64,000 bases of DNA from an uncultured Phocaeicola sp. (GTDB lineage: Bacteria; Bacteroidota; Bacteroidia; Bacteroidales; Bacteroidaceae), in contig CANPVZ010000006.1 of NCBI GenBank assembly GCA_947581855.1, forward strand, positions 62,001-126,000, written 5' to 3'. Below are positions 1-64,000 of the stretch, piece after piece. Position 1 is the stretch's first letter, and each line of letters opens with the position of its first letter. The notes beneath the pieces are model-generated. The model was not told the DNA's origin, ran no database searches, and saw only the letters and a program-made list of their open reading frames with translations. The translations under genes and the position numbers were made by a program.

Positions 1-2252
1 GCGATAGCTTGGATATTGGCATCTCCTACCTTTTCCTGTAATAAGTTGCGTACGGTTTCAGGCTGAGTAGGCTGTTCGAACTGTACTACAAAATTGCGTC
101 CTCCGGTGAAATCAATACTCTGACTTACTCCACGGGTGAAAAATGAGATAATACAAACAATAATGATGATTCCGAATACAGTAAATGATTTTTTCGCCAT
201 TCCCATGAACCGGTAATTCGTATTAGTCATCAAGTTACGTGAAAGTTTCGTTGTGAAAGTAAGGTTCAGCCACTTGTTTTTGTTCATAAAATGTTCGTAA
301 ACGATACGGGTCAAGAATACAGCCGTAAAGAATGAACAAAGGATACCGATAATTAATGTGGTGGCGAAACCACGGATAGGACCGGTTCCGAAGTAGAACA
401 AGATAATACCTGTTATGATAGAAGTCAAGTTTGAGTCGAAGATGGCTGAGAATGCATTGGAGTAACCATCTGCCAAAGCCGCTTTCACACCTTTGCCTGC
501 TTTCAGTTCTTCTTTGGTACGTTCGTAGATCAACACGTTTGCATCCACTGCCATACCCAGCGATAATACCATACCGGCAATACCAGACATCGTCAATGCT
601 GCTTGGAAAGAAGTTAGGATACCTAATGTGAAGAAAAAGTTAATAATCAACGCGCAGTTGGCAACCATACCCGGAATCAGTCCGTAAATGCTGCACATGT
701 AGATCATTAGCAGTATCAATGCAACAATAAATGATATGATACCTTGATTAATGGATTCTTGTCCGAGTGACGGACCTACTATATCTTCCTGTACAATACG
801 TGCCGGAGCAGGCATTTTACCTGAACGTAATACGTTAGCCAAGTCCTTGGTATCTTCCAGTGTGAAGTTTCCGGTAATAACAGAATTGCCACCGGTAATT
901 TCCGTATTTACATTCGGTGCACTGTATACATAACCGTCCAATACAATTGCAATGGCCTTACCGATATTTTGTTTGGTCAGTTGTGCCCAACGGCGTGAAC
1001 CTTCCGTATTCATGCTCATGTTTACGCAGGGTTTGCCATATTGATCATAACCATCGGATGCAGAAGTGACAACGTCACCTTCCATCGGAGCGCGTCCGTT
1101 GCGTTCTGTCACTTTGATGGCATACAATTCGAATATTTGTCCGGTTTTATCAAGGTCGCTTCCTTTTACACCCCATTTAAGGCTAAGTTCTCTCGGCAAT
1201 ACGCTCTTAGCTTCCGGCATAGCCAGCAATCGGTTGATTTCAGCCGTATCCGTGTAGTGTGCGTAACCTACAATACATCCCATTCCACTATTGTTGAAAC
1301 TAAGAATAGAAGCCAACGGATGTTCCTTTTTCGCTTCCGCAAGTGCAGCGCTTTGGTCGGCTACAGTCTTTTCACCTTTTAGTGCGGCAGCCAGACTGTC
1401 GGCAGCGCTTACAGTATTTTTTTCGGCAACTACGGTTTCTTCAGTAGCTACAGCACTATTGATTGCGTTCGCAGTATCTTTCGGTTGAGCATCGGCTATA
1501 GCAGTGCGTAATTTTGCATCGGCATTAATCAAATAAGGAACAATTTCTTTTGCATCGAATGTTTCCCAAAATTCGAGGTTGGCAGAGCCTTGGAGCAATT
1601 TCCTTACACGTTCGGGTTCTTTGATACCCGGAAGTTCTACCATAATACGTCCCACGCTTCCTTCCAATGCTTGGATATTAGGCTGTACCACACCAAAACG
1701 GTCGATACGGGTACGTAATATATTATAAGAGTTGTCGATAGCGGCTTTTACTTCTTCGCGGAGCACTTTCTCCACTTCGGCATCTGTACTTTTGGTAGTT
1801 ACTTTGTCTTTTAATTGTTGAGTAGCGAATATTTCGGAAAGTTTTCCTTCCGGAGCCAGTTTATGATACTCATTTACAAATAGAGTGATGAAATCGCTCT
1901 GACTGGTGATTTGTTGTTTTGCTGCATTGGCAACAGCTTGGTTGAAAGCTTCGTCGGTTTTGTGGTCGGCCAACATTTTAATCACATCGGGAACAGAAAC
2001 TTCAAGAATGACGTTCATACCACCTTTCAAGTCCAGACCCAAACCAATTTCCATTTCACGACATTGTTTCAGCGTGTATACACCCAAATACACTTTCTCA
2101 TTCTGCATAGAATCCAAGTAGTGTGATTCTCCTTTCGGGTCTTGTGCGGCCAAATTCATATGGTGGCGCGTTACAAAAGAGAACGAAAGATAGAACACAC
2201 ACACAAGTGTGAGTAATACCGCAAAAACTTTTACGAATCCTTTGTTTTGCAT
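1..2252 (-). CDS. secDF: Protein translocase SecDF fusion (3' end cut by window)
   Basis: SecD-SecF fusion of the Sec translocon, an inner-membrane pump that uses the proton gradient to pull exported proteins across. It is absent from the ORF track because its stop lies outside the window; I read about 750 codons from the ATG at 2252. The N-terminal membrane segment (FAVLLTLVCVFYLSF) is followed by the SecD motif GLDLKGGMNV near residue 58, the P1 motif VELPGI, the SecD membrane block, and then the SecF half beginning NYRFMGMAKKSFTVF and reaching SIDFTGG. A low-complexity Ala/Asp/Glu-rich insertion sits in the P1 region. Bacteroidetes normally carry this fused form. Only the last part of SecF is missing. 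Confidence 0.95.
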   Translation of the reverse strand, partial: MQNKGFVKVFAVLLTLVCVFYLSFSFVTRHHMNLAAQDPKGESHYLDSMQNEKVYLGVYTLKQCREMEIGLGLDLKGGMNVILEVSVPDVIKMLADHKTDEAFNQAVANAAKQQITSQSDFITLFVNEYHKLAPEGKLSEIFATQQLKDKVTTKSTDAEVEKVLREEVKAAIDNSYNILRTRIDRFGVVQPNIQALEGSVGRIMVELPGIKEPERVRKLLQGSANLEFWETFDAKEIVPYLINADAKLRTAIADAQPKDTANAINSAVATEETVVAEKNTVSAADSLAAALKGEKTVADQSAALAEAKKEHPLASILSFNNSGMGCIVGYAHYTDTAEINRLLAMPEAKSVLPRELSLKWGVKGSDLDKTGQIFELYAIKVTERNGRAPMEGDVVTSASDGYDQYGKPCVNMSMNTEGSRRWAQLTKQNIGKAIAIVLDGYVYSAPNVNTEITGGNSVITGNFTLEDTKDLANVLRSGKMPAPARIVQEDIVGPSLGQESINQGIISFIVALILLMIYMCSIYGLIPGMVANCALIINFFFTLGILTSFQAALTMSGIAGMVLSLGMAVDANVLIYERTKEELKAGKGVKAALADGYSNAFSAIFDSNLTSIITGIILFYFGTGPIRGFATTLIIGILCSFFTAVFLTRIVYEHFMNKNKWLNLTFTTKLSRNLMTNTNYRFMGMAKKSFTVFGIIIIVCIISFFTRGVSQSIDFTGGRNFVVQFEQPTQPETVRNLLQEKVGDANIQAI

Positions 2253-2306
2253 TTTACTTTGATATTTATTTTACTTACTTTGTTAATAAACTGAGTTACA
2301 AGGCTG

Positions 2307-2314
2307 CAAATATA
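2307..2314 (-). promoter_or_regulatory. -7 box for secDF
   Basis: TATATTTG read on the minus strand, 55 nt upstream of the secDF ATG, matches the Bacteroides -7 consensus TAnnTTTG. I see no good -33 TTTG at the normal distance. Confidence 0.4.
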
Positions 2315-2391
2315 ATTCTTTTTTTCACATTTATACAGCTCCGACGGCAATAATTTAAGCGGAGGGAGTAAAATTGGGCAGTGGGGAGAAT

Positions 2392-3483
2392 CTATTTTAA
2401 TGATTTTTTTGAGATATAGCACCAAATAGGGTAATGGTCTGAATGTTTGGTGGATTTATCTACGATACATTGGTAACTTTGAAGATCTGGGCTAATAAGG
2501 ATATGGTCTATCCGGAAAAAGAATCCGTTTTTATTATACGAAACACCAAATCCACGTCCCGACTGTGTAAATGCGTCATTGAGTCCTTTCGATATAATGC
2601 GATGAGCATAAGAGAAAGGCGACGTATTGAAGTCGCCGCATACAATAATCGAGGGAGTAATTCTATTCCGAATAATTTGTGCGATGGTGTCTGCCTGGGC
2701 TGCCCGGATCGGTACGGCATCCACCAATTTGCTCAATAATTTTTTAGAACCTTCTTTCACCTTATCGGCTTCCGGATCTTTAATCATTTCCATGTAGATC
2801 GTTCGGTCGTCTAAAGTGAGTTTGTTCGACTCCAAGTGATTGTTTATAACCGTCACTGTATCATTCTTTATTTTTATCTTGTATACGATACTTCCGTTGG
2901 CTTTGCTTGAGTAAGGTACGGGAGTCGCTGATAAGATGGGAAAACGTGAATAACATCCCAAACCGTTAAGACCGTTTGCAATTTTATAAAAATGTCTGTA
3001 CGGATAGGCAGATAAGGCATTGTCTATTTCTTTCCTTTTTAAATTTGCTCCGGTAATATATTCTTGAAGACAAATGATGTCGGCGTTACTATTTTGAAGA
3101 TACGTTAATATTTCATTCGGATTCTCTTTCGTATGGGGCTTGTCCATATTAAAAGCCATTACGTTATAAGAAAGAAACTTAATGCTTTCTTCGGGCGCCT
3201 CCTTTTGGAAAAAATTCAAAGGGCAACATGTCCAAATAGCTTGTATGCAGCAAAGCATGGCAGCGAGTGAGATTAAGGTATATCTGCGATAGATGATAAG
3301 CCAAAAAAGCAGGAACAATAAGTTGATTGCCAGCATAATAGGAAAAGCTAATCCACAGCATGAAAGCAACGGATATCTTATCGGATCGATGTACGGACTA
3401 TAAGCACAAAACAGCATGATGAGAGCGCATAGAACATTAATTCCAAATAGCAACCATCCTAAAACTTTGCCTATGTATTTCAT
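2392..3483 (-). CDS. Endonuclease/exonuclease/phosphatase family membrane protein
   Basis: EEP-fold phosphohydrolase with three N-terminal membrane segments (about residues 5-95) and a C-terminal metal-dependent domain. Visible catalytic motifs are LSYNV, ICLQEY (metal Glu), NNHLES, CGDFNTSP and the terminal HSDHYPI. Substrate (phosphodiester or phospholipid head group) cannot be told. I chose the ATG at 3483, 25 nt after the upstream rhomboid stop, because MKYIGKVLGWLLFGIN starts directly with a membrane segment; ATGs at 3525 and 3546 would overlap the rhomboid gene and are possible. It is the last gene of a three-gene unit with two rhomboids, an arrangement that suggests a shared membrane role but gives no function. 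Confidence 0.85.
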   Translation of the reverse strand: MKYIGKVLGWLLFGINVLCALIMLFCAYSPYIDPIRYPLLSCCGLAFPIMLAINLLFLLFWLIIYRRYTLISLAAMLCCIQAIWTCCPLNFFQKEAPEESIKFLSYNVMAFNMDKPHTKENPNEILTYLQNSNADIICLQEYITGANLKRKEIDNALSAYPYRHFYKIANGLNGLGCYSRFPILSATPVPYSSKANGSIVYKIKIKNDTVTVINNHLESNKLTLDDRTIYMEMIKDPEADKVKEGSKKLLSKLVDAVPIRAAQADTIAQIIRNRITPSIIVCGDFNTSPFSYAHRIISKGLNDAFTQSGRGFGVSYNKNGFFFRIDHILISPDLQSYQCIVDKSTKHSDHYPIWCYISKKSLK

Positions 3484-3508
3484 ACAGTTTGCTTTTTTTG
3501 TGCCTTTT

Positions 3509-4408
3509 TTATTTCTTGCTTGCATCGAACAAACTTTTCTTTTCATCGGTGGTTAAGCTGCCATAACCCGATTTTTTTAACTTGTCCAATATGCGGTCTA
3601 TTTCTTCCGATTGAGCTTTTTTACGTGCATTATAATCATAGTCTTTTTCACGGGAATTGTAATGGACTTTCATTTTAGGTCTCTTTTGCGGACGTTTGGA
3701 GATCCACGAGAACAAATTCACAATTTTATCGATAAGAAAATTAATCCATTTCGTTACATCATGTCCTCTTCGCATGCTGAGAGCAAACCATAGTCCCCCT
3801 AAAGCTCCGCCTAAATGGGCGATGTGTCCGCCAGCATTACCGGAAGTCATCATTAGCAAGTCGATTCCTACCATGATGAGTGCGATGTATTTTAAGCGTA
3901 CATTTCCAAAAAACAGTAGTCTTACTCTGAAGTCGGGTTCTTTAACAGCCGTAGCGACGGTAATAGCAAGTACGGAAGCCGAAGCGCCTAACAAATACGA
4001 CGTGTATACAGCCTGATTGAAATAAGGGAAAATATTATAGAAAAGCATATAAAGGGCTCCTCCGCACAGTCCGCCGAAGAAATAGAGTCCGCAAAACGAC
4101 CGTTCGGAATAAAAGTATAGGAACAATTGTCCGAACCAATAAAGCCACAACATATTAAACAGCAGATGAAAAATATCTGCATGCATAAACATATAGGTAA
4201 GGATACTCCACGGCTGGTAAAAGAATATTTCCATCCAAGCCGGCAACTCAAATAGGCGAAGAATGCCGGCACCGCTTTGGTTGAACAGCATCAATAATGT
4301 GTTCAATAAGAATGCGAGAATAAACACTCCCACATTTATATAAATAAACCGCATAGGCATCCGTCCCTGTTGGTATGCCTGCTTTATATTAGTAAAAAAA
4401 CTGCCCAT
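3509..4408 (-). CDS. Rhomboid family intramembrane serine protease (second copy)
   Basis: Six-helix rhomboid domain of 299 residues with a hydrophilic, basic C-terminal tail of about 75 residues. The HADIFHLLFNMLWLYWFGQ stretch is the conserved helix-2 His/Asn region; the nucleophile motif reads GASAS in place of the usual GxSG, with the Ser kept, and the catalytic His is in HIAHLGGALGG. Rhomboids cleave transmembrane substrates in the inner membrane. The gene overlaps the end of the preceding rhomboid by 20 nt, so the two are probably translated together. The Gly-to-Ala change next to the nucleophile may lower or alter activity. Confidence 0.88.
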   Translation of the reverse strand: MGSFFTNIKQAYQQGRMPMRFIYINVGVFILAFLLNTLLMLFNQSGAGILRLFELPAWMEIFFYQPWSILTYMFMHADIFHLLFNMLWLYWFGQLFLYFYSERSFCGLYFFGGLCGGALYMLFYNIFPYFNQAVYTSYLLGASASVLAITVATAVKEPDFRVRLLFFGNVRLKYIALIMVGIDLLMMTSGNAGGHIAHLGGALGGLWFALSMRRGHDVTKWINFLIDKIVNLFSWISKRPQKRPKMKVHYNSREKDYDYNARKKAQSEEIDRILDKLKKSGYGSLTTDEKKSLFDASKK

Positions 4409-5063
4409 TTTTATTTTTTTTCTTCCAATACATAATTAATATGAAGCCGAACAGCATACCTCCCAAATGAGCGAAGTGAGCTATTCCGTCTCCCCGTTGC
4501 GACATTCCGAAGATTAGTTCCAGAACGGCATATCCCATTACGAAATACTTTGCTTTCATGGGTAGCAGGAAGTATAAATAGATAGGTTGGTTCGGAAATA
4601 TCATACCGAATGCCAATAAAATAGCGTATATGGCACCGGAGGCTCCTACGGTTGTCATCATGTTGAGATAATCACTCATCGGAATCACATAGTTCCCTCC
4701 CATATTCACACTGTCATATCCGGATAATACAGTTGCGTATTGAATATATTGTACTAATTCTTGAATTAATCCTGCGCCTACTCCACATACGATATAGTAA
4801 AAGAGAAATCGCCGGGGTCCCCAGACTTGTTCTAGTACCCGCCCGAACATCCACACGGCAAACATATTGAAGAATAGATGTTCGAACCCTCCGTGCATAA
4901 ACATGTAAGTAAACAACTGGTAGAGTTTGAAATCAGGGGCCATAAAAAAGTGAAGGCCAAACCATTGCGTCAGGTTTATCCCATATTTAGGCGCTACTAT
5001 GCTGCCCAGGAATGTTAAGACATTTATAATGATAATATTTTTTGTAACAGGAGGCATGTTCAT
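4389..5063 (-). CDS. Rhomboid family intramembrane serine protease (first copy)
   Basis: Compact 224-residue rhomboid protease. It shows the canonical nucleophile motif GASGAIYA, the helix-2 signature HGGFEHLFFNMFAVWMFG, and the catalytic His in HFAHLGGML, so it should be active. It is first in a minus-strand unit with a second rhomboid (20 nt overlap) and an EEP-family protein, divergent from the HU gene. Substrates are unknown. No extra soluble domain is present. Confidence 0.92.
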   Translation of the reverse strand: MNMPPVTKNIIIINVLTFLGSIVAPKYGINLTQWFGLHFFMAPDFKLYQLFTYMFMHGGFEHLFFNMFAVWMFGRVLEQVWGPRRFLFYYIVCGVGAGLIQELVQYIQYATVLSGYDSVNMGGNYVIPMSDYLNMMTTVGASGAIYAILLAFGMIFPNQPIYLYFLLPMKAKYFVMGYAVLELIFGMSQRGDGIAHFAHLGGMLFGFILIMYWKKKNKNGQFFY

Positions 5064-5173
5064 ATTCAGTATATTTAGCGTGGCAAAAATAATAATTTAT
5101 TCTGTTCTAAAGCATAAAAAAGGTAACTCTTACATTTTTTTTCATCATTTTGGCGCATTTTTTTCATAGATTG

Positions 5174-5204
5174 TTTGATTATTAAAGCACAATCTCTATA
5201 TTTG
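5174..5204 (+). promoter_or_regulatory. Promoter of the HU gene
   Basis: TTTG at 5174-5177, exactly 19 nt, then TATATTTG at 5197-5204. This is a textbook Bacteroides housekeeping-sigma promoter and leaves a leader of about 55 nt before the ATG. Confidence 0.85.
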
Positions 5205-5264
5205 TGAATTATTTCAAATTAAATCTTTTGTGTTACAATTAATTTTTAATTAAACCATTACGTT

Positions 5265-5537
5265 ATGAATAAGGCAGATCTTATTAATGTTATTGCGTCG
5301 GAATCAGGATTGAGCAAAGCTGATTCTAAAAAAGCATTGGATGCTTTTGTTACTGCAGTTTCAAATGCTCTTAAACAAGGTGACAAAGTTGCTCTTGTTG
5401 GTTTTGGAACATTCTCTGTTGCTGAAAGAGGTGAAAGAACAGGTATTAATCCTTCTACAAAAGCTACAATTACTATTCCGGCTAAAAAAGTGGCAAAATT
5501 CAAAGCAGGAGCTGAATTGGCAGACGCTATTAAATAA
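5265..5537 (+). CDS. hup: HU family DNA-binding protein
   Basis: A 90-residue histone-like protein that bends and compacts DNA as a dimer. The sequence has the normal HU plan: N-terminal helices (MNKADLINVIASESGLSK), the VGFGTFSV turn, and the beta-arm with the DNA-intercalating proline region (GINPSTKATITIPAKK). Length is exactly that of the family. It has its own strong promoter and terminator and stands alone between divergent rhomboids and argS. Confidence 0.97.
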   Translation: MNKADLINVIASESGLSKADSKKALDAFVTAVSNALKQGDKVALVGFGTFSVAERGERTGINPSTKATITIPAKKVAKFKAGAELADAIK

Positions 5538-5559
5538 GTTGCTTTTTAGAAAAGAATCT

Positions 5560-5596
5560 AAAAAAGAGAGATACTCACGGAGTGTCTCTCTTTTTT
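5560..5596 (+). terminator. Rho-independent terminator after HU
   Basis: A 17-bp A/T- and GA-rich stem (one wobble pair) around the loop ACG, ending in TTTTTT, 23 nt after the HU stop. Confidence 0.88.
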
Positions 5597-5644
5597 CTTT
5601 GTTCATTTTATAGTTACAGTCTCTCCGTATATCCGGATTTTTGT

Positions 5645-5652
5645 CTAACTTT
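5645..5652 (+). promoter_or_regulatory. -7 box for argS
   Basis: TAACTTTG followed by C matches TAnnTTTG. It lies 30 nt before the ATG at 5683, so the TTG start used by the ORF track (5641) would be upstream of the transcript. Confidence 0.6.
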
Positions 5653-5682
5653 GCACCCCGTAACAAAGTAGAATTCAGCCTT

Positions 5683-7500
5683 ATGAAGATTGAAACGAAG
5701 ATAACCACCTCTGTAATGGAAGGAATAAAAGTGTTGTATGGTCAGGAAGTACCTGCTGCACAAGTACAATTGCAAAAAACAAAGAAGGAATTTGAAGGAC
5801 ACCTTACATTGGTGGTTTTCCCTTTCCTTAGACTTTCTCGAAAATCGCCCGAACAAACGGCACAGGAAATTGGAGCTTATTTGCAGCAGAATGAACCGGC
5901 AGTTGCCTCTTTCAATGTTATCAAAGGTTTTCTTAATCTTACTATTTCTTCCGCTTGTTGGATAGATTTGTTGAACGAAATTCATGCCGATGCTCAATAC
6001 GGTTTGACAAAAGCTACCGAAACATCGCCCTTGGTGATGATCGAATATTCTTCTCCCAATACGAACAAACCTCTTCATTTGGGGCATGTACGCAATAATT
6101 TACTAGGAAATGCGTTGGCCAATATTGTTGCCGCAAATGGTAATAAGGTAGTGAAAACCAATATTGTGAACGATCGTGGCATCCATATTTGTAAGTCTAT
6201 GCTGGCATGGCTAAAATATGGTAAGGGAGAAACTCCCGAATCGTCAGGCAAAAAAGGCGATCACTTAATTGGCGACTATTATGTGGCATTCGATAAACAT
6301 TATAAAGAAGAAGTGAAGCAACTGACGGAACAATATATGGCTGGAGGTATGAGCGAAGAAGAAGCGAAAACAAAAGCCGAAAAAGATTCTCCGCTTATGA
6401 ATGAAGCGCGTGAAATGTTGGTAAAATGGGAGGCAAACGATCCCGAAGTCCGTTCGTTGTGGAAAAAGATGAATGACTGGGTGTATGCCGGTTTTGATGA
6501 AACATACAAAAAAATGGGCGTTAGCTTCGATAAGATTTATTATGAATCGGAAACCTATCTCGAAGGAAAAGAAAAAGTGATGGAAGGATTGGAGAAAGGT
6601 TTCTTCTACCGCAAAGAGGACGGTTCGGTGTGGGCTGATTTGACCCAAGAGGGGCTCGACCACAAATTGTTGCTTCGTTCGGACGGTACTTCTGTTTACA
6701 TGACGCAGGATATCGGTACCGCTAAATTACGTTTCCAGGATTTTCCTATTAATAAAATGATTTACGTGGTAGGAAACGAGCAGAACTACCATTTTCAAGT
6801 GCTTTCCATTTTGCTCGATAAGTTAGGCTTCGAATGGGGAAAGAGTCTCGTACATTTCTCTTATGGAATGGTGGAACTGCCGGAGGGAAAGATGAAAAGC
6901 CGTGAAGGAACCGTGGTGGATGCCGATGATTTGATTGAAGAGATGATTCAAACAGCTAAAGAAACTTCCCAAGAGTTAGGAAAGTTAGACAACATAAATA
7001 AGGAAGAGGCTGAGAACATTGCCCGTATTGTAGGGTTAGGTGCATTGAAGTATTTTATTTTGAAAGTGGATGCTCGCAAAAATATGACTTTCAATCCGAA
7101 AGAATCCATCGACTTTAATGGCAATACCGGTCCGTTTATCCAATACACTTATGCCCGCATCCGGTCGGTATTGCGCAAAGCAGCAGAAGCCGGCATTAGT
7201 ATTCCGGCCGCTCTTCCGGAGAATCTCGAACTGACGGAAAAAGAGGAAGGTTTGATTCAAATGCTTTCCGACTTCAAGGCTGTTGTGAAACAGGCAGGAG
7301 AGGATTACAGTCCGTCCGTAATTGCCAACTATTGTTATGATTTGGTGAAGGAATACAACCAGTTCTATCACGATTACAGCATTCTTCGCGAAGAAAACGC
7401 TGATTTAAAAGTGTTCCGTCTGGCTTTATCGGAGAATGTAGGCAAGATTGTTCGTTTGGGCATGGCGCTCTTGGGAATCGAGGTTCCCGAAAGAATGTAA
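5683..7500 (+). CDS. argS: Arginyl-tRNA synthetase
   Basis: Class I aminoacyl-tRNA synthetase of 605 residues that charges tRNA-Arg. The N-terminal additional domain is followed by the HIGH-type motif in NKPLHLGHVRNN (about residue 130), the KMSKS-type loop as GKMKSREGTVV, and the C-terminal anticodon-binding domain (GPFIQYTYARIRSVLRK onwards). I moved the start from the track's TTG to ATG 5683 because a -7 promoter box occupies the TTG region and MKIETKI is the natural N-terminus. It is monocistronic. Confidence 0.96.
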   Translation: MKIETKITTSVMEGIKVLYGQEVPAAQVQLQKTKKEFEGHLTLVVFPFLRLSRKSPEQTAQEIGAYLQQNEPAVASFNVIKGFLNLTISSACWIDLLNEIHADAQYGLTKATETSPLVMIEYSSPNTNKPLHLGHVRNNLLGNALANIVAANGNKVVKTNIVNDRGIHICKSMLAWLKYGKGETPESSGKKGDHLIGDYYVAFDKHYKEEVKQLTEQYMAGGMSEEEAKTKAEKDSPLMNEAREMLVKWEANDPEVRSLWKKMNDWVYAGFDETYKKMGVSFDKIYYESETYLEGKEKVMEGLEKGFFYRKEDGSVWADLTQEGLDHKLLLRSDGTSVYMTQDIGTAKLRFQDFPINKMIYVVGNEQNYHFQVLSILLDKLGFEWGKSLVHFSYGMVELPEGKMKSREGTVVDADDLIEEMIQTAKETSQELGKLDNINKEEAENIARIVGLGALKYFILKVDARKNMTFNPKESIDFNGNTGPFIQYTYARIRSVLRKAAEAGISIPAALPENLELTEKEEGLIQMLSDFKAVVKQAGEDYSPSVIANYCYDLVKEYNQFYHDYSILREENADLKVFRLALSENVGKIVRLGMALLGIEVPERM

Positions 7501-8125
7501 TATTTTTGCATTTTGCCTGTTTTATCGGAATTGTGGATAGTTAAATTTTTACTTTATCAGAAGTAAGAGGAGGCGAAACCGATAGCATTTCGGTGTTTTC
7601 TGACAAAAGAGGGCGCTGGCTTTCACTTTCTGGATCTTAGCCATGTGTAGGTTGAGTTTAAATAAGCAGAAGTTTTAAAAGATACATAGTAACGCGGACT
7701 TTTCAGATTAAATGTATATATCTGTGAAAGTCCGCGTTCATAATATGTATATGAATGACTCTTTTTCAGTTTGCTGGAAAAGAATATAAGACAGTACATA
7801 CCTCCTTTGTTACCAATGATATCGTTTTAGTTTCCAATGTCTGGAACTAAAGTTTCGCCCTTATGAAACTAAAGTTTCAGGAGGTTGAAACTTTTAAAAC
7901 GGTTTGTCTGCGTTGTTATAGTATGCCCTTTAACGATAAAAGTTAACGTTTTCTGTTTTTATTTATAAATAGAGAGCCTCCGTTTAACCTTGTCAATGCT
8001 ATAGGTTGACTATATGCAATTTCCTGAAAGATTCTTGTTTTAACGAAATCTGTAGAAGAACCATGAATTGCCGGTTCATTTAGTTCTGCAATGCTTTCTT
8101 CTTTTATAAATTCAGATTTATAGCT
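7501..8125. other. Intergenic region argS-lacZ with short palindromes
   Basis: No convincing gene. Besides the 7691-7738 hairpin it holds two copies of a short palindrome, GGAACTAAAGTTTC (7843-7856) and GAAACTAAAGTTTC (7865-7878), followed by a third half-site GTTGAAACTTTTAAAAC. An upstream half-site TTTTAGTTTCCA can pair with the first copy. Confidence 0.5.
7691..7738. terminator. Strong hairpin downstream of argS
   Basis: A perfect 12-bp stem, AACGCGGACTTT with AAAGTCCGCGTT, around an AT-rich loop of 24 nt that can extend the pairing. It lies 190 nt after argS and has no T-run, so it may be a processing signal or small RNA and not a simple terminator. Confidence 0.5.
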
Positions 8126-8133
8126 TATATTTG
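8126..8133 (+). promoter_or_regulatory. -7 box for the beta-galactosidase gene
   Basis: TATATTTG, 44 nt before the ATG; TTTA stands 19 nt upstream at 8103-8106 as an imperfect -33 element. Confidence 0.55.
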
Positions 8134-8170
8134 CGAAATCTCTGTCGGAGAACAAATAACCTTAAAATAA

Positions 8171-11314
<3,144 letters not shown>

Positions 11315-11476
11315 GATGCCGGACAGTGTTTGACATATAAAGGCTTCTTTTTGTTGTAATCTGGGGGGTAACCGTATATGTGATAACGCCTTGCCTGAGT
11401 TTGTTACTATGCAAAGTTTCCTCTTTACAAATCTGTTTTTTATTTCAGAGGGGAACTTCATCAAAGTTTGGTATAT

Positions 11477-11548
11477 AAAATCCTCCTGCTACGGCCGTCT
11501 TCTTCTTCATTGAAAGAGAAGGAAGCGACAGTAGCAGGAGGATTTTTT
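11477..11548 (+). terminator. Terminator after the beta-galactosidase gene
   Basis: A 16-bp perfect stem (AAAATCCTCCTGCTAC with its complement) with a 38-nt loop, ending in TTTTTT. Array element A begins 32 nt further on. Confidence 0.85.
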
Positions 11549-11580
11549 ATGGGATGGAAATATATTTACACTATATTATT

Positions 11581-11711
11581 GTGCACAAACGCAAGTGTCA
11601 TTTGTGCATAAATCGACTTCTCGTTTGTGCACAAATGAGGTTAGGATTTGTGCACATTCGACCTTTGCGTTTGTGCACAAATCTGAAAGCCCCTTCAGTA
11701 AAGGGTTTCAG
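11581..11711 (+). repeat. 23-bp palindrome array, element A (131 bp)
   Basis: Five GTGCAC cores (the second is GTGCAT) start at 11581, 11604, 11627, 11650 and 11673, exactly 23 bp apart. Each is the centre of a TTTGTGCACAAA palindrome. The first core is followed by AAACGCAA and the last preceded by TTGCGTTT, so the array is bounded by an inverted repeat. A hairpin, CTGAAAG...TTTCAG (11683-11711), starts 5 nt after the last core. Elements B and C have the same length and plan. Confidence 0.95.
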
Positions 11712-11862
11712 AGGCATATTTCCTCCTGTTGGACAAAAAACACTGTTTGAAAAAATTCAACAAAGAACTGTTTCTTCTCTCCATAAAGCCTCTGTTTTTG
11801 TTCTCTTTTCATCATGGAAACAACCCATCGGTACGAATAGCCGACCCATACTGATCTCTATT

Positions 11863-13803
11863 TTATTCCATTTTCACCGTCAAGGTCTTCTTTGTAGGAG
11901 GAAAACAAATGTTGTTATCACAACATTGATAGCTGACAGTGCATTTTATTTCTCCTTTTCCGGTTCCGCTTAGTAGTTGCCGGAAAGCGCCGTCGCCGGT
12001 ATAAATGGTAGTTTCCGAACCGCTTAATTGAGTAAAGGCTGGAGTTTTCATTGTTCCTTCCCGTTTATAGCTTTCCGGAAGTTCAAGTTCGATGGTAGTA
12101 GGTAGAAACGGGTCTTTGCTCGATACTTGGGCATAAGTATGGTAACCGGTATGCACCTTCATACATACGACTAGCTCCTTCTTTCCGTCTGTTAGTGTAT
12201 GGATCGTAGCCGATAACGCTACCGGATTCTTATCATCCGTATCTTCTTTCAATTCAGGCATTTTTGTTTCGTGTGCTTTCTGTAATACACTGTAATCATT
12301 GCCCGGTATGCTTGTGTCCGTTGTATTGATTAACCACAACCATCCACCCGATTCGGTAAAGAACATCTTATCTCGGTTGGCATCGAACCATTTTCTCCAT
12401 TCAAGGGGAGAGGTAAAGCGGCAAAGCGTGTAGCGTTGCAGTATGCGGGTCGCCAACTCTGTGTTCTCTTTCTTCTCGAGCATTGAAATACAGGTATCCA
12501 ACAGACGAATATCATTATTGGGAATGCCTACTGTACGTACATCTTCGTCAATATCAAGGTCGTATCCTTGCTCGTCGGGATAGAACCAATTGCGGTTTTT
12601 CTCATAGTAACGTTGGTATTCGCTTGCGTCATCGCCAAACACATGGTAGAGCTTTGGGAAACGCTCTTTCAGATATTCGGCATAAGTCGGTTCTTTTTTC
12701 TCTTCTTCAATGTTGAAATTCAGATACATCTTTTCCGAAGCGCTTAATTCTTCCCCTTTTTTCTGTTTGGCTTGCGCCACTTGTTTGATACTATCGATAG
12801 CTTGATAAAATTCGCGGTTCGTTCGGTTGTAATCCTGCCAGGATTCTCGTGACGCTATGAATTTCTTTGCATCCGCATTTTGGCGGGTAGCGATGCTTTC
12901 GTTCAGTTTGCGGGCAATGATGCGTTGACCTGCAAAGTCGGAAATGTAGACGATAGCATTGGCAAGAGCCGCTTTGCCGGCTTCGGTCAGATAAGCCGGA
13001 GATGCCGAAAAGCCCCAGTGGAAGAAGTTGGCGTGACGGCCTATGGCTACAGCATCGATACTCTTGGCGCATGTTCCGCTGGAAATGATTTCAGTTTCAG
13101 GAGAATCTAAGAAACCTCCGGGACGGCTTACCATACCAATGCGATATTCGGGAGTTGTGGTATAGTTGGCTGTTTGTACGGTCCACATTTCCGTTTCGGC
13201 AGGCAGTGTATACCCATACATCTTTCCGTATTCGAAAGCCGGACCCGGAGTGGGTTTCATTTCCGGTTTGATGTTCACTTTAAAAGGGCCTTTGAATATG
13301 GGATGGTCTTTTACCCAGTGGTGAGCGTCCGCTTCCAGACATAGGCAGAACCAGTCGCATTTGCTTCCGAGGCTACGGCCTAGGTCTTCGCTGGCACTTG
13401 CAATGCAAAGAGTGGGCCGGTCGAAATTATCGGGAAGGTAAGCGGGCTTTTCGTAGCGGATAAGACGTCCGTTCTTATCATATTCTTTAATTGCCGGGCG
13501 GATGGGGTTAGGACGTCCGTCGAAAATGGTTACATCATATTGGTTGGACAAAGCAACGGTGTATTCTTTGCCATCGATAACCTTTACAGTACGGAAACGG
13601 GATTTCAGGAACTTTTCGAAAGAAGCCATACGTGATTTCACGGATTTGGCAAGAGTGAGACTATCGACTTCTATTCCTCCCATTGTTTCGATTTCGGCTG
13701 AGCCACCTACGTATAGTACGCTAATCTTTTGTTTCCCTTGTGCAATCAGGGAGTGTGTTCCCGTTACGAGAAACAATAATATAAGGTATAAATATTTTTT
13801 CAT
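11863..13803 (-). CDS. Periplasmic protein with ThuA/amidotransferase-like and DsbD-alpha-like domains
   Basis: A 646-residue exported protein. I use ATG 13803 because MKKYLYLILLFLVTGTHSLIAQ is a clear signal peptide; the ORF track start adds 22 residues of leader. The first 270 residues resemble ThuA or class I amidotransferase-like folds (KISVLYVGGS, ASEDLG, GTCAKSIDA, RHANFFHWG). The C-terminus resembles the DsbD alpha domain, which takes electrons from a membrane thiol carrier, and ends CTVSYQCCDNNICFPPTK. It closes a minus-strand series with two TlpA-type lipoproteins and a SusCD pair, which fits a periplasmic reductant relay. Catalytic role of the first domain is not established. Confidence 0.7.
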   Translation of the reverse strand: MKKYLYLILLFLVTGTHSLIAQGKQKISVLYVGGSAEIETMGGIEVDSLTLAKSVKSRMASFEKFLKSRFRTVKVIDGKEYTVALSNQYDVTIFDGRPNPIRPAIKEYDKNGRLIRYEKPAYLPDNFDRPTLCIASASEDLGRSLGSKCDWFCLCLEADAHHWVKDHPIFKGPFKVNIKPEMKPTPGPAFEYGKMYGYTLPAETEMWTVQTANYTTTPEYRIGMVSRPGGFLDSPETEIISSGTCAKSIDAVAIGRHANFFHWGFSASPAYLTEAGKAALANAIVYISDFAGQRIIARKLNESIATRQNADAKKFIASRESWQDYNRTNREFYQAIDSIKQVAQAKQKKGEELSASEKMYLNFNIEEEKKEPTYAEYLKERFPKLYHVFGDDASEYQRYYEKNRNWFYPDEQGYDLDIDEDVRTVGIPNNDIRLLDTCISMLEKKENTELATRILQRYTLCRFTSPLEWRKWFDANRDKMFFTESGGWLWLINTTDTSIPGNDYSVLQKAHETKMPELKEDTDDKNPVALSATIHTLTDGKKELVVCMKVHTGYHTYAQVSSKDPFLPTTIELELPESYKREGTMKTPAFTQLSGSETTIYTGDGAFRQLLSGTGKGEIKCTVSYQCCDNNICFPPTKKTLTVKME

Positions 13804-14061
13804 ACTTAGTATAGTTTTATTTAAGTTTTGCTGGTGATAATGAGCTGAAAGCCGGAGATGTAGAGCCAAAAAGCATTATTATGCTATTTTGTGAGCGTTG
13901 TATCGGTTTTTATTTCCTCACTCAGGAGCGCTTATTATCACATACAGGCTAAAACGGTGATGTTTAAATTTGTGTGAATATAAAAACTGAAAATAAACGT
14001 CTTCCTTTTAAAAGTTTCCTTTCTCCAGGAAGCCGTTTCTGTAAAATGAGAGAGTCTTTAT

Positions 14062-15210
14062 TTATTCTCCGAATATTTCTTTCAACTTGTTGTCCAGTTC
14101 TTCATCGTTGAACTTTCCGATAATCTTGAAATCTTTGTCAATCAAATATTTTGTAGGCAGGTAATGGATGCCATATTTGTCGCTGATGTCGTTTGTTTTG
14201 TCCAACTTGTAAGTCTTGCGGTCTATCACCTTCATGCCTCGGAGCACATGGTGGAACATCTCCACGCCATCGTCTTTGATGGCTTTTCGCCAGACGTCAG
14301 ATTGTCCGTCGTTGCTGGCTACGCAGAAAACCTCCAGTCCTTTGTCGTGGTATTTTTTATAAAGTTGTTTTACATGCGGGAAGCTTTTCCTGCACGGCAC
14401 GCACCAGCTTGCCCAGAAGTCGAGCAACACGTATTTTCCTTTTGCTACCTCGGAAAAACTGATGGAATCCCCGTGTACATTCAGTGTGGCGAAGTCGGGT
14501 GCGGGCTGTCCGGGTTGCACTTTTGCCAGGGAAGCCAGTTCCTCTTCAATCTCTTTCACATTGCCGTACTTTTTCACGTTGTCGCTGAAGTTGTCGTATA
14601 TCTCCTTAATCTCCCCGTACGTCATGTCGCCCATTAGGAAACGCATATACCCCGGAGCTGCGTATGAGTCGGGATGTGTCTTTAGGAACGCGGTCTGTAC
14701 TTTTTGTACTCGTTCGTAGTAAGGTTCCATCTGTTCGTGCAAGGCGGCCGCTTTTTCATGGTCTGTTTCTGCGGCGATGGCTTCTTGTATGGATTTTGCC
14801 TCATCTAGAATCTGTGTGGTGAGTGTTTCCAGACTGTCGACCTGTGCTTGGGTGAATGATCCAGTCAGCACCGGTTTTCCGAAGTTTGCCGTATCAATGT
14901 TCAGAGTCATTTCCTTGGGTTCCATATAAAGTCCGCATCGGTTTGGGTTCATATAGTCGTTGGGATCTCCCATGTAGAGCGAAACCTCCCTGTAAGGGGT
15001 TTCCATTTTTCCTTTGAACTCGAACGTTCCGTTGCTGATTAGGGCGCTGTCTTTAACGACTGTTGTATCGTTGGCCGCGTACACCATGTAGATGTATTGT
15101 CCATCCCTACCCTGAATGCTTCCGTTTAACAGATACTGGTCTTTAGGTAGTTGTTGGGCGCAGCTTGCCAGCAGGGCGACTGCAATACCGGAGTAAAGTA
15201 ATTTTTTCAT
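14062..15210 (-). CDS. TlpA-type thiol-disulfide oxidoreductase lipoprotein
   Basis: Lipoprotein (MKKLLYSGIAVALLASC, lipobox LASC) of 382 residues. An N-terminal DUF4369-like beta domain (LNGSIQGRDGQYIYM) and a helical middle part (residues 120-230) precede a thioredoxin domain with the redox site WASWCVPCRKSFPH near residue 267 and the cis-Pro loop YLPTKYLID. Such proteins reduce disulfides in exported partners. It lies downstream of the SusCD locus and upstream of the DsbD-alpha-like gene. Substrate is unknown. Confidence 0.9.
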   Translation of the reverse strand: MKKLLYSGIAVALLASCAQQLPKDQYLLNGSIQGRDGQYIYMVYAANDTTVVKDSALISNGTFEFKGKMETPYREVSLYMGDPNDYMNPNRCGLYMEPKEMTLNIDTANFGKPVLTGSFTQAQVDSLETLTTQILDEAKSIQEAIAAETDHEKAAALHEQMEPYYERVQKVQTAFLKTHPDSYAAPGYMRFLMGDMTYGEIKEIYDNFSDNVKKYGNVKEIEEELASLAKVQPGQPAPDFATLNVHGDSISFSEVAKGKYVLLDFWASWCVPCRKSFPHVKQLYKKYHDKGLEVFCVASNDGQSDVWRKAIKDDGVEMFHHVLRGMKVIDRKTYKLDKTNDISDKYGIHYLPTKYLIDKDFKIIGKFNDEELDNKLKEIFGE

Positions 15211-15249
15211 GTTTGGAATATGTTTTTTAATTGAATGAATATCGGTTGT

Positions 15250-15759
15250 TTATAATTCATATTTGTTTTGGATGTTTTTTATTTCTTGCTCTTGCATTTC
15301 GAACCACTCATAATAGACTTGTGGAATTTGTACGATTCCATTTGTTTCTTTCGATTTAGTATGCCCATGCGTATCTTCCTAAAAAGTCGTTTCACTCGAA
15401 TAAAGGGTTAATCAGACTTCGGTTCCTTGTTCTTTCATTTTACTGATAAGAAGAGACACTTTTGTCATATAGCTTCTTCGTGTCGCGTCGGTCAGAAGGA
15501 TTTCCCAGAAAGAGGTACCTTTATCTTTTTTTCTTTCCGCAGTAATGCTTCCACTCTCCCGATCGTTATTGGTGATAATGAACCCTTTAGAAGCCAGCAG
15601 GGAAAGAGCCGATTTGAATACTACATCATAGTCTGCATCGAAAGTCCGTGTACTAACCATTTGCATCTGTTGTGGACTCAGTTGCAACGTTTTCATGCTT
15701 CCGCATGATGAGAGCAAAAGCGTTAAAACAGAAACATACGAAGGTATAACTTTTTTCAT
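15250..15759 (-). pseudogene. Small lipoprotein gene with two in-frame stops
   Basis: The ORF track gives a 115-residue product (15412-15759) with lipoprotein signal MKKVIPSYVSVLTLLLSSC and a domain that reads FDADYDVVFKSALSLLASKGFIITNNDRESGSI, like BamC-fold lipoproteins. The stop TGA at 15412-15414 is followed in the same frame by LTLYSSETTF, a TAG at 15379-15381, and then EDTHGHTKSKETNG ... QVYYEWFEMQEQEI up to a TAA at 15250. That continuation looks like the normal C-terminus of the family. I infer a 169-residue ancestor broken by two nonsense changes; a truncated product is still possible. Confidence 0.7.
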
Positions 15760-16025
15760 TATGTATGATTTATTAAGTGTGCTATTCTTAAGAATTTAAA
15801 TTGAAAATGTTAACTTATTTAGGTTTCATACATATCGAAGAAAATCACATCATAGAATGCTATCCGTTTCTAAAAGAGTGTCTTCACAAGAAAAAAGCAA
15901 AATTACATTTAAAAATAAAAGTAAATATAGAATTTGTTCTTATTTCTTTTAGGTTTAATCATATTCTTCTTTCCCCATTTATCACTTTACACTAAAATTT
16001 CCGTATCACAGGAGATACCGTCCTT
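15760..16025. other. AT-rich spacer between two lipoprotein genes
   Basis: No gene that I would support; a 64-codon plus-strand ORF here is Lys/Ile/Phe-rich chance sequence. Confidence 0.4.
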
Positions 16026-17258
16026 TTATTTATAGAGACGGTAATCATCTTTAAACTTATTACCGTATTGACCTACAAGAAATTCATCTAATTGGGGTCC
16101 ACGGGCATTGTGATGCAAAATATTTCCGTCCGGTCCCACCAGCACACAGTAAGGGATACCATTGAAATTATATAGTTTTGCTATCGGTCCATCAAAAGCT
16201 TTCAGATCCGAAGCCTGTGTCCAGCTCATTCCTTCCGATTCGATGGCTTTCAGCCAGTCTTCTTTCTTGGCATCCATAGAGATGCTGATAATGTCGAAGC
16301 CATCCGAATGATACAACTCATATACATTTTTCAAATGCGGGATCTCACCCCGGCACGGACCGCACCACGACGCCCAGAATTCCACCAGCGTATAGTGGCC
16401 TTTTCCTACATAATCCGACAATTTGATGGCGTTTCCTTCTTTATCGAACAAATTCAAATCGATGAAAGGAGCTCCGATCGCGCAATTTTTCACGCTGTCC
16501 GCTTTGGCAAACACTTCTTTTCCAATTGCGTTCTCTTTCAAAGAGACCGGAAATGTTTGGATAAGTTCTTCCAAAGTGGCGGCATCGAACATTTCCATGC
16601 ACTCTTTCATAGCGTATAGACCTACAAAATTTTCTTTGTTTTCTTTTATAAGGTTTGCCATACTATTTGCAATGCTCTGTTGTAAGGAATCTGCTTGATG
16701 AACAAATGTCACACAATCGGTAATACCACATCCTTCTTCCGTGCGCGAACGACTATAAAAGTCGCTTGTCAGGTTGTCTTTTATACTTTTTTTATCTGTA
16801 CGCAGTTGCTTGTATTTCATGTATTTTTCTTGTAAAGGGGAACCTTTAACCGATATTTTATTATAATCATATGTTCCTCCGTAAGTATAGAAATCTAATG
16901 GAATGCTGTCGAGGCAAGCGGTTATTTCAATCGTGTTATTATCGACTATCAATGGGATGATAGGACGCATGACAACCCCGCGTTGTCCCATTAGGTTGCG
17001 TGTACTGTCCGGAAAGATTTTAATGGTCAGCAGTTCGGGGGTTTCTCTTTTTCCTTTAAATTCGAACCGTCCATTTTGAATAACGGTACTGTCAATGCCT
17101 TCTAACTGGAAGATGTTATCTCCTTTGCAGAGATATACGGTTTTGCCTTCAGTATCGCCGGTTAATATACCTTGTATGGTGTAGCCTTCCGGTTGGCAAG
17201 CTTGTAGGACGATAGCTCCTATTAACAGGAGTATGCCTTTTATATAAGTTTTCTTCAT
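16026..17258 (-). CDS. TlpA-type thiol-disulfide oxidoreductase lipoprotein with DUF4369 domain
   Basis: Lipoprotein of 410 residues (signal MKKTYIKGILLLIGAIVLQAC). The DUF4369 domain (YTIQGILTGDTEGKTVYL ... NGRFEFKGKRETP) spans about residues 25-125, then helices, then a thioredoxin fold with WASWCGPCRGEIPHLK near residue 290 and the GIPYCVLVGPDG cis-Pro loop. It sits 14 nt downstream of susD and is clearly part of that operon. Its placement suggests that it processes, in the periplasm, something imported by the SusCD pair or a thiol on its partners. Confidence 0.92.
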   Translation of the reverse strand: MKKTYIKGILLLIGAIVLQACQPEGYTIQGILTGDTEGKTVYLCKGDNIFQLEGIDSTVIQNGRFEFKGKRETPELLTIKIFPDSTRNLMGQRGVVMRPIIPLIVDNNTIEITACLDSIPLDFYTYGGTYDYNKISVKGSPLQEKYMKYKQLRTDKKSIKDNLTSDFYSRSRTEEGCGITDCVTFVHQADSLQQSIANSMANLIKENKENFVGLYAMKECMEMFDAATLEELIQTFPVSLKENAIGKEVFAKADSVKNCAIGAPFIDLNLFDKEGNAIKLSDYVGKGHYTLVEFWASWCGPCRGEIPHLKNVYELYHSDGFDIISISMDAKKEDWLKAIESEGMSWTQASDLKAFDGPIAKLYNFNGIPYCVLVGPDGNILHHNARGPQLDEFLVGQYGNKFKDDYRLYK

Positions 17259-17272
17259 AGTTACTTTATTAA

Positions 17273-18721
17273 TTAATTTTTATAATTCTGCGATAAGTTG
17301 GGATTAGAGTTTATGGCGTTTTGCGGGAACGGGAAAATCCACATGGGGGAATCCGGTGTAAGTGTGAATATCTGTCCGGCAATGTCGCGTGTCAATGTTT
17401 CTTTATATCCTTCTACTTGGTTCCAACGTTTACGGTTGATAAAGTTATAATAGGAGTAGATGTTTTCGCCATGTGAAGTTTGCTTCAGGTGGAAAATGGC
17501 ATCTGCTTCTGTAGTAACGGTTCCTTCCAAGGGAGCGTAAACTGCCGGGTCGATACGATTTATACGAATGGCATCTAGCGCTTTCATCGCTTCTTTATAA
17601 TGACCGTTGTGGATTTCCGCTTCGGCAATTATCAGATACATGTGGGTAGTCTTCATCCCGCAACTGTTCCAGCCGGAACTGATGTCATAAGTAAATATGT
17701 AGTCCGGCAATCCCAAATAAGATTTACCCAATCCTATTCCGGGTGTTTTATCGTACATCAGATAGTCGGTAGACATTTTGTCGCGACTGGCATGCCCCTC
17801 TTCGAAAGCGTTCCATGCTTCGGGAGAGAGACCACTGAAGAATTCAATATGGTAAACATAGAATAAATCCTCTTCACATTTCAAAATAGGACGATAAATT
17901 ACCGGATATTCTCCTCCTGTGATGTTACCGGTCAGAGTAGTGATCATCTCATTGTAATTGTTTACGGTTTTGTTAAGCGCTAAGGCTTTTCGGGCTTCTT
18001 CCGCAGCAAGGTCGAATTCTTGCATACTGAGAAGCGCCAAGGCTTTGGCTGCATGAGCGCAAGGTTTGCTTATGCGCATACGGTTTACGGAAATGACTGG
18101 TAGTGCATCGAGTTCAATTGCTTCGTTCAAATCCGCTAGAATATTCTCATATACTTTTTGTACTGTGATTTGTTCGGTGGGCTGGGAAATATCCCATTCC
18201 TCCGTCACGTAAGGGATTCCAGGGTCTTGTGCAGCAGTGGCTGGGTTATAAGCTTTAGCGAATTTATTAACCAAAATGTAATGGAAATAAGCACGTAAAA
18301 CTAGTGCTTCACATTTCAGTTTCTTTTTAGTGGCTTCATCGCCTTCGGCAGCGTCAATATGTGATAAAATTGCATTTGAAATTTGACCGATGATTCCATA
18401 ACATTCGGAATAATCAGAGTCACTGGAAGTTAATTCCGCCATTTTGTCCTGATTCGTTTCGTCCCAAGAGATAAGGATCGCCGAACGGGTTTTGTTGGGA
18501 CGGTTGATAAGAGTTGGAATATTTTCGAAAGCTCTTATCATATCTCCGCAACATACATTCCAATCGGAAGTGGAGATGGAAATTTCTGCATTAAGCAGCA
18601 TTTCTAACTGGTCGGTAGTGGAAAGCAGATTCTTTCCTTTAGGTTGTACTTCTGTAAAGTCGGAGCAGGAACCAGTGAGTAATGCGGTTCCAAGTAGGAT
18701 GCTATATATATATTTCTTCAT
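17273..18721 (-). CDS. SusD/RagB family nutrient-binding outer-membrane lipoprotein
   Basis: Outer-leaflet lipoprotein (MKKYIYSILLGTALLTGSC, 482 residues) that caps a SusC channel and captures ligand. TPR helices are visible (LRAYFHYILVNKFAKAYNP is the family hallmark; AKALALLSMQEFDLAAEEARKAL), and the C-terminus ends in WIFPFPQNAINSNPNLSQNY, typical of SusD. It follows susC by 5 nt. Ligand cannot be deduced; no glycoside hydrolase or lyase is in this operon, so it may import something other than a glycan. Confidence 0.95.
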   Translation of the reverse strand: MKKYIYSILLGTALLTGSCSDFTEVQPKGKNLLSTTDQLEMLLNAEISISTSDWNVCCGDMIRAFENIPTLINRPNKTRSAILISWDETNQDKMAELTSSDSDYSECYGIIGQISNAILSHIDAAEGDEATKKKLKCEALVLRAYFHYILVNKFAKAYNPATAAQDPGIPYVTEEWDISQPTEQITVQKVYENILADLNEAIELDALPVISVNRMRISKPCAHAAKALALLSMQEFDLAAEEARKALALNKTVNNYNEMITTLTGNITGGEYPVIYRPILKCEEDLFYVYHIEFFSGLSPEAWNAFEEGHASRDKMSTDYLMYDKTPGIGLGKSYLGLPDYIFTYDISSGWNSCGMKTTHMYLIIAEAEIHNGHYKEAMKALDAIRINRIDPAVYAPLEGTVTTEADAIFHLKQTSHGENIYSYYNFINRKRWNQVEGYKETLTRDIAGQIFTLTPDSPMWIFPFPQNAINSNPNLSQNYKN

Positions 18722-18726
18722 ATTGT

Positions 18727-21700
18727 TTATAAGTTAACGTTTATACCAAAGATGTAAGAGCTGGGATTACGCAGTCCCAATGTTTCGGGGTCTACACCCA
18801 CTTTATTCTTTACCCAGAGATATTTAGGATTGTCTATCTGGAAACGAAGATTGATGCGATTTACTCCAATGCCTTTCAACCATTTCTCAGGCAGTTCATA
18901 ACCGAATACGATGTTACGGATTTTCAGAAAATCAGCATCGTGTATGGCTGTATTGGAATATTGAGGTTCAGAACCGAGTGAGCTGGAACCGTAACGTCCG
19001 ATACCCGGTGTATTGGTCGGGTTCTCCGGTGTCCAAGCATTCAGGAAATAGCTGGCAATAGTTCCGTAGGATATCGAGAAAGTTTCGGTTTCTGCTAATG
19101 CGCGCATTTTGTGTCCGCCATAGTAAGCCATCAGGATGTTCAGACTGAATCCGTTCCAAGTAAAACGGTTATCCATACCCATCACCACTTTCGGCTCGCT
19201 TTGTCCGGAATACTCTAAGATGTCAATGCTCCTGCTTGATGCGGAATGAGTAGTATTTCCTTCTTCGATGTACCATAAAGTCTGTCCTTTTTGCCCCTCT
19301 TGGTCGCTGATGCCTGCGAAGCGATAGGACCATAGGGCACTGGTAGGATACCCCGTCCGGTAGGGATTGCTTATTAATTGGTAGGCAGAAGAGGACGGAT
19401 TTTCAACATCTGTTACTTTATTGTTGTTATGTGCGAAAGTTAAACTGGTGCTCCAACCAAAGTTTTCGCGTCGTCGTTCTACCAGCCAGTCATACGTTAA
19501 TGCCAACTCAACACCTTTGTTACGGATGCTTGCCATATTGACAAACATGGAAGTAAAACCAGTAGAGGGGTCTAGTGTTTTGTTCGAGAAAATATCTTTT
19601 CCTTCTTTATTGTAGTAGTCGAGCGAACCTCTTAACCGGTTGTTCAGCAAAGAAAAATCCATGCCGACGTTTGTTGTACGGCTCTGTTCCCATTTCAAAT
19701 TGGGATTCGCAGGGCTTTCCACTTCTCCGTACGGGAGGTTGGTATATTGGTTCATACCGGTAGAAGTAGCTGTCATATAACTGGTGGCTCCTTGATAGAT
19801 GTTACCTGTTACGCCATAGCTCACACGCAGTTTCAGGAAATTAATCCACTGTAACGGTTTCATGAAGCTTTCGTTATGTAAATTCCATCCTGCGCCTACC
19901 GACCATAACGGTTTCCCACGGAATTTAGAGTTCAAACCGTATACATCGGCATAATCTTTACGATATGAAGCAAATACATTATACTTTTCGTCATATGTAT
20001 AAGTCAGGTTGGCATAGCCTGATGCATAGCGGTGCAATTCTTCCGGAACGACACCCATGCCATCCCGGAAGTAGGGATTGAACACGAACTGGTTGGCGGG
20101 GTATCCTCCGGCAGAAGACATATAGTAAGGACTATAATTTACCAAGCTCAATGCGCCGAAGTCTATGGTATGGGTAGAACTGTTTTGCAGCTGTTCATCA
20201 TAGCCAAGCATCAGAGCTTTAGAACCCCTATATTTTGTTTCCCGGAATTCGAGGCCGGCTAATGCTGCAACGGCGTGTTTCCCGAATGTATTGGTGTAGT
20301 TCATCTGACCGCGGGCTGTCCAATAAGTTCCGTCTGTATCGGTGGTGCGAAGCATTCCGCCGTCTTGGGGAGTAAGGTAAGTAATCTTATTGTTAGAATC
20401 TATCGTTGTGTAGGCATTGCGAATGCTGCGTGCCACATGACTTTGGGCGTTTGCATACCATCTGGTAGTGGTGTGGTCGTTCTCATAAATGAACTGAGTG
20501 TTTACGGTAAGTCCTTTAATAATTTTGAAAAGTAAGTCACCATGATAACGCATGTGTTGGCGTTGAGTCGTTTCTACATTGTTATAAAATTCATCTTTGA
20601 TGTTTACACCCAAGTCATGGAGGCCTTCAGCTCCTTTACTGCTCCAGTAAGGATTACCGTCGTACCAATAATAGAAGGTATTAGCGGTACCATCTTCATT
20701 GTACATACGTTCGTAAGCGGGGATAGCCCACGGATTGGTATGTTTAGCATTATAATCTTCTCCCGGTTCTTTACTTTTGTCGTAAATACCATTGATACTG
20801 AAAGTAGCTGTCAGCCAAGGAGCCATTTCATAAATACCTTTATAGTTGATGTTCAACTGGTTGGCATTCGTATTTATTTTTCCGCTGTTATCATATTTAT
20901 AATTCAAGGTCAGGTTGCTTTGGAACTTGTCCGAACGACTGCGTACCGACAGGTTGTACTGTTGCAGAATTTGTTGCCGCAGGATGTTGTCGGCATATTC
21001 TTTGGCAAAGTTATTCTTTTTCAGTGATTCTAAGGTCTCTTTGAGTTGGTCGCGTGTGATTTCTCCCTTGGCAAGTCGGTAATAAGCGTATTGTATAGGT
21101 GATATGGCGCTGGAGCCTCCCTCAATCTCTGTGGTAGTGGAAGATATCGGATCACTTACCTCGCCGTCGTTGTCGAAGAAATAATATTCGTAGTAATCCG
21201 ATTCCACATTTACCTGCTGCTCGGGATTCATGTAGAAGTTGGCTGCATAATCCATATTCTTCTTTTCGTAAATGGTTAAGTTCGCAGAGAAATCAATGTC
21301 TATCTTGCCCTTCTTCTTGGCGTTTTTGGTAGTGATGACAATGATACCGTTTGAAGCGCGTGCACCATAGATAGCGGTGGCGGCGGCATCTTTCAGCACA
21401 TTGACGCTTTCGATGTCATAAGGATTTAAGTCTTCTATCTTGCCTTCGATGGGTATTCCATCTACTACCAATAACGGATTTGTTTCAGCGTATAATGAGC
21501 TTGTTCCACGGATGGTAGTCTTGCCGCCGTAGGTGCTGAGTCCTGCCACGCGTCCTTCCAGGTTATTCAAGATGTTGGTGGTATAGCGTTCCTCGATTTT
21601 ATCTGTACGGATAGTAGTAACGGCACCGGTCATTTTTTCTTTGGCAATATCCTGATAACCGGTAATGATTACTTCGGAAACCATATAGGCATCCTCTTCC

Positions 21701-22296
21701 ATGGTGAAAATGTTTTTGGAAGTTGATGTCACTACCTTCTCTGTTGTTTTTTTCCCTATATAGGAAATGACGAGTGTAGGATTTCCTTTTACCCGTTCAA
21801 GTGTGAAATTTCCATCCATATCCGTGGCCGTTCCTTGTTGGGTACCTTTGATAAGTACGGCTGCACCGATGATTGGGTCCCCATTCTCGTCCAATACCGT
21901 ACCGGTAATTTTTCTTTCTTTCGGTTGAGGTGTTTGTGGAGATGTTTGTCGTGTGATAGTGTAAATGTTTCCTTTCCTGCTGTAAGTCAAGGGTGTGTTA
22001 GTCAGTAACACATTCAATATTTCGCTCACTTCTTTTTGTTGGAAGATGTGTGAGGAACACTTGATTTGCGCCGCTTCGTTAGTCTTGTACACTAATTGCA
22101 CGTGGCTGTTCTTGATAATTTGTTGGAAGGCTTGGTCTAACGTAGTGCCTCGTTCGATACGGATCGTCAGTTTCTGAGCGGCGACTTCCGAAGGGAACAT
22201 ACTCATAAGTCCGATGGCCAAAACCATTAAAAATAGGGAGGTAGCTCTCTTTAAAGCAAAGCATGCCCTTTGTCCATTTTCTTTTTTCTCTCTCAT
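18727..22296 (-). CDS. SusC/RagA TonB-dependent outer-membrane transporter with STN domain
   Basis: A 1189-residue TonB-dependent porin. After the signal peptide (FLMVLAIGLMSMFPSEVAAQ) comes a secretin/TonB short N-terminal (STN) domain (LTIRIERGTTLDQAFQQIIKNS), then a carboxypeptidase-D-like domain (ITGTVLDENGDPIIGAAVLIKG ... TDMDGNFTL), the plug with the SusC box ATAIYGARASNGIIVITTK, and a 22-strand barrel. The STN domain signals to FecR, which agrees with the fecR and ECF sigma genes just upstream. The paired SusD follows by 5 nt. Confidence 0.96.
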   Translation of the reverse strand: MREKKENGQRACFALKRATSLFLMVLAIGLMSMFPSEVAAQKLTIRIERGTTLDQAFQQIIKNSHVQLVYKTNEAAQIKCSSHIFQQKEVSEILNVLLTNTPLTYSRKGNIYTITRQTSPQTPQPKERKITGTVLDENGDPIIGAAVLIKGTQQGTATDMDGNFTLERVKGNPTLVISYIGKKTTEKVVTSTSKNIFTMEEDAYMVSEVIITGYQDIAKEKMTGAVTTIRTDKIEERYTTNILNNLEGRVAGLSTYGGKTTIRGTSSLYAETNPLLVVDGIPIEGKIEDLNPYDIESVNVLKDAAATAIYGARASNGIIVITTKNAKKKGKIDIDFSANLTIYEKKNMDYAANFYMNPEQQVNVESDYYEYYFFDNDGEVSDPISSTTTEIEGGSSAISPIQYAYYRLAKGEITRDQLKETLESLKKNNFAKEYADNILRQQILQQYNLSVRSRSDKFQSNLTLNYKYDNSGKINTNANQLNINYKGIYEMAPWLTATFSINGIYDKSKEPGEDYNAKHTNPWAIPAYERMYNEDGTANTFYYWYDGNPYWSSKGAEGLHDLGVNIKDEFYNNVETTQRQHMRYHGDLLFKIIKGLTVNTQFIYENDHTTTRWYANAQSHVARSIRNAYTTIDSNNKITYLTPQDGGMLRTTDTDGTYWTARGQMNYTNTFGKHAVAALAGLEFRETKYRGSKALMLGYDEQLQNSSTHTIDFGALSLVNYSPYYMSSAGGYPANQFVFNPYFRDGMGVVPEELHRYASGYANLTYTYDEKYNVFASYRKDYADVYGLNSKFRGKPLWSVGAGWNLHNESFMKPLQWINFLKLRVSYGVTGNIYQGATSYMTATSTGMNQYTNLPYGEVESPANPNLKWEQSRTTNVGMDFSLLNNRLRGSLDYYNKEGKDIFSNKTLDPSTGFTSMFVNMASIRNKGVELALTYDWLVERRRENFGWSTSLTFAHNNNKVTDVENPSSSAYQLISNPYRTGYPTSALWSYRFAGISDQEGQKGQTLWYIEEGNTTHSASSRSIDILEYSGQSEPKVVMGMDNRFTWNGFSLNILMAYYGGHKMRALAETETFSISYGTIASYFLNAWTPENPTNTPGIGRYGSSSLGSEPQYSNTAIHDADFLKIRNIVFGYELPEKWLKGIGVNRINLRFQIDNPKYLWVKNKVGVDPETLGLRNPSSYIFGINVNL

Positions 22297-22306
22297 AGCA
22301 TAATTT

Positions 22307-23458
22307 TTATTTAGTGATTAAAATGTGTCTGTCTTCAATTTCGAACCGGAGTCCGGTAGTTCGTTCGTAACTGTTCAGTAATATCCGGATATCTTCGTGT
22401 CGATATAGTTGTCCCGATAAGCGGATGTGCCGGATATCATCGGAAGCAAAAGAAACCTTGAAATTGTACCAGCGCGAAAGGGTGGTCATAATTTCTTCTA
22501 ACGGTTGTCCGTTAAAGATGAACAGGTGATCTACCCAGGCTGTATAGATAGAGGTGTCCACCGTGCAGACAGTGATGATACCCTTTTCCTGCTCATAAGT
22601 CAGTTTCTCCGAAGGCTTTATTTTCGTTTCTTTGCCTTCCGGGGTGGTAAATCCGATACTTCCCTCTACCAATACGGCGGCGAGAGGTGATTCGGCATAA
22701 TTAGTGATGTTGAAACGTGTACCGTACACCTTGATGTCGCCTTGAGTCATTGACACGATGAACGGCCGATTGTTGTCTTTGGTAACTTCAAAAAAAGCTT
22801 CTCCTTTGAGGTATACTTTGCGCTCGTCTTTTCCGAATTTTTTGGGGAAACGTAATTCTGTCTGAGAATTCAGCCATACGGAAGTGTTATCATCCAGTTG
22901 ACAAAAGAATTCTTCTCCGGCGGGAATAGACAGGGTATGGAATTCTGGTTTGGCCGGTTTTGTTTGGCGGTCATCTTCAACGTATATGGAATCGATGAGT
23001 TTTTTTACTTGTTTGTTATTTTGATTCAGTTGAATCGATTCTCCGTTAGCAAGTGTCAGGACGGCTCCTGTTTTGCCCGGTTGAATTACATGGGCGGTTT
23101 TCTTTAGCGGTTCGGCCTCCGGATAGGAAGTCTTGTACAACGTAACCGAAAGAATGAGCAGTGTCACAACAGCAGCAACGCTTCCTAACCATGCGTAAAG
23201 ATGTTTCCGTTGGTTGGGTTTCTCATGGGGGGGGGTAATTTTTCTTCTGAATCTTTCAGCCATTTTTTGCCCATATGCTTCTTGTTCCAGTTCCAGAATC
23301 TGCGATGTTGCTTGCAGACTCTTTATCTGGTTGAATAATGCTACATTGGCTTTTGAGGCTTTCAGCCATGCGTCCAACTGTTGTTGTTCAGTTTCGGATA
23401 AGGGTTGTCCCAAAATTTTTATAGCAATCAGCCGTGATATATTAGCAGGTGTTTTCAT
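22307..23458 (-). CDS. FecR family anti-sigma factor
   Basis: A 383-residue membrane regulator. The cytoplasmic N-terminal part (residues 1-78) contacts the sigma factor, a membrane segment follows (WLGSVAAVVTLLILSVTLY, about 88-107), and the periplasmic FecR domain (IPAGEEFFCQLDDNTSVWLNSQTELRFP) plus DUF4974-like tail (SRWYNFKVSFASDDIRHIRLSG) senses the STN domain of SusC. Residues around 74-76 are encoded by a C9 tract (plus strand G9 at 23227-23235), just before the membrane segment. Slippage there would leave only the cytosolic domain. Confidence 0.93.
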   Translation of the reverse strand: MKTPANISRLIAIKILGQPLSETEQQQLDAWLKASKANVALFNQIKSLQATSQILELEQEAYGQKMAERFRRKITPPHEKPNQRKHLYAWLGSVAAVVTLLILSVTLYKTSYPEAEPLKKTAHVIQPGKTGAVLTLANGESIQLNQNNKQVKKLIDSIYVEDDRQTKPAKPEFHTLSIPAGEEFFCQLDDNTSVWLNSQTELRFPKKFGKDERKVYLKGEAFFEVTKDNNRPFIVSMTQGDIKVYGTRFNITNYAESPLAAVLVEGSIGFTTPEGKETKIKPSEKLTYEQEKGIITVCTVDTSIYTAWVDHLFIFNGQPLEEIMTTLSRWYNFKVSFASDDIRHIRLSGQLYRHEDIRILLNSYERTTGLRFEIEDRHILITK

Positions 23459-23543
23459 CTCTTTTTAATCCTTTTAAGGGCCTTTATTATATAGACGGGT
23501 TTTTTAGCAGAAAAGTATGACAAGCCCTGATGTTTTTAACATT

Positions 23544-24104
23544 TCAAAGAGATAGAAAAAGTAAAAGCAAGAGAAAATCTTCTTTAGACAGATATTCGGA
23601 TAATTGTTTTAAAGCTCTGTATTTTATAGTTTTAACCGTGTTGATACTAATATTTAGTGCATCGGCAATTTCATTCATATTATTTTCTTGCAGGGTCATA
23701 AGGATTACTTTTCGACTTTGCGGAGTCAGCTTTTGTATGGCTTCTGCAATAAGGCATGAACTCTCGGCTTCAATCATGTGCTCGATAAACGTCTCGTTTG
23801 AGGCAATATTCAGATAGTCTAACGTGTCTTTTTCCTGATCGTTTTGTTGATAGTAAGTCCAGTTATCAATAATTACATTCCGAATAACCGTAAAGAAATA
23901 GTTCCGGGGTGATTTTACCGCACCGATAGTTTTCCGGTGAGTCCAAAGCTTGATGTAAGCCTCCTGCAAGAAATCATCAATGGTTTCCTTATTGTCTACA
24001 TAGTGACTGGCAAAAACATAAAAGGAGGAGGAATTTTGTTTAATAAATTCCTGCATGCAATGTTCGTCCCAATCGGCAAGATTTAAAGGAATGTTTTTAC
24101 TCAT
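23544..24104 (-). CDS. ECF sigma factor (RpoE/FecI-like)
   Basis: A 186-residue extracytoplasmic-function sigma factor. Region 2 is visible as DDFLQEAYIKLWTHRKTIGAVKSPRNYFFTVIRNVI, and region 4 as IQKLTPQSRKVILMTLQENNMNEIADALNISINTVKTIKYRALKQL in shorter pieces. It is the first gene of the minus-strand locus, followed after 85 nt by fecR and then susC-susD, the standard Bacteroidetes cell-surface signalling order. It probably drives susCD transcription. The Leu-rich end (LLLLLFLSL) is usual for this family. Confidence 0.95.
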   Translation of the reverse strand: MSKNIPLNLADWDEHCMQEFIKQNSSSFYVFASHYVDNKETIDDFLQEAYIKLWTHRKTIGAVKSPRNYFFTVIRNVIIDNWTYYQQNDQEKDTLDYLNIASNETFIEHMIEAESSCLIAEAIQKLTPQSRKVILMTLQENNMNEIADALNISINTVKTIKYRALKQLSEYLSKEDFLLLLLFLSL

Positions 24105-24402
24105 TTTCTTATTAGCGGTGAGATTTCATTGCAAATAAATCATTTTTTGGGGAGAAAACCAATAGATTGCTCTTTTTTTGATAGAGACATCTTAAAATCA
24201 ATCTTTATCAGAAGGGAGGTTGGATGAGTAAATCAGTTTGTCTGCTGTAACGCAGGTTTTAGTGGATTTGCATAGAACTATTCATTTGTTGGGAGATGAC
24301 TCATGTAAATATAGGTTTATTTATTTTTTCTATATGTTATCTTTTTTCAGACAGGAGAAAGATAACATGGTTTCACCGGAATGGAAATAAAGGATTTATG
24401 TG
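24105..24402. other. Divergent regulatory region sigma / RNase H
   Basis: No gene. The minus strand carries TTTATTTG (complement of 24132-24139), a weak -7 box 28 nt before the sigma ATG. An inverted repeat GTTATCTTT...AAAGATAAC at about 24338-24367 could be an operator or a hairpin. Confidence 0.4.
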
Positions 24403-24410
24403 TACTTTTG
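24403..24410 (+). promoter_or_regulatory. -7 box for the RNase H gene
   Basis: TACTTTTG followed by C, 21 nt before the ATG at 24432; it lies inside the ORF track's longer reading and so decides the start. Confidence 0.6.
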
Positions 24411-24431
24411 CTACCGGATAATAGAAACGTT

Positions 24432-25058
24432 ATGGCAAAAAAGAAATATTATGTGGTGTGGAAGGGTGTAGAACCGGGAGTGTATGCATCGTGGAAAGAG
24501 TGCGAAGCTCAGATAAAAGGTTATACGGGGGCCTTGTACAAATCGTTCGATAACGAGGACGAAGCCTGGCAGGCAGCCGCCTCTTCACCTTATATATATA
24601 TGGGCAAACAAGCGGAAACCCATGCAACGGCAGCTAAATCTATTCCCGATACGGTGTGCCGTGAGGCGTTGGCCGTAGATGCTGCATGTAGCGGCAATCC
24701 CGGTCCGATGGAATATCGTGGTGTCTATTTGCGCACGGGGCAGGAAATATTTCATTTCGGGCCGATGCACGGAACAAACAATATCGGTGAATTTTTGGCC
24801 ATTGTGCATGGATTGGCATTATTGAAGCAAAAAGGTCTGCACTCAATGCCTATTTATTCCGATAGTCGTAATGCCCTGAACTGGATAAAGCAGAAGAAGT
24901 GTAAGACAAAACTTACCCGTGATCAGCAAACGGAGCAGTTATTCCTTTATATAGAGCGTGCGGAAAAATGGTTGCGGGAGAATACATATTCCAATCCGCT
25001 CATCAAATGGGAAACAGAACAGTGGGGCGAGGTCCCTGCCGACTTCGGTCGCAAATAG
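24432..25058 (+). CDS. rnhA: Ribonuclease H1 with viroplasmin-type N-terminal domain
   Basis: A 208-residue RNase HI that removes RNA from RNA-DNA hybrids. The first 45 residues form the hybrid-binding domain (MAKKKYYVVWKGVEPGVYASW ... YKSFDNEDEA). The catalytic domain shows the metal-binding acidic residues in LAVDAACSGNPGP, NNIGEFLAIVHGL and PIYSDSRNALNWI. I reject the ORF track's MEIKD start because a -7 promoter box lies between it and ATG 24432. Array element B begins 37 nt after the stop. Confidence 0.92.
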   Translation: MAKKKYYVVWKGVEPGVYASWKECEAQIKGYTGALYKSFDNEDEAWQAAASSPYIYMGKQAETHATAAKSIPDTVCREALAVDAACSGNPGPMEYRGVYLRTGQEIFHFGPMHGTNNIGEFLAIVHGLALLKQKGLHSMPIYSDSRNALNWIKQKKCKTKLTRDQQTEQLFLYIERAEKWLRENTYSNPLIKWETEQWGEVPADFGRK

Positions 25059-25095
25059 TTCCCGACAAGGTTATAAATCCTTACAAGAAAAAACT

Positions 25096-25226
25096 GTGCA
25101 CAAACGCAACCTTCATTTGTGCACAAATCGTCTTGCCATTTGTGCACAATTCCACTTTGGATTTGTGCACAAACAGAGGTTGCGTTTGTGCACAGTTCTG
25201 AAACGCCCTCCAGTAAAGGGTTTCAG
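25096..25226 (+). repeat. 23-bp palindrome array, element B (131 bp)
   Basis: GTGCAC cores start at 25096, 25119, 25142, 25165 and 25188, all exactly 23 bp apart, followed after 5 nt by the hairpin CTGAAACG...GGGTTTCAG (25198-25226). Spacer 1 (CGCAACCT) is the reverse complement of part of spacer 4 (AGGTTGCG), so the outer part can also fold as a long stem. It lies between two convergent genes. Confidence 0.95.
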
Positions 25227-25317
25227 AAGGGTTTTTGGAGAAGACTTCCTAAATACGGAAAAGGAAAAAAATATACAGACGAGATCTCCGGACGGGTGGC
25301 TCGTAATAAATTCGTTC

Positions 25318-26217
25318 TTAATTCTTGATCTTTCCAAGTTGTTCTCGAATGCCATTTCGGTAAGCCGTCCAGAATTGTTTTACGTCACCCAACCGGTATG
25401 CGTCGGTAAATGGGGCACAGCAAAGCGCTAATACCATATAACCGCATACTCTCTGGAAGGCACGCCCGTAACGTACGAAAAAGTTTTTTCCGTAATGATG
25501 GTTGAAGTACGCGGAATTGCGTATCTGGTACATCCGTTTCCATTTCTTTTTCTTTTGCTTTTCTTTCCAGGTGTCTTGGGTAAAGAATTGCTCTTTCTGC
25601 AAAAGCGCGTCGGGCACATACATCACTTTATAACCCGCCAGCACGGTTCGGTAAGAGTAATCGGTATCATCGTAGAAGATAAATAAATCTTTGTTGGGAT
25701 AGCCTATTTTTTCTACTACTTCCCGTTTAATAAGCGGCCCTTCGAACACCATACCCATGATGGATACCGGTTCGTTAATTCCTTCGGCGGATAATTTTTG
25801 TTGGTGCAGCGAGGTGAAAGGGTTGGAGAGATTTACTTTTCGGCATTCGTTGACAAAGATTCGTCCGTTCTGCATCCGTCGGGGGCACAGTATGCCTGTG
25901 TCGGCACGGTCTTGCCGCAAAAGTTTCTCCAGACAGTCGGGAGCGGGAAATACATCGTCGTCCATGCACCATATCCAATCGAATTCCGCTTCGTAGGCGT
26001 ATTTCATGCCTGTGTGGAAACCTCCCGATCCGCCTACATTCTCCTGCTGGATAACCGTTAGTCCGCATTGTTCGGAAAGCCATTCTTCTGTACCGTCCGT
26101 ACTGCCGTTGTTTACTATAATAATGGTATCTAATGAGGGTGTACTTTTGAGGCATTGAACAGTTTTCTTCAATAAGGAGAGTCTGTTGAAAGTGACGACA
26201 ACGGCTGCTATTTTCAT
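25318..26217 (-). CDS. GT2 family glycosyltransferase (galactofuranosyl/rhamnosyltransferase-like)
   Basis: GT-A fold enzyme of 299 residues acting at the cytoplasmic membrane face. The donor site is visible as VVVTFNRLSLL and NNGSTDGTEEWL, the metal-binding DxD as WIWCMDDDVFPAP near residue 90, and the acceptor-side motif FIFYDDTDYSYR near 180; a basic tail with one hydrophobic helix (CGYMVLALCCAPF) follows. The layout is like GlfT2-type and rhamnosyl transferases. It ends a minus-strand operon of sugar-activation genes, 104 nt after the nucleotidyltransferase. The UDP-galactopyranose mutase encoded at 33 kb could supply a donor, but that link is only inference. Confidence 0.85.
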   Translation of the reverse strand: MKIAAVVVTFNRLSLLKKTVQCLKSTPSLDTIIIVNNGSTDGTEEWLSEQCGLTVIQQENVGGSGGFHTGMKYAYEAEFDWIWCMDDDVFPAPDCLEKLLRQDRADTGILCPRRMQNGRIFVNECRKVNLSNPFTSLHQQKLSAEGINEPVSIMGMVFEGPLIKREVVEKIGYPNKDLFIFYDDTDYSYRTVLAGYKVMYVPDALLQKEQFFTQDTWKEKQKKKKWKRMYQIRNSAYFNHHYGKNFFVRYGRAFQRVCGYMVLALCCAPFTDAYRLGDVKQFWTAYRNGIREQLGKIKN

Positions 26218-26321
26218 GTTCTCTTTTCTGTTTGGTTCAAAATAGATGATATCGGTTCAGCGGGCTAAGTTATAACAAATACCTTTGACCGGCAAGTGCT
26301 GGCTCCTTTTTAAACACATTG

Positions 26322-27056
26322 CTATGCTCCGAAAATCTCTTGTGCCTGCCGGTAGCTGTCCAGACTACCGATGTCAAATCGTTTACCCGGCATTTGCCAG
26401 GCATGAAGAGTAGTAATACCGCAAAGATAGTGTGCCAGATTGCCCGGCGCGTCGAACTTACATCCATATTGCAGGCAGTTTTTAATAAGCGGTAAATCGC
26501 GACGGCTGTATATGTAGAAAGGAGGAACCGCCCAGTTCGATACCGGTACTTCCGGTTTCTCCTGCATTTGCAACACTTTCATGTCGGCGTTCACTTCGAT
26601 AACTCCTGTGCGTTGTAGTGCTTTCAGACTCGGTTCGTTGTGACACATAATCAGAGAGGTTCCCTTTTTCTTGAATTCTTCCACGAAACCTTTGAATGAG
26701 AAGTCTAAAATATTATCGGCCGCAATCACTAATATATCCTCTTCCACGCGGCATTCTTTAATAGCCAGTAGTAAATCGCATACTGCTCCCAAACGGGTTT
26801 CGTTTGTTTCCGTTCCGTCATCGATAATGCGTATGGGGCTAAAAGTCTTCGTTTGCCTTGCCCATTCTTGGAAGTGGTGTGCAAATTTATGATTTGTTAC
26901 AATAATATGCTCGTTAATCTCTTCAATCCGGTCGATGTCCTCTATCAAGCGTCCCAGAATAGTGTTGTTTCCTACTTCCAGCAAAGGCTTGGGGAAGTTT
27001 TCGGTTAAAGGGTATAAACGAGTGGCATATCCTGCCGCAATAACTATGTTTTTCAT
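26322..27056 (-). CDS. Sugar-1-phosphate nucleotidyltransferase
   Basis: A 244-residue RmlA/GlmU-type nucleotidyltransferase that turns a sugar 1-phosphate into an NDP-sugar. The N-terminal signature AAGYATRLYPLTENFPKPLL is complete, with AADNILDFS as the metal-binding motif near residue 105. I use ATG 27056 (MKNIVIAAG), one nucleotide after the stop of the kinase gene; the ORF track start would overlap it. Together the kinase and this enzyme make a salvage route from free sugar to NDP-sugar. Confidence 0.9.
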   Translation of the reverse strand: MKNIVIAAGYATRLYPLTENFPKPLLEVGNNTILGRLIEDIDRIEEINEHIIVTNHKFAHHFQEWARQTKTFSPIRIIDDGTETNETRLGAVCDLLLAIKECRVEEDILVIAADNILDFSFKGFVEEFKKKGTSLIMCHNEPSLKALQRTGVIEVNADMKVLQMQEKPEVPVSNWAVPPFYIYSRRDLPLIKNCLQYGCKFDAPGNLAHYLCGITTLHAWQMPGKRFDIGSLDSYRQAQEIFGA

Positions 27057-27057
27057 A

Positions 27058-28248
27058 TCAGATAAATTTAACGCCGTCACAAACCTTACAGTAAAAGGCT
27101 TCGAATAATTCTTTATGCTGTGGAAAACGTTTCAAATATGCTTCGCTTACCGTCCGGGTAATTTCCTCTTTTTTGTCCGGGTTTACAAGCGAGATGCAAG
27201 CGCCTTTGAATCCGGCTCCGCTGAAACGGCCTCCGTATATGCCTTCTGTTTGTCGCATGATGTCGTAAAGAGCTATGAGCTCGGCAGAACCACATTCATA
27301 GTTATGGATAGAGCTTTCGCAGCTTTCGAATATATAGCGACCGTAGGTGTCAATGTCTCCTTGTTGCCAGGCTTTTATGCCGGCAGTTACCCGGTCGCAT
27401 TCCGTGTAGAAGTGGCGTGCCCGTTTGGCAAGTCGCTCAGGCATATGAGATTCGTATTTGCTGAACAAATGTTTCGGGACGTCCCGAAGACGGGTATTCT
27501 CCAATTCTTTAAGAGGAATATTTTCGTAGGCTTGTATCATCCATGCGGCTGTTTTGCATTCGTTTACCCGCAGATTGTAGTCTGTACCGGTCAGTTGGCG
27601 GGTTACTCCGCTGAAGAATATTCCGATTTCAAAAGGCAAAGGTTCTCCTTCTCCACCTCCGAAAGGTAACAACTTGTAATGGCTGTCCTCCGTATCGAGA
27701 TATAATAGACGGTTTTCTTTGCATAACACCACGCAAGCTTGGTCGAGAATACCGTTGCGGAGCCCGACATAGTTTCGTTCCGCTTCCGAAGCATAATGAA
27801 TAATCTGCATATCACTTAATTCCAATCCGTTGGATTGTGCCAGCGCTATAACAAAACCGCATAGCAATGCTGCTGAAGAAGAGAGCCCGCCGATAGGCAT
27901 AGAGCCTCTGACCACTCCTTTTACACCTTTCGTCAGGATGTGATCATGCTGTATGGCTTGAGTTGCTCCTCGCAAGTAGTCGCCCCAGTTGTTTTGCCGG
28001 GGTTCTACAGGGCGTTGCACATTAAATGTGGCAAGTCCCTCGAAGGAGAGAGAACACATTTCCACTTTTCCGTTGTCGGTGGCAGAAAACAAGAACTCGA
28101 TACCTTTGTCGAATGCGAATCCGGAAACTAATCCGTGTTGGTGGTCCACATACGCTCCGAGCGGACATATTCGGTAAGGTGAGAAAAGCCGGTATAGCGT
28201 GCCGCCTTTCCCGAAAATGGTACGATAAGCCGAAAGGAGAGTATTCAT
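27058..28248 (-). CDS. GHMP sugar kinase, galacturonokinase-like
   Basis: A 396-residue GHMP kinase that phosphorylates a sugar at C1. The ATP loop is GSMPIGGLSSSAALL near residue 120. The substrate signature differs from galactokinase: in place of the GRVNLIGEHTDY type it reads PYRICPLGAYVDHQHG, and GLRNGILDQ, YNLRVNECKTAA, YECGSAELIALY and GGRFSGAGFKGAC all resemble what I recall of plant galacturonokinase. So galacturonate (or a related sugar) is a better guess than galactose. Gene overlaps the preceding LAB_N gene by 4 nt and is followed directly by the nucleotidyltransferase. Confidence 0.82.
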   Translation of the reverse strand: MNTLLSAYRTIFGKGGTLYRLFSPYRICPLGAYVDHQHGLVSGFAFDKGIEFLFSATDNGKVEMCSLSFEGLATFNVQRPVEPRQNNWGDYLRGATQAIQHDHILTKGVKGVVRGSMPIGGLSSSAALLCGFVIALAQSNGLELSDMQIIHYASEAERNYVGLRNGILDQACVVLCKENRLLYLDTEDSHYKLLPFGGGEGEPLPFEIGIFFSGVTRQLTGTDYNLRVNECKTAAWMIQAYENIPLKELENTRLRDVPKHLFSKYESHMPERLAKRARHFYTECDRVTAGIKAWQQGDIDTYGRYIFESCESSIHNYECGSAELIALYDIMRQTEGIYGGRFSGAGFKGACISLVNPDKKEEITRTVSEAYLKRFPQHKELFEAFYCKVCDGVKFI

Positions 28249-28877
28249 GCGTGTTGTTTTTTATATTTGTTCCCGATGATTAAGTTCCGACTATATGCTA
28301 TGAATCCTACTGATTGCCCTAATATCAGCACAGGATCAAGGCGATAGATGCCGTAAGCAATGATAATACCCGAGCCTATCAGGCTGATAATCCAAAATCC
28401 ACCCGGAAGGATCGATTCGTTTCGTTTAGACGATTCGTACCATTGATAAACAAAACGGAGCGTGAAAATAATTTGTCCCATCGAACCGAATAGAATCATC
28501 CATAATGGAAGGTTTTCGTTACGGAAAAACGTGTTAATAAAAGCCGGAAGATTATGAAATACCATGCCGAAAGCAATGAGCGGTGTGCCGAGCAATATGA
28601 TTTTGGCCAAAAGGTGTAGTTTTCTCCATACTCCTTTCTCATTCAGATTCCAGATGTAGATGTAGTAAGAAATCATCTGTCCAAATATAATGGCGAAATC
28701 ATCCCGTAGCCAGCCGTAAATAAACAGTAAATAAGCGCCGAAAATACTTAAGACCCAATAAATGGTAGGTGAAACCACTTGTTTGGCTCTTTCCGACAAA
28801 ATCCATTGGAATAAAATGCGGGCGGAAAAAAATGCTTGTGCCAGAAAACCTATGGCAAACATCAGATAGTCGTGCAT
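28245..28877 (-). CDS. Membrane protein with two LAB_N (lipid A biosynthesis N-terminal) repeats
   Basis: A 210-residue integral membrane protein made of two tandem LAB_N units. Repeat 1 shows GFLAQAFFSARILFQWILSERAK ... YWVLSIFGAYLLFIYGWLRDDFAIIFGQ; repeat 2 shows GSMGQIIFTLRFVYQWYESSKRN ... GFWIISLIGSGIIIAYGIYRLDPVLILGQ. Such proteins commonly neighbour polyprenyl-phosphate glycosyltransferases, and a role in moving or handling the lipid-linked sugar is plausible but unproven. Here it lies 10 nt after the ArnC-like gene and overlaps the kinase gene. Confidence 0.88.
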   Translation of the reverse strand: MHDYLMFAIGFLAQAFFSARILFQWILSERAKQVVSPTIYWVLSIFGAYLLFIYGWLRDDFAIIFGQMISYYIYIWNLNEKGVWRKLHLLAKIILLGTPLIAFGMVFHNLPAFINTFFRNENLPLWMILFGSMGQIIFTLRFVYQWYESSKRNESILPGGFWIISLIGSGIIIAYGIYRLDPVLILGQSVGFIAYSRNLIIGNKYKKQHA

Positions 28878-28887
28878 GGATAAATCA

Positions 28888-29622
28888 TTATTTTATATTA
28901 TTTGCAGCTATTGTATAATTGATATAGCGTTTGGCCATCCACCGGAACGCAAAACAGTCTTTAAACGGAGAGACGAGCCGGTTCCATAAATGATATTTTG
29001 ATACACCGGCTATACGCGGATAATGGCGTACGGGAATCTCTTTAAACTTTCCTCCGTCTTGTAACTGAATCAATGCGGGAAGGAAACGATGCATTCCTGT
29101 GAAAAAAAGAATGCGTTTGGCATAATCCGTATGAAGAACTTTCAGCGGACAACCCGTATCGGTTGCTCCGTCATGTGTCATCATTCGGCGGAATCCGTTG
29201 GCTATTTTCGATTGTAGTTTCTTGAATCCTGAATCTTTCCGGTTGGCACGGATTCCCATTACCAAAGGATATTCTTTGATATATTGAAGCAATAGGTTGA
29301 AATCCTCGGGGTTGGTTTGCAAATCGGCATCGATGTATCCTACATATTTGGATTCCGCCATGTCGATACCGGCTTTCATTGCTGCGCTAAGTCCGGCATT
29401 CTTGGCAAAACTGATATAATAAAAGTGGGGATTACGTGCGCAAATTTCTTTTATGTGTTTTTCGCTGTTGTCTTTCGAACCATCGTTAACAAATAATACA
29501 CAGGCTGGATAAGCGGAAGTAGGTAAGTATGCGCCTAATTTGCTTTCCAAAGCGGCCATATTGTCTTCTTCATTATAAATCGGAACGATAATAGTTAAGT
29601 CGTAATGGGATGTTTTATTCAT
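28888..29622 (-). CDS. Polyprenyl-phosphate glycosyltransferase (ArnC/DPM1-like GT2)
   Basis: A 244-residue GT2 enzyme that moves a sugar from NDP-sugar to undecaprenyl phosphate on the cytoplasmic face. Motifs are IIVPIYNEEDNM, FVNDGSKDNSE, AGLSAAMKAGIDMA and the DxD-like YIDADLQTNPED, with the family's GFRRMMTHDGATDTGCPLKV stretch. Unlike ArnC it has no C-terminal membrane helices, so it must associate peripherally. It follows the ArnT-like gene by 2 nt, and the pair forms the donor-making and sugar-transferring halves of one pathway. Confidence 0.92.
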   Translation of the reverse strand: MNKTSHYDLTIIVPIYNEEDNMAALESKLGAYLPTSAYPACVLFVNDGSKDNSEKHIKEICARNPHFYYISFAKNAGLSAAMKAGIDMAESKYVGYIDADLQTNPEDFNLLLQYIKEYPLVMGIRANRKDSGFKKLQSKIANGFRRMMTHDGATDTGCPLKVLHTDYAKRILFFTGMHRFLPALIQLQDGGKFKEIPVRHYPRIAGVSKYHLWNRLVSPFKDCFAFRWMAKRYINYTIAANNIK

Positions 29623-29624
29623 AT

Positions 29625-31259
29625 TTATTTCTTTTTTAGAATCGTTATATTATATAGAAACAGATTACTATACCGTTTTGTTGTTTTGGGACGACGATTA
29701 TTGTCGTAATGATCTATCCAAACAGTGTCTACTTTCTCCCAAAGAACAGAGGGCAGTTCTTCACCTACTCGTCCGTGGGTAAGAATGGCACAGGGAAGGG
29801 CTTCCAGTACTTCTTGCGTATTATTTACATCTAACGGACGTATTTTTTTGTTTGCTTCGTACACCAGCTCGATGCGAAGTTCCTGACCGGCCACGGAATA
29901 GAAAGGAAGCGGTTTTAAAGCTTCTATTTGTCTGATACCGCTGATACTTTTAAATTCAGGGTTGTTTACTAATCCGCCGATGTAAGGCATGCAAAATAGT
30001 TCAGCTATGATAAACAGGATCACAACTCCGGAAAGAAAACGCATCGGTTTTAGCTGAGTGATGGAAGTGACCATGAATGCTCCCAATCCCCATATTAGTA
30101 TCGTAAGTAATAGAAGAGAGGTTAAGGAGAGCATTCCTTTCTGATATAAAATAAAATATCCAATGATGGGGAGAGCAAATATAATGAGTGTTACTAATCC
30201 CGCGTTTATCAGATAGAGCCATTTGCCGGTTTTGTCAAGCTGGTTTTTTCGTATCTCTTCTGTCCAATATGTGAACAGAAATCCAATGGTGTAGGCTGCC
30301 GGAATCAGCACTGGGAGTAGATAACGATTTTTCTTTTCGGGGAGAAGGGATAAGAAAACAACTAAAAACAGCATCCAGCATAATGCGAACAAATATTCCC
30401 GGTTTAAACGTAGTTTCTTGTTCCAGTAAGGAACCAGAAGGGTGGTAAGTACCATAAGTGACCAGACACCAGTTTCCAAGAAAAAGGTACTATAATAATA
30501 CCAAGGACGGACGTTTCGTTCAATCCAGGCGGTGGATTCTTTATCCAAAACATAACGGGCTTCTTCCGAATGGAAAAAATAGATGAATAGATACCACCAA
30601 CCGCTGATAAGCAGACAAATGACTATCATGAGAAGAATGGGCAATCCTTTTTTCTCTAAAGAACTTCGGAGGAATAAGGCGTAGCTGACTAAGAAAGGCA
30701 GAAATAACGCATAAAATGAGACTGGTCCTTTACCTAAAAAAGAAAGCCCTAAGAAAATTCCGGCTCCAAGGAAATTCTTCCATTGTCGTCCTTTTTCCTG
30801 TAATCCGCTGTATAGGAAATAAATGGCTCCCAGCATGAATGCGTGGCAGTAAATATCCCACGAGGCTGTTCGTCCCATTAATATGAGGTTATAGGAAGTG
30901 CAGAGAACAAGGGATGAGGCTAAAGCAAAAGTGTCGTTTTGGGTAAGTCGTTTGCCCAATCGATAGAAGAAAAAAACTAAGAGAGTACCCGCAAGTCCAG
31001 CCATAGCACGTTGTGCTTCCATATTATCAGGAAATACCATTTCTACTCCGGCAGCAATCCACGTAGGTAACGGTGGCTTTTCCAGTCGTAATTCTCCGTT
31101 CATAGTGGGAACCATCCATTGCCCGTCGTATACCATTTCCCTGGCTGTAACGATATTGCGTGATTCCATAATGTCTGTATAGATCACTTTATTGTTAACA
31201 AAGAAAGTGAAAAAGCAGATTATAAGTAATAGAAATAAGTGTAGATGCTTTATTCTCAT
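29625..31259 (-). CDS. ArnT-like GT83 membrane glycosyltransferase
   Basis: A 544-residue GT-C fold transferase with about 12 membrane helices and a short C-terminal periplasmic domain. The first periplasmic loop holds the catalytic-type sequence YTDIMESRNIVTAREMVYDGQW and GELRLEKPPLPTW, close to ArnT. ArnT enzymes move an aminoarabinose from a polyprenyl carrier to lipid A; GT83 relatives in rhizobia move galacturonate. With the ArnC-like partner and a galacturonokinase-like kinase downstream, a uronic acid is a reasonable guess here. First gene of a six-gene operon. Confidence 0.9.
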   Translation of the reverse strand: MRIKHLHLFLLLIICFFTFFVNNKVIYTDIMESRNIVTAREMVYDGQWMVPTMNGELRLEKPPLPTWIAAGVEMVFPDNMEAQRAMAGLAGTLLVFFFYRLGKRLTQNDTFALASSLVLCTSYNLILMGRTASWDIYCHAFMLGAIYFLYSGLQEKGRQWKNFLGAGIFLGLSFLGKGPVSFYALFLPFLVSYALFLRSSLEKKGLPILLMIVICLLISGWWYLFIYFFHSEEARYVLDKESTAWIERNVRPWYYYSTFFLETGVWSLMVLTTLLVPYWNKKLRLNREYLFALCWMLFLVVFLSLLPEKKNRYLLPVLIPAAYTIGFLFTYWTEEIRKNQLDKTGKWLYLINAGLVTLIIFALPIIGYFILYQKGMLSLTSLLLLTILIWGLGAFMVTSITQLKPMRFLSGVVILFIIAELFCMPYIGGLVNNPEFKSISGIRQIEALKPLPFYSVAGQELRIELVYEANKKIRPLDVNNTQEVLEALPCAILTHGRVGEELPSVLWEKVDTVWIDHYDNNRRPKTTKRYSNLFLYNITILKKK

Positions 31260-31728
31260 AGATTTCTTTCATTAATTTCCAGCAAAAAAATAATTGAAAA
31301 TTGAATAAATTCTGAATTCATACCTGCTTATTAACAAATTTTGTTTTAAAATTGTTTTGGATAATAATGGATAAACTGAAAAGATTTTAAATTCCCTTTT
31401 GATTTTTATATGGAAATACATTGTCCTCCTCATACGTCTATAATCATGGTAGAACCAACTCTTACATATTTCATTGTTTTGACTTATCCGATGATGTTTA
31501 AATTTATTCAGTACTTCCTCATGGTATTAACATCCCAAAAATAATACTAAATCTTTATGTAGTATTCAATAATAAATATTTTATGTGGAGCATTTATTGA
31601 TAGTTAAGTGATTAAACCTAATCTGCATATATTTATTAGCATAAATAGGATTTATTAAATCTTTTTCTAAAAACGAAAAGCAGCTCTCTTTTTCATCTAT
31701 AAAATTGGATTAATTTAGTTCAAATCTA
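31260..31728. other. AT-rich divergent intergenic region
   Basis: About 470 nt of very AT-rich sequence between the GT83 operon and a divergent GT2. I see no gene or clear structure beyond the promoter at 31705-31736. Confidence 0.4.
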
Positions 31729-31736
31729 TATCTTTG
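31705..31736 (+). promoter_or_regulatory. Promoter for the 31838 glycosyltransferase
   Basis: TTGG at 31705-31708 and TATCTTTG at 31729-31736, 20 nt apart. The leader would be close to 95 nt. Confidence 0.55.
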
Positions 31737-31837
31737 CAACGAGAATAGTCGAAAAGACAGTATGAAACCGTTATTTTCTGAGGGAACGTAGAAAACAAGG
31801 AATCTATTATAAAACTGAATGAACTCAAATATCATAC

Positions 31838-32632
31838 ATGAAAAACTCTTTAATTATATCTACTTATAATCGCCCGGATGCTTTGCGGGTATGTTTAGAT
31901 AGTGTATTCAAACAAACTGTCTTGCCTGATGAAGTTCTGATAGGGGATGATGGATCAACAGCCGAAACCGCTCGGTTGATTGAGGAACTCCAGAAAAAGG
32001 CGCCTTTTCCAATCCTTCACGTGTGGCATGAAGATAAAGGCTTCCGGTTGGCAATGATGCGCAATAAATGTGTAGCGAGAGCTTCAGGGGAATATATTAT
32101 AGAAATTGATGGAGACGTGTTTTTGCATCCACAATTTATAGCCGATCATTTACGTGAGGCAGAGAAAGGTATATATGTGAAAGGAGGACGTGCTAATTTG
32201 AATAAGGAAACGACGGAACTTATTTGCCGGGAAGGTATTGCACGTAGGTTGTCTTGTTGGAGTAGAAGTTTTGAAAGTAAACCGGAGAATGCTTGGCACA
32301 ATCGTTTTATTGCCCATTTTTTAGCTCCCCGTTATCGGAAGCATCATTCTGCAGCTTTAGGATGTAATCTTTCCTTCTTTCGGGAAGACTTCATTAAAAT
32401 TAATGGATACGACGAGTTTTTTGAGGGATGGGGAGGAGAAGATATTGATTTAGGTAATCGTCTCCAAAGGAGCGGATGCAGAAAGCGTTATCTTAAATTT
32501 GCCGGTATTGTTTATCATCTGTGGCACGAAGATAAATTTATGTATAACCGTGAAAAGAATTTTGCTTACGAGGCACAACAAAACGAATGCCGTACGGTAC
32601 GTTGCAACAATGGGGTGGATAAATACCTTTGA
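31838..32632 (+). CDS. GT2 glycosyltransferase with galactosyltransferase-type C-terminal domain
   Basis: A 264-residue soluble GT-A enzyme. Donor-site motifs are IISTYNRPDALR, IGDDGSTAET and the DxD EIDGDVFLHP near residue 90; the C-terminal domain has ALGCNLSFFREDFIKINGYDEFFEGWGGEDIDLGNRL in pieces, with WGGEDIDL being the galactosyltransferase C signature. This type is common among LPS-core glycosyltransferases in Bacteroides. It is a single gene ending at a bidirectional terminator. Confidence 0.9.
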   Translation: MKNSLIISTYNRPDALRVCLDSVFKQTVLPDEVLIGDDGSTAETARLIEELQKKAPFPILHVWHEDKGFRLAMMRNKCVARASGEYIIEIDGDVFLHPQFIADHLREAEKGIYVKGGRANLNKETTELICREGIARRLSCWSRSFESKPENAWHNRFIAHFLAPRYRKHHSAALGCNLSFFREDFIKINGYDEFFEGWGGEDIDLGNRLQRSGCRKRYLKFAGIVYHLWHEDKFMYNREKNFAYEAQQNECRTVRCNNGVDKYL

Positions 32633-33022
32633 TTGCTTCCTTTTGTGAGTACCTTTTTCTTTCATTTATCGTAATTCCAGCGAGGGAAATAAACGGAAAA
32701 AGGGAATGAATTCGATTAGGTTTACTATAGGAGAAACTCTTTCGATAGTTTTCCACCATATCGAATTCTGTAAAGCCTAAAGTAGGTGCTATTTCTTAGG
32801 TTTCTTGTATTTTTACTATGTGTTCTTGTTGTGGATTTCTACCGTTTGGGCAGTCAAACCGTATTTTGGAGGAATGCTTAAAGATACAAAAAAGGCAAGT
32901 AATTCGTCATGAATTACTTGCCTTATATTTTTTATTTTCTGAATATCCCTAATTCGTTATATTTTATAATAAATGAAAGGACTCACTTTGATATACCTCA
33001 AAAAATAGGATAGAACTAAGAG
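32633..33022. other. Convergent intergenic region with terminator
   Basis: 390 nt between convergent genes; nothing beyond the terminator at 32893-32923. Confidence 0.4.
32893..32923. terminator. Bidirectional terminator between GT2 and glf
   Basis: Perfect 13-bp stem AGGCAAGTAATTC / GAATTACTTGCCT with a 5-nt loop, a T-rich tract on the plus side and an A-run on the other that serves the minus-strand glf. Confidence 0.88.
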
Positions 33023-34150
33023 CTATTTGGGTGAAACCGACTTAGAAGCGTGAGTTTTCCATAAATCCAATGCAGCAGCTACAGTATCATCCATATCGGC
33101 ATAGGTATACTGGGCAAGGCGTCCTCCAAACAATACATTCTTTTTGGTTTGTGCCAATTTTTGATATTGTTGGAACAATTGATTGTTACGGTAGTCATTT
33201 ATCGGGTAATAAGGCTCCTTTCCCGGTTCGAACAAGTCGGGGAATTCGTAAGTAATCACGGTGTGGGGTTGTTGCCCGAATTCGAAATGCTTATGTTCGA
33301 TAAGGCGTGTGTAAGGAACCTCGCTTTCGCAATAGTTTACTACGGCGTTTCCTTGAAAGTCCTCTATTTCCAACCGCTTGTGTTCAAAGCGCAGACTACG
33401 ATATTCCAAACGGCCAAAACAGTAATCGAAATACTCATCAATGCATCCTGTATATAATACAGTGTCAGCTAAGACATCAAGTTCTGCTCTATGTACCATG
33501 TAATCCACTCCCGTGCGTACATCGCACCCTTTCAACAAACGTTCCGTCAAAAGATTATAACCTCCAATCGGAATGCCTTGATATGGGTCGTTGAAGTAGT
33601 TATTATTATAGGTAAACCGGAATGGAACGCGGCGGATGATAAATGCGGGAAGTTCTTTTGCCGGACGTCCCCATTGTTTTTCGGTATATCCTTTGATTAA
33701 TCGTTCGTAAATATCTTTTCCACACAACGTCAAAGCCTGTTCTTCCAAATTGGCAGGTTCCGTAATGTAGGCATAGGCGCTACGTTGTTCCTCTATTTTG
33801 GCTTTTGCTTCCGCCGGAGTCCTTACTTCTTTCCATAATTGATGGAAAGTGTTCATATTGAAAGGTAAGTTGTATAACTCATCATGATAATGAGCTAATG
33901 GGGAATTTATATAGTGGTTGAATTCAACTAATCTGTTTACATAGTGCCATACTTCTTTATTGTCGGTATGGAATATGTGCGCCCCATATGTATGTACATG
34001 AATACCATCTATATCTTCACAATAGATATTTCCGCCTGTTTGCGGGCGTTTATCAATTACTAAACATTTCTTTCCTGCGCGGTGCGCTTCATGGGCAAAA
34101 ACTGAACCGAAAAGTCCTGCTCCGACAATTAAATAATCATATTGGCACAT
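33023..34150 (-). CDS. glf: UDP-galactopyranose mutase
   Basis: A 375-residue flavoenzyme that converts UDP-galactopyranose to UDP-galactofuranose for surface polysaccharides. The FAD-binding N-terminus reads LIVGAGLFGSVFAHEA ... IDKRPQTGGNIY. The active-site His loop is YGAHIFHTDNKEVW, and WGRPAKELP, RFTYNNNYF and the C-terminal FGGRLAQYTYADMDD are family hallmarks. It stands alone with its own -7 box, between a core GT and the phosphonate genes. Confidence 0.97.
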   Translation of the reverse strand: MCQYDYLIVGAGLFGSVFAHEAHRAGKKCLVIDKRPQTGGNIYCEDIDGIHVHTYGAHIFHTDNKEVWHYVNRLVEFNHYINSPLAHYHDELYNLPFNMNTFHQLWKEVRTPAEAKAKIEEQRSAYAYITEPANLEEQALTLCGKDIYERLIKGYTEKQWGRPAKELPAFIIRRVPFRFTYNNNYFNDPYQGIPIGGYNLLTERLLKGCDVRTGVDYMVHRAELDVLADTVLYTGCIDEYFDYCFGRLEYRSLRFEHKRLEIEDFQGNAVVNYCESEVPYTRLIEHKHFEFGQQPHTVITYEFPDLFEPGKEPYYPINDYRNNQLFQQYQKLAQTKKNVLFGGRLAQYTYADMDDTVAAALDLWKTHASKSVSPK

Positions 34151-34192
34151 AAATTAAGTACTTTAGGCATTCGCCACATTTTTTAATGAGGG

Positions 34193-34200
34193 CAAACTTA
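34193..34200 (-). promoter_or_regulatory. -7 box for glf
   Basis: TAAGTTTG then C on the minus strand, 43 nt before the glf ATG. Confidence 0.5.
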
Positions 34201-34322
34201 CATATAAATTCCGATTTATATACCGGTTGAATATAGAAACTTTTTTTCTTCGAGGAAATATAAGGATTTCTTTGTACTTGTCGGTTGAATATATTTTTTT
34301 ACCAACTTCTCCTTTTTATTCA

Positions 34323-34521
34323 TTATTTTTTGTTGTCCTTTGATGTAGAACCAAGAATTGTGGCATTGCGCAGGTTAAAAATGATGCAGTTGTTTTTGTC
34401 TGTAGTATTGCCTTGGATATGCGTCCATCCTTTTAGCAATTGAACTGACGCATATCCGGCAAAGAACTTATTCAGGTTGGTTATATTGTACAGGAATCCG
34501 GATGGAGTAGTGTTCCATACC
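34323..34521 (-). pseudogene. Coding-like remnant after phnW, out of frame with it
   Basis: In the frame shifted by one from phnW, an open stretch without a start runs from the end of phnW through the intergenic region to a TAA at 34323: WNTTPSGFLYNITNLNKFF, then AGYASVQLLKGWTHIQGNTT and DKNNCIIFNLRNATILGST. The residue mix looks like real protein. I do not recognise the family. It may be the 3' stub of a gene lost during exchange at this surface-glycan region. Confidence 0.35.
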
Positions 34522-35604
34522 TTCCTTCAATACTGCGAAGAAGTCTTCAATATCTTTTTCATCAATAGCTCCTAAAGCACAGAGACGGAATGTATTGGTG
34601 GTGGAAATCTTTCCCGGGTAAATGGTGAATCCTCGTTCGTAACAATAATTGTGTATTTTCTCAAAGTCCCAGTTAGGATCATCGGGATAAAGTACGGACA
34701 CGACTAATCCCGACTGCCATTCCCTTTTAATGACATTTCGGAAACCCAGTTGTTCCAAGCCTTTATGGATGGCTTCAAAGACGCGTTTGTGTCGTGCGAA
34801 CTTCATTTCTTCTCCCATCTCGAAATACTCGTCTAAGGCTTTTCGGGTAGCGTATACGGTTTGTACAGGAGGAGTAAAATGCATCTCTCCGGTTCGTTCA
34901 AAGAAATCATATTGTAAATAAAGATTGCAGTAATAGGATCTTTTCGGATAGTTTTTCGATTGTTTGATGATATCTTCGTTTCCAATGATAAACGATAAAC
35001 CGGTCATTGCCATTAATCCCTTTTGAGCCGAAGCCATACAGAAATCAACGTTGTCTTTTTCCATATCTAAGGGGATCATGCCTAATGAGGATGTCGTGTC
35101 GACTACAAAAATAGCGTGATAGCGGTGTGCTAATGTTCCGATTTGTTGCAGTGGATTCAATAATCCGGTACCGGTTTCATGGTGGGTGGTGTATACTAGC
35201 GCAATGTCGGGATTTTCTTTCAGAGCCTTTTCCACTTCATCCGGTCGGATCGGTTCGTAAATAGATGATTTCAGGTTGATATGAGGAAGTCCGTAATATT
35301 CACAGATTTCTGCGGCACGTGTGCTATAAGCCCCGTTGTTCAAAATCAAAGCTTTTTTTCCGGCAGGTAACAATGAATTGAGGCAAATATCAATATTAAT
35401 TGTGCCTGATCCGCAAAATAGAACAGATGTATATTTCTCCGGTGAGGCATGCACAACCTTCAGCAAATCTTTTCTCAGTCCTTTCATCATGTCCGCGAAC
35501 TCTTTTTCGCGCGGGCAAATATCGGGCACAACTTGTGCCATTTTTACAGTGTCGGTGGTTGTGGCCGGCCCCGGATTCAGTAATATGTTTCTTTTTATGT
35601 TCAT
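34468..35604 (-). CDS. phnW: 2-aminoethylphosphonate:pyruvate aminotransferase
   Basis: Fold-type I PLP enzyme of 378 residues. In this context it runs in the biosynthetic direction, converting phosphonoacetaldehyde to 2-aminoethylphosphonate. Family motifs are LLNPGPATTT at the start, the PLP aspartate in VDTTSSLGMIP, and the Schiff-base lysine in SAQKGLMAMTGLSF near residue 195. It follows the decarboxylase gene by 5 nt and is the last gene of a four-gene phosphonate operon. No phosphonatase (phnX) is near, which argues against catabolism. Confidence 0.94.
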   Translation of the reverse strand: MNIKRNILLNPGPATTTDTVKMAQVVPDICPREKEFADMMKGLRKDLLKVVHASPEKYTSVLFCGSGTINIDICLNSLLPAGKKALILNNGAYSTRAAEICEYYGLPHINLKSSIYEPIRPDEVEKALKENPDIALVYTTHHETGTGLLNPLQQIGTLAHRYHAIFVVDTTSSLGMIPLDMEKDNVDFCMASAQKGLMAMTGLSFIIGNEDIIKQSKNYPKRSYYCNLYLQYDFFERTGEMHFTPPVQTVYATRKALDEYFEMGEEMKFARHKRVFEAIHKGLEQLGFRNVIKREWQSGLVVSVLYPDDPNWDFEKIHNYCYERGFTIYPGKISTTNTFRLCALGAIDEKDIEDFFAVLKEGMEHYSIRIPVQYNQPE

Positions 35605-35609
35605 GATAA

Positions 35610-36737
35610 CTACTTGTTTAGGAATTCCATTAGGTTTTCTTTATTTTCAATTGGCGTGGTGGTAGGGCGTCCTAAGTCTTTGCGAGCTCCTTTCTTTACT
35701 TTCACTTCGAGCAAAAGCGGTGTTGGCTGTTCGGAAAGATGGTTCAAAGCCTCTTGCAATGCCTGTTCGTTTTCTACGCTTATCACTTTTTTATATCCGC
35801 AAGCTTGTGCTATTTGAGGAAGATCCAATTGGAATCCGATAGTCGGTTGCCCGCCTACGGAATCGTGTGCTCCATTATTCAGCACAATGTGAAAATAGTT
35901 GGAAGGGTTCATGCTTCCTATGATTCCGAGGGCTCCCATATGCATGATCGTTGCGCCGTCTCCGTCTATGCAAAAAACTCTTCTTTCGGGTTTGTTTAAG
36001 GCAATACCCAGTGCTATTTGCGAGGCATGCCCCATAGAACCCACTGTAAGGAAATCACGTTTGTGGCCTTGCCCCGTAGCTTCCCGGTATTCGAAAAGTT
36101 CTCTCGAAATCATTCCTGTAGTAGATACCACGATATCGCTGTCTTCCATATGGGATACAATCTGTCCGATTGTTTGCTCGCGGCTCAGTTCGTAAATCGG
36201 CAAGGTATTTTCGGGGCGTTTGTATTCCTCAAAAGAACCTTTTCGTATGACAAGGGCGAAGGGCTCTTTGGTTTCTTCCATAAAACGGATAGAGCGTTCC
36301 AATTGTACAGTCAGAAGCGTTTCCTCCGTTTCCATGATTTCGTGGCGGATTCCCATTGCTTCTAACAAGGGGATTGTTACTTTCCCCTGTTTCACATGCT
36401 GAGGCTCATCTTTTACTTCCGGTTCGCCTCTCCAGCCAATCAGTAATAATACGGGAATGTTATAGACCTCTTTATCCATAAGCGACAAAAGCGGATTCAC
36501 CGTGTTTCCTAATCCGGAATTCTGCATATAGACGACAGGAATGTTACCGGTAGCCAGATAATAACCGGCTGCTAATCCGACTGAACCTCCTTCGTTAGCA
36601 GCAATAATATGATTTTTCTTCTCCGTGTTATGCGTAAGATAAGCACATAGATTTTTCAATAATGAATCGGGTACTCCTGAATAGAACTCAAGTCCCCTCT
36701 TTTGTAAAAACTGGTAAAAGAAAGCGGGTGATATCAT
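35610..36737 (-). CDS. ppd: Phosphonopyruvate decarboxylase
   Basis: A 375-residue thiamine-diphosphate enzyme that decarboxylates phosphonopyruvate to phosphonoacetaldehyde, pulling the unfavourable PEP mutase step forward. The PYR domain has FYSGVPDSLL and AANEGGSVGLAAGY (catalytic Glu), and the cofactor motif GDGATIMHMGALG ... VLNNGAHDSVGGQPT begins near residue 235. The length fits the aepY/ppd family. It lies 8 nt after the mutase gene. Confidence 0.95.
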   Translation of the reverse strand: MISPAFFYQFLQKRGLEFYSGVPDSLLKNLCAYLTHNTEKKNHIIAANEGGSVGLAAGYYLATGNIPVVYMQNSGLGNTVNPLLSLMDKEVYNIPVLLLIGWRGEPEVKDEPQHVKQGKVTIPLLEAMGIRHEIMETEETLLTVQLERSIRFMEETKEPFALVIRKGSFEEYKRPENTLPIYELSREQTIGQIVSHMEDSDIVVSTTGMISRELFEYREATGQGHKRDFLTVGSMGHASQIALGIALNKPERRVFCIDGDGATIMHMGALGIIGSMNPSNYFHIVLNNGAHDSVGGQPTIGFQLDLPQIAQACGYKKVISVENEQALQEALNHLSEQPTPLLLEVKVKKGARKDLGRPTTTPIENKENLMEFLNK

Positions 36738-36745
36738 TTTTATAA

Positions 36746-38047
36746 CTATTTGGTTCCGGGAATTAATTCTAAGATCTCTTTAATAGGCATGCAATACTCA
36801 TTAGCTTCTGCCGCTCGCTCGTTTTCAAGAATAAGAGTTGCTACTTTTCGCATGGCCGGATAGGCGGCTCGCAGCATGTGGTTGGCGTAAATCACTATAT
36901 TTACACCCCATTCGCAGAGTTCTTTCTCGTAAATCGTGTTATATGTGGTAGGTACAACAACGATGGGAACGGAGGGATGAAGTTTCCGAAAATGCAGGCA
37001 AAACTCTTTGATATCTTCTCCCGATTTGTTTTTACTGTGAATCATGATTCCATCGGCACCTGCGTTTACATAAGCATAAGCTCTTTCCAGTGCGTCCTCA
37101 ACTGTTTTTCCCGCAATCAGGCTTTCTATGCGTGCGATAATCATGAAGTCGTTTGTAACTTGTGCAGCTTTTCCCGCATGTATTTTGGCACAGAAACCTT
37201 CAATCGTATCTTGTGTCTGTATGGCATCGGTCCCGAAGAGTGAATTCTTTTTCAGCCCTACTTTATCTTCAATGATAACCGCAGAAATTCCGTGGCGTTC
37301 GAGCGTACGTACCGTAAAAACAAAATGTTCGATCTTTCCACCGGTATCTCCGTCGAAAATAATAGGTTTGGTAGTACATTCCAGAATATTGTTTAAATCT
37401 TGCAATCGGGTAGTGAGGTCTACCGCTTCGATATCCGGTTTCCCTTTAGAAGTAGAGTCCGTCAGACTGCTCGACCACATCCCGTCGAAAACTTCTGTTT
37501 TCAATTTGTTCTTTACTTCTAAATTCTCTATAATCAAGCCGCATAAGCCATCATGCGCTTCTAAAATGCGGACAATGGGTTTAGCTTGGATGAGTCGGCG
37601 TAAAGATTTTAGTCGTACTTCCGGCGTAGTTCCGATTGCCTTCATGTCTTCTATCAGGCCGGAAGAGTTGATTCCCTGAGTATATGGAATTTCTATAACC
37701 TTGCCGCCTAATTCTTCCATTACTTTAAAGACTTCTTCTCTGAGCTCCTGTTCCGGTCCGGTTTTCCAGTCATCACCATGAATAATATAATCCGGTTTCA
37801 AAGTTCTCAGATTATGCGTGTAACTCCATTCATCCTGCGGCACAATCAGCGATACGCCTTTAATATTTTCTACCACTTTCTTGCGTTGCTCATAAGTCAG
37901 GTAAGGCAACCGTTTGTGAGTGGCGATGGCTTTGTCTGTAAATAATCCTATTATTACGTCACCATAGTGAGTCGCTTCGTTGATGATATTTATTAGTCCC
38001 GGGTGCATGATGTCCGCAATCATTCCCAGATAAACTGTTTTACCCAT
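36746..38047 (-). CDS. pepM: Phosphoenolpyruvate mutase with N-terminal cytidylyltransferase-like domain
   Basis: A 433-residue two-domain protein. Residues 1-130 form a cytidylyltransferase-like domain (GMIADIMHPGLINIINEA); the usual HxGH reads HPGL, so the last catalytic His is missing and the domain may be inactive. Residues 140-433 are PEP mutase of the isocitrate-lyase superfamily, which rearranges PEP to phosphonopyruvate, the entry step for C-P bond formation. Its specific motif EDKVGLKKNS fits EDKx5NS, and DGDTGG and ARIESL provide metal binding. It is followed by ppd and phnW and preceded by a nucleotidyltransferase 12 nt away. Confidence 0.95.
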   Translation of the reverse strand: MGKTVYLGMIADIMHPGLINIINEATHYGDVIIGLFTDKAIATHKRLPYLTYEQRKKVVENIKGVSLIVPQDEWSYTHNLRTLKPDYIIHGDDWKTGPEQELREEVFKVMEELGGKVIEIPYTQGINSSGLIEDMKAIGTTPEVRLKSLRRLIQAKPIVRILEAHDGLCGLIIENLEVKNKLKTEVFDGMWSSSLTDSTSKGKPDIEAVDLTTRLQDLNNILECTTKPIIFDGDTGGKIEHFVFTVRTLERHGISAVIIEDKVGLKKNSLFGTDAIQTQDTIEGFCAKIHAGKAAQVTNDFMIIARIESLIAGKTVEDALERAYAYVNAGADGIMIHSKNKSGEDIKEFCLHFRKLHPSVPIVVVPTTYNTIYEKELCEWGVNIVIYANHMLRAAYPAMRKVATLILENERAAEANEYCMPIKEILELIPGTK

Positions 38048-38059
38048 ATTTTATTTGTG

Positions 38060-38779
38060 TTAGATATATTTTATTATGTGTTCTTCTGCGTATTTAAGGT
38101 CATCTTTATCGTCTATTTCGTACCATTTCAGTCCCTCTACGTTTAATACATAAACGGGTAACTCGTGTTGAGACATATATAAGAGCTCATATTCGTAACC
38201 AAGTTTCGGTTGTTCTTTTAATTTCCGGGCGTAATCGCGACACATGGCATGGTAAAAGCGGTTGGAAAGCTTGTGAATACCTACCAACTCACCTTTTGCG
38301 TGGAGTACAGACGCATCTGTTGAGCAATTACTGAGAATGTGCTGTTCGTCATGTTCTACAAAATATTGATCCTGAAATTTGGTAAGTGGGGAAATCAACA
38401 TGACGTCCGGATGGGGACACTCCAATAAAGAAGTGATAGCTTTTTCTTCAAATACGAGATCCGATTCTAAAAGTAAAAAGTCATCTTTTCCTATTATTTC
38501 TTTGCATTGATATAAAGTGTACATGCTATTAGTTTCGGCATAGCAAGGGTTGTAGCAACATTCTATTTGCGGATAGTCCAGCGGGTACTTATCGTAAACC
38601 TCTTTTTGATATCCTGTACCGATAATGATACGTTCAATACCACAATGAATCAATGTTTCAACGGAACGTTCAATCATCGGTATGCCGCCTGCCTTAATGC
38701 ATCCTTTAGGAATCAACCGGGTATATTCCCCGAAACGGCTTCCGATACCCGCAGCCATAATAACTGCCGTTTTTATCAT
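38060..38779 (-). CDS. Phosphonate (AEP) cytidylyltransferase-like NTP transferase
   Basis: A 239-residue nucleotidyltransferase of the LicC/PntC type, expected to join CMP to aminoethylphosphonate. It shows AAGIGSRFGEYTRLIPKGCI, the head-group region NPCYAETNSMYTLY, the metal motif LLLESDLVFE and the end motif WYEIDDKDDLKYAEEH. I use ATG 38779; the ORF track adds 10 residues that lie upstream of MIKTAVIMAAG. First gene of the AEP operon, with the divergent licD gene 184 nt away. That pairing supports CMP-AEP over another NDP compound, but specificity is inferred. Confidence 0.85.
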   Translation of the reverse strand: MIKTAVIMAAGIGSRFGEYTRLIPKGCIKAGGIPMIERSVETLIHCGIERIIIGTGYQKEVYDKYPLDYPQIECCYNPCYAETNSMYTLYQCKEIIGKDDFLLLESDLVFEEKAITSLLECPHPDVMLISPLTKFQDQYFVEHDEQHILSNCSTDASVLHAKGELVGIHKLSNRFYHAMCRDYARKLKEQPKLGYEYELLYMSQHELPVYVLNVEGLKWYEIDDKDDLKYAEEHIIKYI

Positions 38780-38806
38780 ATATCTGTGTTTTAATTTACT
38801 AATATG

Positions 38807-38814
38807 CAAAGATA
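38807..38814 (-). promoter_or_regulatory. -7 box for the AEP operon
   Basis: TATCTTTG then C on the minus strand, 27 nt before ATG 38779. It also shows that the ORF track's start at 38809 falls in the promoter. Confidence 0.6.
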
Positions 38815-38930
38815 AGATTATTTATTAAAAAAAGACTGTTGTTTGTTAACTAAATGTCATATATTCTTCTATTTGCTTCAGACTGTAAAAAGAACAAGTT
38901 AAAAATTAGCTTATAAAGTAAAAAAATAAT

Positions 38931-38938
38931 TATCTTTG
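38931..38938 (+). promoter_or_regulatory. -7 box for licD
   Basis: TATCTTTG, 25 nt before the licD ATG and facing away from the AEP operon promoter, so both could share one control region. Confidence 0.6.
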
Positions 38939-38963
38939 TCGAAAGATAAAACAGACATATACT

Positions 38964-39785
38964 ATGGAATCATTCAATCTTCGCACCTTTCAGTTAAGAT
39001 TGCTGGATATACTTACGGAAGTAGATGCAGTATGTAAAAAGCATGACATCTGTTATTATTTGGTGGCAGGGTCATTACTCGGTGCTGTACGCCATCAGGG
39101 ATTTATTCCTTGGGATGACGATATTGATATTGCAATGCCGCGTCCTGATTATGAACGATTTATCCAACATGCAAAAGAGTGGTTGCCTGGGCAATTAGAA
39201 CTTGTTTGTCCTGAAACTGTAGAAAATTATCCTTTTGGTTTTGGTAAGATACAGGATGCCAGCACTACTTTATTGGAACGACGTAAACTGCAGTATGTTG
39301 GAGGTGTGTGTATTGATGTTTTTCCGTTAGATGGAATCTCTTCAAATAAGATAAAGCAATGTTGGTTATTCATGCAAAGCCACTTTTGGGGGAGACTGTT
39401 ATATTTTACTTGTCGTGACCCTTATAAGCATGGACGCGGGTTACGTTCATTACCAACATTATGCTGCCGATTCTGTTTTAATCGTAGTTATTTGCAGAAA
39501 AAACTGAAACAAGTACGAACCAAATATGATTTTAATTCCTCCGAATGGGTGGTTGATCATGATTTTCCTAGGTCGCGTGCCATTGCGCCTAAAGCCGTGT
39601 ATGGAACACCTGTTTCGATTTCTTTTGAAGGGAAGGTATTTAATGGAGTAAGTCAGCCGGACGCATTGCTTTCATTGGTATATGGAGATTATATGGTTGT
39701 ACCGCCTCATTCCAAACAAAAGCAGCACTGTTACCGTATCGTAAAACTAGATCAGTCGTATCGTCAATATACGGGAAGCTTGTAA
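38964..39785 (+). CDS. licD: LicD family phosphotransferase
   Basis: A 273-residue enzyme of the family that transfers phosphocholine or similar head groups from CDP/CMP carriers to glycans. The nucleotidyltransferase-fold core is clear: YYLVAGSLLGAVRHQGFIPWDDDIDIAMPR, with the metal-binding acidic pair in DDDIDIA, then CIDVFPLDG. The C-terminus ends with the usual GDYMVVPPHSKQKQH. Divergent from a complete AEP pathway, it is the obvious candidate to attach AEP from CMP-AEP to a surface glycan. There is no licA/licB choline gene nearby. Confidence 0.92.
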   Translation: MESFNLRTFQLRLLDILTEVDAVCKKHDICYYLVAGSLLGAVRHQGFIPWDDDIDIAMPRPDYERFIQHAKEWLPGQLELVCPETVENYPFGFGKIQDASTTLLERRKLQYVGGVCIDVFPLDGISSNKIKQCWLFMQSHFWGRLLYFTCRDPYKHGRGLRSLPTLCCRFCFNRSYLQKKLKQVRTKYDFNSSEWVVDHDFPRSRAIAPKAVYGTPVSISFEGKVFNGVSQPDALLSLVYGDYMVVPPHSKQKQHCYRIVKLDQSYRQYTGSL

Positions 39786-39880
39786 TGCCATATTCATCTG
39801 GAAAGAAAGGTATCTTTTTGGCTAAATCAGCTTATGTAGGGGTGTTCTTTCTTCCGATTTCAACTTCCCGGTTTATAAAA

Positions 39881-39928
39881 TAAGAGGGACAACTAGTATA
39901 GTTTGTTCTCTCTTACTTCTTTTTATTT
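39881..39928 (+). terminator. Terminator after licD
   Basis: Stem TAAGAGGGACAAC with GTTTGTTCTCTCTTA (two small bulges), followed by a T-rich tract. Confidence 0.65.
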
Positions 39929-39954
39929 TTAATAGGTTATTTTTCTTCGTCCTG

Positions 39955-40042
39955 CATACATGGGCTATAGAATTTACATATGCAGGCTATATAGTTTACA
40001 TACATAGTCTGTATCGTTTGCATATATGGGCTGAAGAAAAAG
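39955..40042. repeat. Four-unit 22-bp tandem array
   Basis: Four consecutive 22-nt units at 39955, 39977, 39999 and 40021 share the pattern CATAyATGGGCTATATAGTTTA; unit 4 diverges after GGGCT. An imperfect hairpin of about 47 nt (CTTTTAAAGAAC with GGTTTTTATAAG) follows at once, so the plan resembles the 23-bp arrays though the sequence is unrelated. Confidence 0.75.
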
Positions 40043-40104
40043 ATAAGACTTTTAAAGAACTTTTCGGCATCGTTGAAGGTTTTTATAAGAAAGGGGAGAG
40101 AAAA

Positions 40105-40272
40105 CTATTCTCTTTCTCCTGATGTAGTGAAAGGAACAATAAACTTAAAAAACGATGCAATAGAGATGGATGCTTTACCTTCAACATATTGAGTATAGTG
40201 GAATTTCCAAACTTTTAAAGGAAAATACCTTGATTTGCATAAGCACCTGATAGGAGTCTGCAAATAAGTGTC
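40105..40272 (-). pseudogene. Coding-like remnant without start codon
   Basis: A 56-codon open frame ending in TAG at 40105 reads YLQTPIRCLCKSRYFPLKV, WKFHYTQYVEGKASISIASF and FKFIVPFTTSGERE. It has the look of a conserved reading but no start and a stop just upstream. I do not recognise a function. The whole 39786-40768 gap is otherwise AT-rich, with a direct repeat TTGTCAACcCTTGTCAAC near 40327-40344 and no other gene. Confidence 0.3.
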
Positions 40273-40768
40273 TTAACAATGTATGACAAGCTGAAATAGC
40301 ACCGATAGGGGTGCTGACAAATCATTTGTCAACCCTTGTCAACACTCTTGCCAGTACATTGCAATTAATTAATAAGTATGTAATGTATTATATATACGTG
40401 TATTAGTGTGCCGGCGAAAATAGCAAAAAAGCAGAGACGCAAAGTAATCAAATTCGATGCATAAGCATGTTGGGTTTTAGTAATTATGTATAATTTTTTG
40501 ATTGTATAGATAAAACGCTTTAGCCAAATTGCATAACACTCTACATGAATAAGTACCCGCTGAACTATCCGCAGGTAAGGTTGTAATAAATATCTCATAT
40601 ATAATAGGAAATGAGGAATTTAACTTATAGATATTCTGTTCTGATTTGCTTCTTTTATTGCATATAAATTCTTTAAAGTATGAAATAACAAGATTGAGAA
40701 AACCTTTAAAAGCTACTAAAACTCTTTATATATGTGTGAGTAAATGGTTATATAGTAAAATAAATTTT

Positions 40769-41569
40769 ATGATGAACAGTATTGTAAAGATAGTAATACC
40801 CTTTTATAAAGTAAATCTTAAGAGTTGGGAACGTGTTTCGTTGGATAATACAATGAAAGTGCTTTCTGCCCATCCTATAGTTTTTCTTAAACCATTTGGG
40901 TTAGATATTAGTGAATTTACAATGGTATATCCTCAGGCAGAGGTGATGGAGGTTTCTTCTGAATGGTTGGGAAGGAAAAACGGAATAGACGGATACAATG
41001 AAATGATGATGTCGAAGGATTTTTATGATTTGTTTGCCGATACGGAATATATTTTTATTTGCCATCTCGATGCCTGGGTATTTCGTGATGATTTGTTGGA
41101 TTGGTGTAGAAGGGGTTATGACTTGGTGGCGGCTCCTTGGCCCACACGACCACGGTATACTCGTTTCCCATTGAAACAATATCTATGGTTGCGTTCATGT
41201 TTCATTTCCCCGAATCGGATGGTTCGTTCAAAAATGTTCGGTAAGATTGGAAACGGAGGATTATGCTTGCGTAAAGTGGCTGCTTTAAGTGCAGCATGTG
41301 AACGATATGCCGATGAGATTTTACGTTTTAATAAAAAGAAAGGACCTCTTTATAATGAAGATATCTTTTGGGCTCTGGTTCCGAAAGAATTTATTTATCC
41401 GAGTGTGGAAGAAGCCTTGGATTTCGCATATGATTTGAAGCCGGATGTTTGTCATGAGCTTCATCATCGGCAATTACCTATGGGGTGTCATGGCTTTATG
41501 CATAAGAGGAGGATTCGTTTTTGGGAGAAGTTTATTCCTTGTATCGGGACTTTTTCCGTTGAACGCTAA
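40769..41569 (+). CDS. DUF5672 family protein (putative glycosyltransferase)
   Basis: A 266-residue protein of the DUF5672 family, found in polysaccharide loci and probably GT-A-like. Signature stretches are FICHLDAWVFRDDLLDWCRRGYD near residue 100, LVAAPWPTR, GNGGLCLRKV, and LYNEDIFWALVPK; the HLDAWVF Asp could act as the metal-binding DxD. The ORF track adds 41 unlikely residues, so I start at the ATG at 40769 (or 40772, MNSIVKIVIPFYK). It is a single gene. Donor and acceptor are unknown. Confidence 0.8.
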   Translation: MMNSIVKIVIPFYKVNLKSWERVSLDNTMKVLSAHPIVFLKPFGLDISEFTMVYPQAEVMEVSSEWLGRKNGIDGYNEMMMSKDFYDLFADTEYIFICHLDAWVFRDDLLDWCRRGYDLVAAPWPTRPRYTRFPLKQYLWLRSCFISPNRMVRSKMFGKIGNGGLCLRKVAALSAACERYADEILRFNKKKGPLYNEDIFWALVPKEFIYPSVEEALDFAYDLKPDVCHELHHRQLPMGCHGFMHKRRIRFWEKFIPCIGTFSVER

Positions 41570-41742
41570 GTTCTGTGGTTGCTGATTTTCCGTTGGTTAC
41601 AATAGGATTGTTTTGGTTATTTTGTTTAAATTGAGGCATGCCATCGTCCGTGTCGGCACCAATTGCTTTTTATAAAGGCCGGCTGTGGGTCTGTATATAA
41701 ATATTTCAAACAAAAATGTGGGTAGATATGTTACGAATGTCT

Positions 41743-41750
41743 ATATTTGT
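41743..41750 (+). promoter_or_regulatory. -7 box for the first L,D-transpeptidase
   Basis: TATATTTG, 22 nt before the ATG, with TGTG 21 nt upstream as a weak -33. Confidence 0.55.
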
Positions 41751-41772
41751 AAAGTAACTTATCGCCCTTTGT

Positions 41773-42795
41773 ATGAGAACGATTCTATTTTTGTGCTTAT
41801 TGATTTTGCTTTGTGTATGCGAGGCATGTGGTCCCGAAATGAAAGAGAGTGTTAGTCTTTCGGAAGAATCAGTCGGAACGGATTCTTTGGAAGCTGTCCC
41901 TGTTGAGGCTGAAGTAAAAGATTTGACTTCCGATGATATTGAGATTATAAAGGAACTCCTATACGATAAATATACCCTTGAAGATACTTATCCTTATAAA
42001 GATACTACCCGACATTTTCAATGGGATAAAATAAAAGAGCGGCTTGCGTTGCTTGAAAATATCCAACGAGAACCTGCACGGTGGTGTGTGTTGCAAAACT
42101 ATAAAAACCGGAACGGGGAGGCTCCTTTAGTGAAGAAGTATACATGGGGTGCTTACAAACGGATTACCGATACGTTAGGTGTGGAGCGTTATCAGTCGGT
42201 TCCTCTTTTTTTATTAACCGATACATTGGTGGCAGAGCGTTATGGTAGTGATGGAGCATTGAGCCGTTGTTTGGGTGAAGAGGGTTCGTATGTAAAAGTA
42301 ACCCCGATATTTATCGGCGGTGAGTGGCTGGCTCCGAAACGTTACGTAAAGTTGCTTCCGGATACGGTATTCTTTGATAAGGCCATTATGGTAGACCGGC
42401 TCAACCAAAATATTGCTACGCTGGAGCGGAAAGAAGAAGCACTTTGGTTAGTACGTAGCATGAATCCTGCTACCACAGGACGACACCATCCTCCTTATGC
42501 GCAGGAAACTCCGTTAGGAATATTTGTTCTGCAAGAGAAGAAAGTGAAAATGATTTTTTTGAAAGACGGTTCTGCCGATACTGGAGGTTTTGCCCCATAT
42601 GCTAGCCGTTTTCATAACGGAGGATATATACACGGGGTACCTACGAATGCTCCTGCTACTTATTTGTTGGAGTACAGTCAGACGCTTGGAACGATCCCTC
42701 GTTCTCACATGTGTGTGCGTAATGCTACCTCGCATGCCAAGTTTATTTTCGACTGGGCTCCTGTTAATGAAACAATTATATTTGTTTTGGAATAA
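41773..42795 (+). CDS. L,D-transpeptidase (YkuD) lipoprotein
   Basis: A 340-residue lipoprotein (MRTILFLCLLILLCVCEAC) with a C-terminal YkuD domain that cross-links or modifies peptidoglycan, or attaches proteins to it. The catalytic part reads TPLGIFVLQEKK, ASRFHNGGYIHG and the Cys motif IPRSHMCVRNAT near residue 315. The family norm is S/THGCxR, and here Met stands in place of Gly. The 190-residue N-terminal region is not a domain I recognise. A second, different L,D-transpeptidase follows 42 nt downstream on the same strand. Confidence 0.85.
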   Translation: MRTILFLCLLILLCVCEACGPEMKESVSLSEESVGTDSLEAVPVEAEVKDLTSDDIEIIKELLYDKYTLEDTYPYKDTTRHFQWDKIKERLALLENIQREPARWCVLQNYKNRNGEAPLVKKYTWGAYKRITDTLGVERYQSVPLFLLTDTLVAERYGSDGALSRCLGEEGSYVKVTPIFIGGEWLAPKRYVKLLPDTVFFDKAIMVDRLNQNIATLERKEEALWLVRSMNPATTGRHHPPYAQETPLGIFVLQEKKVKMIFLKDGSADTGGFAPYASRFHNGGYIHGVPTNAPATYLLEYSQTLGTIPRSHMCVRNATSHAKFIFDWAPVNETIIFVLE

Positions 42796-42837
42796 AATTC
42801 TGTCTATTTTTGCGGCGTTTCTAGTTTAAAATCGGGT

Positions 42838-43557
42838 ATGCGGAAGTTTTTGCTCTTGTTATTGCTTTGTAGTTTTCCATTAAATCATCTGCCTGTACGG
42901 ACAATTCTCTCATTTGAGAAAAACATGCCTGTTGCATCGGAAGAGATGGATGGTTCTGCTTTGTTTCATGCCATGCGATTGGATGGAGTGGTAGGTTTTC
43001 TTGCATTCCGTCAGGCTGTGGAAGGTTATAATAAGATAGAACAGAAGAATAAACCTATCTTGACGCTTATTGATTTTACGAAACCTTCAACCGAAAAACG
43101 CCTTTTTGTTTTTGATATGGAGAAAAAAGAGCTTCTGTATTCTTCGTTGGTTTCTCACGGACGGAATAGCGGTGAAAACTTTGCCGTCTCTTTTTCTAAT
43201 AAGCAAGGTTCTTATAAAAGTTCTCTGGGCTTTTACCTTACAGGGAATACGTATGAAGGGAAAAACGGTTATTCGTTGCTTCTCGACGGGCTTGAAAAAG
43301 GCGTGAATGATAAAGCGCGTGAGAGGGCTATTGTGGTGCATGGCGCTGCATATGCCAACCCTTCCGTTATTGCTTCGGCCGGTCGGTTGGGGCGGAGTCT
43401 GGGATGTCCCGCTTTACCGCAAGCTGTGGCGAAACCTATTATCAATACAATTAAAGGAGGAAGTGTTTTGTTTATTTATGCCAATAATCAAGATTATATG
43501 GCAAAAACCTCTGTTCTTGCTCCTAATCGGAATCTTTCTTTTGTCGCTGCAGATTGA
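42838..43557 (+). CDS. Murein L,D-transpeptidase catalytic domain family protein (YkuD_2)
   Basis: A 239-residue exported protein (signal MRKFLLLLLLCSFPLNHLPV). The catalytic domain has LYSSLVSHGRNSGENFAV, SLGFYLTGNTYEGKNGYSL, RAIVVHGAAYAN and the Cys motif RLGRSLGCPALP near residue 195, the typical form of this family. It probably forms an operon with the preceding L,D-transpeptidase. Having both a classic and a YkuD_2 enzyme together suggests a specialised cell-wall modification step. Confidence 0.88.
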   Translation: MRKFLLLLLLCSFPLNHLPVRTILSFEKNMPVASEEMDGSALFHAMRLDGVVGFLAFRQAVEGYNKIEQKNKPILTLIDFTKPSTEKRLFVFDMEKKELLYSSLVSHGRNSGENFAVSFSNKQGSYKSSLGFYLTGNTYEGKNGYSLLLDGLEKGVNDKARERAIVVHGAAYANPSVIASAGRLGRSLGCPALPQAVAKPIINTIKGGSVLFIYANNQDYMAKTSVLAPNRNLSFVAAD

Positions 43558-43565
43558 TTGCGTTT

Positions 43566-44489
43566 TCAAGTGCGGTTGGAGGCGGATTCTTTTTTCCGGC
43601 GTTCATATTCCTCTTTGGTACGTTTCCAACGGTCATGGCTCCAAAGCCATAAATAGGGTGTTTGCTTTATCATTTGTTCCAGTTGCGTGGCGTAAAGGTC
43701 GGTTACCTCGAAATTTTTTAAAGACTCGGGATGCTCTGTGAGTTTTTTAAAGGTGCAATGATAATATCCTCGTTTAGGGCGGGTTACTTCAGCATAATAA
43801 ATTAAAGCGCCGAATTTCTTTCCCATCTGTTCGGTTCCGGTAAACATGGCAGTGTCCCGATGTAGGAACGGAGTGAAGTGGTGGATACTGCTCCATTTGG
43901 GCAACTGGTCTGATATGAAACCAATAATGGTTTTCTGCTGTGCTTTTTTTAGTTCGATGATACGCCGCAAAGTTACTTTCATGGGGATACATTCACCGCC
44001 GAACTGGCTGCGCAATTTTATAAAAAGGGCATCGAAAGCTTTGTTACTGAGCGGATGGTATATTTGCGCACACAATATGTCTTTAGGCGTCCAATAACCA
44101 AGGGAGGCAATCCATTCCCAATTTCCGTAATGACCTAAATACACGAAACACAATTCCTTGTTCTTTGTTTCCAGCTCATCGGTAATATCTTCAATGCCGT
44201 CGAAAGTCATGCGTTTCATCAGTTGTTTTTTCGGCATGGTAAATAATTTAATGGTCTCCATCAGGTAGTCGCAGAAGAACTGATAAAACTCTTTCTCTAT
44301 TTTGATAATTTCTTTGATATCTTTTTCGGGGAAGGACCCTATCAGGTTTTTCCGTACAATGGGACGGCGGTAACGGATGCAATAGTAAAGCGGATAGTAA
44401 AGTAAATCGGAAAAGAAATAAAGAACCCGCAACGGTAGCAAAGAAAGCAGGTACCAGAAACAGAATATTAAGAAATAGACAATTTTCAT
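43566..44489 (-). CDS. Lipid A acyltransferase (LpxL/HtrB-like)
   Basis: A 307-residue membrane-anchored acyltransferase that adds a secondary acyl chain to lipid A. One N-terminal helix (FLIFCFWYLLSLLPLRVLYFF) precedes the catalytic HxxxxE motif in LGHYGNWEWIAS near residue 125; ISDQLPKWSSIHHFTPFLHRDTAMFTG is the substrate-binding region and the end keeps WLWSHDRWK. It is the last gene of a four-gene LPS operon with DUF4254, GT9 and a WaaP-like kinase. Confidence 0.92.
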   Translation of the reverse strand: MKIVYFLIFCFWYLLSLLPLRVLYFFSDLLYYPLYYCIRYRRPIVRKNLIGSFPEKDIKEIIKIEKEFYQFFCDYLMETIKLFTMPKKQLMKRMTFDGIEDITDELETKNKELCFVYLGHYGNWEWIASLGYWTPKDILCAQIYHPLSNKAFDALFIKLRSQFGGECIPMKVTLRRIIELKKAQQKTIIGFISDQLPKWSSIHHFTPFLHRDTAMFTGTEQMGKKFGALIYYAEVTRPKRGYYHCTFKKLTEHPESLKNFEVTDLYATQLEQMIKQTPYLWLWSHDRWKRTKEEYERRKKESASNRT

Positions 44490-44492
44490 AAA

Positions 44493-45314
44493 TTATTTGT
44501 GTTTTATTCTTAGCCAGCCTTGCAGCTTATGCTTCAACCGGTTTCTTTTTTCAAAGATATCTAATTGCCGTACAATTTTATCGGTACAGTCTTTCGAAGG
44601 CCACTGGCGCAGTTCGGCATATTGTGATACTAAATAGGTAAGTACATCACGCCGATGGGTGGTTCTTTTCAGGTTCTCCAGGCACTCGTTTGGGGTAGGC
44701 TGCTTGAAAATGGAGCGGTTTGTATCGATAACACAGAAATGGTACTTTCCATCTTCTTCCTGATAATAGAGGATATTGCTCAGATTCAAATCTCCGTGCA
44801 GTATTCCTTTACTGTGCAGTTCCACGAAGAATGCAGCCAGACTATTGGCTAACGGATAATTGAACTCTTTCGTTTCATCTGCGGGATAGGTGGTTGCGAC
44901 ATTACTGAAAAGAGGATTTGAGAATTTGAGATTGAACTCTTCCACATCAAGCTGAACACTGGTAGGAGGATAACTGTAATAGAGCGAAATAAAGTATCCG
45001 GTCGTAAACAACCCTTTTTTGAATGTTTCGATGTAGGCAACTTCATGCGGTGTATCGATTCCTTTTTCCCGCAGTAGGGCTGCATAGTCGTAAGCCCGTG
45101 CCATTTTTGAACGTTTAAAATAAGTATAGGCTACCCGTTGTATAATGTTGGGATGCTTGTATCTTTTTACAACCAGATTCGTGCCGTTCACCTGATATTG
45201 CTTCACTACATTACGCCCTTTGTACAAAAGCGTGCCTTCCGATTCGAACGTATGAGGCAAGTTGTAAATGAAACTTGTTAGATATTGATATGTTGGGTGA
45301 ATGACAACTTTCAT
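44493..45314 (-). CDS. LPS core kinase (WaaP/KdkA-like)
   Basis: A 273-residue protein-kinase-fold enzyme, expected to phosphorylate Kdo or heptose/mannose in the LPS core. The ATP Lys is in NLVVKRYKHPN, the catalytic loop is LHGDLNLSNILYY near residue 175, and the metal motif is VIDTNRSIF, where IDxNR replaces the DFG of true kinases as in the lipopolysaccharide kinase family. It lies 3 nt upstream of the acyltransferase gene and 12 nt after the GT9 gene, so all act on the same molecule. Confidence 0.9.
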   Translation of the reverse strand: MKVVIHPTYQYLTSFIYNLPHTFESEGTLLYKGRNVVKQYQVNGTNLVVKRYKHPNIIQRVAYTYFKRSKMARAYDYAALLREKGIDTPHEVAYIETFKKGLFTTGYFISLYYSYPPTSVQLDVEEFNLKFSNPLFSNVATTYPADETKEFNYPLANSLAAFFVELHSKGILHGDLNLSNILYYQEEDGKYHFCVIDTNRSIFKQPTPNECLENLKRTTHRRDVLTYLVSQYAELRQWPSKDCTDKIVRQLDIFEKRNRLKHKLQGWLRIKHK

Positions 45315-45326
45315 AATCGTTTAATT

Positions 45327-46376
45327 TTAATTGAGATACTTCTTTAGATGCTCTACGATGACTTCCGGTTTTATACTGCTCATGCATGGGCAATATTCCT
45401 GTGGCTTGACTTTGATGCAGGGCTTATTTCCATAGATGGAACAAGGTCTGCATGGCAAATCTGTTTGTATGGCATCTTCCGTTTTCTGGTTCCATCCCAT
45501 AAACCCGGCGTACGGATGAGTGGCTCCCCAAACGGACACTACGGGAGTATTAACCAATGAAGCAAGGTGCATGTTGGCGGAATCCATGGAAAGCATTACG
45601 TCCAAATGGTTCATAAGAATAAGTTCTTCGTCCATTTTCAATTTTCCTATCATTGAAACAGTTGTACGGGGACACATGTTTTGCCATCTTTTCGCTATTT
45701 CCAACTGTTTCTCGCCTGCACCGAATATAAATATCCGAGTATCAGGAAATTTATCGAGCATCTTTATTACCTTTTCTTGTAATTCATAGGGATATACTTT
45801 TCCGTAATGTGCTGCAAAAGGCGCTATACCTATCCATTTGCTGTTTCCTTTTTCTCCGGTAATTTCGATAATCCGGGACAAATCGCTTTTTCCCTCGGGG
45901 AAGATGGAAGTGAAATGCGAAGAAATGCGGATGCCTAGCCGTTCCAACACTTCTGCGTAACGTTGGAAAGAGGTTTTTTGCTGCTTCATTATTTTGTGCC
46001 GTTCTCTTGTCAGCTGTTTTTTCCCTTTTCTTCCTTTAAGGATGTGGGCGACTCGAGTGCCGGATAGCATAAAACGGTATCGTAAATATTTGCTGCGCAA
46101 TACGTCATGAAAATCGGCTACAGCATCGAAGTTTTCGTTCTTTAATTCGTTGAAAAGCTTGTTGAGGCCTTTAATACCCCGATAGGATTCCTTTTTTAAG
46201 TCTACTCCTCTGAATTCTACATTCGCCGGCATACGGGAAAACAGAGGTTTAAGAAACTCACGGCTCAGTACGGTAATCCGAAGCTGCGGATTGTCTACAG
46301 CACAAGCATAAATGACGGGAATCGTCATTGCTACATCGCCAATAGCGGAGAATCGTATTATTAATAGCCTTTTCAA
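45327..46376 (-). CDS. GT9 family glycosyltransferase (LPS heptosyltransferase-like)
   Basis: A 349-residue GT-B enzyme. The N-terminal RFSAIGDVAMTIPVI is the WaaC/WaaF signature, and the donor site reads GAGEKQLE and MDSANMHLASLVNTPVVSVWGATHP. The C-terminus has four Cys close together (CRPCSIYGNKPC and YCPCM), usual in this family. In Bacteroidales, which lack heptose in many species, the donor may be another sugar. It is second in the DUF4254 operon. Confidence 0.92.
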   Translation of the reverse strand: MKRLLIIRFSAIGDVAMTIPVIYACAVDNPQLRITVLSREFLKPLFSRMPANVEFRGVDLKKESYRGIKGLNKLFNELKNENFDAVADFHDVLRSKYLRYRFMLSGTRVAHILKGRKGKKQLTRERHKIMKQQKTSFQRYAEVLERLGIRISSHFTSIFPEGKSDLSRIIEITGEKGNSKWIGIAPFAAHYGKVYPYELQEKVIKMLDKFPDTRIFIFGAGEKQLEIAKRWQNMCPRTTVSMIGKLKMDEELILMNHLDVMLSMDSANMHLASLVNTPVVSVWGATHPYAGFMGWNQKTEDAIQTDLPCRPCSIYGNKPCIKVKPQEYCPCMSSIKPEVIVEHLKKYLN

Positions 46377-46390
46377 ATGATAAGCGGTTT

Positions 46391-46996
46391 TTATTTTTTA
46401 CCGTAAAGAACAGGATTCAATGTGGGGTCGTTATACATTTTCATTTGTTTATACACCTTCATGTATTTGCGTCCGGCTTCGATATCGGTTATTAATTGAT
46501 CGATGGCGGACGAAAGGTCTTTTTGTTGTTCCAGCAACACATTCAGTTTATTTTCGCATTGGGAATGATGCTCGGCTGTCGTATCTGTGCGTTCCACTTC
46601 CTGGCGCATATGATAAATCTTCAGAGCCAGAATTGAAAGGCGGTCGATAGCCCATGCCGGACTTTCCGTGTTGATGGTTGCGTGGGGTAACACCTTTACA
46701 TCCTTATATTTGTCCAAAAAATAGCTGTCTATGAGCTCTACAAGATCCGTACGGTCTTGATTGCTTTTGTCTATGCGGCGTTTTAGCGTAAGAGCCTCTG
46801 CCGGGTCGATATTCGGGTCGCGGATAATATCCTCAAAATGCCATTGCACCGTGTCAATCCAGTTTTTCAGATAGAGATAGTACTCGATGCTTTTTAACTC
46901 GAATGGATTTTGTATAGGCGTATCCACATTGTCCGTTACGTGATAATCATGGATTGATTGTACGAAAATCGGGTTGCAAAGTTCGGTAAATGTCAT
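46391..46996 (-). CDS. DUF4254 domain-containing protein
   Basis: A 201-residue soluble, mostly helical protein of the DUF4254 family with no known activity. It begins MTFTELCNPIFVQSIHDYHV and has conserved-looking charged helices (WAIDRLSILALKIYHMRQEVERT; KLNVLLEQQKDLSSAIDQLITDIEAGR as shorter pieces). It is first in the operon with GT9, WaaP-like kinase and LpxL-like genes, and this linkage is the best hint of a role in LPS core assembly. No membrane segment or catalytic motif is visible. Confidence 0.85.
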   Translation of the reverse strand: MTFTELCNPIFVQSIHDYHVTDNVDTPIQNPFELKSIEYYLYLKNWIDTVQWHFEDIIRDPNIDPAEALTLKRRIDKSNQDRTDLVELIDSYFLDKYKDVKVLPHATINTESPAWAIDRLSILALKIYHMRQEVERTDTTAEHHSQCENKLNVLLEQQKDLSSAIDQLITDIEAGRKYMKVYKQMKMYNDPTLNPVLYGKK

Positions 46997-47027
46997 GTCT
47001 TTTGTTCTGTTTAAAAATTATAATTTA

Positions 47028-47035
47028 CAAACATA
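47028..47035 (-). promoter_or_regulatory. -7 box for the DUF4254-LPS operon
   Basis: TATGTTTG on the minus strand, 31 nt before the ATG at 46996, with ATTG 20 nt upstream. Confidence 0.5.
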
Positions 47036-47079
47036 GCTAAACTTTTCGGAATCGACAATATTTATATGGTAAAAGTATA

Positions 47080-47087
47080 TATCTTTG
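47080..47087 (+). promoter_or_regulatory. -7 box for pdxB
   Basis: TATCTTTG then C, 26 nt before the pdxB ATG. Confidence 0.6.
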
Positions 47088-47113
47088 CCAAGAATTAAGC
47101 TTATAGAAGTGCT

Positions 47114-48154
47114 ATGCGGGTTATTGCAGACAGTAAAATTCCCTATATGAAAGGGGTGATAGAAAACCTTGCTGATGAGGTGGTGTATGCGGAAGGTAAA
47201 GATTTTTCGCCGTCGTTGGTGAAAGATGCCGATGCTTTGATTATTCGTACGCGTACCTATTGCGACCGTTCCTTGCTGGAAGGAAGCCGGGTGAAGTTTA
47301 TTGCTACGGCTACTATCGGCTTCGACCATATTGATACGGAGTATTGCCGGCAGGCAGGTATCGTTTGGTGTAACGCTCCGGGGTGTAATGCCGGTTCAGT
47401 GGCTCAATATGTCTGTTCTTCGTTGTTGCTATTGGAGAGAGATAAACATCTTTCTCTTCAAAATTCCTCTCTCGGCGTGGTGGGAGTCGGACATGTCGGG
47501 AGCAAAGTGGTAGAAGTGGGCAGGCGTTTGGGAATGAAAGTATTGCAGTGCGACCCTCCACGGGCGGCGAAGGGAGAACAGGGATTTTTGCCGTTGGAAG
47601 TCTTGAAAGAGGCTTGTGATGTACTGACTTTTCATACACCTCTCACTCGTACGGGAGCCTGTCCTACTTTTCATCTGGCAGATGAAGCTTTCTTCGCTTC
47701 GTTGAAGAAAAGCCCTTATCTTATCAATACTTCCCGTGGTGAAGTGGTGGATAATCTTGCTTTGCACGAAGCGTTGCGGCGTGGCATAGTGCGGGATGCT
47801 ATTGTGGATGTATGGGAGAATGAGCCGGATATTAACCGGGAATTGTTGAAACAGGTGATGATAGGTACTCCCCATATTGCAGGTTATTCGGCGGATGGAA
47901 AAGCAAATGCTACCCGTATGGCATTGGATGCTTTTTGTCGTTTCTTCCATCTTGAAGCGGATTATCGGATTATGCCTCCACCACCTTCCCAGCCTGTGCT
48001 ACGGGTAAGGAATGAAGCCGAAGCGCAATTGATTAGTTACAATCCTTATACAGACAGTAGAGCGTTGAAAGCACATCCCGAGCAATTTGAATATTTGCGG
48101 GGGCATTATCCGTTGCGGCGTGAACTGGGAGCTTATACATTAATAATGGGATGA
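47114..48154 (+). CDS. pdxB: 4-phosphoerythronate dehydrogenase
   Basis: A 346-residue D-2-hydroxyacid dehydrogenase that makes the second step of DXP-independent pyridoxal phosphate synthesis. The NAD site reads LGVVGVGHVGSKVV, with the catalytic Arg in LINTSRGEVVDN, Glu in VWENEPDINRELL and His in IGTPHIAGYSADGK. The N-terminal MRVIADSKIPYMKG and the C-terminal dimerisation domain (after residue 280) are typical of PdxB and separate it from serA-like enzymes. It is monocistronic. Confidence 0.94.
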   Translation: MRVIADSKIPYMKGVIENLADEVVYAEGKDFSPSLVKDADALIIRTRTYCDRSLLEGSRVKFIATATIGFDHIDTEYCRQAGIVWCNAPGCNAGSVAQYVCSSLLLLERDKHLSLQNSSLGVVGVGHVGSKVVEVGRRLGMKVLQCDPPRAAKGEQGFLPLEVLKEACDVLTFHTPLTRTGACPTFHLADEAFFASLKKSPYLINTSRGEVVDNLALHEALRRGIVRDAIVDVWENEPDINRELLKQVMIGTPHIAGYSADGKANATRMALDAFCRFFHLEADYRIMPPPPSQPVLRVRNEAEAQLISYNPYTDSRALKAHPEQFEYLRGHYPLRRELGAYTLIMG

Positions 48155-48294
48155 GCCGGGCCGGTTCGTCTTTTTGTCTGTCGATGTAGCAATTTAAAAG
48201 GAAACAGGCATATCGGCTTCTTAATCTTGATAAAACAGAGTGGAGTCGGAGTGCGAATTATCAAACGAAACGATACTTCTTTAGTAACCTTACC

Positions 48295-48385
48295 ACGTGG
48301 ATAGCGCAACGTGCCAACGTAGACAGCGCAACCTCGCAATGTGGACGGCTCTCTACCTTACAACGTAGACAGCGCAACCTCAACT
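48295..48385. repeat. Four-unit 22-24 bp tandem array downstream of pdxB
   Basis: Units start at 48295, 48317, 48339 and 48363. Units 2 and 4 are nearly identical (ACGTAGACAGCGCAACCTC), unit 1 is a close variant (ACGTGGATAGCGCAACGTG) and unit 3 is diverged with a 2-nt insertion. It lies 140 nt after the pdxB stop. The rest of 48155-48716 holds only the remnant at 48519. Confidence 0.75.
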
Positions 48386-48518
48386 GGTTAATAATCAATG
48401 GTCTGTTCTTATATAAAGTTTCTCCTGCAACTCTGTCGGTTGGTGAAGATAAGCATAGGTAGTCCACACTTTAAATTATTTGAAACATACGGATATTTGG
48501 AACTTATCTGTTCTTTAG

Positions 48519-48698
48519 GTGACTGAAAATGCAACTCCTTTAACTTCCGAAGAAGAGGAGGAGTCTTTTGAAGAAGGTATGTATCGGCAGCTTTTTTTGT
48601 TAGTTAATCGTTTACCAGACCGTTTATATATGTGCAAAGCGCAGATTTCTGCAATTCAATACTTCGTCTGCAAAAACCTGCGCCAATCAGCGTGTTAG
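48519..48698 (+). pseudogene. Possible ECF sigma factor remnant
   Basis: A 59-codon frame from a GTG directly after a TAG: VTENATPLTSEEEEESFEEG, MYRQLFLLVNRLPDRLYMCK, then unrelated residues and a stop. The phrase YRQLFLLVNRLPDR resembles the start of sigma region 4 in Bacteroidetes ECF factors. I infer a short relic of such a gene; the rest of region 4 and all of region 2 are missing. Chance is not excluded. Confidence 0.3.
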
Positions 48699-48716
48699 CT
48701 GAGTATCATTTATTAC

Positions 48717-49802
48717 TTATTTGATGGAAATAAGCTCAATAGGTTGCTCTTTAACTTTATCGAGAGGTGCGGAATGATACTTAATATGTTTGAAGTCGAT
48801 TCTTTTCAGATCGATACAACGAATGGTGCTGTTGTACATGGTGCGATAATAAATCATACGGTTGGTCAAGTCTGTGGAGATGGTCCATTGGGTTGCGCTG
48901 GGTAACGATGCGGGAGCTTCTCCTTGTGGAAATTCAATGCCAGGAGGAATATCGAAATTGTTCAATATTTGTAAACTCTGTAATACGGTTTCCCGGGCGG
49001 TTGCCTGTTGGGGAGCGGTGGTCTGGTAGAAGGCGGCGCGTACGAAACGTGACGGAGGAGTTACGTCACCCGGAATACCTAAAAGTCCGCTACCTGCACC
49101 AAAGGAAGAAAGTTGTATATTGCCGAACGGATGCGCTTCTGTAGTACCGGGATATAAGTTAACGTAATTGTTGAGATTGGTCAGTTGCCATATAAACCCC
49201 GGTGCGTTCGTTAATACACCCAATTTGTTCTCGTAAAAATGCGGTATGCCTTCTATGATTTCCAACACCAGTTGATGACCGCTGCTATCGGACATGCGCC
49301 AATGAACGGTTGATGCTTTCGGTTCGATATTTACAACATGAATTTTCGGAAGTGCTTCTTTTATTTCGTCTACCGTTTTAAAGTTTCCCAATATCCACGA
49401 AACCAGTTGGAAATCGGATATGGTTGACGCCTTCTCCGAAGGATTATATTCTTCGTATTGTCCGTATTTGGGAAAGTAAAATAGTCCGGCGCAGAGTCCG
49501 GCTTCGTTTAGTCCATCGGCTATAAATTCCTCTTGTTCCACGCTTAATCCCACATATCCGTACCGTGCGGTAAATTCCATTCCCGAACGAGTCCCATCCG
49601 GCAAGATAGAGGTTTGCTTATATCCGCGTGGCACGATAACGTACCGGCTGTTTAGGTTATCGCCTGCCCATTCGATGGTACGTGCCAGAATGTGCGCTCC
49701 GTCTTGCGATTTTAATGTAATTCCTGTGCACGCTTCCATAGGTTGTGACAATAAGATGAAAGCATTTATTGCAATTAGGAAAGAAAACAATCTTTTAATC
49801 AT
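48717..49802 (-). CDS. Linear amide C-N hydrolase (choloylglycine hydrolase / penicillin V acylase family)
   Basis: A 361-residue exported N-terminal nucleophile hydrolase. A signal peptide (MIKRLFSFLIAINAFILLSQPMEA) ends just before the catalytic Cys of ACTGITL; other family residues are in ARTIEWAGD, the GLNEAGL loop, the VLTNAPGFIWQLTNLNNY stretch (Asn) and GDVTPPSRFVRAAF (Arg). Members cleave conjugated bile salts or penicillin V; choosing between them is not possible by eye. I use ATG 49802 because the ORF track adds eight residues before the signal peptide. Single gene. Confidence 0.9.
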   Translation of the reverse strand: MIKRLFSFLIAINAFILLSQPMEACTGITLKSQDGAHILARTIEWAGDNLNSRYVIVPRGYKQTSILPDGTRSGMEFTARYGYVGLSVEQEEFIADGLNEAGLCAGLFYFPKYGQYEEYNPSEKASTISDFQLVSWILGNFKTVDEIKEALPKIHVVNIEPKASTVHWRMSDSSGHQLVLEIIEGIPHFYENKLGVLTNAPGFIWQLTNLNNYVNLYPGTTEAHPFGNIQLSSFGAGSGLLGIPGDVTPPSRFVRAAFYQTTAPQQATARETVLQSLQILNNFDIPPGIEFPQGEAPASLPSATQWTISTDLTNRMIYYRTMYNSTIRCIDLKRIDFKHIKYHSAPLDKVKEQPIELISIK

Positions 49803-49984
49803 AATGGCTTTTTCTTTTATAAACATTCAGGTAGAAAAAAGGTTCGTCTTTCCTTTTATGGAATATGGAAAAGAGTTGTAACTTCGCTCGGAATGGCTGA
49901 CGACTCTTGTCTATACAACAAATACGGGTGCTCACAGAAGCTACGAAGTCCGGAGGGTATTCGTAAGCGTATCTACAGGTACCT

Positions 49985-50557
49985 CTAGGATAATAGCGAT
50001 TCTATTACCTGCGGGTAATACTCGTACTCCAGAGCGTGTACCTTGGAGGCTATCTCTTCCGGCGTATCATCGGGCTGTATCGGACAAGTGACCTGGGATA
50101 TAATTTCCCCTTTGTCGTATTCCTTATTAATATAATGTATGGTGATGCCTGTTTCTGTTTCCCCGGCAGCTGCCACCGCTTCGTGTACACGATTCCCGTA
50201 CATGCCTTTCCCACCGTATTTGGGCAACAGGGCAGGATGAATATTGACTATACGGCGTGGATAGGCCTCCAGCAAGCTGTCGGGTACTTTTAATAGGAAT
50301 CCGGCCAATACGATCAAGTCGATTTCGTTACTTTGGAGCAAAGACAAAATTTCCTCTCCTTTTTCCCAATCATTTTTCGGAATATAACGACAAGGTATGT
50401 TCAATCTTTTTGCCCGTTCCAACACCTGAGCTTCTTTTTTGTTTGAAAGAACCAATTTAATTTTAATAGAGGCCGACTTCTTTTTTTCAAAATATCGAAT
50501 GATATTTTCGGCATTTGTGCCTGTACCGGAAGCGAAGATAACGATGTTTTTGCCCAT
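49985..50557 (-). CDS. purN: Phosphoribosylglycinamide formyltransferase
   Basis: A 190-residue formyl-THF-dependent enzyme for the third step of purine synthesis. It has the N-terminal IVIFASGTGTNAENII phosphate loop, the catalytic residues in VNIHPALLPKYGGKGMYG (Asn and His) and the Asp loop TGITIHYINKEYDKGEII. It is monocistronic and divergent from acpP. Confidence 0.95.
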   Translation of the reverse strand: MGKNIVIFASGTGTNAENIIRYFEKKKSASIKIKLVLSNKKEAQVLERAKRLNIPCRYIPKNDWEKGEEILSLLQSNEIDLIVLAGFLLKVPDSLLEAYPRRIVNIHPALLPKYGGKGMYGNRVHEAVAAAGETETGITIHYINKEYDKGEIISQVTCPIQPDDTPEEIASKVHALEYEYYPQVIESLLS

Positions 50558-50571
50558 AATTTGCTGCTTTT

Positions 50572-50598
50572 GTGCACATATTATCGAAAAATGTGCAA
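50572..50598. promoter_or_regulatory. Isolated TTTGTGCACA palindrome in the purN-acpP divergent region
   Basis: TTTTGTGCACATA (core 50572-50577) followed by AATGTGCAAAA (core 50593), the same motif as in the 23-bp arrays but only two units, 21 bp apart. It lies 14 nt upstream of the purN ATG and might be an operator. Confidence 0.3.
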
Positions 50599-50624
50599 AA
50601 TAATTGCATTTATTTAATCAAATA

Positions 50625-50656
50625 TTTGCTCGTAACGATAAATATTTATTTCTTTG
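50625..50656 (+). promoter_or_regulatory. Promoter of the acpP-fabF-rnc operon
   Basis: TTTG at 50625-50628, 20 nt, then TTTCTTTG at 50649-50656 (one base off the -7 consensus). The leader would be about 45 nt. Confidence 0.65.
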
Positions 50657-50707
50657 CACCGCAAAATTATAGAAATAAAACAAATTATTAATTAAAAACT
50701 TAAAATT

Positions 50708-50944
50708 ATGTCTGAAATTGCATCAAGAGTAAAGGCGATTATCGTTGATAAATTAGGTGTAGAAGAATCAGAAGTTACAAACGAAGCAAGCTTCACTAAC
50801 GATCTTGGAGCAGATTCATTGGATACAGTTGAGTTGATTATGGAATTTGAAAAAGAATTCGGTATTTCAATTCCTGACGATCAAGCAGAAAAAATTGCCA
50901 CTGTAGGCGACGCTGTATCTTATATCGAAGCTAACGCTAAGTAA
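50708..50944 (+). CDS. acpP: Acyl carrier protein
   Basis: A 78-residue carrier for growing fatty acids. The phosphopantetheine Ser is in [17 protein letters not shown] near residue 37, and the acidic helix II and length are standard. It is the first gene of an operon with fabF (16 nt gap) and rnc, an arrangement common in many bacteria. Confidence 0.98.
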
Positions 50945-50960
50945 ATCCCATTTCATAAGT

Positions 50961-52223
50961 ATGGAATTAAAAAGAGTTGTAGTAACAGGTCTTGGTGCAT
51001 TGACCCCCGTCGGCAATACTGTTTCTGAAACATGGAACAATTTGGTGAATGGAGTAAGTGGGGCAGGACCTATTACTCATTTCGACGCTTCACAGTTTAA
51101 AACCCAGTTTGCTTGTGAGGTAAAGAACTTCAATGCTTCCGATTTTATCGATCGCAAAGAAGCTCGCAAGATGGATTTGTACACCCAATATGCTGTTGTG
51201 GCAGCTAAAGAGGCTGTAACAGATTCGGGCCTGGACGTCGAGAAGGAAGATTTGAACAGGATTGGAGTGATTTTTGGAGTCGGTATCGGAGGTATGTCAA
51301 CTTTCGAAGAAGAGACAGGCAATTATGCTCTTCATAAAGATATGGGCCCAAGATATAATCCTTTCTTTATACCGAAGATGATTGCTGATATTTGTGCCGG
51401 ACAGATTTCTATTATGTACGGTTTTCATGGTCCTAACTATGTGACCTCTTCAGCATGTGCGTCTTCTTCCAATGCTATTGCTGATGCGTTCAACTTAATT
51501 CGCTTAGGTAAAGCAAACGCCATTGTTACAGGTGGTGCCGAGGCTGCTATATTCCCTTGTGGAGTGGGTGGTTTCAATGCTATGCATGCTTTGTCTACCC
51601 GTAATGACGCACCGCAGAAAGCAAGCCGTCCGTTCAGTGCAAGCCGTGATGGTTTCGTGATGGCCGAAGGAGCCGGTTGTTTAATTCTTGAAGAATTGGA
51701 ACATGCCAAAGCACGTGGCGCTAAGATTTACGCCGAAGTGGCGGGTGTGGGTATGAGTGCTGACGCTCATCACCTTACTGCTTCTCACCCGGAAGGATTA
51801 GGCGCCAAATTAGTGATGACGAATGCATTGGAAGACGCTGAAATGAAACCTGAGGATATTGATTACATCAATGTTCACGGAACTTCTACTCCGGTTGGAG
51901 ATATCTCAGAATGTAAAGCTATTAAGGCCTTGTTTGGCGATCACGCTTACAAACTTAATATCAGTTCAACTAAATCTATGACCGGTCACCTTTTGGGAGC
52001 TGCCGGTGCGGTAGAAGCACTGGCTTGTGTTCTATCTGTTAAGAATGATATTGTTCCTCCGACAATTAACCATGAAGAGGGCGATAATGACGAAAACATC
52101 GACTATAATTTGAACTTTACGTTTAATAAAGCTCAAAAACGTGTTGTTAACGCTGCGCTTTCCAATACATTTGGTTTTGGTGGACACAATGCATGTGTAA
52201 TCGTTAAGAAATACGCTGAATAA
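50961..52223 (+). CDS. fabF: Beta-ketoacyl-ACP synthase II
   Basis: A 420-residue condensing enzyme that elongates acyl-ACP with malonyl-ACP. The nucleophile is the Cys in TSSACASSSNAI near residue 165, with active-site His residues in NVHGTSTPVGD and STKSMTGHLLGAAGAVEA, and the C-terminal FGFGGHNA loop. Full length. It is followed after one codon by rnc in the same frame. Confidence 0.97.
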   Translation: MELKRVVVTGLGALTPVGNTVSETWNNLVNGVSGAGPITHFDASQFKTQFACEVKNFNASDFIDRKEARKMDLYTQYAVVAAKEAVTDSGLDVEKEDLNRIGVIFGVGIGGMSTFEEETGNYALHKDMGPRYNPFFIPKMIADICAGQISIMYGFHGPNYVTSSACASSSNAIADAFNLIRLGKANAIVTGGAEAAIFPCGVGGFNAMHALSTRNDAPQKASRPFSASRDGFVMAEGAGCLILEELEHAKARGAKIYAEVAGVGMSADAHHLTASHPEGLGAKLVMTNALEDAEMKPEDIDYINVHGTSTPVGDISECKAIKALFGDHAYKLNISSTKSMTGHLLGAAGAVEALACVLSVKNDIVPPTINHEEGDNDENIDYNLNFTFNKAQKRVVNAALSNTFGFGGHNACVIVKKYAE

Positions 52224-52226
52224 GCT

Positions 52227-53105
52227 GTGTTTCGGCTAGATATAAATAAAATAAGGCTCTTTTTCCGTAAGGACAGGGAGTCTTATTTTCGTTTATATAA
52301 GATTTTGGGATTTTATCCCCGTCAACTTCGTTATTATCAGGAAGCTTTGTTACATAAATCCTCTTCGGTACGAAGTGAAAAGGGACGCCCTTTAAACAAT
52401 GAACGGCTGGAGTTTCTAGGCGATGCTATTCTCGATGCCATCGTTGCCGATATTGTTTATAAACATTTTGATGGGAAACGGGAAGGCTTTCTTACCAATA
52501 CCCGTTCCAAAATCGTGCAGCGGGAGACGCTGAACAAGGTGGCTGTAGATATTGGCCTCGATAAACTTATCAAATATTCTTCACGCATCAACAGTCACAA
52601 CAGCTATATGTGCGGCAATGCTTTCGAAGCGTTAATTGGCGCCATTTATCTTGACTTGGGCTATGGTTATTGTATGCGTTTTATGGAAGAACGTATTTTG
52701 CGCCAGTATATTAATTTGGATAAAATGGCTTATAAAGAAGTGAATTTCAAATCTAAATTAATTGAATGGGGACAGAAAAATCGTATTATGCTAGAGTTCC
52801 GTTTAGTGGAGCAAAGTAAAGAGGTGAGCAGTCCGGTGTTTCAGACAGAAGTATTGCTCGAAGGTATCTCTGCCGGGCAGGGAACGGGTTACTCTAAGAA
52901 AGAGAGTCAGCAAATTGCTGCCAAACAAGCCTTGAATTCTTTAAAGAAAGATACATTTTTCTTAGATTCCATATTTGCTGCCAAGCAAGAACGCTTGATT
53001 GCGGAGGCCGAGCACTCGGAAGAAGAGTTTATATCGGAGGACCCCGTTTTATTATCATCAAAAGATTTGTCTGAAGCGGAGGCTTTGGATGACGCTGAGT
53101 TTTAA
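52227..53105 (+). CDS. rnc: Ribonuclease III
   Basis: A 292-residue double-strand-specific RNase that processes rRNA precursors and structured mRNAs. The catalytic domain carries NNERLEFLGDAILDAIVAD and the GNAFEALIGAIYLDLG metal site; a dsRNA-binding domain (FKSKLIEWGQKNRIMLEF ... GYSKKESQQIAAKQAL) follows, and then an acidic tail rich in Glu and Asp not seen in E. coli. No ATG exists at the start, so GTG 52227, three nucleotides past the fabF stop, must be used. It shares fabF's reading frame. Confidence 0.94.
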   Translation: MFRLDINKIRLFFRKDRESYFRLYKILGFYPRQLRYYQEALLHKSSSVRSEKGRPLNNERLEFLGDAILDAIVADIVYKHFDGKREGFLTNTRSKIVQRETLNKVAVDIGLDKLIKYSSRINSHNSYMCGNAFEALIGAIYLDLGYGYCMRFMEERILRQYINLDKMAYKEVNFKSKLIEWGQKNRIMLEFRLVEQSKEVSSPVFQTEVLLEGISAGQGTGYSKKESQQIAAKQALNSLKKDTFFLDSIFAAKQERLIAEAEHSEEEFISEDPVLLSSKDLSEAEALDDAEF

Positions 53106-53394
53106 CCTTTAATCCTATTTCGATTTTAATTCCGACCTAAATAAAGAATCGAAGGCAATATGTCGAAGTGTTTTATGTTTGCTTTTTCTGCATTAATGGT
53201 AGAATTCGTCACAGTTAAAAACAAGTAATCGGAATTTTTCCGTTCTATTATCAAATTATAAGTATCCTAGTTTTTACATCTTATCAAAAAAGGCTTCAGT
53301 AATTTAATCGGTTTATTTGTCTGTCTTGAGCTTAAAAGTTGTTCGCTATTTAGGAATCACTATATTAAAAGGCATATTCTTAAAGAAGAAAATT
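53106..53394. other. Intergenic region after rnc
   Basis: AT-rich; I see no gene, strong hairpin or repeat. Confidence 0.35.
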
Positions 53395-53547
53395 ATGAAT
53401 ACATATATACCTTGTGAAAGTAGTTTATCCGATAAGATGAATAAGGAGAGAAAAGGTAGGATTGTTGAAGAACCAAGCGTAGAGTATGCTAATAATTCTG
53501 ATAGTATAAGATGTTTATTAGATACTCTACGTGGTAATCTGAATTAA
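53395..53547 (+). CDS. Small hypothetical protein (50 residues)
   Basis: Starts at ATG 53395 (MNTYIPCESSLSDKMNKERK) and ends in RCLLDTLRGNLN. The ORF track begins 26 codons earlier in an AT-rich leader, which I consider less likely. It is hydrophilic, without signal peptide or known motif. It converges with the next gene with a single base between the two stop codons. Coding status is uncertain. Confidence 0.4.
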   Translation: MNTYIPCESSLSDKMNKERKGRIVEEPSVEYANNSDSIRCLLDTLRGNLN

Positions 53548-53548
53548 G

Positions 53549-54415
53549 TTATTCTGTCGGAATCAATATATTTTCGCTAAAGTAGTTAGCATTTTGCTCT
53601 GTAACCTTCATTCTGTCTTTATGGATGAGTTCAATGACAGCAAAGTCCTCCTCATACCATTCTCCATCCCATGTATATTGGATAATTCCCTTTGATATAT
53701 CTTTCCATCTCCATTTTGCAATATCGGAAGATCCATCGTGGTAGTATACTACATAGGTACCCGCTTTGGAAATCAATACATGGGTAGCATCTCCTTCTTT
53801 TATGACTTCTTGTGGATTATAGATTTCATCACGAATAGGTAGTCCATTCTCGTATTCAATTTCGTGGTTAGAAATAATTTTCCACTTTCGAAATAGATTG
53901 TCTGTAAACTGACCTGAAGCTACTTCCTCTCCTTTTTCTACTTTGAACAAAACAGCGGTGCTGTTTGTAGGAGTAAGTTTAAAAGAAGAAATGGTGTTAC
54001 CGTTGTAAACGATTACAAGAGTTCCATAACCTTGAAGCATCAAAGTGTTATTTTTTGCTATGGTATAAGTTCCGGTAAAAACGAGTGTTTTATCCGAACG
54101 TGTACTTTTCAAGGCTTTACTGTGCAAAGTTTTGGCAAGATAAGCCGGAGTGTTAGCTCTGTTTTCTTCATTGTTGTTTTGTTGCCAACCGATTTTGGCA
54201 ATAACATAATTGCCATCTGCAGTGAGTTCGATAAAATCGTATTCACCGGAGTCTTTTACATTGTATTTTCCACTGATGGCTTCCATGGTTGCGTTTGTCG
54301 TTTGTCCCTTGCCATCGTCATCATCATCGTCATCAGAACAACCGACTAGAGCAGTGCCTGCACATACAATTAATAACATAAGGTAGAATACCTTGTCATA
54401 AAATAGCTTTTTCAT
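53549..54415 (-). CDS. Surface lipoprotein with poly-Asp export signal
   Basis: A 288-residue lipoprotein of unknown function. Signal peptide LMLLIVCAGTALVGC is followed directly by SDDDDDDDG, the acidic run that in Bacteroidetes directs lipoproteins to the cell surface. The body looks like repeated beta structure with two similar units (SGKYNVKDSGEYDFIELTADG; FRKWKIISNHEIEYENGLPI), perhaps lipocalin-like folds. No catalytic motif. It stands alone and has no transporter partner. Confidence 0.8.
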   Translation of the reverse strand: MKKLFYDKVFYLMLLIVCAGTALVGCSDDDDDDDGKGQTTNATMEAISGKYNVKDSGEYDFIELTADGNYVIAKIGWQQNNNEENRANTPAYLAKTLHSKALKSTRSDKTLVFTGTYTIAKNNTLMLQGYGTLVIVYNGNTISSFKLTPTNSTAVLFKVEKGEEVASGQFTDNLFRKWKIISNHEIEYENGLPIRDEIYNPQEVIKEGDATHVLISKAGTYVVYYHDGSSDIAKWRWKDISKGIIQYTWDGEWYEEDFAVIELIHKDRMKVTEQNANYFSENILIPTE

Positions 54416-54793
54416 AAATTGAGAAGTTTGTTTTGTCTGCGAATTCCTTGCGCAAAACGTGATTTAAATTGTAATTTATTAAAGATAACCTTGAAAATGA
54501 GGAACTGTTTGTGTACTATGTCAATACAATAAACCATCTTCTTAGATATCTTAATGACAGTTCGATTTAATAATTTGTATTCTTCAAACGGTTTCCGGCA
54601 ATTTGCCGGTCATTTAGGAAGGAAACAGAGTTTATTGTTTTGAAATTTGTGATAAAAGTTATTCTACTGTCGGAATAAGCGGATAGAAGTAATGACCTTT
54701 GTACATACAGAGAATCAGATTTGCGGAATGTTTTCATACTTTTTTATTTTAAGAAAAGGCGGGAACCATTCAATGCTTATTTCAGCTTCAGGT

Positions 54794-54895
54794 TACCGCC
54801 AAGTTGCCTTACATATAAACAAGCATGAACAGTTCACGCCTAGAAGGCGTGAACTCTTAGTTTGCTTGTTCTCATATGTGTGAATATTGGCGGTA
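54794..54895. repeat. Long imperfect inverted repeat (about 102 nt)
   Basis: Ends TACCGCCAA and TTGGCGGTA are perfect complements; inner segments also pair: ACATAT/ATATGT, ACAAGCA/TGCTTGT and AGTTCACGCC/GGCGTGAACT around the loop TAGAA. It could be a structured RNA or a small MITE-like element. The ORF track's 54692-54883 reading across it is not a gene. Confidence 0.7.
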
Positions 54896-54984
54896 TTCGA
54901 AGCTGGAGAACAAAAGCTAAAAGCTCAAGTATCTTTTATAAGTATGAAACGGAACGCTCTCCCTTTCGTTGTTAACAAATTAAT

Positions 54985-55041
54985 GGGAAGAAACAACCTT
55001 TTTGAGAGCCTTGGCTCTCCGTGTTAAGGCTTTTCTTCCTT
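54985..55041. other. Second structured hairpin
   Basis: Inner stem GAGAGCC TT GGCTCTC and outer stem GGAAGAAA / TTTTCTTCC. It is followed by a T-rich tract on the plus strand and could terminate a transcript coming from the 54794-54895 element. Confidence 0.5.
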
Positions 55042-55217
55042 TTTATTTTGTAATATTATAATGAACAGATTTCATATCTGTCGGCCACAAAGCTAGGGAC
55101 TTCTCGCTTAATTTCAAAATTTTGGAATAGAATATTTTATTTAAATTTTATCTACTAAGCTTCCGCAAGAGATGTGGAAAGTTTCGAGTTTTGTGATTTT
55201 ATACAAAATTAACTAAT

Positions 55218-55253
55218 GGGGGGGGGGTAAATCATTCGCTTATATTATCTTTG
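55218..55253 (+). promoter_or_regulatory. Promoter with G10 tract at the -33 position
   Basis: TATCTTTG at 55246-55253 is a good -7 box. The place 19-20 nt upstream, where TTTG belongs, falls inside a run of ten G (55218-55227). Length change in the run would change promoter geometry. Confidence 0.55.
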
Positions 55254-55278
55254 TGGGGTAATGTAAAAAACTTTTGTT

Positions 55279-55365
55279 ATGTCTTTTGATACAGTAGGGG
55301 AGATAGTTTGTCTTGTTGCAGCATTTATTCTTATAGCTTTTATATTAGTGATGTCTGAGAAATGA
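55279..55365 (+). CDS. 28-residue single-helix membrane peptide
   Basis: Too short for the ORF track. It reads MSFDTVGEIVCLVAAFILIA then FILVMSEK, a short polar N-terminus, a hydrophobic segment of about 18 residues and a charged end, as expected for a one-pass membrane peptide. ATG 55279 lies 25 nt after a consensus -7 box. Similar small proteins regulate transporters or act as toxins, but nothing here shows which. The G10 tract in its promoter suggests variable expression. Confidence 0.5.
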   Translation: MSFDTVGEIVCLVAAFILIAFILVMSEK

Positions 55366-55390
55366 CATATTTTGATAGAACGGTATAGCA

Positions 55391-55438
55391 TAAAAAACGC
55401 CATGTTCCCGAGAATTCCTCCCGTTTGAACACGACGTT
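55391..55438 (-). terminator. Terminator of nadB
   Basis: On the minus strand AACGTCGTGTTC pairs with GAACATGGCGTT (two wobble pairs) and is followed by TTTTTT, 23 nt after the nadB stop. Confidence 0.75.
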
Positions 55439-55460
55439 CTGAAAATATTCTTTTGTTATT

Positions 55461-57032
55461 TTATTTTTCAGCGTGCGGATAATCAATGGTATAATGCAGT
55501 CCGCGGCTTTCCTTACGTTCCATAGCCTGGCGCGTAATTAAATAACCTACGTTAATCATATTGCGCAGTTCGCAGATGGCTTTGGATGCTTTACTGCGTT
55601 TGAAGAGACTTTCCGTTTCCTCGTACAGTATATCCAGACGCACCCATGCACGTTTCAGGCGAAGATCGCTGCGTACGATGCCTACATACGAGCCCATAAT
55701 CTGGTTCACCTCTTTCATGCTTTGGGTAATTAATACCATTTCTTCGTTGGAAGTGGTACCCTCATCGTTCCATTCCGGAATTTCTTCATTGAATTCGTAA
55801 CGGTCGATAACACTTAAAGAGTGTTTGGCTGCCGCATCGGCATATACCACTGCTTCGATGAGTGAGTTGGAAGCCAGACGATTGCCTCCGTGCAGACCCG
55901 TGCATGAGCATTCGCCAACGGCGTACAGGCGGTTGATGGACGATTCGGCATTCAAATCTACTTTGATGCCTCCGCACAGATAGTGGGCGGCAGGAGCTAC
56001 CGGAATATAGTCTTTCGTAATGTCAATTCCCAGACTTAAACACTTTTCGTAGATATTGGGGAAATGTTTCTTGGTTTCTTCAGGATTTTTATGGGTTACA
56101 TCGAGGTATACATGGTCGTCACCCCGAGCTTTCATTTCACTGTCAATGGCACGTGCTACTATATCGCGTGGCGCCAGAGAAAGACGCGGGTCATATTTTT
56201 GCATAAATTCTTTGCCGTCCATGGTGCGGAGTACGCCTCCGTAACCTCGCATAGCTTCGGTGATGAGGAAACAGGGACGGTCGCCCGGATGATAAAGGGC
56301 TGTGGGGTGGAACTGAATGAATTCCATATCTTTAACCAAACCTTTGGCGCGGTAGACCATGGCAATACCATCGCCTGTGGCAACCAGCGGATTGGTTGTA
56401 TTGCGGTAAACGGCGCCCACTCCTCCGGTAGCCATTAAAGTTACTTTCGAGAGGAAAGTATCCACTTCGCCGGTATCTTCATTCAGGATGTAAGCTCCAT
56501 AGCATTTAATGCCCGGCGTGTGGCGGGTGACAATGATTCCCAGATGATGCTGGGTAATGATTTCAACGGCAAAGTGATGATTGAAAATAGTGATGTTAGG
56601 ATGTCCTTTTACGGCTTCTATCAGGCTTTCCTGTATTTCAGCGCCTGTATTGTCTTTGTGGTGCAGGATTCTGAATTCGGAGTGCCCGCCTTCCCGATGC
56701 AGGTCAAATTCCCCTTTTTCGTTCTTGTCGAAGCTTACTCCCCAATTAATGAGTTCCCGGATTTGTCCCGGAGCTTCCCTTACCACTTTTTCTACGGCGG
56801 CGCGGTCGCTTATCCAGTCTCCGGCAATCATCGTGTCCTCAATGTGTTTGTCGAAATTGTCCACTTGCAGGTTCGTAACGGATGCTACACCACCTTGCGC
56901 AAAATAGGTATTGGCTTCTTCGAGTTCCGTTTTGCAGATAAGTGCAACGGTACCTTTCTTGGCGACTTTCAGAGCGAAGCTCATTCCGGCAATACCTGAG
57001 CCGATTACTAAAAAGTCATATTTCTTAATCAT
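55461..57032 (-). CDS. nadB: L-aspartate oxidase
   Basis: A 523-residue flavoprotein that oxidises aspartate to iminoaspartate in de novo NAD synthesis. The FAD-binding start is FLVIGSGIAGMSFALK, with TYFAQGGVASV, the active-site HREGGHSEFRILH, FIQFHPTALY and GLHGGNRLASNSLIEAVVYA. I use ATG 57032; the ORF track adds 32 codons that run through the promoter (-7 box at 57054-57061). It is monocistronic here; nadA and nadC are not in the window. Confidence 0.96.
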   Translation of the reverse strand: MIKKYDFLVIGSGIAGMSFALKVAKKGTVALICKTELEEANTYFAQGGVASVTNLQVDNFDKHIEDTMIAGDWISDRAAVEKVVREAPGQIRELINWGVSFDKNEKGEFDLHREGGHSEFRILHHKDNTGAEIQESLIEAVKGHPNITIFNHHFAVEIITQHHLGIIVTRHTPGIKCYGAYILNEDTGEVDTFLSKVTLMATGGVGAVYRNTTNPLVATGDGIAMVYRAKGLVKDMEFIQFHPTALYHPGDRPCFLITEAMRGYGGVLRTMDGKEFMQKYDPRLSLAPRDIVARAIDSEMKARGDDHVYLDVTHKNPEETKKHFPNIYEKCLSLGIDITKDYIPVAPAAHYLCGGIKVDLNAESSINRLYAVGECSCTGLHGGNRLASNSLIEAVVYADAAAKHSLSVIDRYEFNEEIPEWNDEGTTSNEEMVLITQSMKEVNQIMGSYVGIVRSDLRLKRAWVRLDILYEETESLFKRSKASKAICELRNMINVGYLITRQAMERKESRGLHYTIDYPHAEK

Positions 57033-57053
57033 GTGAATGGTTTTATCTGCTTG

Positions 57054-57061
57054 CAAAACTA
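57054..57061 (-). promoter_or_regulatory. -7 box for nadB
   Basis: TAGTTTTG then C on the minus strand, 22 nt before ATG 57032. Confidence 0.5.
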
Positions 57062-57135
57062 CTAAATAACTCAATTTAGTGATACTTTTTAAGTCATTTA
57101 ATTCGTAAAATTCGTAACTTGCGGGCAAATTGAAG

Positions 57136-57528
57136 ATGATGGACAGGATATTTCACGCACGAGTACCTTTTTACATGTTTATTTTTATCGCTTTGGTGGG
57201 TGCCATGGCGTTACTTTTTCTCTGGAAGATGATGCCTTTATGTGGCCTGGCTATGTTGCTGCTGTTAATTGTGGCCATAGAGCGGGTAATACATACTACC
57301 TATACGATTACGACCAAGGGGTTGCTCATTGTTTCTTATGGGCGTTTTCAACGGAAAAAGGAGATTTCCCTTCAGGAGATTAGCAGAGTAGAGAAGCTGC
57401 GTAGTTTCCGAATCGGGCGTATGTGTCTGGTGGAATATTTGCTGGTTTTTTATGGCAATGAGAAGCATGTGACGGTGATACCTGTCAAAGAGGATGAATT
57501 TTTGGAAACGCTTCAAAAAAGGAGATGA
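57136..57528 (+). CDS. Small membrane protein with bacterial PH-like domain
   Basis: About 130 residues. Two hydrophobic segments (PFYMFIFIALVGAMALLFLW and LCGLAMLLLLIVAIERVI) form a hairpin, followed by a small beta domain (YTITTKGLLIVSYGRFQRKKEISLQEI) like the bacterial PH domains of the YdbS type. The ORF track starts at a TTG; I use ATG 57136 (MMDRIFHARV; 57139 is also possible). It overlaps dacB by 4 nt (ATGA), so translational coupling is likely. Function unknown. Confidence 0.75.
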   Translation: MMDRIFHARVPFYMFIFIALVGAMALLFLWKMMPLCGLAMLLLLIVAIERVIHTTYTITTKGLLIVSYGRFQRKKEISLQEISRVEKLRSFRIGRMCLVEYLLVFYGNEKHVTVIPVKEDEFLETLQKRR

Positions 57529-59027
57529 AAATGAAACGTATTCTTTTAGGTTGTGTCGGATTCCTTTACCTGGCTGTTTTGCAGGCCCAACCGCTGGCTA
57601 CTCGTTTGGAACGTTTGTTGAATGACCCTGTGCTGCGTACTTCGGAAGTGGGGATTACGGTATATGACCTCACTGTGCAGCAACCGGTTTTTACTTATCA
57701 GGATAAGAAATTATACCGACCGGCTTCTATTGAAAAATTGTTGACAGGTATCACGGCGTTGTCGGAACTCGGTCCTAACTATGCGTTTACCACCTCTGTA
57801 TATTACAAAGGTGTAGTAGCGGATTCCATATTGCATGGCGATTTGTATGTGGTGGGTGGATTTGATTCCGAGTTTGGCGAGCAGGAGATGGATGAGTTGG
57901 TTGGTCGGGTAGCGGCATTGGGCATCCATCGTATTGAAGGTAAAGTGATCGGTGATGTCTCTTTGGCCGATTCGCTTTATTATGGTGACGGATGGTCGTG
58001 GAATGATGCGGTATATGAGTTTCAGCCTTGTTTGTCTCCGTTGATGTATTGTAAAGGGGTCGTCAGTGTGACGGCTCACCCTGCCCTGCAAGATACCATA
58101 GCTGAAGTTTATGTATCGCCGGTATCTTCTTACTATACAGTGGAGAACAAGACCCGTTGCCGTCGTCCGGAAGCTGGCAAATTTCGTGTTACCCGCAACT
58201 GGATGGAACAAGGAAACCGACTGATCGTTGCAGGCAATGTGTCGGCACGGACAACGAAACTGCTTAGCCTGCACAATTCGCAGAATTTTTTTATGCACAC
58301 TTTTACCGAACGTTTACGGCGACAAGGCATTGAAACCGGAGATTATTGTTTTGGAGAACTCTCTCTGCGTGCCGACAGTTTGTGCGTACCGGATAAAGTT
58401 CCCCCGTCCGTCTCTCCGGTTCATTCGGATGCTGACAGCTTATATGTACGGGGTAAATCGTCTTTGTCTGCCGACAGTGCAGTGTGGGTAGCTTCTGTAT
58501 CCCATTCATTGGCTGAAGTATTGACCCGTGCCATGAAAAAAAGCGATAATCTTTCTGCAGAAGCCATGCTCCGCCATTTGGCGCTGACGGGTGATAAGAA
58601 GAAACATGTGTCTGCTTCCGACGGGGTAGAGATTATTGGTCACTTGATACGGCGAATGGGTTATGAGCCGAAGGACTATTGTATTGTGGATGGCAGCGGA
58701 GTGTCGCTTTATAACTATATTTCTCCCGATTTGCTTCTTGCTTTTTTGAAGTATGCTTACGCCCGCCCGGAAGTGTATACTGTGTTAAAAGAGTCCCTTC
58801 CCATAGCCGGTGTAGACGGTACGTTGCAGTATCGGATGCGTGGAAAAAGCGCGTATAAGAAAGTGCGTGCCAAAACGGGAACGGTAACAGGCATCAGTTC
58901 GTTGGCCGGATTTGCCCGTACGCCGGACAACCATGTGCTGGCATTTGTCATTATCAATCAAAATGTGTTGAAAGCGCGTGAAGCCCGGGCTTTTCAAGAT
59001 AAAGTTTGTGTGGAGCTTTGCAGATAA
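57525..59027 (+). CDS. dacB: D-alanyl-D-alanine carboxypeptidase/endopeptidase (PBP4 type)
   Basis: A 500-residue class C low-molecular-mass penicillin-binding protein that trims peptidoglycan. Signal peptide MKMKRILLGCVGFLYLAVLQAQ; active-site motifs are SIEK (in RPASIEKLLTGITALSELG), SDN (in KKSDNLSAEAMLRHL) and KTGT (in VRAKTGTVTGISSLAG), with the large PBP4 insertion between the first two. The insertion carries an unusual Ser/Asp-rich part with two similar ADSLyVrgK/ADSLcVPDK phrases (about residues 283-320). Coupled to the PH-domain gene by a 4-nt overlap. Confidence 0.94.
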   Translation: MKMKRILLGCVGFLYLAVLQAQPLATRLERLLNDPVLRTSEVGITVYDLTVQQPVFTYQDKKLYRPASIEKLLTGITALSELGPNYAFTTSVYYKGVVADSILHGDLYVVGGFDSEFGEQEMDELVGRVAALGIHRIEGKVIGDVSLADSLYYGDGWSWNDAVYEFQPCLSPLMYCKGVVSVTAHPALQDTIAEVYVSPVSSYYTVENKTRCRRPEAGKFRVTRNWMEQGNRLIVAGNVSARTTKLLSLHNSQNFFMHTFTERLRRQGIETGDYCFGELSLRADSLCVPDKVPPSVSPVHSDADSLYVRGKSSLSADSAVWVASVSHSLAEVLTRAMKKSDNLSAEAMLRHLALTGDKKKHVSASDGVEIIGHLIRRMGYEPKDYCIVDGSGVSLYNYISPDLLLAFLKYAYARPEVYTVLKESLPIAGVDGTLQYRMRGKSAYKKVRAKTGTVTGISSLAGFARTPDNHVLAFVIINQNVLKAREARAFQDKVCVELCR

Positions 59028-59039
59028 ATCTTTGACTGT

Positions 59040-59640
59040 CTAATCTTTGTTTGGATGAATTCTATACCTCTCCGATAAAGTCTGCAAATATAAATGTGTA
59101 TATTGCGGATAATTTACGAGTGGAATAAAACAATGGCAAAATTTTAGATGCTTGTCAATATAACCTAGAAATGGCGCATATTCTATAGACATAAGTTCCC
59201 AAAATGCATCATTACTGAATGTATATATTTCAGAGTCGAATCCTAAATCATAAATCATATTTCGAACTTCATTATATTTCGTTTTGTTTGTAATAATATT
59301 AATATCAGAATTTAAAGAATCTTTTGCATAAAGGAGAGCTTCGTAAATTTCATCGTAACAAACGTTACAACTTTTTCTCGGAATAAATAATATTTGTTTG
59401 TTTCGTAAATCTTGAATGCAGATAGAGTCTTTTTTTCGTGTTTGTATCGATATAGGATAAGATTCTGATGTAATGAGAAATTATCAGAATTGGTTATAGC
59501 TTTTAAATTTCTATATAGCATTTTCTGCAGGGTATGATAATTAGCTGAATTTATATATATCCTCTTTTAATGCTTGACATTCTTTATTTTTATTGTTTAA
59601 TAAAAAACGTTGATATGAGCAATAAAAGTGTGCATAATAG
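59040..59640 (-). pseudogene. Broken thioredoxin-like gene in NVEALA locus
   Basis: The intact part reads RNKQILFIPRKSCNVCYDEI, then YEALLYAKDSLNSDINIITN, and ends TLSERYRIHPNKD at 59040; the ORF track shows only its last 72 residues. The CxxC in SCNVC and the layout suggest a thioredoxin-like redox protein. Upstream in the same frame, coding-like sequence (ECQALKEDIYKFS, LSYPAENAI, KFKSYNQF) is interrupted by TAA, TAG, TGA and TAA. The stops make it a relic. It follows the broken propeller gene within a few nucleotides. Confidence 0.6.
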
Positions 59641-59642
59641 GG

Positions 59643-60815
59643 CTATATATTTGATACTTTTTTCTTGAATCTGCATTTTACTAATATAGGATTATGTTCT
59701 TCACTTATGTTTTTCTCTCTTACATATTGGCTATAACTCTTATTCTTCTTAGTTGTTTCTATAAACTGACTAGCAGATATAAGAAAATATAAGCATTCTT
59801 CGTTTATGGCAAATAGGGTGTTTGGATTCTCTATGGGGAAATCGGATAATTTATGGATATCATCTTCTAAAATGTTACCCGTATAGTTCGTTTGTTGTTC
59901 TATATCATAAAGATTCCAAAAGTATTCCTTATCTAAAAGGAAAGACAGTAAAAGATATTCGTTATTTGCCGAGAAATTATTGATAAAATAGACATATTCT
60001 CGCTTGTTAGCTTGCTTTGAGAAGTCCATAATGTCGGAGAATTTACGATTGTAGAATTCATCAGGAATACGGTGGCGACCCAAGTTAAAGGTATAAGCGA
60101 TACGTGGTTTTTCTTTTAATGAGTAAATCGTATCCGAAGGGCATGCGAAGAAAAGGATACCATCTTTTTGATTGGTAAAATTATTTCCTTCCATTACAAA
60201 AAAGAATTCAGATAAATGAGGATTGATGGGAAAATATTGGTTGATGACGCGTTCATTATCAGCATCATAATGGATCACTTTGGAGTTTGTTTTATCGGAA
60301 ATTAGATTGTTGTTGTAGAACCAGTAATTTGATTTTTTTTGTTTGGTGAACGAAAAGGACATAAATGGTAGTGATAATGAGCTTTTAAACTTTCCGCTCA
60401 TATCATATTTTTGTATTTTTTTCCCATTCATGTCTAACAGTTCTATACAGTTCTCTTCTTTGTCGATATAAACATCGTAGACCGATTAATATTCTTCTGG
60501 CGCGCTTCCCAATTTAGAAAGTTTCAGCTCTGATTTTCCATTTTGTATGTTAAATATAAGAAGGGATTTATCACATAAGATGCAGACTTTGTCGTCAAAT
60601 ATTCGTAATCTTTCTACTGTACCTACTAAACAGGTGTCTGTAGTTTCTAATGGAATATATTCTACCTGTTCAAAGATGTCGGAAAAATGTATTTGGGCGT
60701 TTTTTTTAACTTCTATGGCGATGTCTGCTTTGCTTAAGTTCTCTGTTTTTTGAGGGGCATTACAAGCGAGAAGTGGAAAAACAAAGCATATTAATTTAAA
60801 TAAGGCTGATTTCAT
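59643..60815 (-). pseudogene. Six-bladed beta-propeller lipoprotein gene with one nonsense codon
   Basis: Two ORFs of the track (60486-60815 and 59643-60431) are one frame of 390 codons split by a single TAA at 60486-60488: KLGSAPEEY, stop, SVYDVYIDKEENCIELLDMN. The N-terminus is a lipoprotein signal (LICFVFPLLAC), then EQVEYIPLETTDTCLVGTVERL, the usual opening of BF2992-type propellers found beside NVEALA peptides. The rest is complete to VKCRFKKKVSNI. I call it a pseudogene; a single base change would restore it. Confidence 0.75.
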
Positions 60816-60902
60816 ATAAGGATTGAAAGTTTTAATTTAAGAGCATTTGTATTGAATGCAAATACTCTTACATTTAATAGTTGTTTTATAATAGATGAAA
60901 GA

Positions 60903-61134
60903 TTAACATGCAAAACTACAACCTTTTCCTGCACAACTGGCACATTTGAAAATACCAGATGAAGTGTAGTAAAGGATGACCGTAATTGTCTCCTGATTTG
61001 TCTGTAGAAATAGCTTCAATATCATTTAATAATATTTTAGCTGTTTCTTTTTTATAGGAGATACGCAAATAATGATGTTATAAGCTTACTTAAGCGATTG
61101 ATAACATTGTGATTTTAAAGATTGTTGTTTTCAT
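60903..61134 (-). pseudogene. NVEALA-family peptide gene, degraded
   Basis: Not in the ORF track. ATG at 61134 gives MKTTIFKITMLSIA, then TAA where the signal peptide should continue, VSL, another TAA, and then in the same frame YKKETAKILLNDIEAISTDK. NDIEAIS stands where the family has NVEALA. After SGDNYG the frame shifts by one and ends GIFKCASCAGKGCSFAC before TAA at 60903. The Cys-rich end is typical of these exported Bacteroidales peptides. Lesions: two stops and one frameshift. Confidence 0.6.
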
Positions 61135-61714
61135 TTTAGTTATTAATTAGGGCTTTTTGTTGGTTTGATATATTTTTAAATTAACTAGTGAGACCATAAA
61201 TGCTGAAATCGTTTTCGAAGATATAGAAAATAGTTAATAGACAAAAAGTTTTTTGAAAATATTGCAACTTCTTCCTTACTATTCTTCTAATTCTTATAAT
61301 AAAGTTTTGTTCTATTCGAGTTAGGCAATGAGTATAAAAGCTAAGGTAAACGACATGCGCTATCTATGGAAGTCTGTTTTAGAAGAAACCATTCCACGAG
61401 AAAATTTTGTATTTTCCATTAATAAAGAAACTGCATTGGAAAGTAGTAGTGTTCACTATAAATCATAACTTGACTTATATTTTGACAAATATGGTTCCGT
61501 ATGAACAAATATTAAGTAAATTGCTCTGAATCTCAAGATTCGAGATAATTCGAACAATTGGAAATAATCTTATACTAATTATAAACGAGTTATATTTGTT
61601 ATAATCCCCCTATTTTAATCGACAATTTTTTAGTGTAGATTAATGATTGAATATGGGTAGAGTTGTTCATATTTTTAACTTCCGATATCATCACCTTTTC
61701 GGTGAGAAGCCCCT
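61135..61714. other. AT-rich gap upstream of the NVEALA locus
   Basis: It contains a 46-codon plus-strand frame at 61328-61468 (MSIKAKVNDMRYLWKSVLEE) whose residue mix is protein-like but which I cannot identify; no other gene is apparent. A small hairpin TCACC/GGTGA is at about 61690-61704. Confidence 0.35.
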
Positions 61715-61845
61715 CTGAAACCCTTTGCTGGAGGGCGTTTCAGATTTGTGCACAAACGCAAGTGCCGAATGTGCACAAATCCCAACCTCGTTTGTGCACA
61801 ATGGAGACCCTCGTTTGTGCACAAATGACCTTTGCGTTTGTGCAC
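61715..61845 (-). repeat. 23-bp palindrome array, element C (131 bp)
   Basis: In reverse orientation, GTGCAC cores lie at 61840, 61817, 61794, 61771 and 61748 (start positions on the plus strand), all 23 bp apart, followed by the hairpin 61743-61715 (CTGAAACG...GGGTTTCAG). Total length 131 bp as in A and B. It begins 51 nt after the stop of the metalloprotease gene and reads in the same direction. Confidence 0.95.
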
Positions 61846-61895
61846 AAAAAAGCATGTAAAAAATAATGGAAAAAATGAAGCGTTAGGTATATCCT

Positions 61896-63212
61896 TTATT
61901 TTATGGAACATTTAATTGTGCGGAACGGTAAATCGATCATGCCTTCCGGAGCTGCGCTACGTAGATTACGTGTCTTTTTAGGACCGGGAATCAGTGGGCT
62001 GTACATCAGGACGTGACGGATACGTGTACGTTGGTCTGCTGTAAACTGATTACTATAGCTTACAAAATAATCCATAATGTTGGTGGAGATAAAATTTTCT
62101 CCGGTTTCTTCATTGGTTCTCTGGACAAATAGATCAAACCGGTTCACTCCCGAGAGGAGCTGTGCGGCGTACCAACTTTCATATTTGTTGCGGTTATAAG
62201 AGGGGGTATCTTTACAATAATCCGTATCCGCACAACTGTCAGTATAACCATTTTCATCTTCTGCGAAAACATGATGCAATCCGAGGTAATGCCCCAGCTC
62301 GTGTGCCAGATTCTTTGTAGCGTCGGCCGAGTCATAGTATCGGTCTGTGGACATACGGTTGATATACGTACTGTTTATAGACACACTGTAAGGATTCCGC
62401 AGATTTTGTTTCTCCAGATACGTTATATCTATTGGCTGAAGTCCTTCCAAAAAACTTCCTTTTGCAGAAAAAGGAAGATAAGTGATACCTAAAATCAGAT
62501 CTTCAACGAAAGGATAAACCATTACATTGATATATCTATTGGGGTCCCAAAGAAGTAACGATGCATATTTTCCTGTTTCTTCAGTCATGAACTCTTCGCA
62601 ACTGATAGGATAGCTTTCGTTCCAATGAATATATTCCACGCCCGGAGCCGGTAGTGCTTTACCGGTTTCATTCGTGGCGGCAAGGGTAAAGGTCAGGTTC
62701 ATGTCTACGCTTTTAAGCTTATCCTGGTACAATCTGTTCACACCTTGCAATATTTCGGCAAGGCGGCTTTGCGGCACATATTGTGTGGGGTCGGAGGCAT
62801 TTTCGTAAAGCACATGGAAGATAACCGGCAGTTCGTAATGATATTCTCCATCGGTAGTGGTTGCTGCGTTTTGTGTCAGTTGGATGGATTTGTGGATTCC
62901 GTTGGCACTTACCGTTACATAGGTGCTTCTTGTTCTCTCATTCAGATTAGCCTCTATATATAAGATAAGTTTTCCATTACCCGATCCCGATTTTTGCGAT
63001 AGCGTACACCATTTGGCGTTATTCGGCATATTAACCGTCCAATTGTAGCTGCTTTGTATGTTTACTTCCAATGTTTCGCCGTTGCTACTGATTTGGTTGA
63101 ATACGGAAGTGGATAATTCTAAAGCGGGAATCGGGTCATTGTCCGAGTCTCCTCCGCAACTAAAGCATACGGAGCTCAGCAGGAAAAGGAGGATGAGGCG
63201 TGCGATTTTCAT
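61896..63212 (-). CDS. Surface BACON-domain M43-type zinc metalloprotease lipoprotein
   Basis: A 438-residue lipoprotein. Signal IARLILLFLLSSVCFSC is followed by GGDSDNDP, an acidic surface-export-like signal. A BACON/Ig-like domain (STSVFNQISSNGETLEVNIQ ... YNWTVN ... STYVTVSANG) spans about residues 30-120. The protease domain has the zinc site HELGHYLGLHH near residue 305 and the Met-turn NIMDYF, as in pappalysin-like M43 enzymes. The start is ATG 63212; the first ATG of the ORF track lies in the -7 box at 63243-63250. Single gene; target protein unknown. Confidence 0.9.
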   Translation of the reverse strand: MKIARLILLFLLSSVCFSCGGDSDNDPIPALELSTSVFNQISSNGETLEVNIQSSYNWTVNMPNNAKWCTLSQKSGSGNGKLILYIEANLNERTRSTYVTVSANGIHKSIQLTQNAATTTDGEYHYELPVIFHVLYENASDPTQYVPQSRLAEILQGVNRLYQDKLKSVDMNLTFTLAATNETGKALPAPGVEYIHWNESYPISCEEFMTEETGKYASLLLWDPNRYINVMVYPFVEDLILGITYLPFSAKGSFLEGLQPIDITYLEKQNLRNPYSVSINSTYINRMSTDRYYDSADATKNLAHELGHYLGLHHVFAEDENGYTDSCADTDYCKDTPSYNRNKYESWYAAQLLSGVNRFDLFVQRTNEETGENFISTNIMDYFVSYSNQFTADQRTRIRHVLMYSPLIPGPKKTRNLRSAAPEGMIDLPFRTIKCSIK

Positions 63213-63242
63213 AAGTATTGTTTTGATTTTGAATATGCGCTT

Positions 63243-63250
63243 CAAAGGTA
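63243..63250 (-). promoter_or_regulatory. -7 box for the metalloprotease gene
   Basis: TACCTTTG on the minus strand, 30 nt before ATG 63212. Confidence 0.5.
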
Positions 63251-63301
63251 GCGTTTTTTTCGTGCGAACATACTTTTGCGGTTGTTTTTTCTAAAATAGA
63301 A

Positions 63302-63344
63302 AAACGGATTATCCGTTCCGAAAGGGTAACCGGATAATCCGTTT
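63302..63344 (-). terminator. Terminator after the last TlpA gene
   Basis: Perfect 14-bp stem AAACGGATTATCCG / CGGATAATCCGTTT with a T-rich tract on the minus side, 20 nt after the stop. Confidence 0.85.
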
Positions 63345-63363
63345 GAAAGAGAGAGAGTATTTA

Positions 63364-64000
63364 TCATTCGAGAGGTTCAGCCATCATGCCCAGCATTTCG
63401 ATTGTTTTTACATCGGATGGGCGAGTCATGTTTGCTTCAATAATTTTGCCTTCCTTATCTATTAAAATAAAATGAGGAATACCTTTTACATGGTAGTCGG
63501 TGCAGAACTGGGATTCCGGTCCGGCATAGAGCTGGATGCCGCCCAATTTGTCGTCTTTTACTTGTTTCTCCCATCTGTCTTTATCCTTATCGATAGACAT
63601 ACTTACAAAACACAGGTTAGAGCCGACAAACATTTCTTCGAGCGCTTTCAAGTGGGGAAGTTCTTCCTGGCAAGGTGCACACCACGTAGCCCAGATATCG
63701 ATATATACAATTTTCCCTTTGAAATCGGCCAACGTATATTCTTTGCCGTCGATGCTGGTCATTTTAAAATCGGGTGACGGGCAACCTTTCGCCAATGTAG
63801 CGCCGTTTGAATATGCAGCATGGAAAGTGTCAAGAATTTCTTTATCCGTAACGTTTTCTTCTAATAGCGTTTTAATTTTCTCGGCATTGTTTACACCCTT
63901 GTCGGTAACGTACGAAATGGCGTATACTCCGAGCAAATATTCTTTGATTTTCGGCGCTTTGATATGGTTGATCACATACTCCATATTATTTTCGGCCCTT
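63364..64000 (-). CDS. TlpA-type thiol-disulfide oxidoreductase (5' end outside window)
   Basis: C-terminal part of a thioredoxin-fold protein. The redox site is IWATWCAPCQEELPHLK, the cis-Pro loop GIPHFILIDKEGKI, and the domain begins near GCPSPDFKMTSIDGKEYTL. A helical region typical of the DUF4369/AhpC-TSA lipoproteins precedes it. The frame stays open to the window edge (RAENN before the track's Met at 63984), so that Met is not the start. Confidence 0.88.
   Translation of the reverse strand, partial: RAENNMEYVINHIKAPKIKEYLLGVYAISYVTDKGVNNAEKIKTLLEENVTDKEILDTFHAAYSNGATLAKGCPSPDFKMTSIDGKEYTLADFKGKIVYIDIWATWCAPCQEELPHLKALEEMFVGSNLCFVSMSIDKDKDRWEKQVKDDKLGGIQLYAGPESQFCTDYHVKGIPHFILIDKEGKIIEANMTRPSDVKTIEMLGMMAEPLE

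Follow-up and report, generated by a model that had tools for sequence, protein, structure and literature searches.

A C9 tract ahead of the membrane helix of a FecR-type regulator and a candidate set of poly-G/C contingency loci

A run of nine C residues lies inside a gene for a FecR-type sigma regulator (fecR) in the window, the 64-kb stretch of DNA from an uncultured Phocaeicola species that was analysed here. The run probably belongs to a set of poly-G/C contingency tracts that extends across the genome and whose members vary in length by slipped-strand mispairing, and a slip in fecR would free the sigma-binding domain of the regulator and uncouple the adjoining SusCD-TlpA locus. The set as a whole is best read as a poly-G/C contingency-locus system of the Campylobacter type that appears to have expanded in one genus.

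The C9 tract and the fecR locus

The tract occupies exactly positions 23227-23235, as G9 followed by TAAT on the plus strand and as C9 on the coding strand of fecR (22307-23458, minus strand; 383 amino acids). Read directly, the codons ATT ACC CCC CCC CAT specify residues 74-78 (I-T-P-P-H), in agreement with the sequence-only reading, which had placed the slip-prone run at about residue 74. Assignment to the FecR-type regulators rests on FecR and FecR_C domains above the Pfam cut-offs, one transmembrane helix, a cytosolic N-terminal domain and a neighbouring ECF sigma gene, and the periplasmic part of the product matches PDB entries 4m0n and 4m0h, which are putative anti-sigma factors. The cytosolic domain extends over approximately residues 1-73 and is followed by the tract residues, a hydrophobic helix that peaks at residues 89-107 in the hydropathy profile, and the periplasmic FecR and FecR_C domains.

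Computed translations indicate that the reading frame is preserved by C6, C9 and C12 only. The C10 allele would encode 78 amino acids (ending in KITPPP and a stop), the C8 allele 90 and the C7 allele 77. The transmembrane helix is missing from the C8 and C10 products, as had been proposed for a one-base slip, and the slip products keep exactly the cytosolic domain. In this respect fecR has the form of a contingency locus, with an uninterrupted tract within the gene that is in frame at C9 and truncates at C8 and C10.

All genes of the locus are encoded on the minus strand and, according to their Pfam domains, comprise in series an ECF sigma factor, fecR, SusC, SusD, two TlpA-like proteins and DsbD_N. 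The ECF sigma factor gene (23544-24104; Sigma70_r2 and r4_2) is situated upstream of fecR. Downstream of fecR lie a tract-free susC-type gene for a TonB-dependent receptor with an STN domain (18727-22296), a susD-type lipoprotein gene (17273-18721; SusD-like_3 and SusD_RagB) and two TlpA-like thioredoxin-fold genes at 16026-17258 and 14062-15210 (AhpC-TSA and DUF4369; span 14062-17258), which are separated by a small gene. The window has one other tract, located between long open reading frames at 55218-55227, which reads G10 and then TAAA on the plus strand. We also note, at 34468-36737, neighbouring phosphonopyruvate decarboxylase-like and 2-aminoethylphosphonate transaminase-like genes, recognised by eye, near glycosyltransferases.

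The region 22200-24500 was searched for inverted repeats that could border an invertible segment, and the search returned just imperfect arms of 14-20 nt with 75-86% complementarity, none of them convincing. Switching of a promoter spacer at the C9 was rejected on the grounds that the tract lies mid-gene and that a sigma-70-type scan, the scope of which excludes Bacteroidetes promoters, found no site there.

Predicted outcome of slippage in fecR

Poly-G/C tracts of this kind would change length through slipped-strand mispairing. At C9 (or C6 or C12), fecR would be read through and give an anchored regulator that responds to the signal. The C8 and C10 alleles would terminate just past the tract, and the soluble sigma-binding domain of 78-90 amino acids left over would be similar to what RseP cleavage of E. 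coli FecR finally yields. The outer-membrane signal would then no longer govern the sigma factor or, with it, the SusCD-TlpA locus. We infer slippage in living cells and this regulatory outcome from features that can be read in the DNA, namely the tract, its effects on the frame, the family of ON and OFF tracts and its conservation.

The locus resembles the FecI-FecR-FecA system of E. coli, in which an ECF sigma factor and a FecR regulator are likewise found beside a TonB-dependent receptor with an STN signalling domain. By analogy with E. coli and Pseudomonas homologues (PMC9249621), the N-terminal domain of the present FecR probably binds and controls its partner sigma factor. A truncated N-terminus of E. 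coli FecR acts without signal: FecI is active in the absence of signal in a codon-82 nonsense mutant (PMC9249621), and the FecR fragments 1-59 to 1-85 are constitutively active and activate FecI in the same manner (PMC9249621, PMC8144685). The earlier proposal that the N-terminal piece can act on its own thus has support in the literature for E. coli FecR. The equivalent fragment of FpvR, of 67 residues, inhibits its sigma factors (PMC9249621). Since the one fragment activates and the other inhibits, the direction at this fecR may be either way; the locus would be constitutively on if the piece is E. coli FecR-like and locked off if it is FpvR-like. The free domain of E. coli FecR is produced by proteolysis or engineered truncation, whereas here it would come by a reversible frameshift.

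FecR tracts in relatives and polarity onto susC

The motif TTA-C(9/10)-CA ahead of the helix is common to three FecR genes, namely that of the window, L064 of this genome and L154 of G013. The window copy is C9 and in frame, and L064 and L154 are both C10 and out of frame; at C9, the latter two would regain (F)TPPH and continue into a helix. An in-frame G9 is present at the same pre-helix boundary in L058 and L189, which are orthologous FecR genes of two species. The tract thus precedes the helix by approximately 0-31 residues in four FecR lineages. In two further loci of G013 (L131 and L137) the tract lies ahead of the fecR start, and L210, a remnant FecR of G001, has a C9 nearby. The nearest orthologues of the window fecR (L010-L013, 45-49% identity) have no tract in the gene or in the compared part of their susC, which restricts the tract at this locus to this species or clade. 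A contig scan for same-species copies returned distant FecR proteins only (20-29%).

The main rival to release of the sigma-binding domain is polarity onto susC. The tract would still phase-vary, but the early fecR stop would lower the translation or transcription of susC, resulting in a plain on/off switch of SusCD to which the free domain is incidental. We regard this as a real but rather doubtful possibility. The gene spacing is compatible with it, since susC begins (ATG) 10 nt beyond the fecR stop here, and the corresponding distance is 32-51 nt in L058, L064 and L189. Among the tract-bearing sigma-FecR-SusC loci of this genome (G000), the tract is found in fecR at three, in the adjacent susC at three and in both at none (contigs C6, C7 and C12 versus C3, C11 and C23), as might be expected of equivalent switches, although these counts are too small for significance. 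The linker between ASD and helix may also merely tolerate PP or GG, the receptor tracts being likewise situated in linkers. Nevertheless, polarity needs no pre-helix position, yet the in-gene FecR tracts have it in four lineages.

Tracts across the genome and the genus

Under a dinucleotide Markov model, about 0.15 G or C runs of at least 9 are expected in the window, where 2 are observed. Runs of 5-8 are depleted approximately fourfold under the same model, and runs of at least 5 number 16 against about 55 expected, which gives the run-length distribution two humps. The whole genome (3.62 Mb; draft assembly, 88% completeness) contains 57 G/C runs of 9-11 (39 of nine, 17 of ten and one of eleven), while about 9 are expected when the Markov expectation for the window is scaled up. 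Runs of 7 and 8 account for just 32 of the 222 seven-base matches in the genome.

The tracts are found in 13 of 51 TonB-plug (SusC-type) receptor genes (2.6 expected; Poisson P 3e-6) and in 3 of 11 FecR genes (0.2 expected; Poisson P 0.001), with gene lengths approximated at 3.2 kb and 1.15 kb, respectively. Those of the receptors are concentrated in N-terminal coding linkers. In one glycan cluster, tracts are carried by genes for glycosyltransferases, O-acyltransferases, an AMP-ligase and a hexapeptide transferase, and further sites include tandem CTP-transferase genes, a fimbrillin and an AraC regulator. An excess of tracts, enriched in receptor, FecR and surface-glycan genes, is the pattern anticipated for contingency loci. 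Recent insertion of a mobile cassette was rejected as their origin, since in most alignments with tractless receptors a tract takes the place of, or adds, no more than about 0-4 linker residues.

Several tract sites have individual features. A surface-glycan cluster at about 119.8-142.4 kb of G000:C9 (L060 and L061) has nine G9-G11 tracts, placed within or next to genes of the four enzyme kinds just named for a glycan cluster. Tandem CTP_transf_3 (cytidylyltransferase) genes of G000:C39 (L077) carry three G9TAAA tracts, some of them at gene ends, where Gly-Gly-Gly is followed by a stop or by Lys and a stop. At L047 (5046 and 8234), each of two tandem sensor-kinase-type genes (1000 amino acids) has a G9 or G10 TAAA tract ahead of its start, at a distance of 86 or 98 bp; a domain scan of the first gene identified PAS and HisKA domains. 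These tracts may act on transcription.

The states of receptor and FecR tracts were called heuristically on the assemblies of six genomes of the genus. A tract was scored as ON when, in the homologous downstream frame, a start codon occurs 18 or more codons upstream with no stop between, and as OFF when another frame satisfies the start-codon rule; OFF frames mostly end a few codons past the tract. Roughly 34 tracts are ON and 20 apparently frameshifted OFF, totals that are approximate because a few receptor entries (e.g. L117, L144 and L217) have the tract upstream of the gene. The receptors comprise 31 ON, 17 OFF and 10 unclear cases, and the FecR genes 3 ON, 3 OFF (including the remnant) and 2 unclear. 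Assembly errors or true pseudogenes may account for part of the OFF calls. On these calls, in-frame and out-of-frame states coexist among homologous loci, as contingency loci would be expected to display.

Tract-centred blastn, which covered the tract-bearing loci, paired tracts of different species as orthologues, with DNA identities of about 75-83% (e.g. L073/L168, L059/L162, L056/L164 and L116/L152). G011, a genome in 3 contigs, is among those that share such tracts. The orthologous receptors L068 and L163 differ in state, the former being C10 (OFF) and the latter C9 (ON), and their flanks differ by a further three bases with the phase kept. The sequence-only reading had also proposed that the tract may switch the SusCD-TlpA locus between regulated and unregulated states. 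Its phase-variation component gains strong comparative support from the tract family in the genome and genus, the frameshifted FecR homologues and the tracts orthologous between species; its component concerning the locus stays with the conditional mechanism described above.

We also note that tracts repeatedly lie about 90-100 bases from contig ends, as in L156 and L158 (G013:C80 and C89) and on several contigs of G005, G008 and G014. Over 500 bp, L156 and L158 have nearly the same sequence, pointing to strain mixture or to repeats at the tracts.

The TAA flank and its interpretation

In the G orientation, TAA directly follows the tract in 36 of 57 cases in this genome and in 10/16, 26/34 and 19/50 cases in sampled relatives. 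In the same DNA, TAA follows 0-3% of G4-G5 runs and 1 of 37 G6 runs. Positions -11 to -7 of the tracts are A-rich. The flank accompanies 71% of tracts with G on the coding strand, 78% of those with C on the coding strand and 50% of all others, in several codon phases. Its presence on both strands and in several phases marks it as a property at the DNA level; codon use was rejected as its cause for this reason and also because the flank extends beyond receptor and FecR genes. All 36 TTA-flanked tracts of at least 7 in this genome are at least 9 long, none being 7 or 8. TTA-C9 occurs 36, 26 and 19 times in three species of the genus and at most 10 times in other members, 0-11 times among 242 sampled genomes of other genera of the family and 0-5 times in genomes sampled from the order's other families. 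A reversed-pattern control gave 0 to about 5.

These features could also be explained if the tracts were primarily DNA elements recognised by a protein or through their structure (A-rich, G9-10, TAAAAT), with the frameshift as a side effect. Conservation of the flank on either strand, across codon phases and at other tracts, the lack of 7- and 8-base members in this genome and the placement of some tracts 86-98 bp upstream of sensor-kinase genes are in line with such a role. We nonetheless consider it unlikely, as the tracts gather in N-terminal receptor linkers, where a slip disrupts the gene, many members are frameshifted, and we know of no protein or process that recognises an element of this kind. 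It is similarly improbable that the genus has a system of its own for these tracts, with an activity, DNA-binding or mutator, that recognises A-rich / G9-10 / TAAA(A/T)T, sets the minimum length of nine and drives the instability; if true, receptors, anti-sigma factors and capsule genes would be under a programmed, sequence-specific hypermutable switch and not passive slippage. That the C9 is an ordinary, functionless homopolymer produced by chance or assembly noise is very improbable, because, even though the fecR copy is just one in-frame tract, the linker around it is permissive and the genome is a draft, long runs exceed expectation while shorter runs are depleted, the tracts have a common flank and are enriched in surface genes, and orthologous tracts are kept across species, including the genome in 3 contigs.

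Relation to known systems and biological meaning

The contingency-locus reading has its closest counterpart in Campylobacter jejuni. PMC4965091 gives 29 loci with at least 7 G/C repeats for strain NCTC11168 and, similar to the present set, describes dozens of G/C tracts in surface-glycan reading frames, where a one-base change turns the gene ON or OFF. The present tracts differ in falling chiefly in genes for SusC-type receptors and FecR regulators; they also bear a TAAA flank signature. In Bacteroides, SusC/SusD outer-membrane proteins and capsules, the same target classes, phase-vary via DNA inversion, as set out in a review (PMC11868660). There, recombinases act at inverted repeats, whereas homopolymer slippage would operate here, at a locus that has no convincing inverted repeats.

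The accessible part of that review mentions no homopolymer system. Nothing specific on homopolymer phase variation in Bacteroidales or SusC was found in the open literature, most subscription papers being outside the search. Poly-G/C contingency loci are already known; for the combination proposed here, in which SusC and FecR of this group would undergo poly-G switching at tracts with a fixed flank, the open literature gave no description.

Accounts of phase variation in Bacteroides deal mainly with DNA inversion, to which dozens of poly-G switches in the SusC receptors, FecR regulators and glycan genes of one genus would add a second mechanism. If this is true, nutrient uptake, possible phage receptors and surface antigens would vary stochastically. 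Switching of the FecR regulator, not of the transporter, would randomise whether the whole uptake locus obeys its signal.
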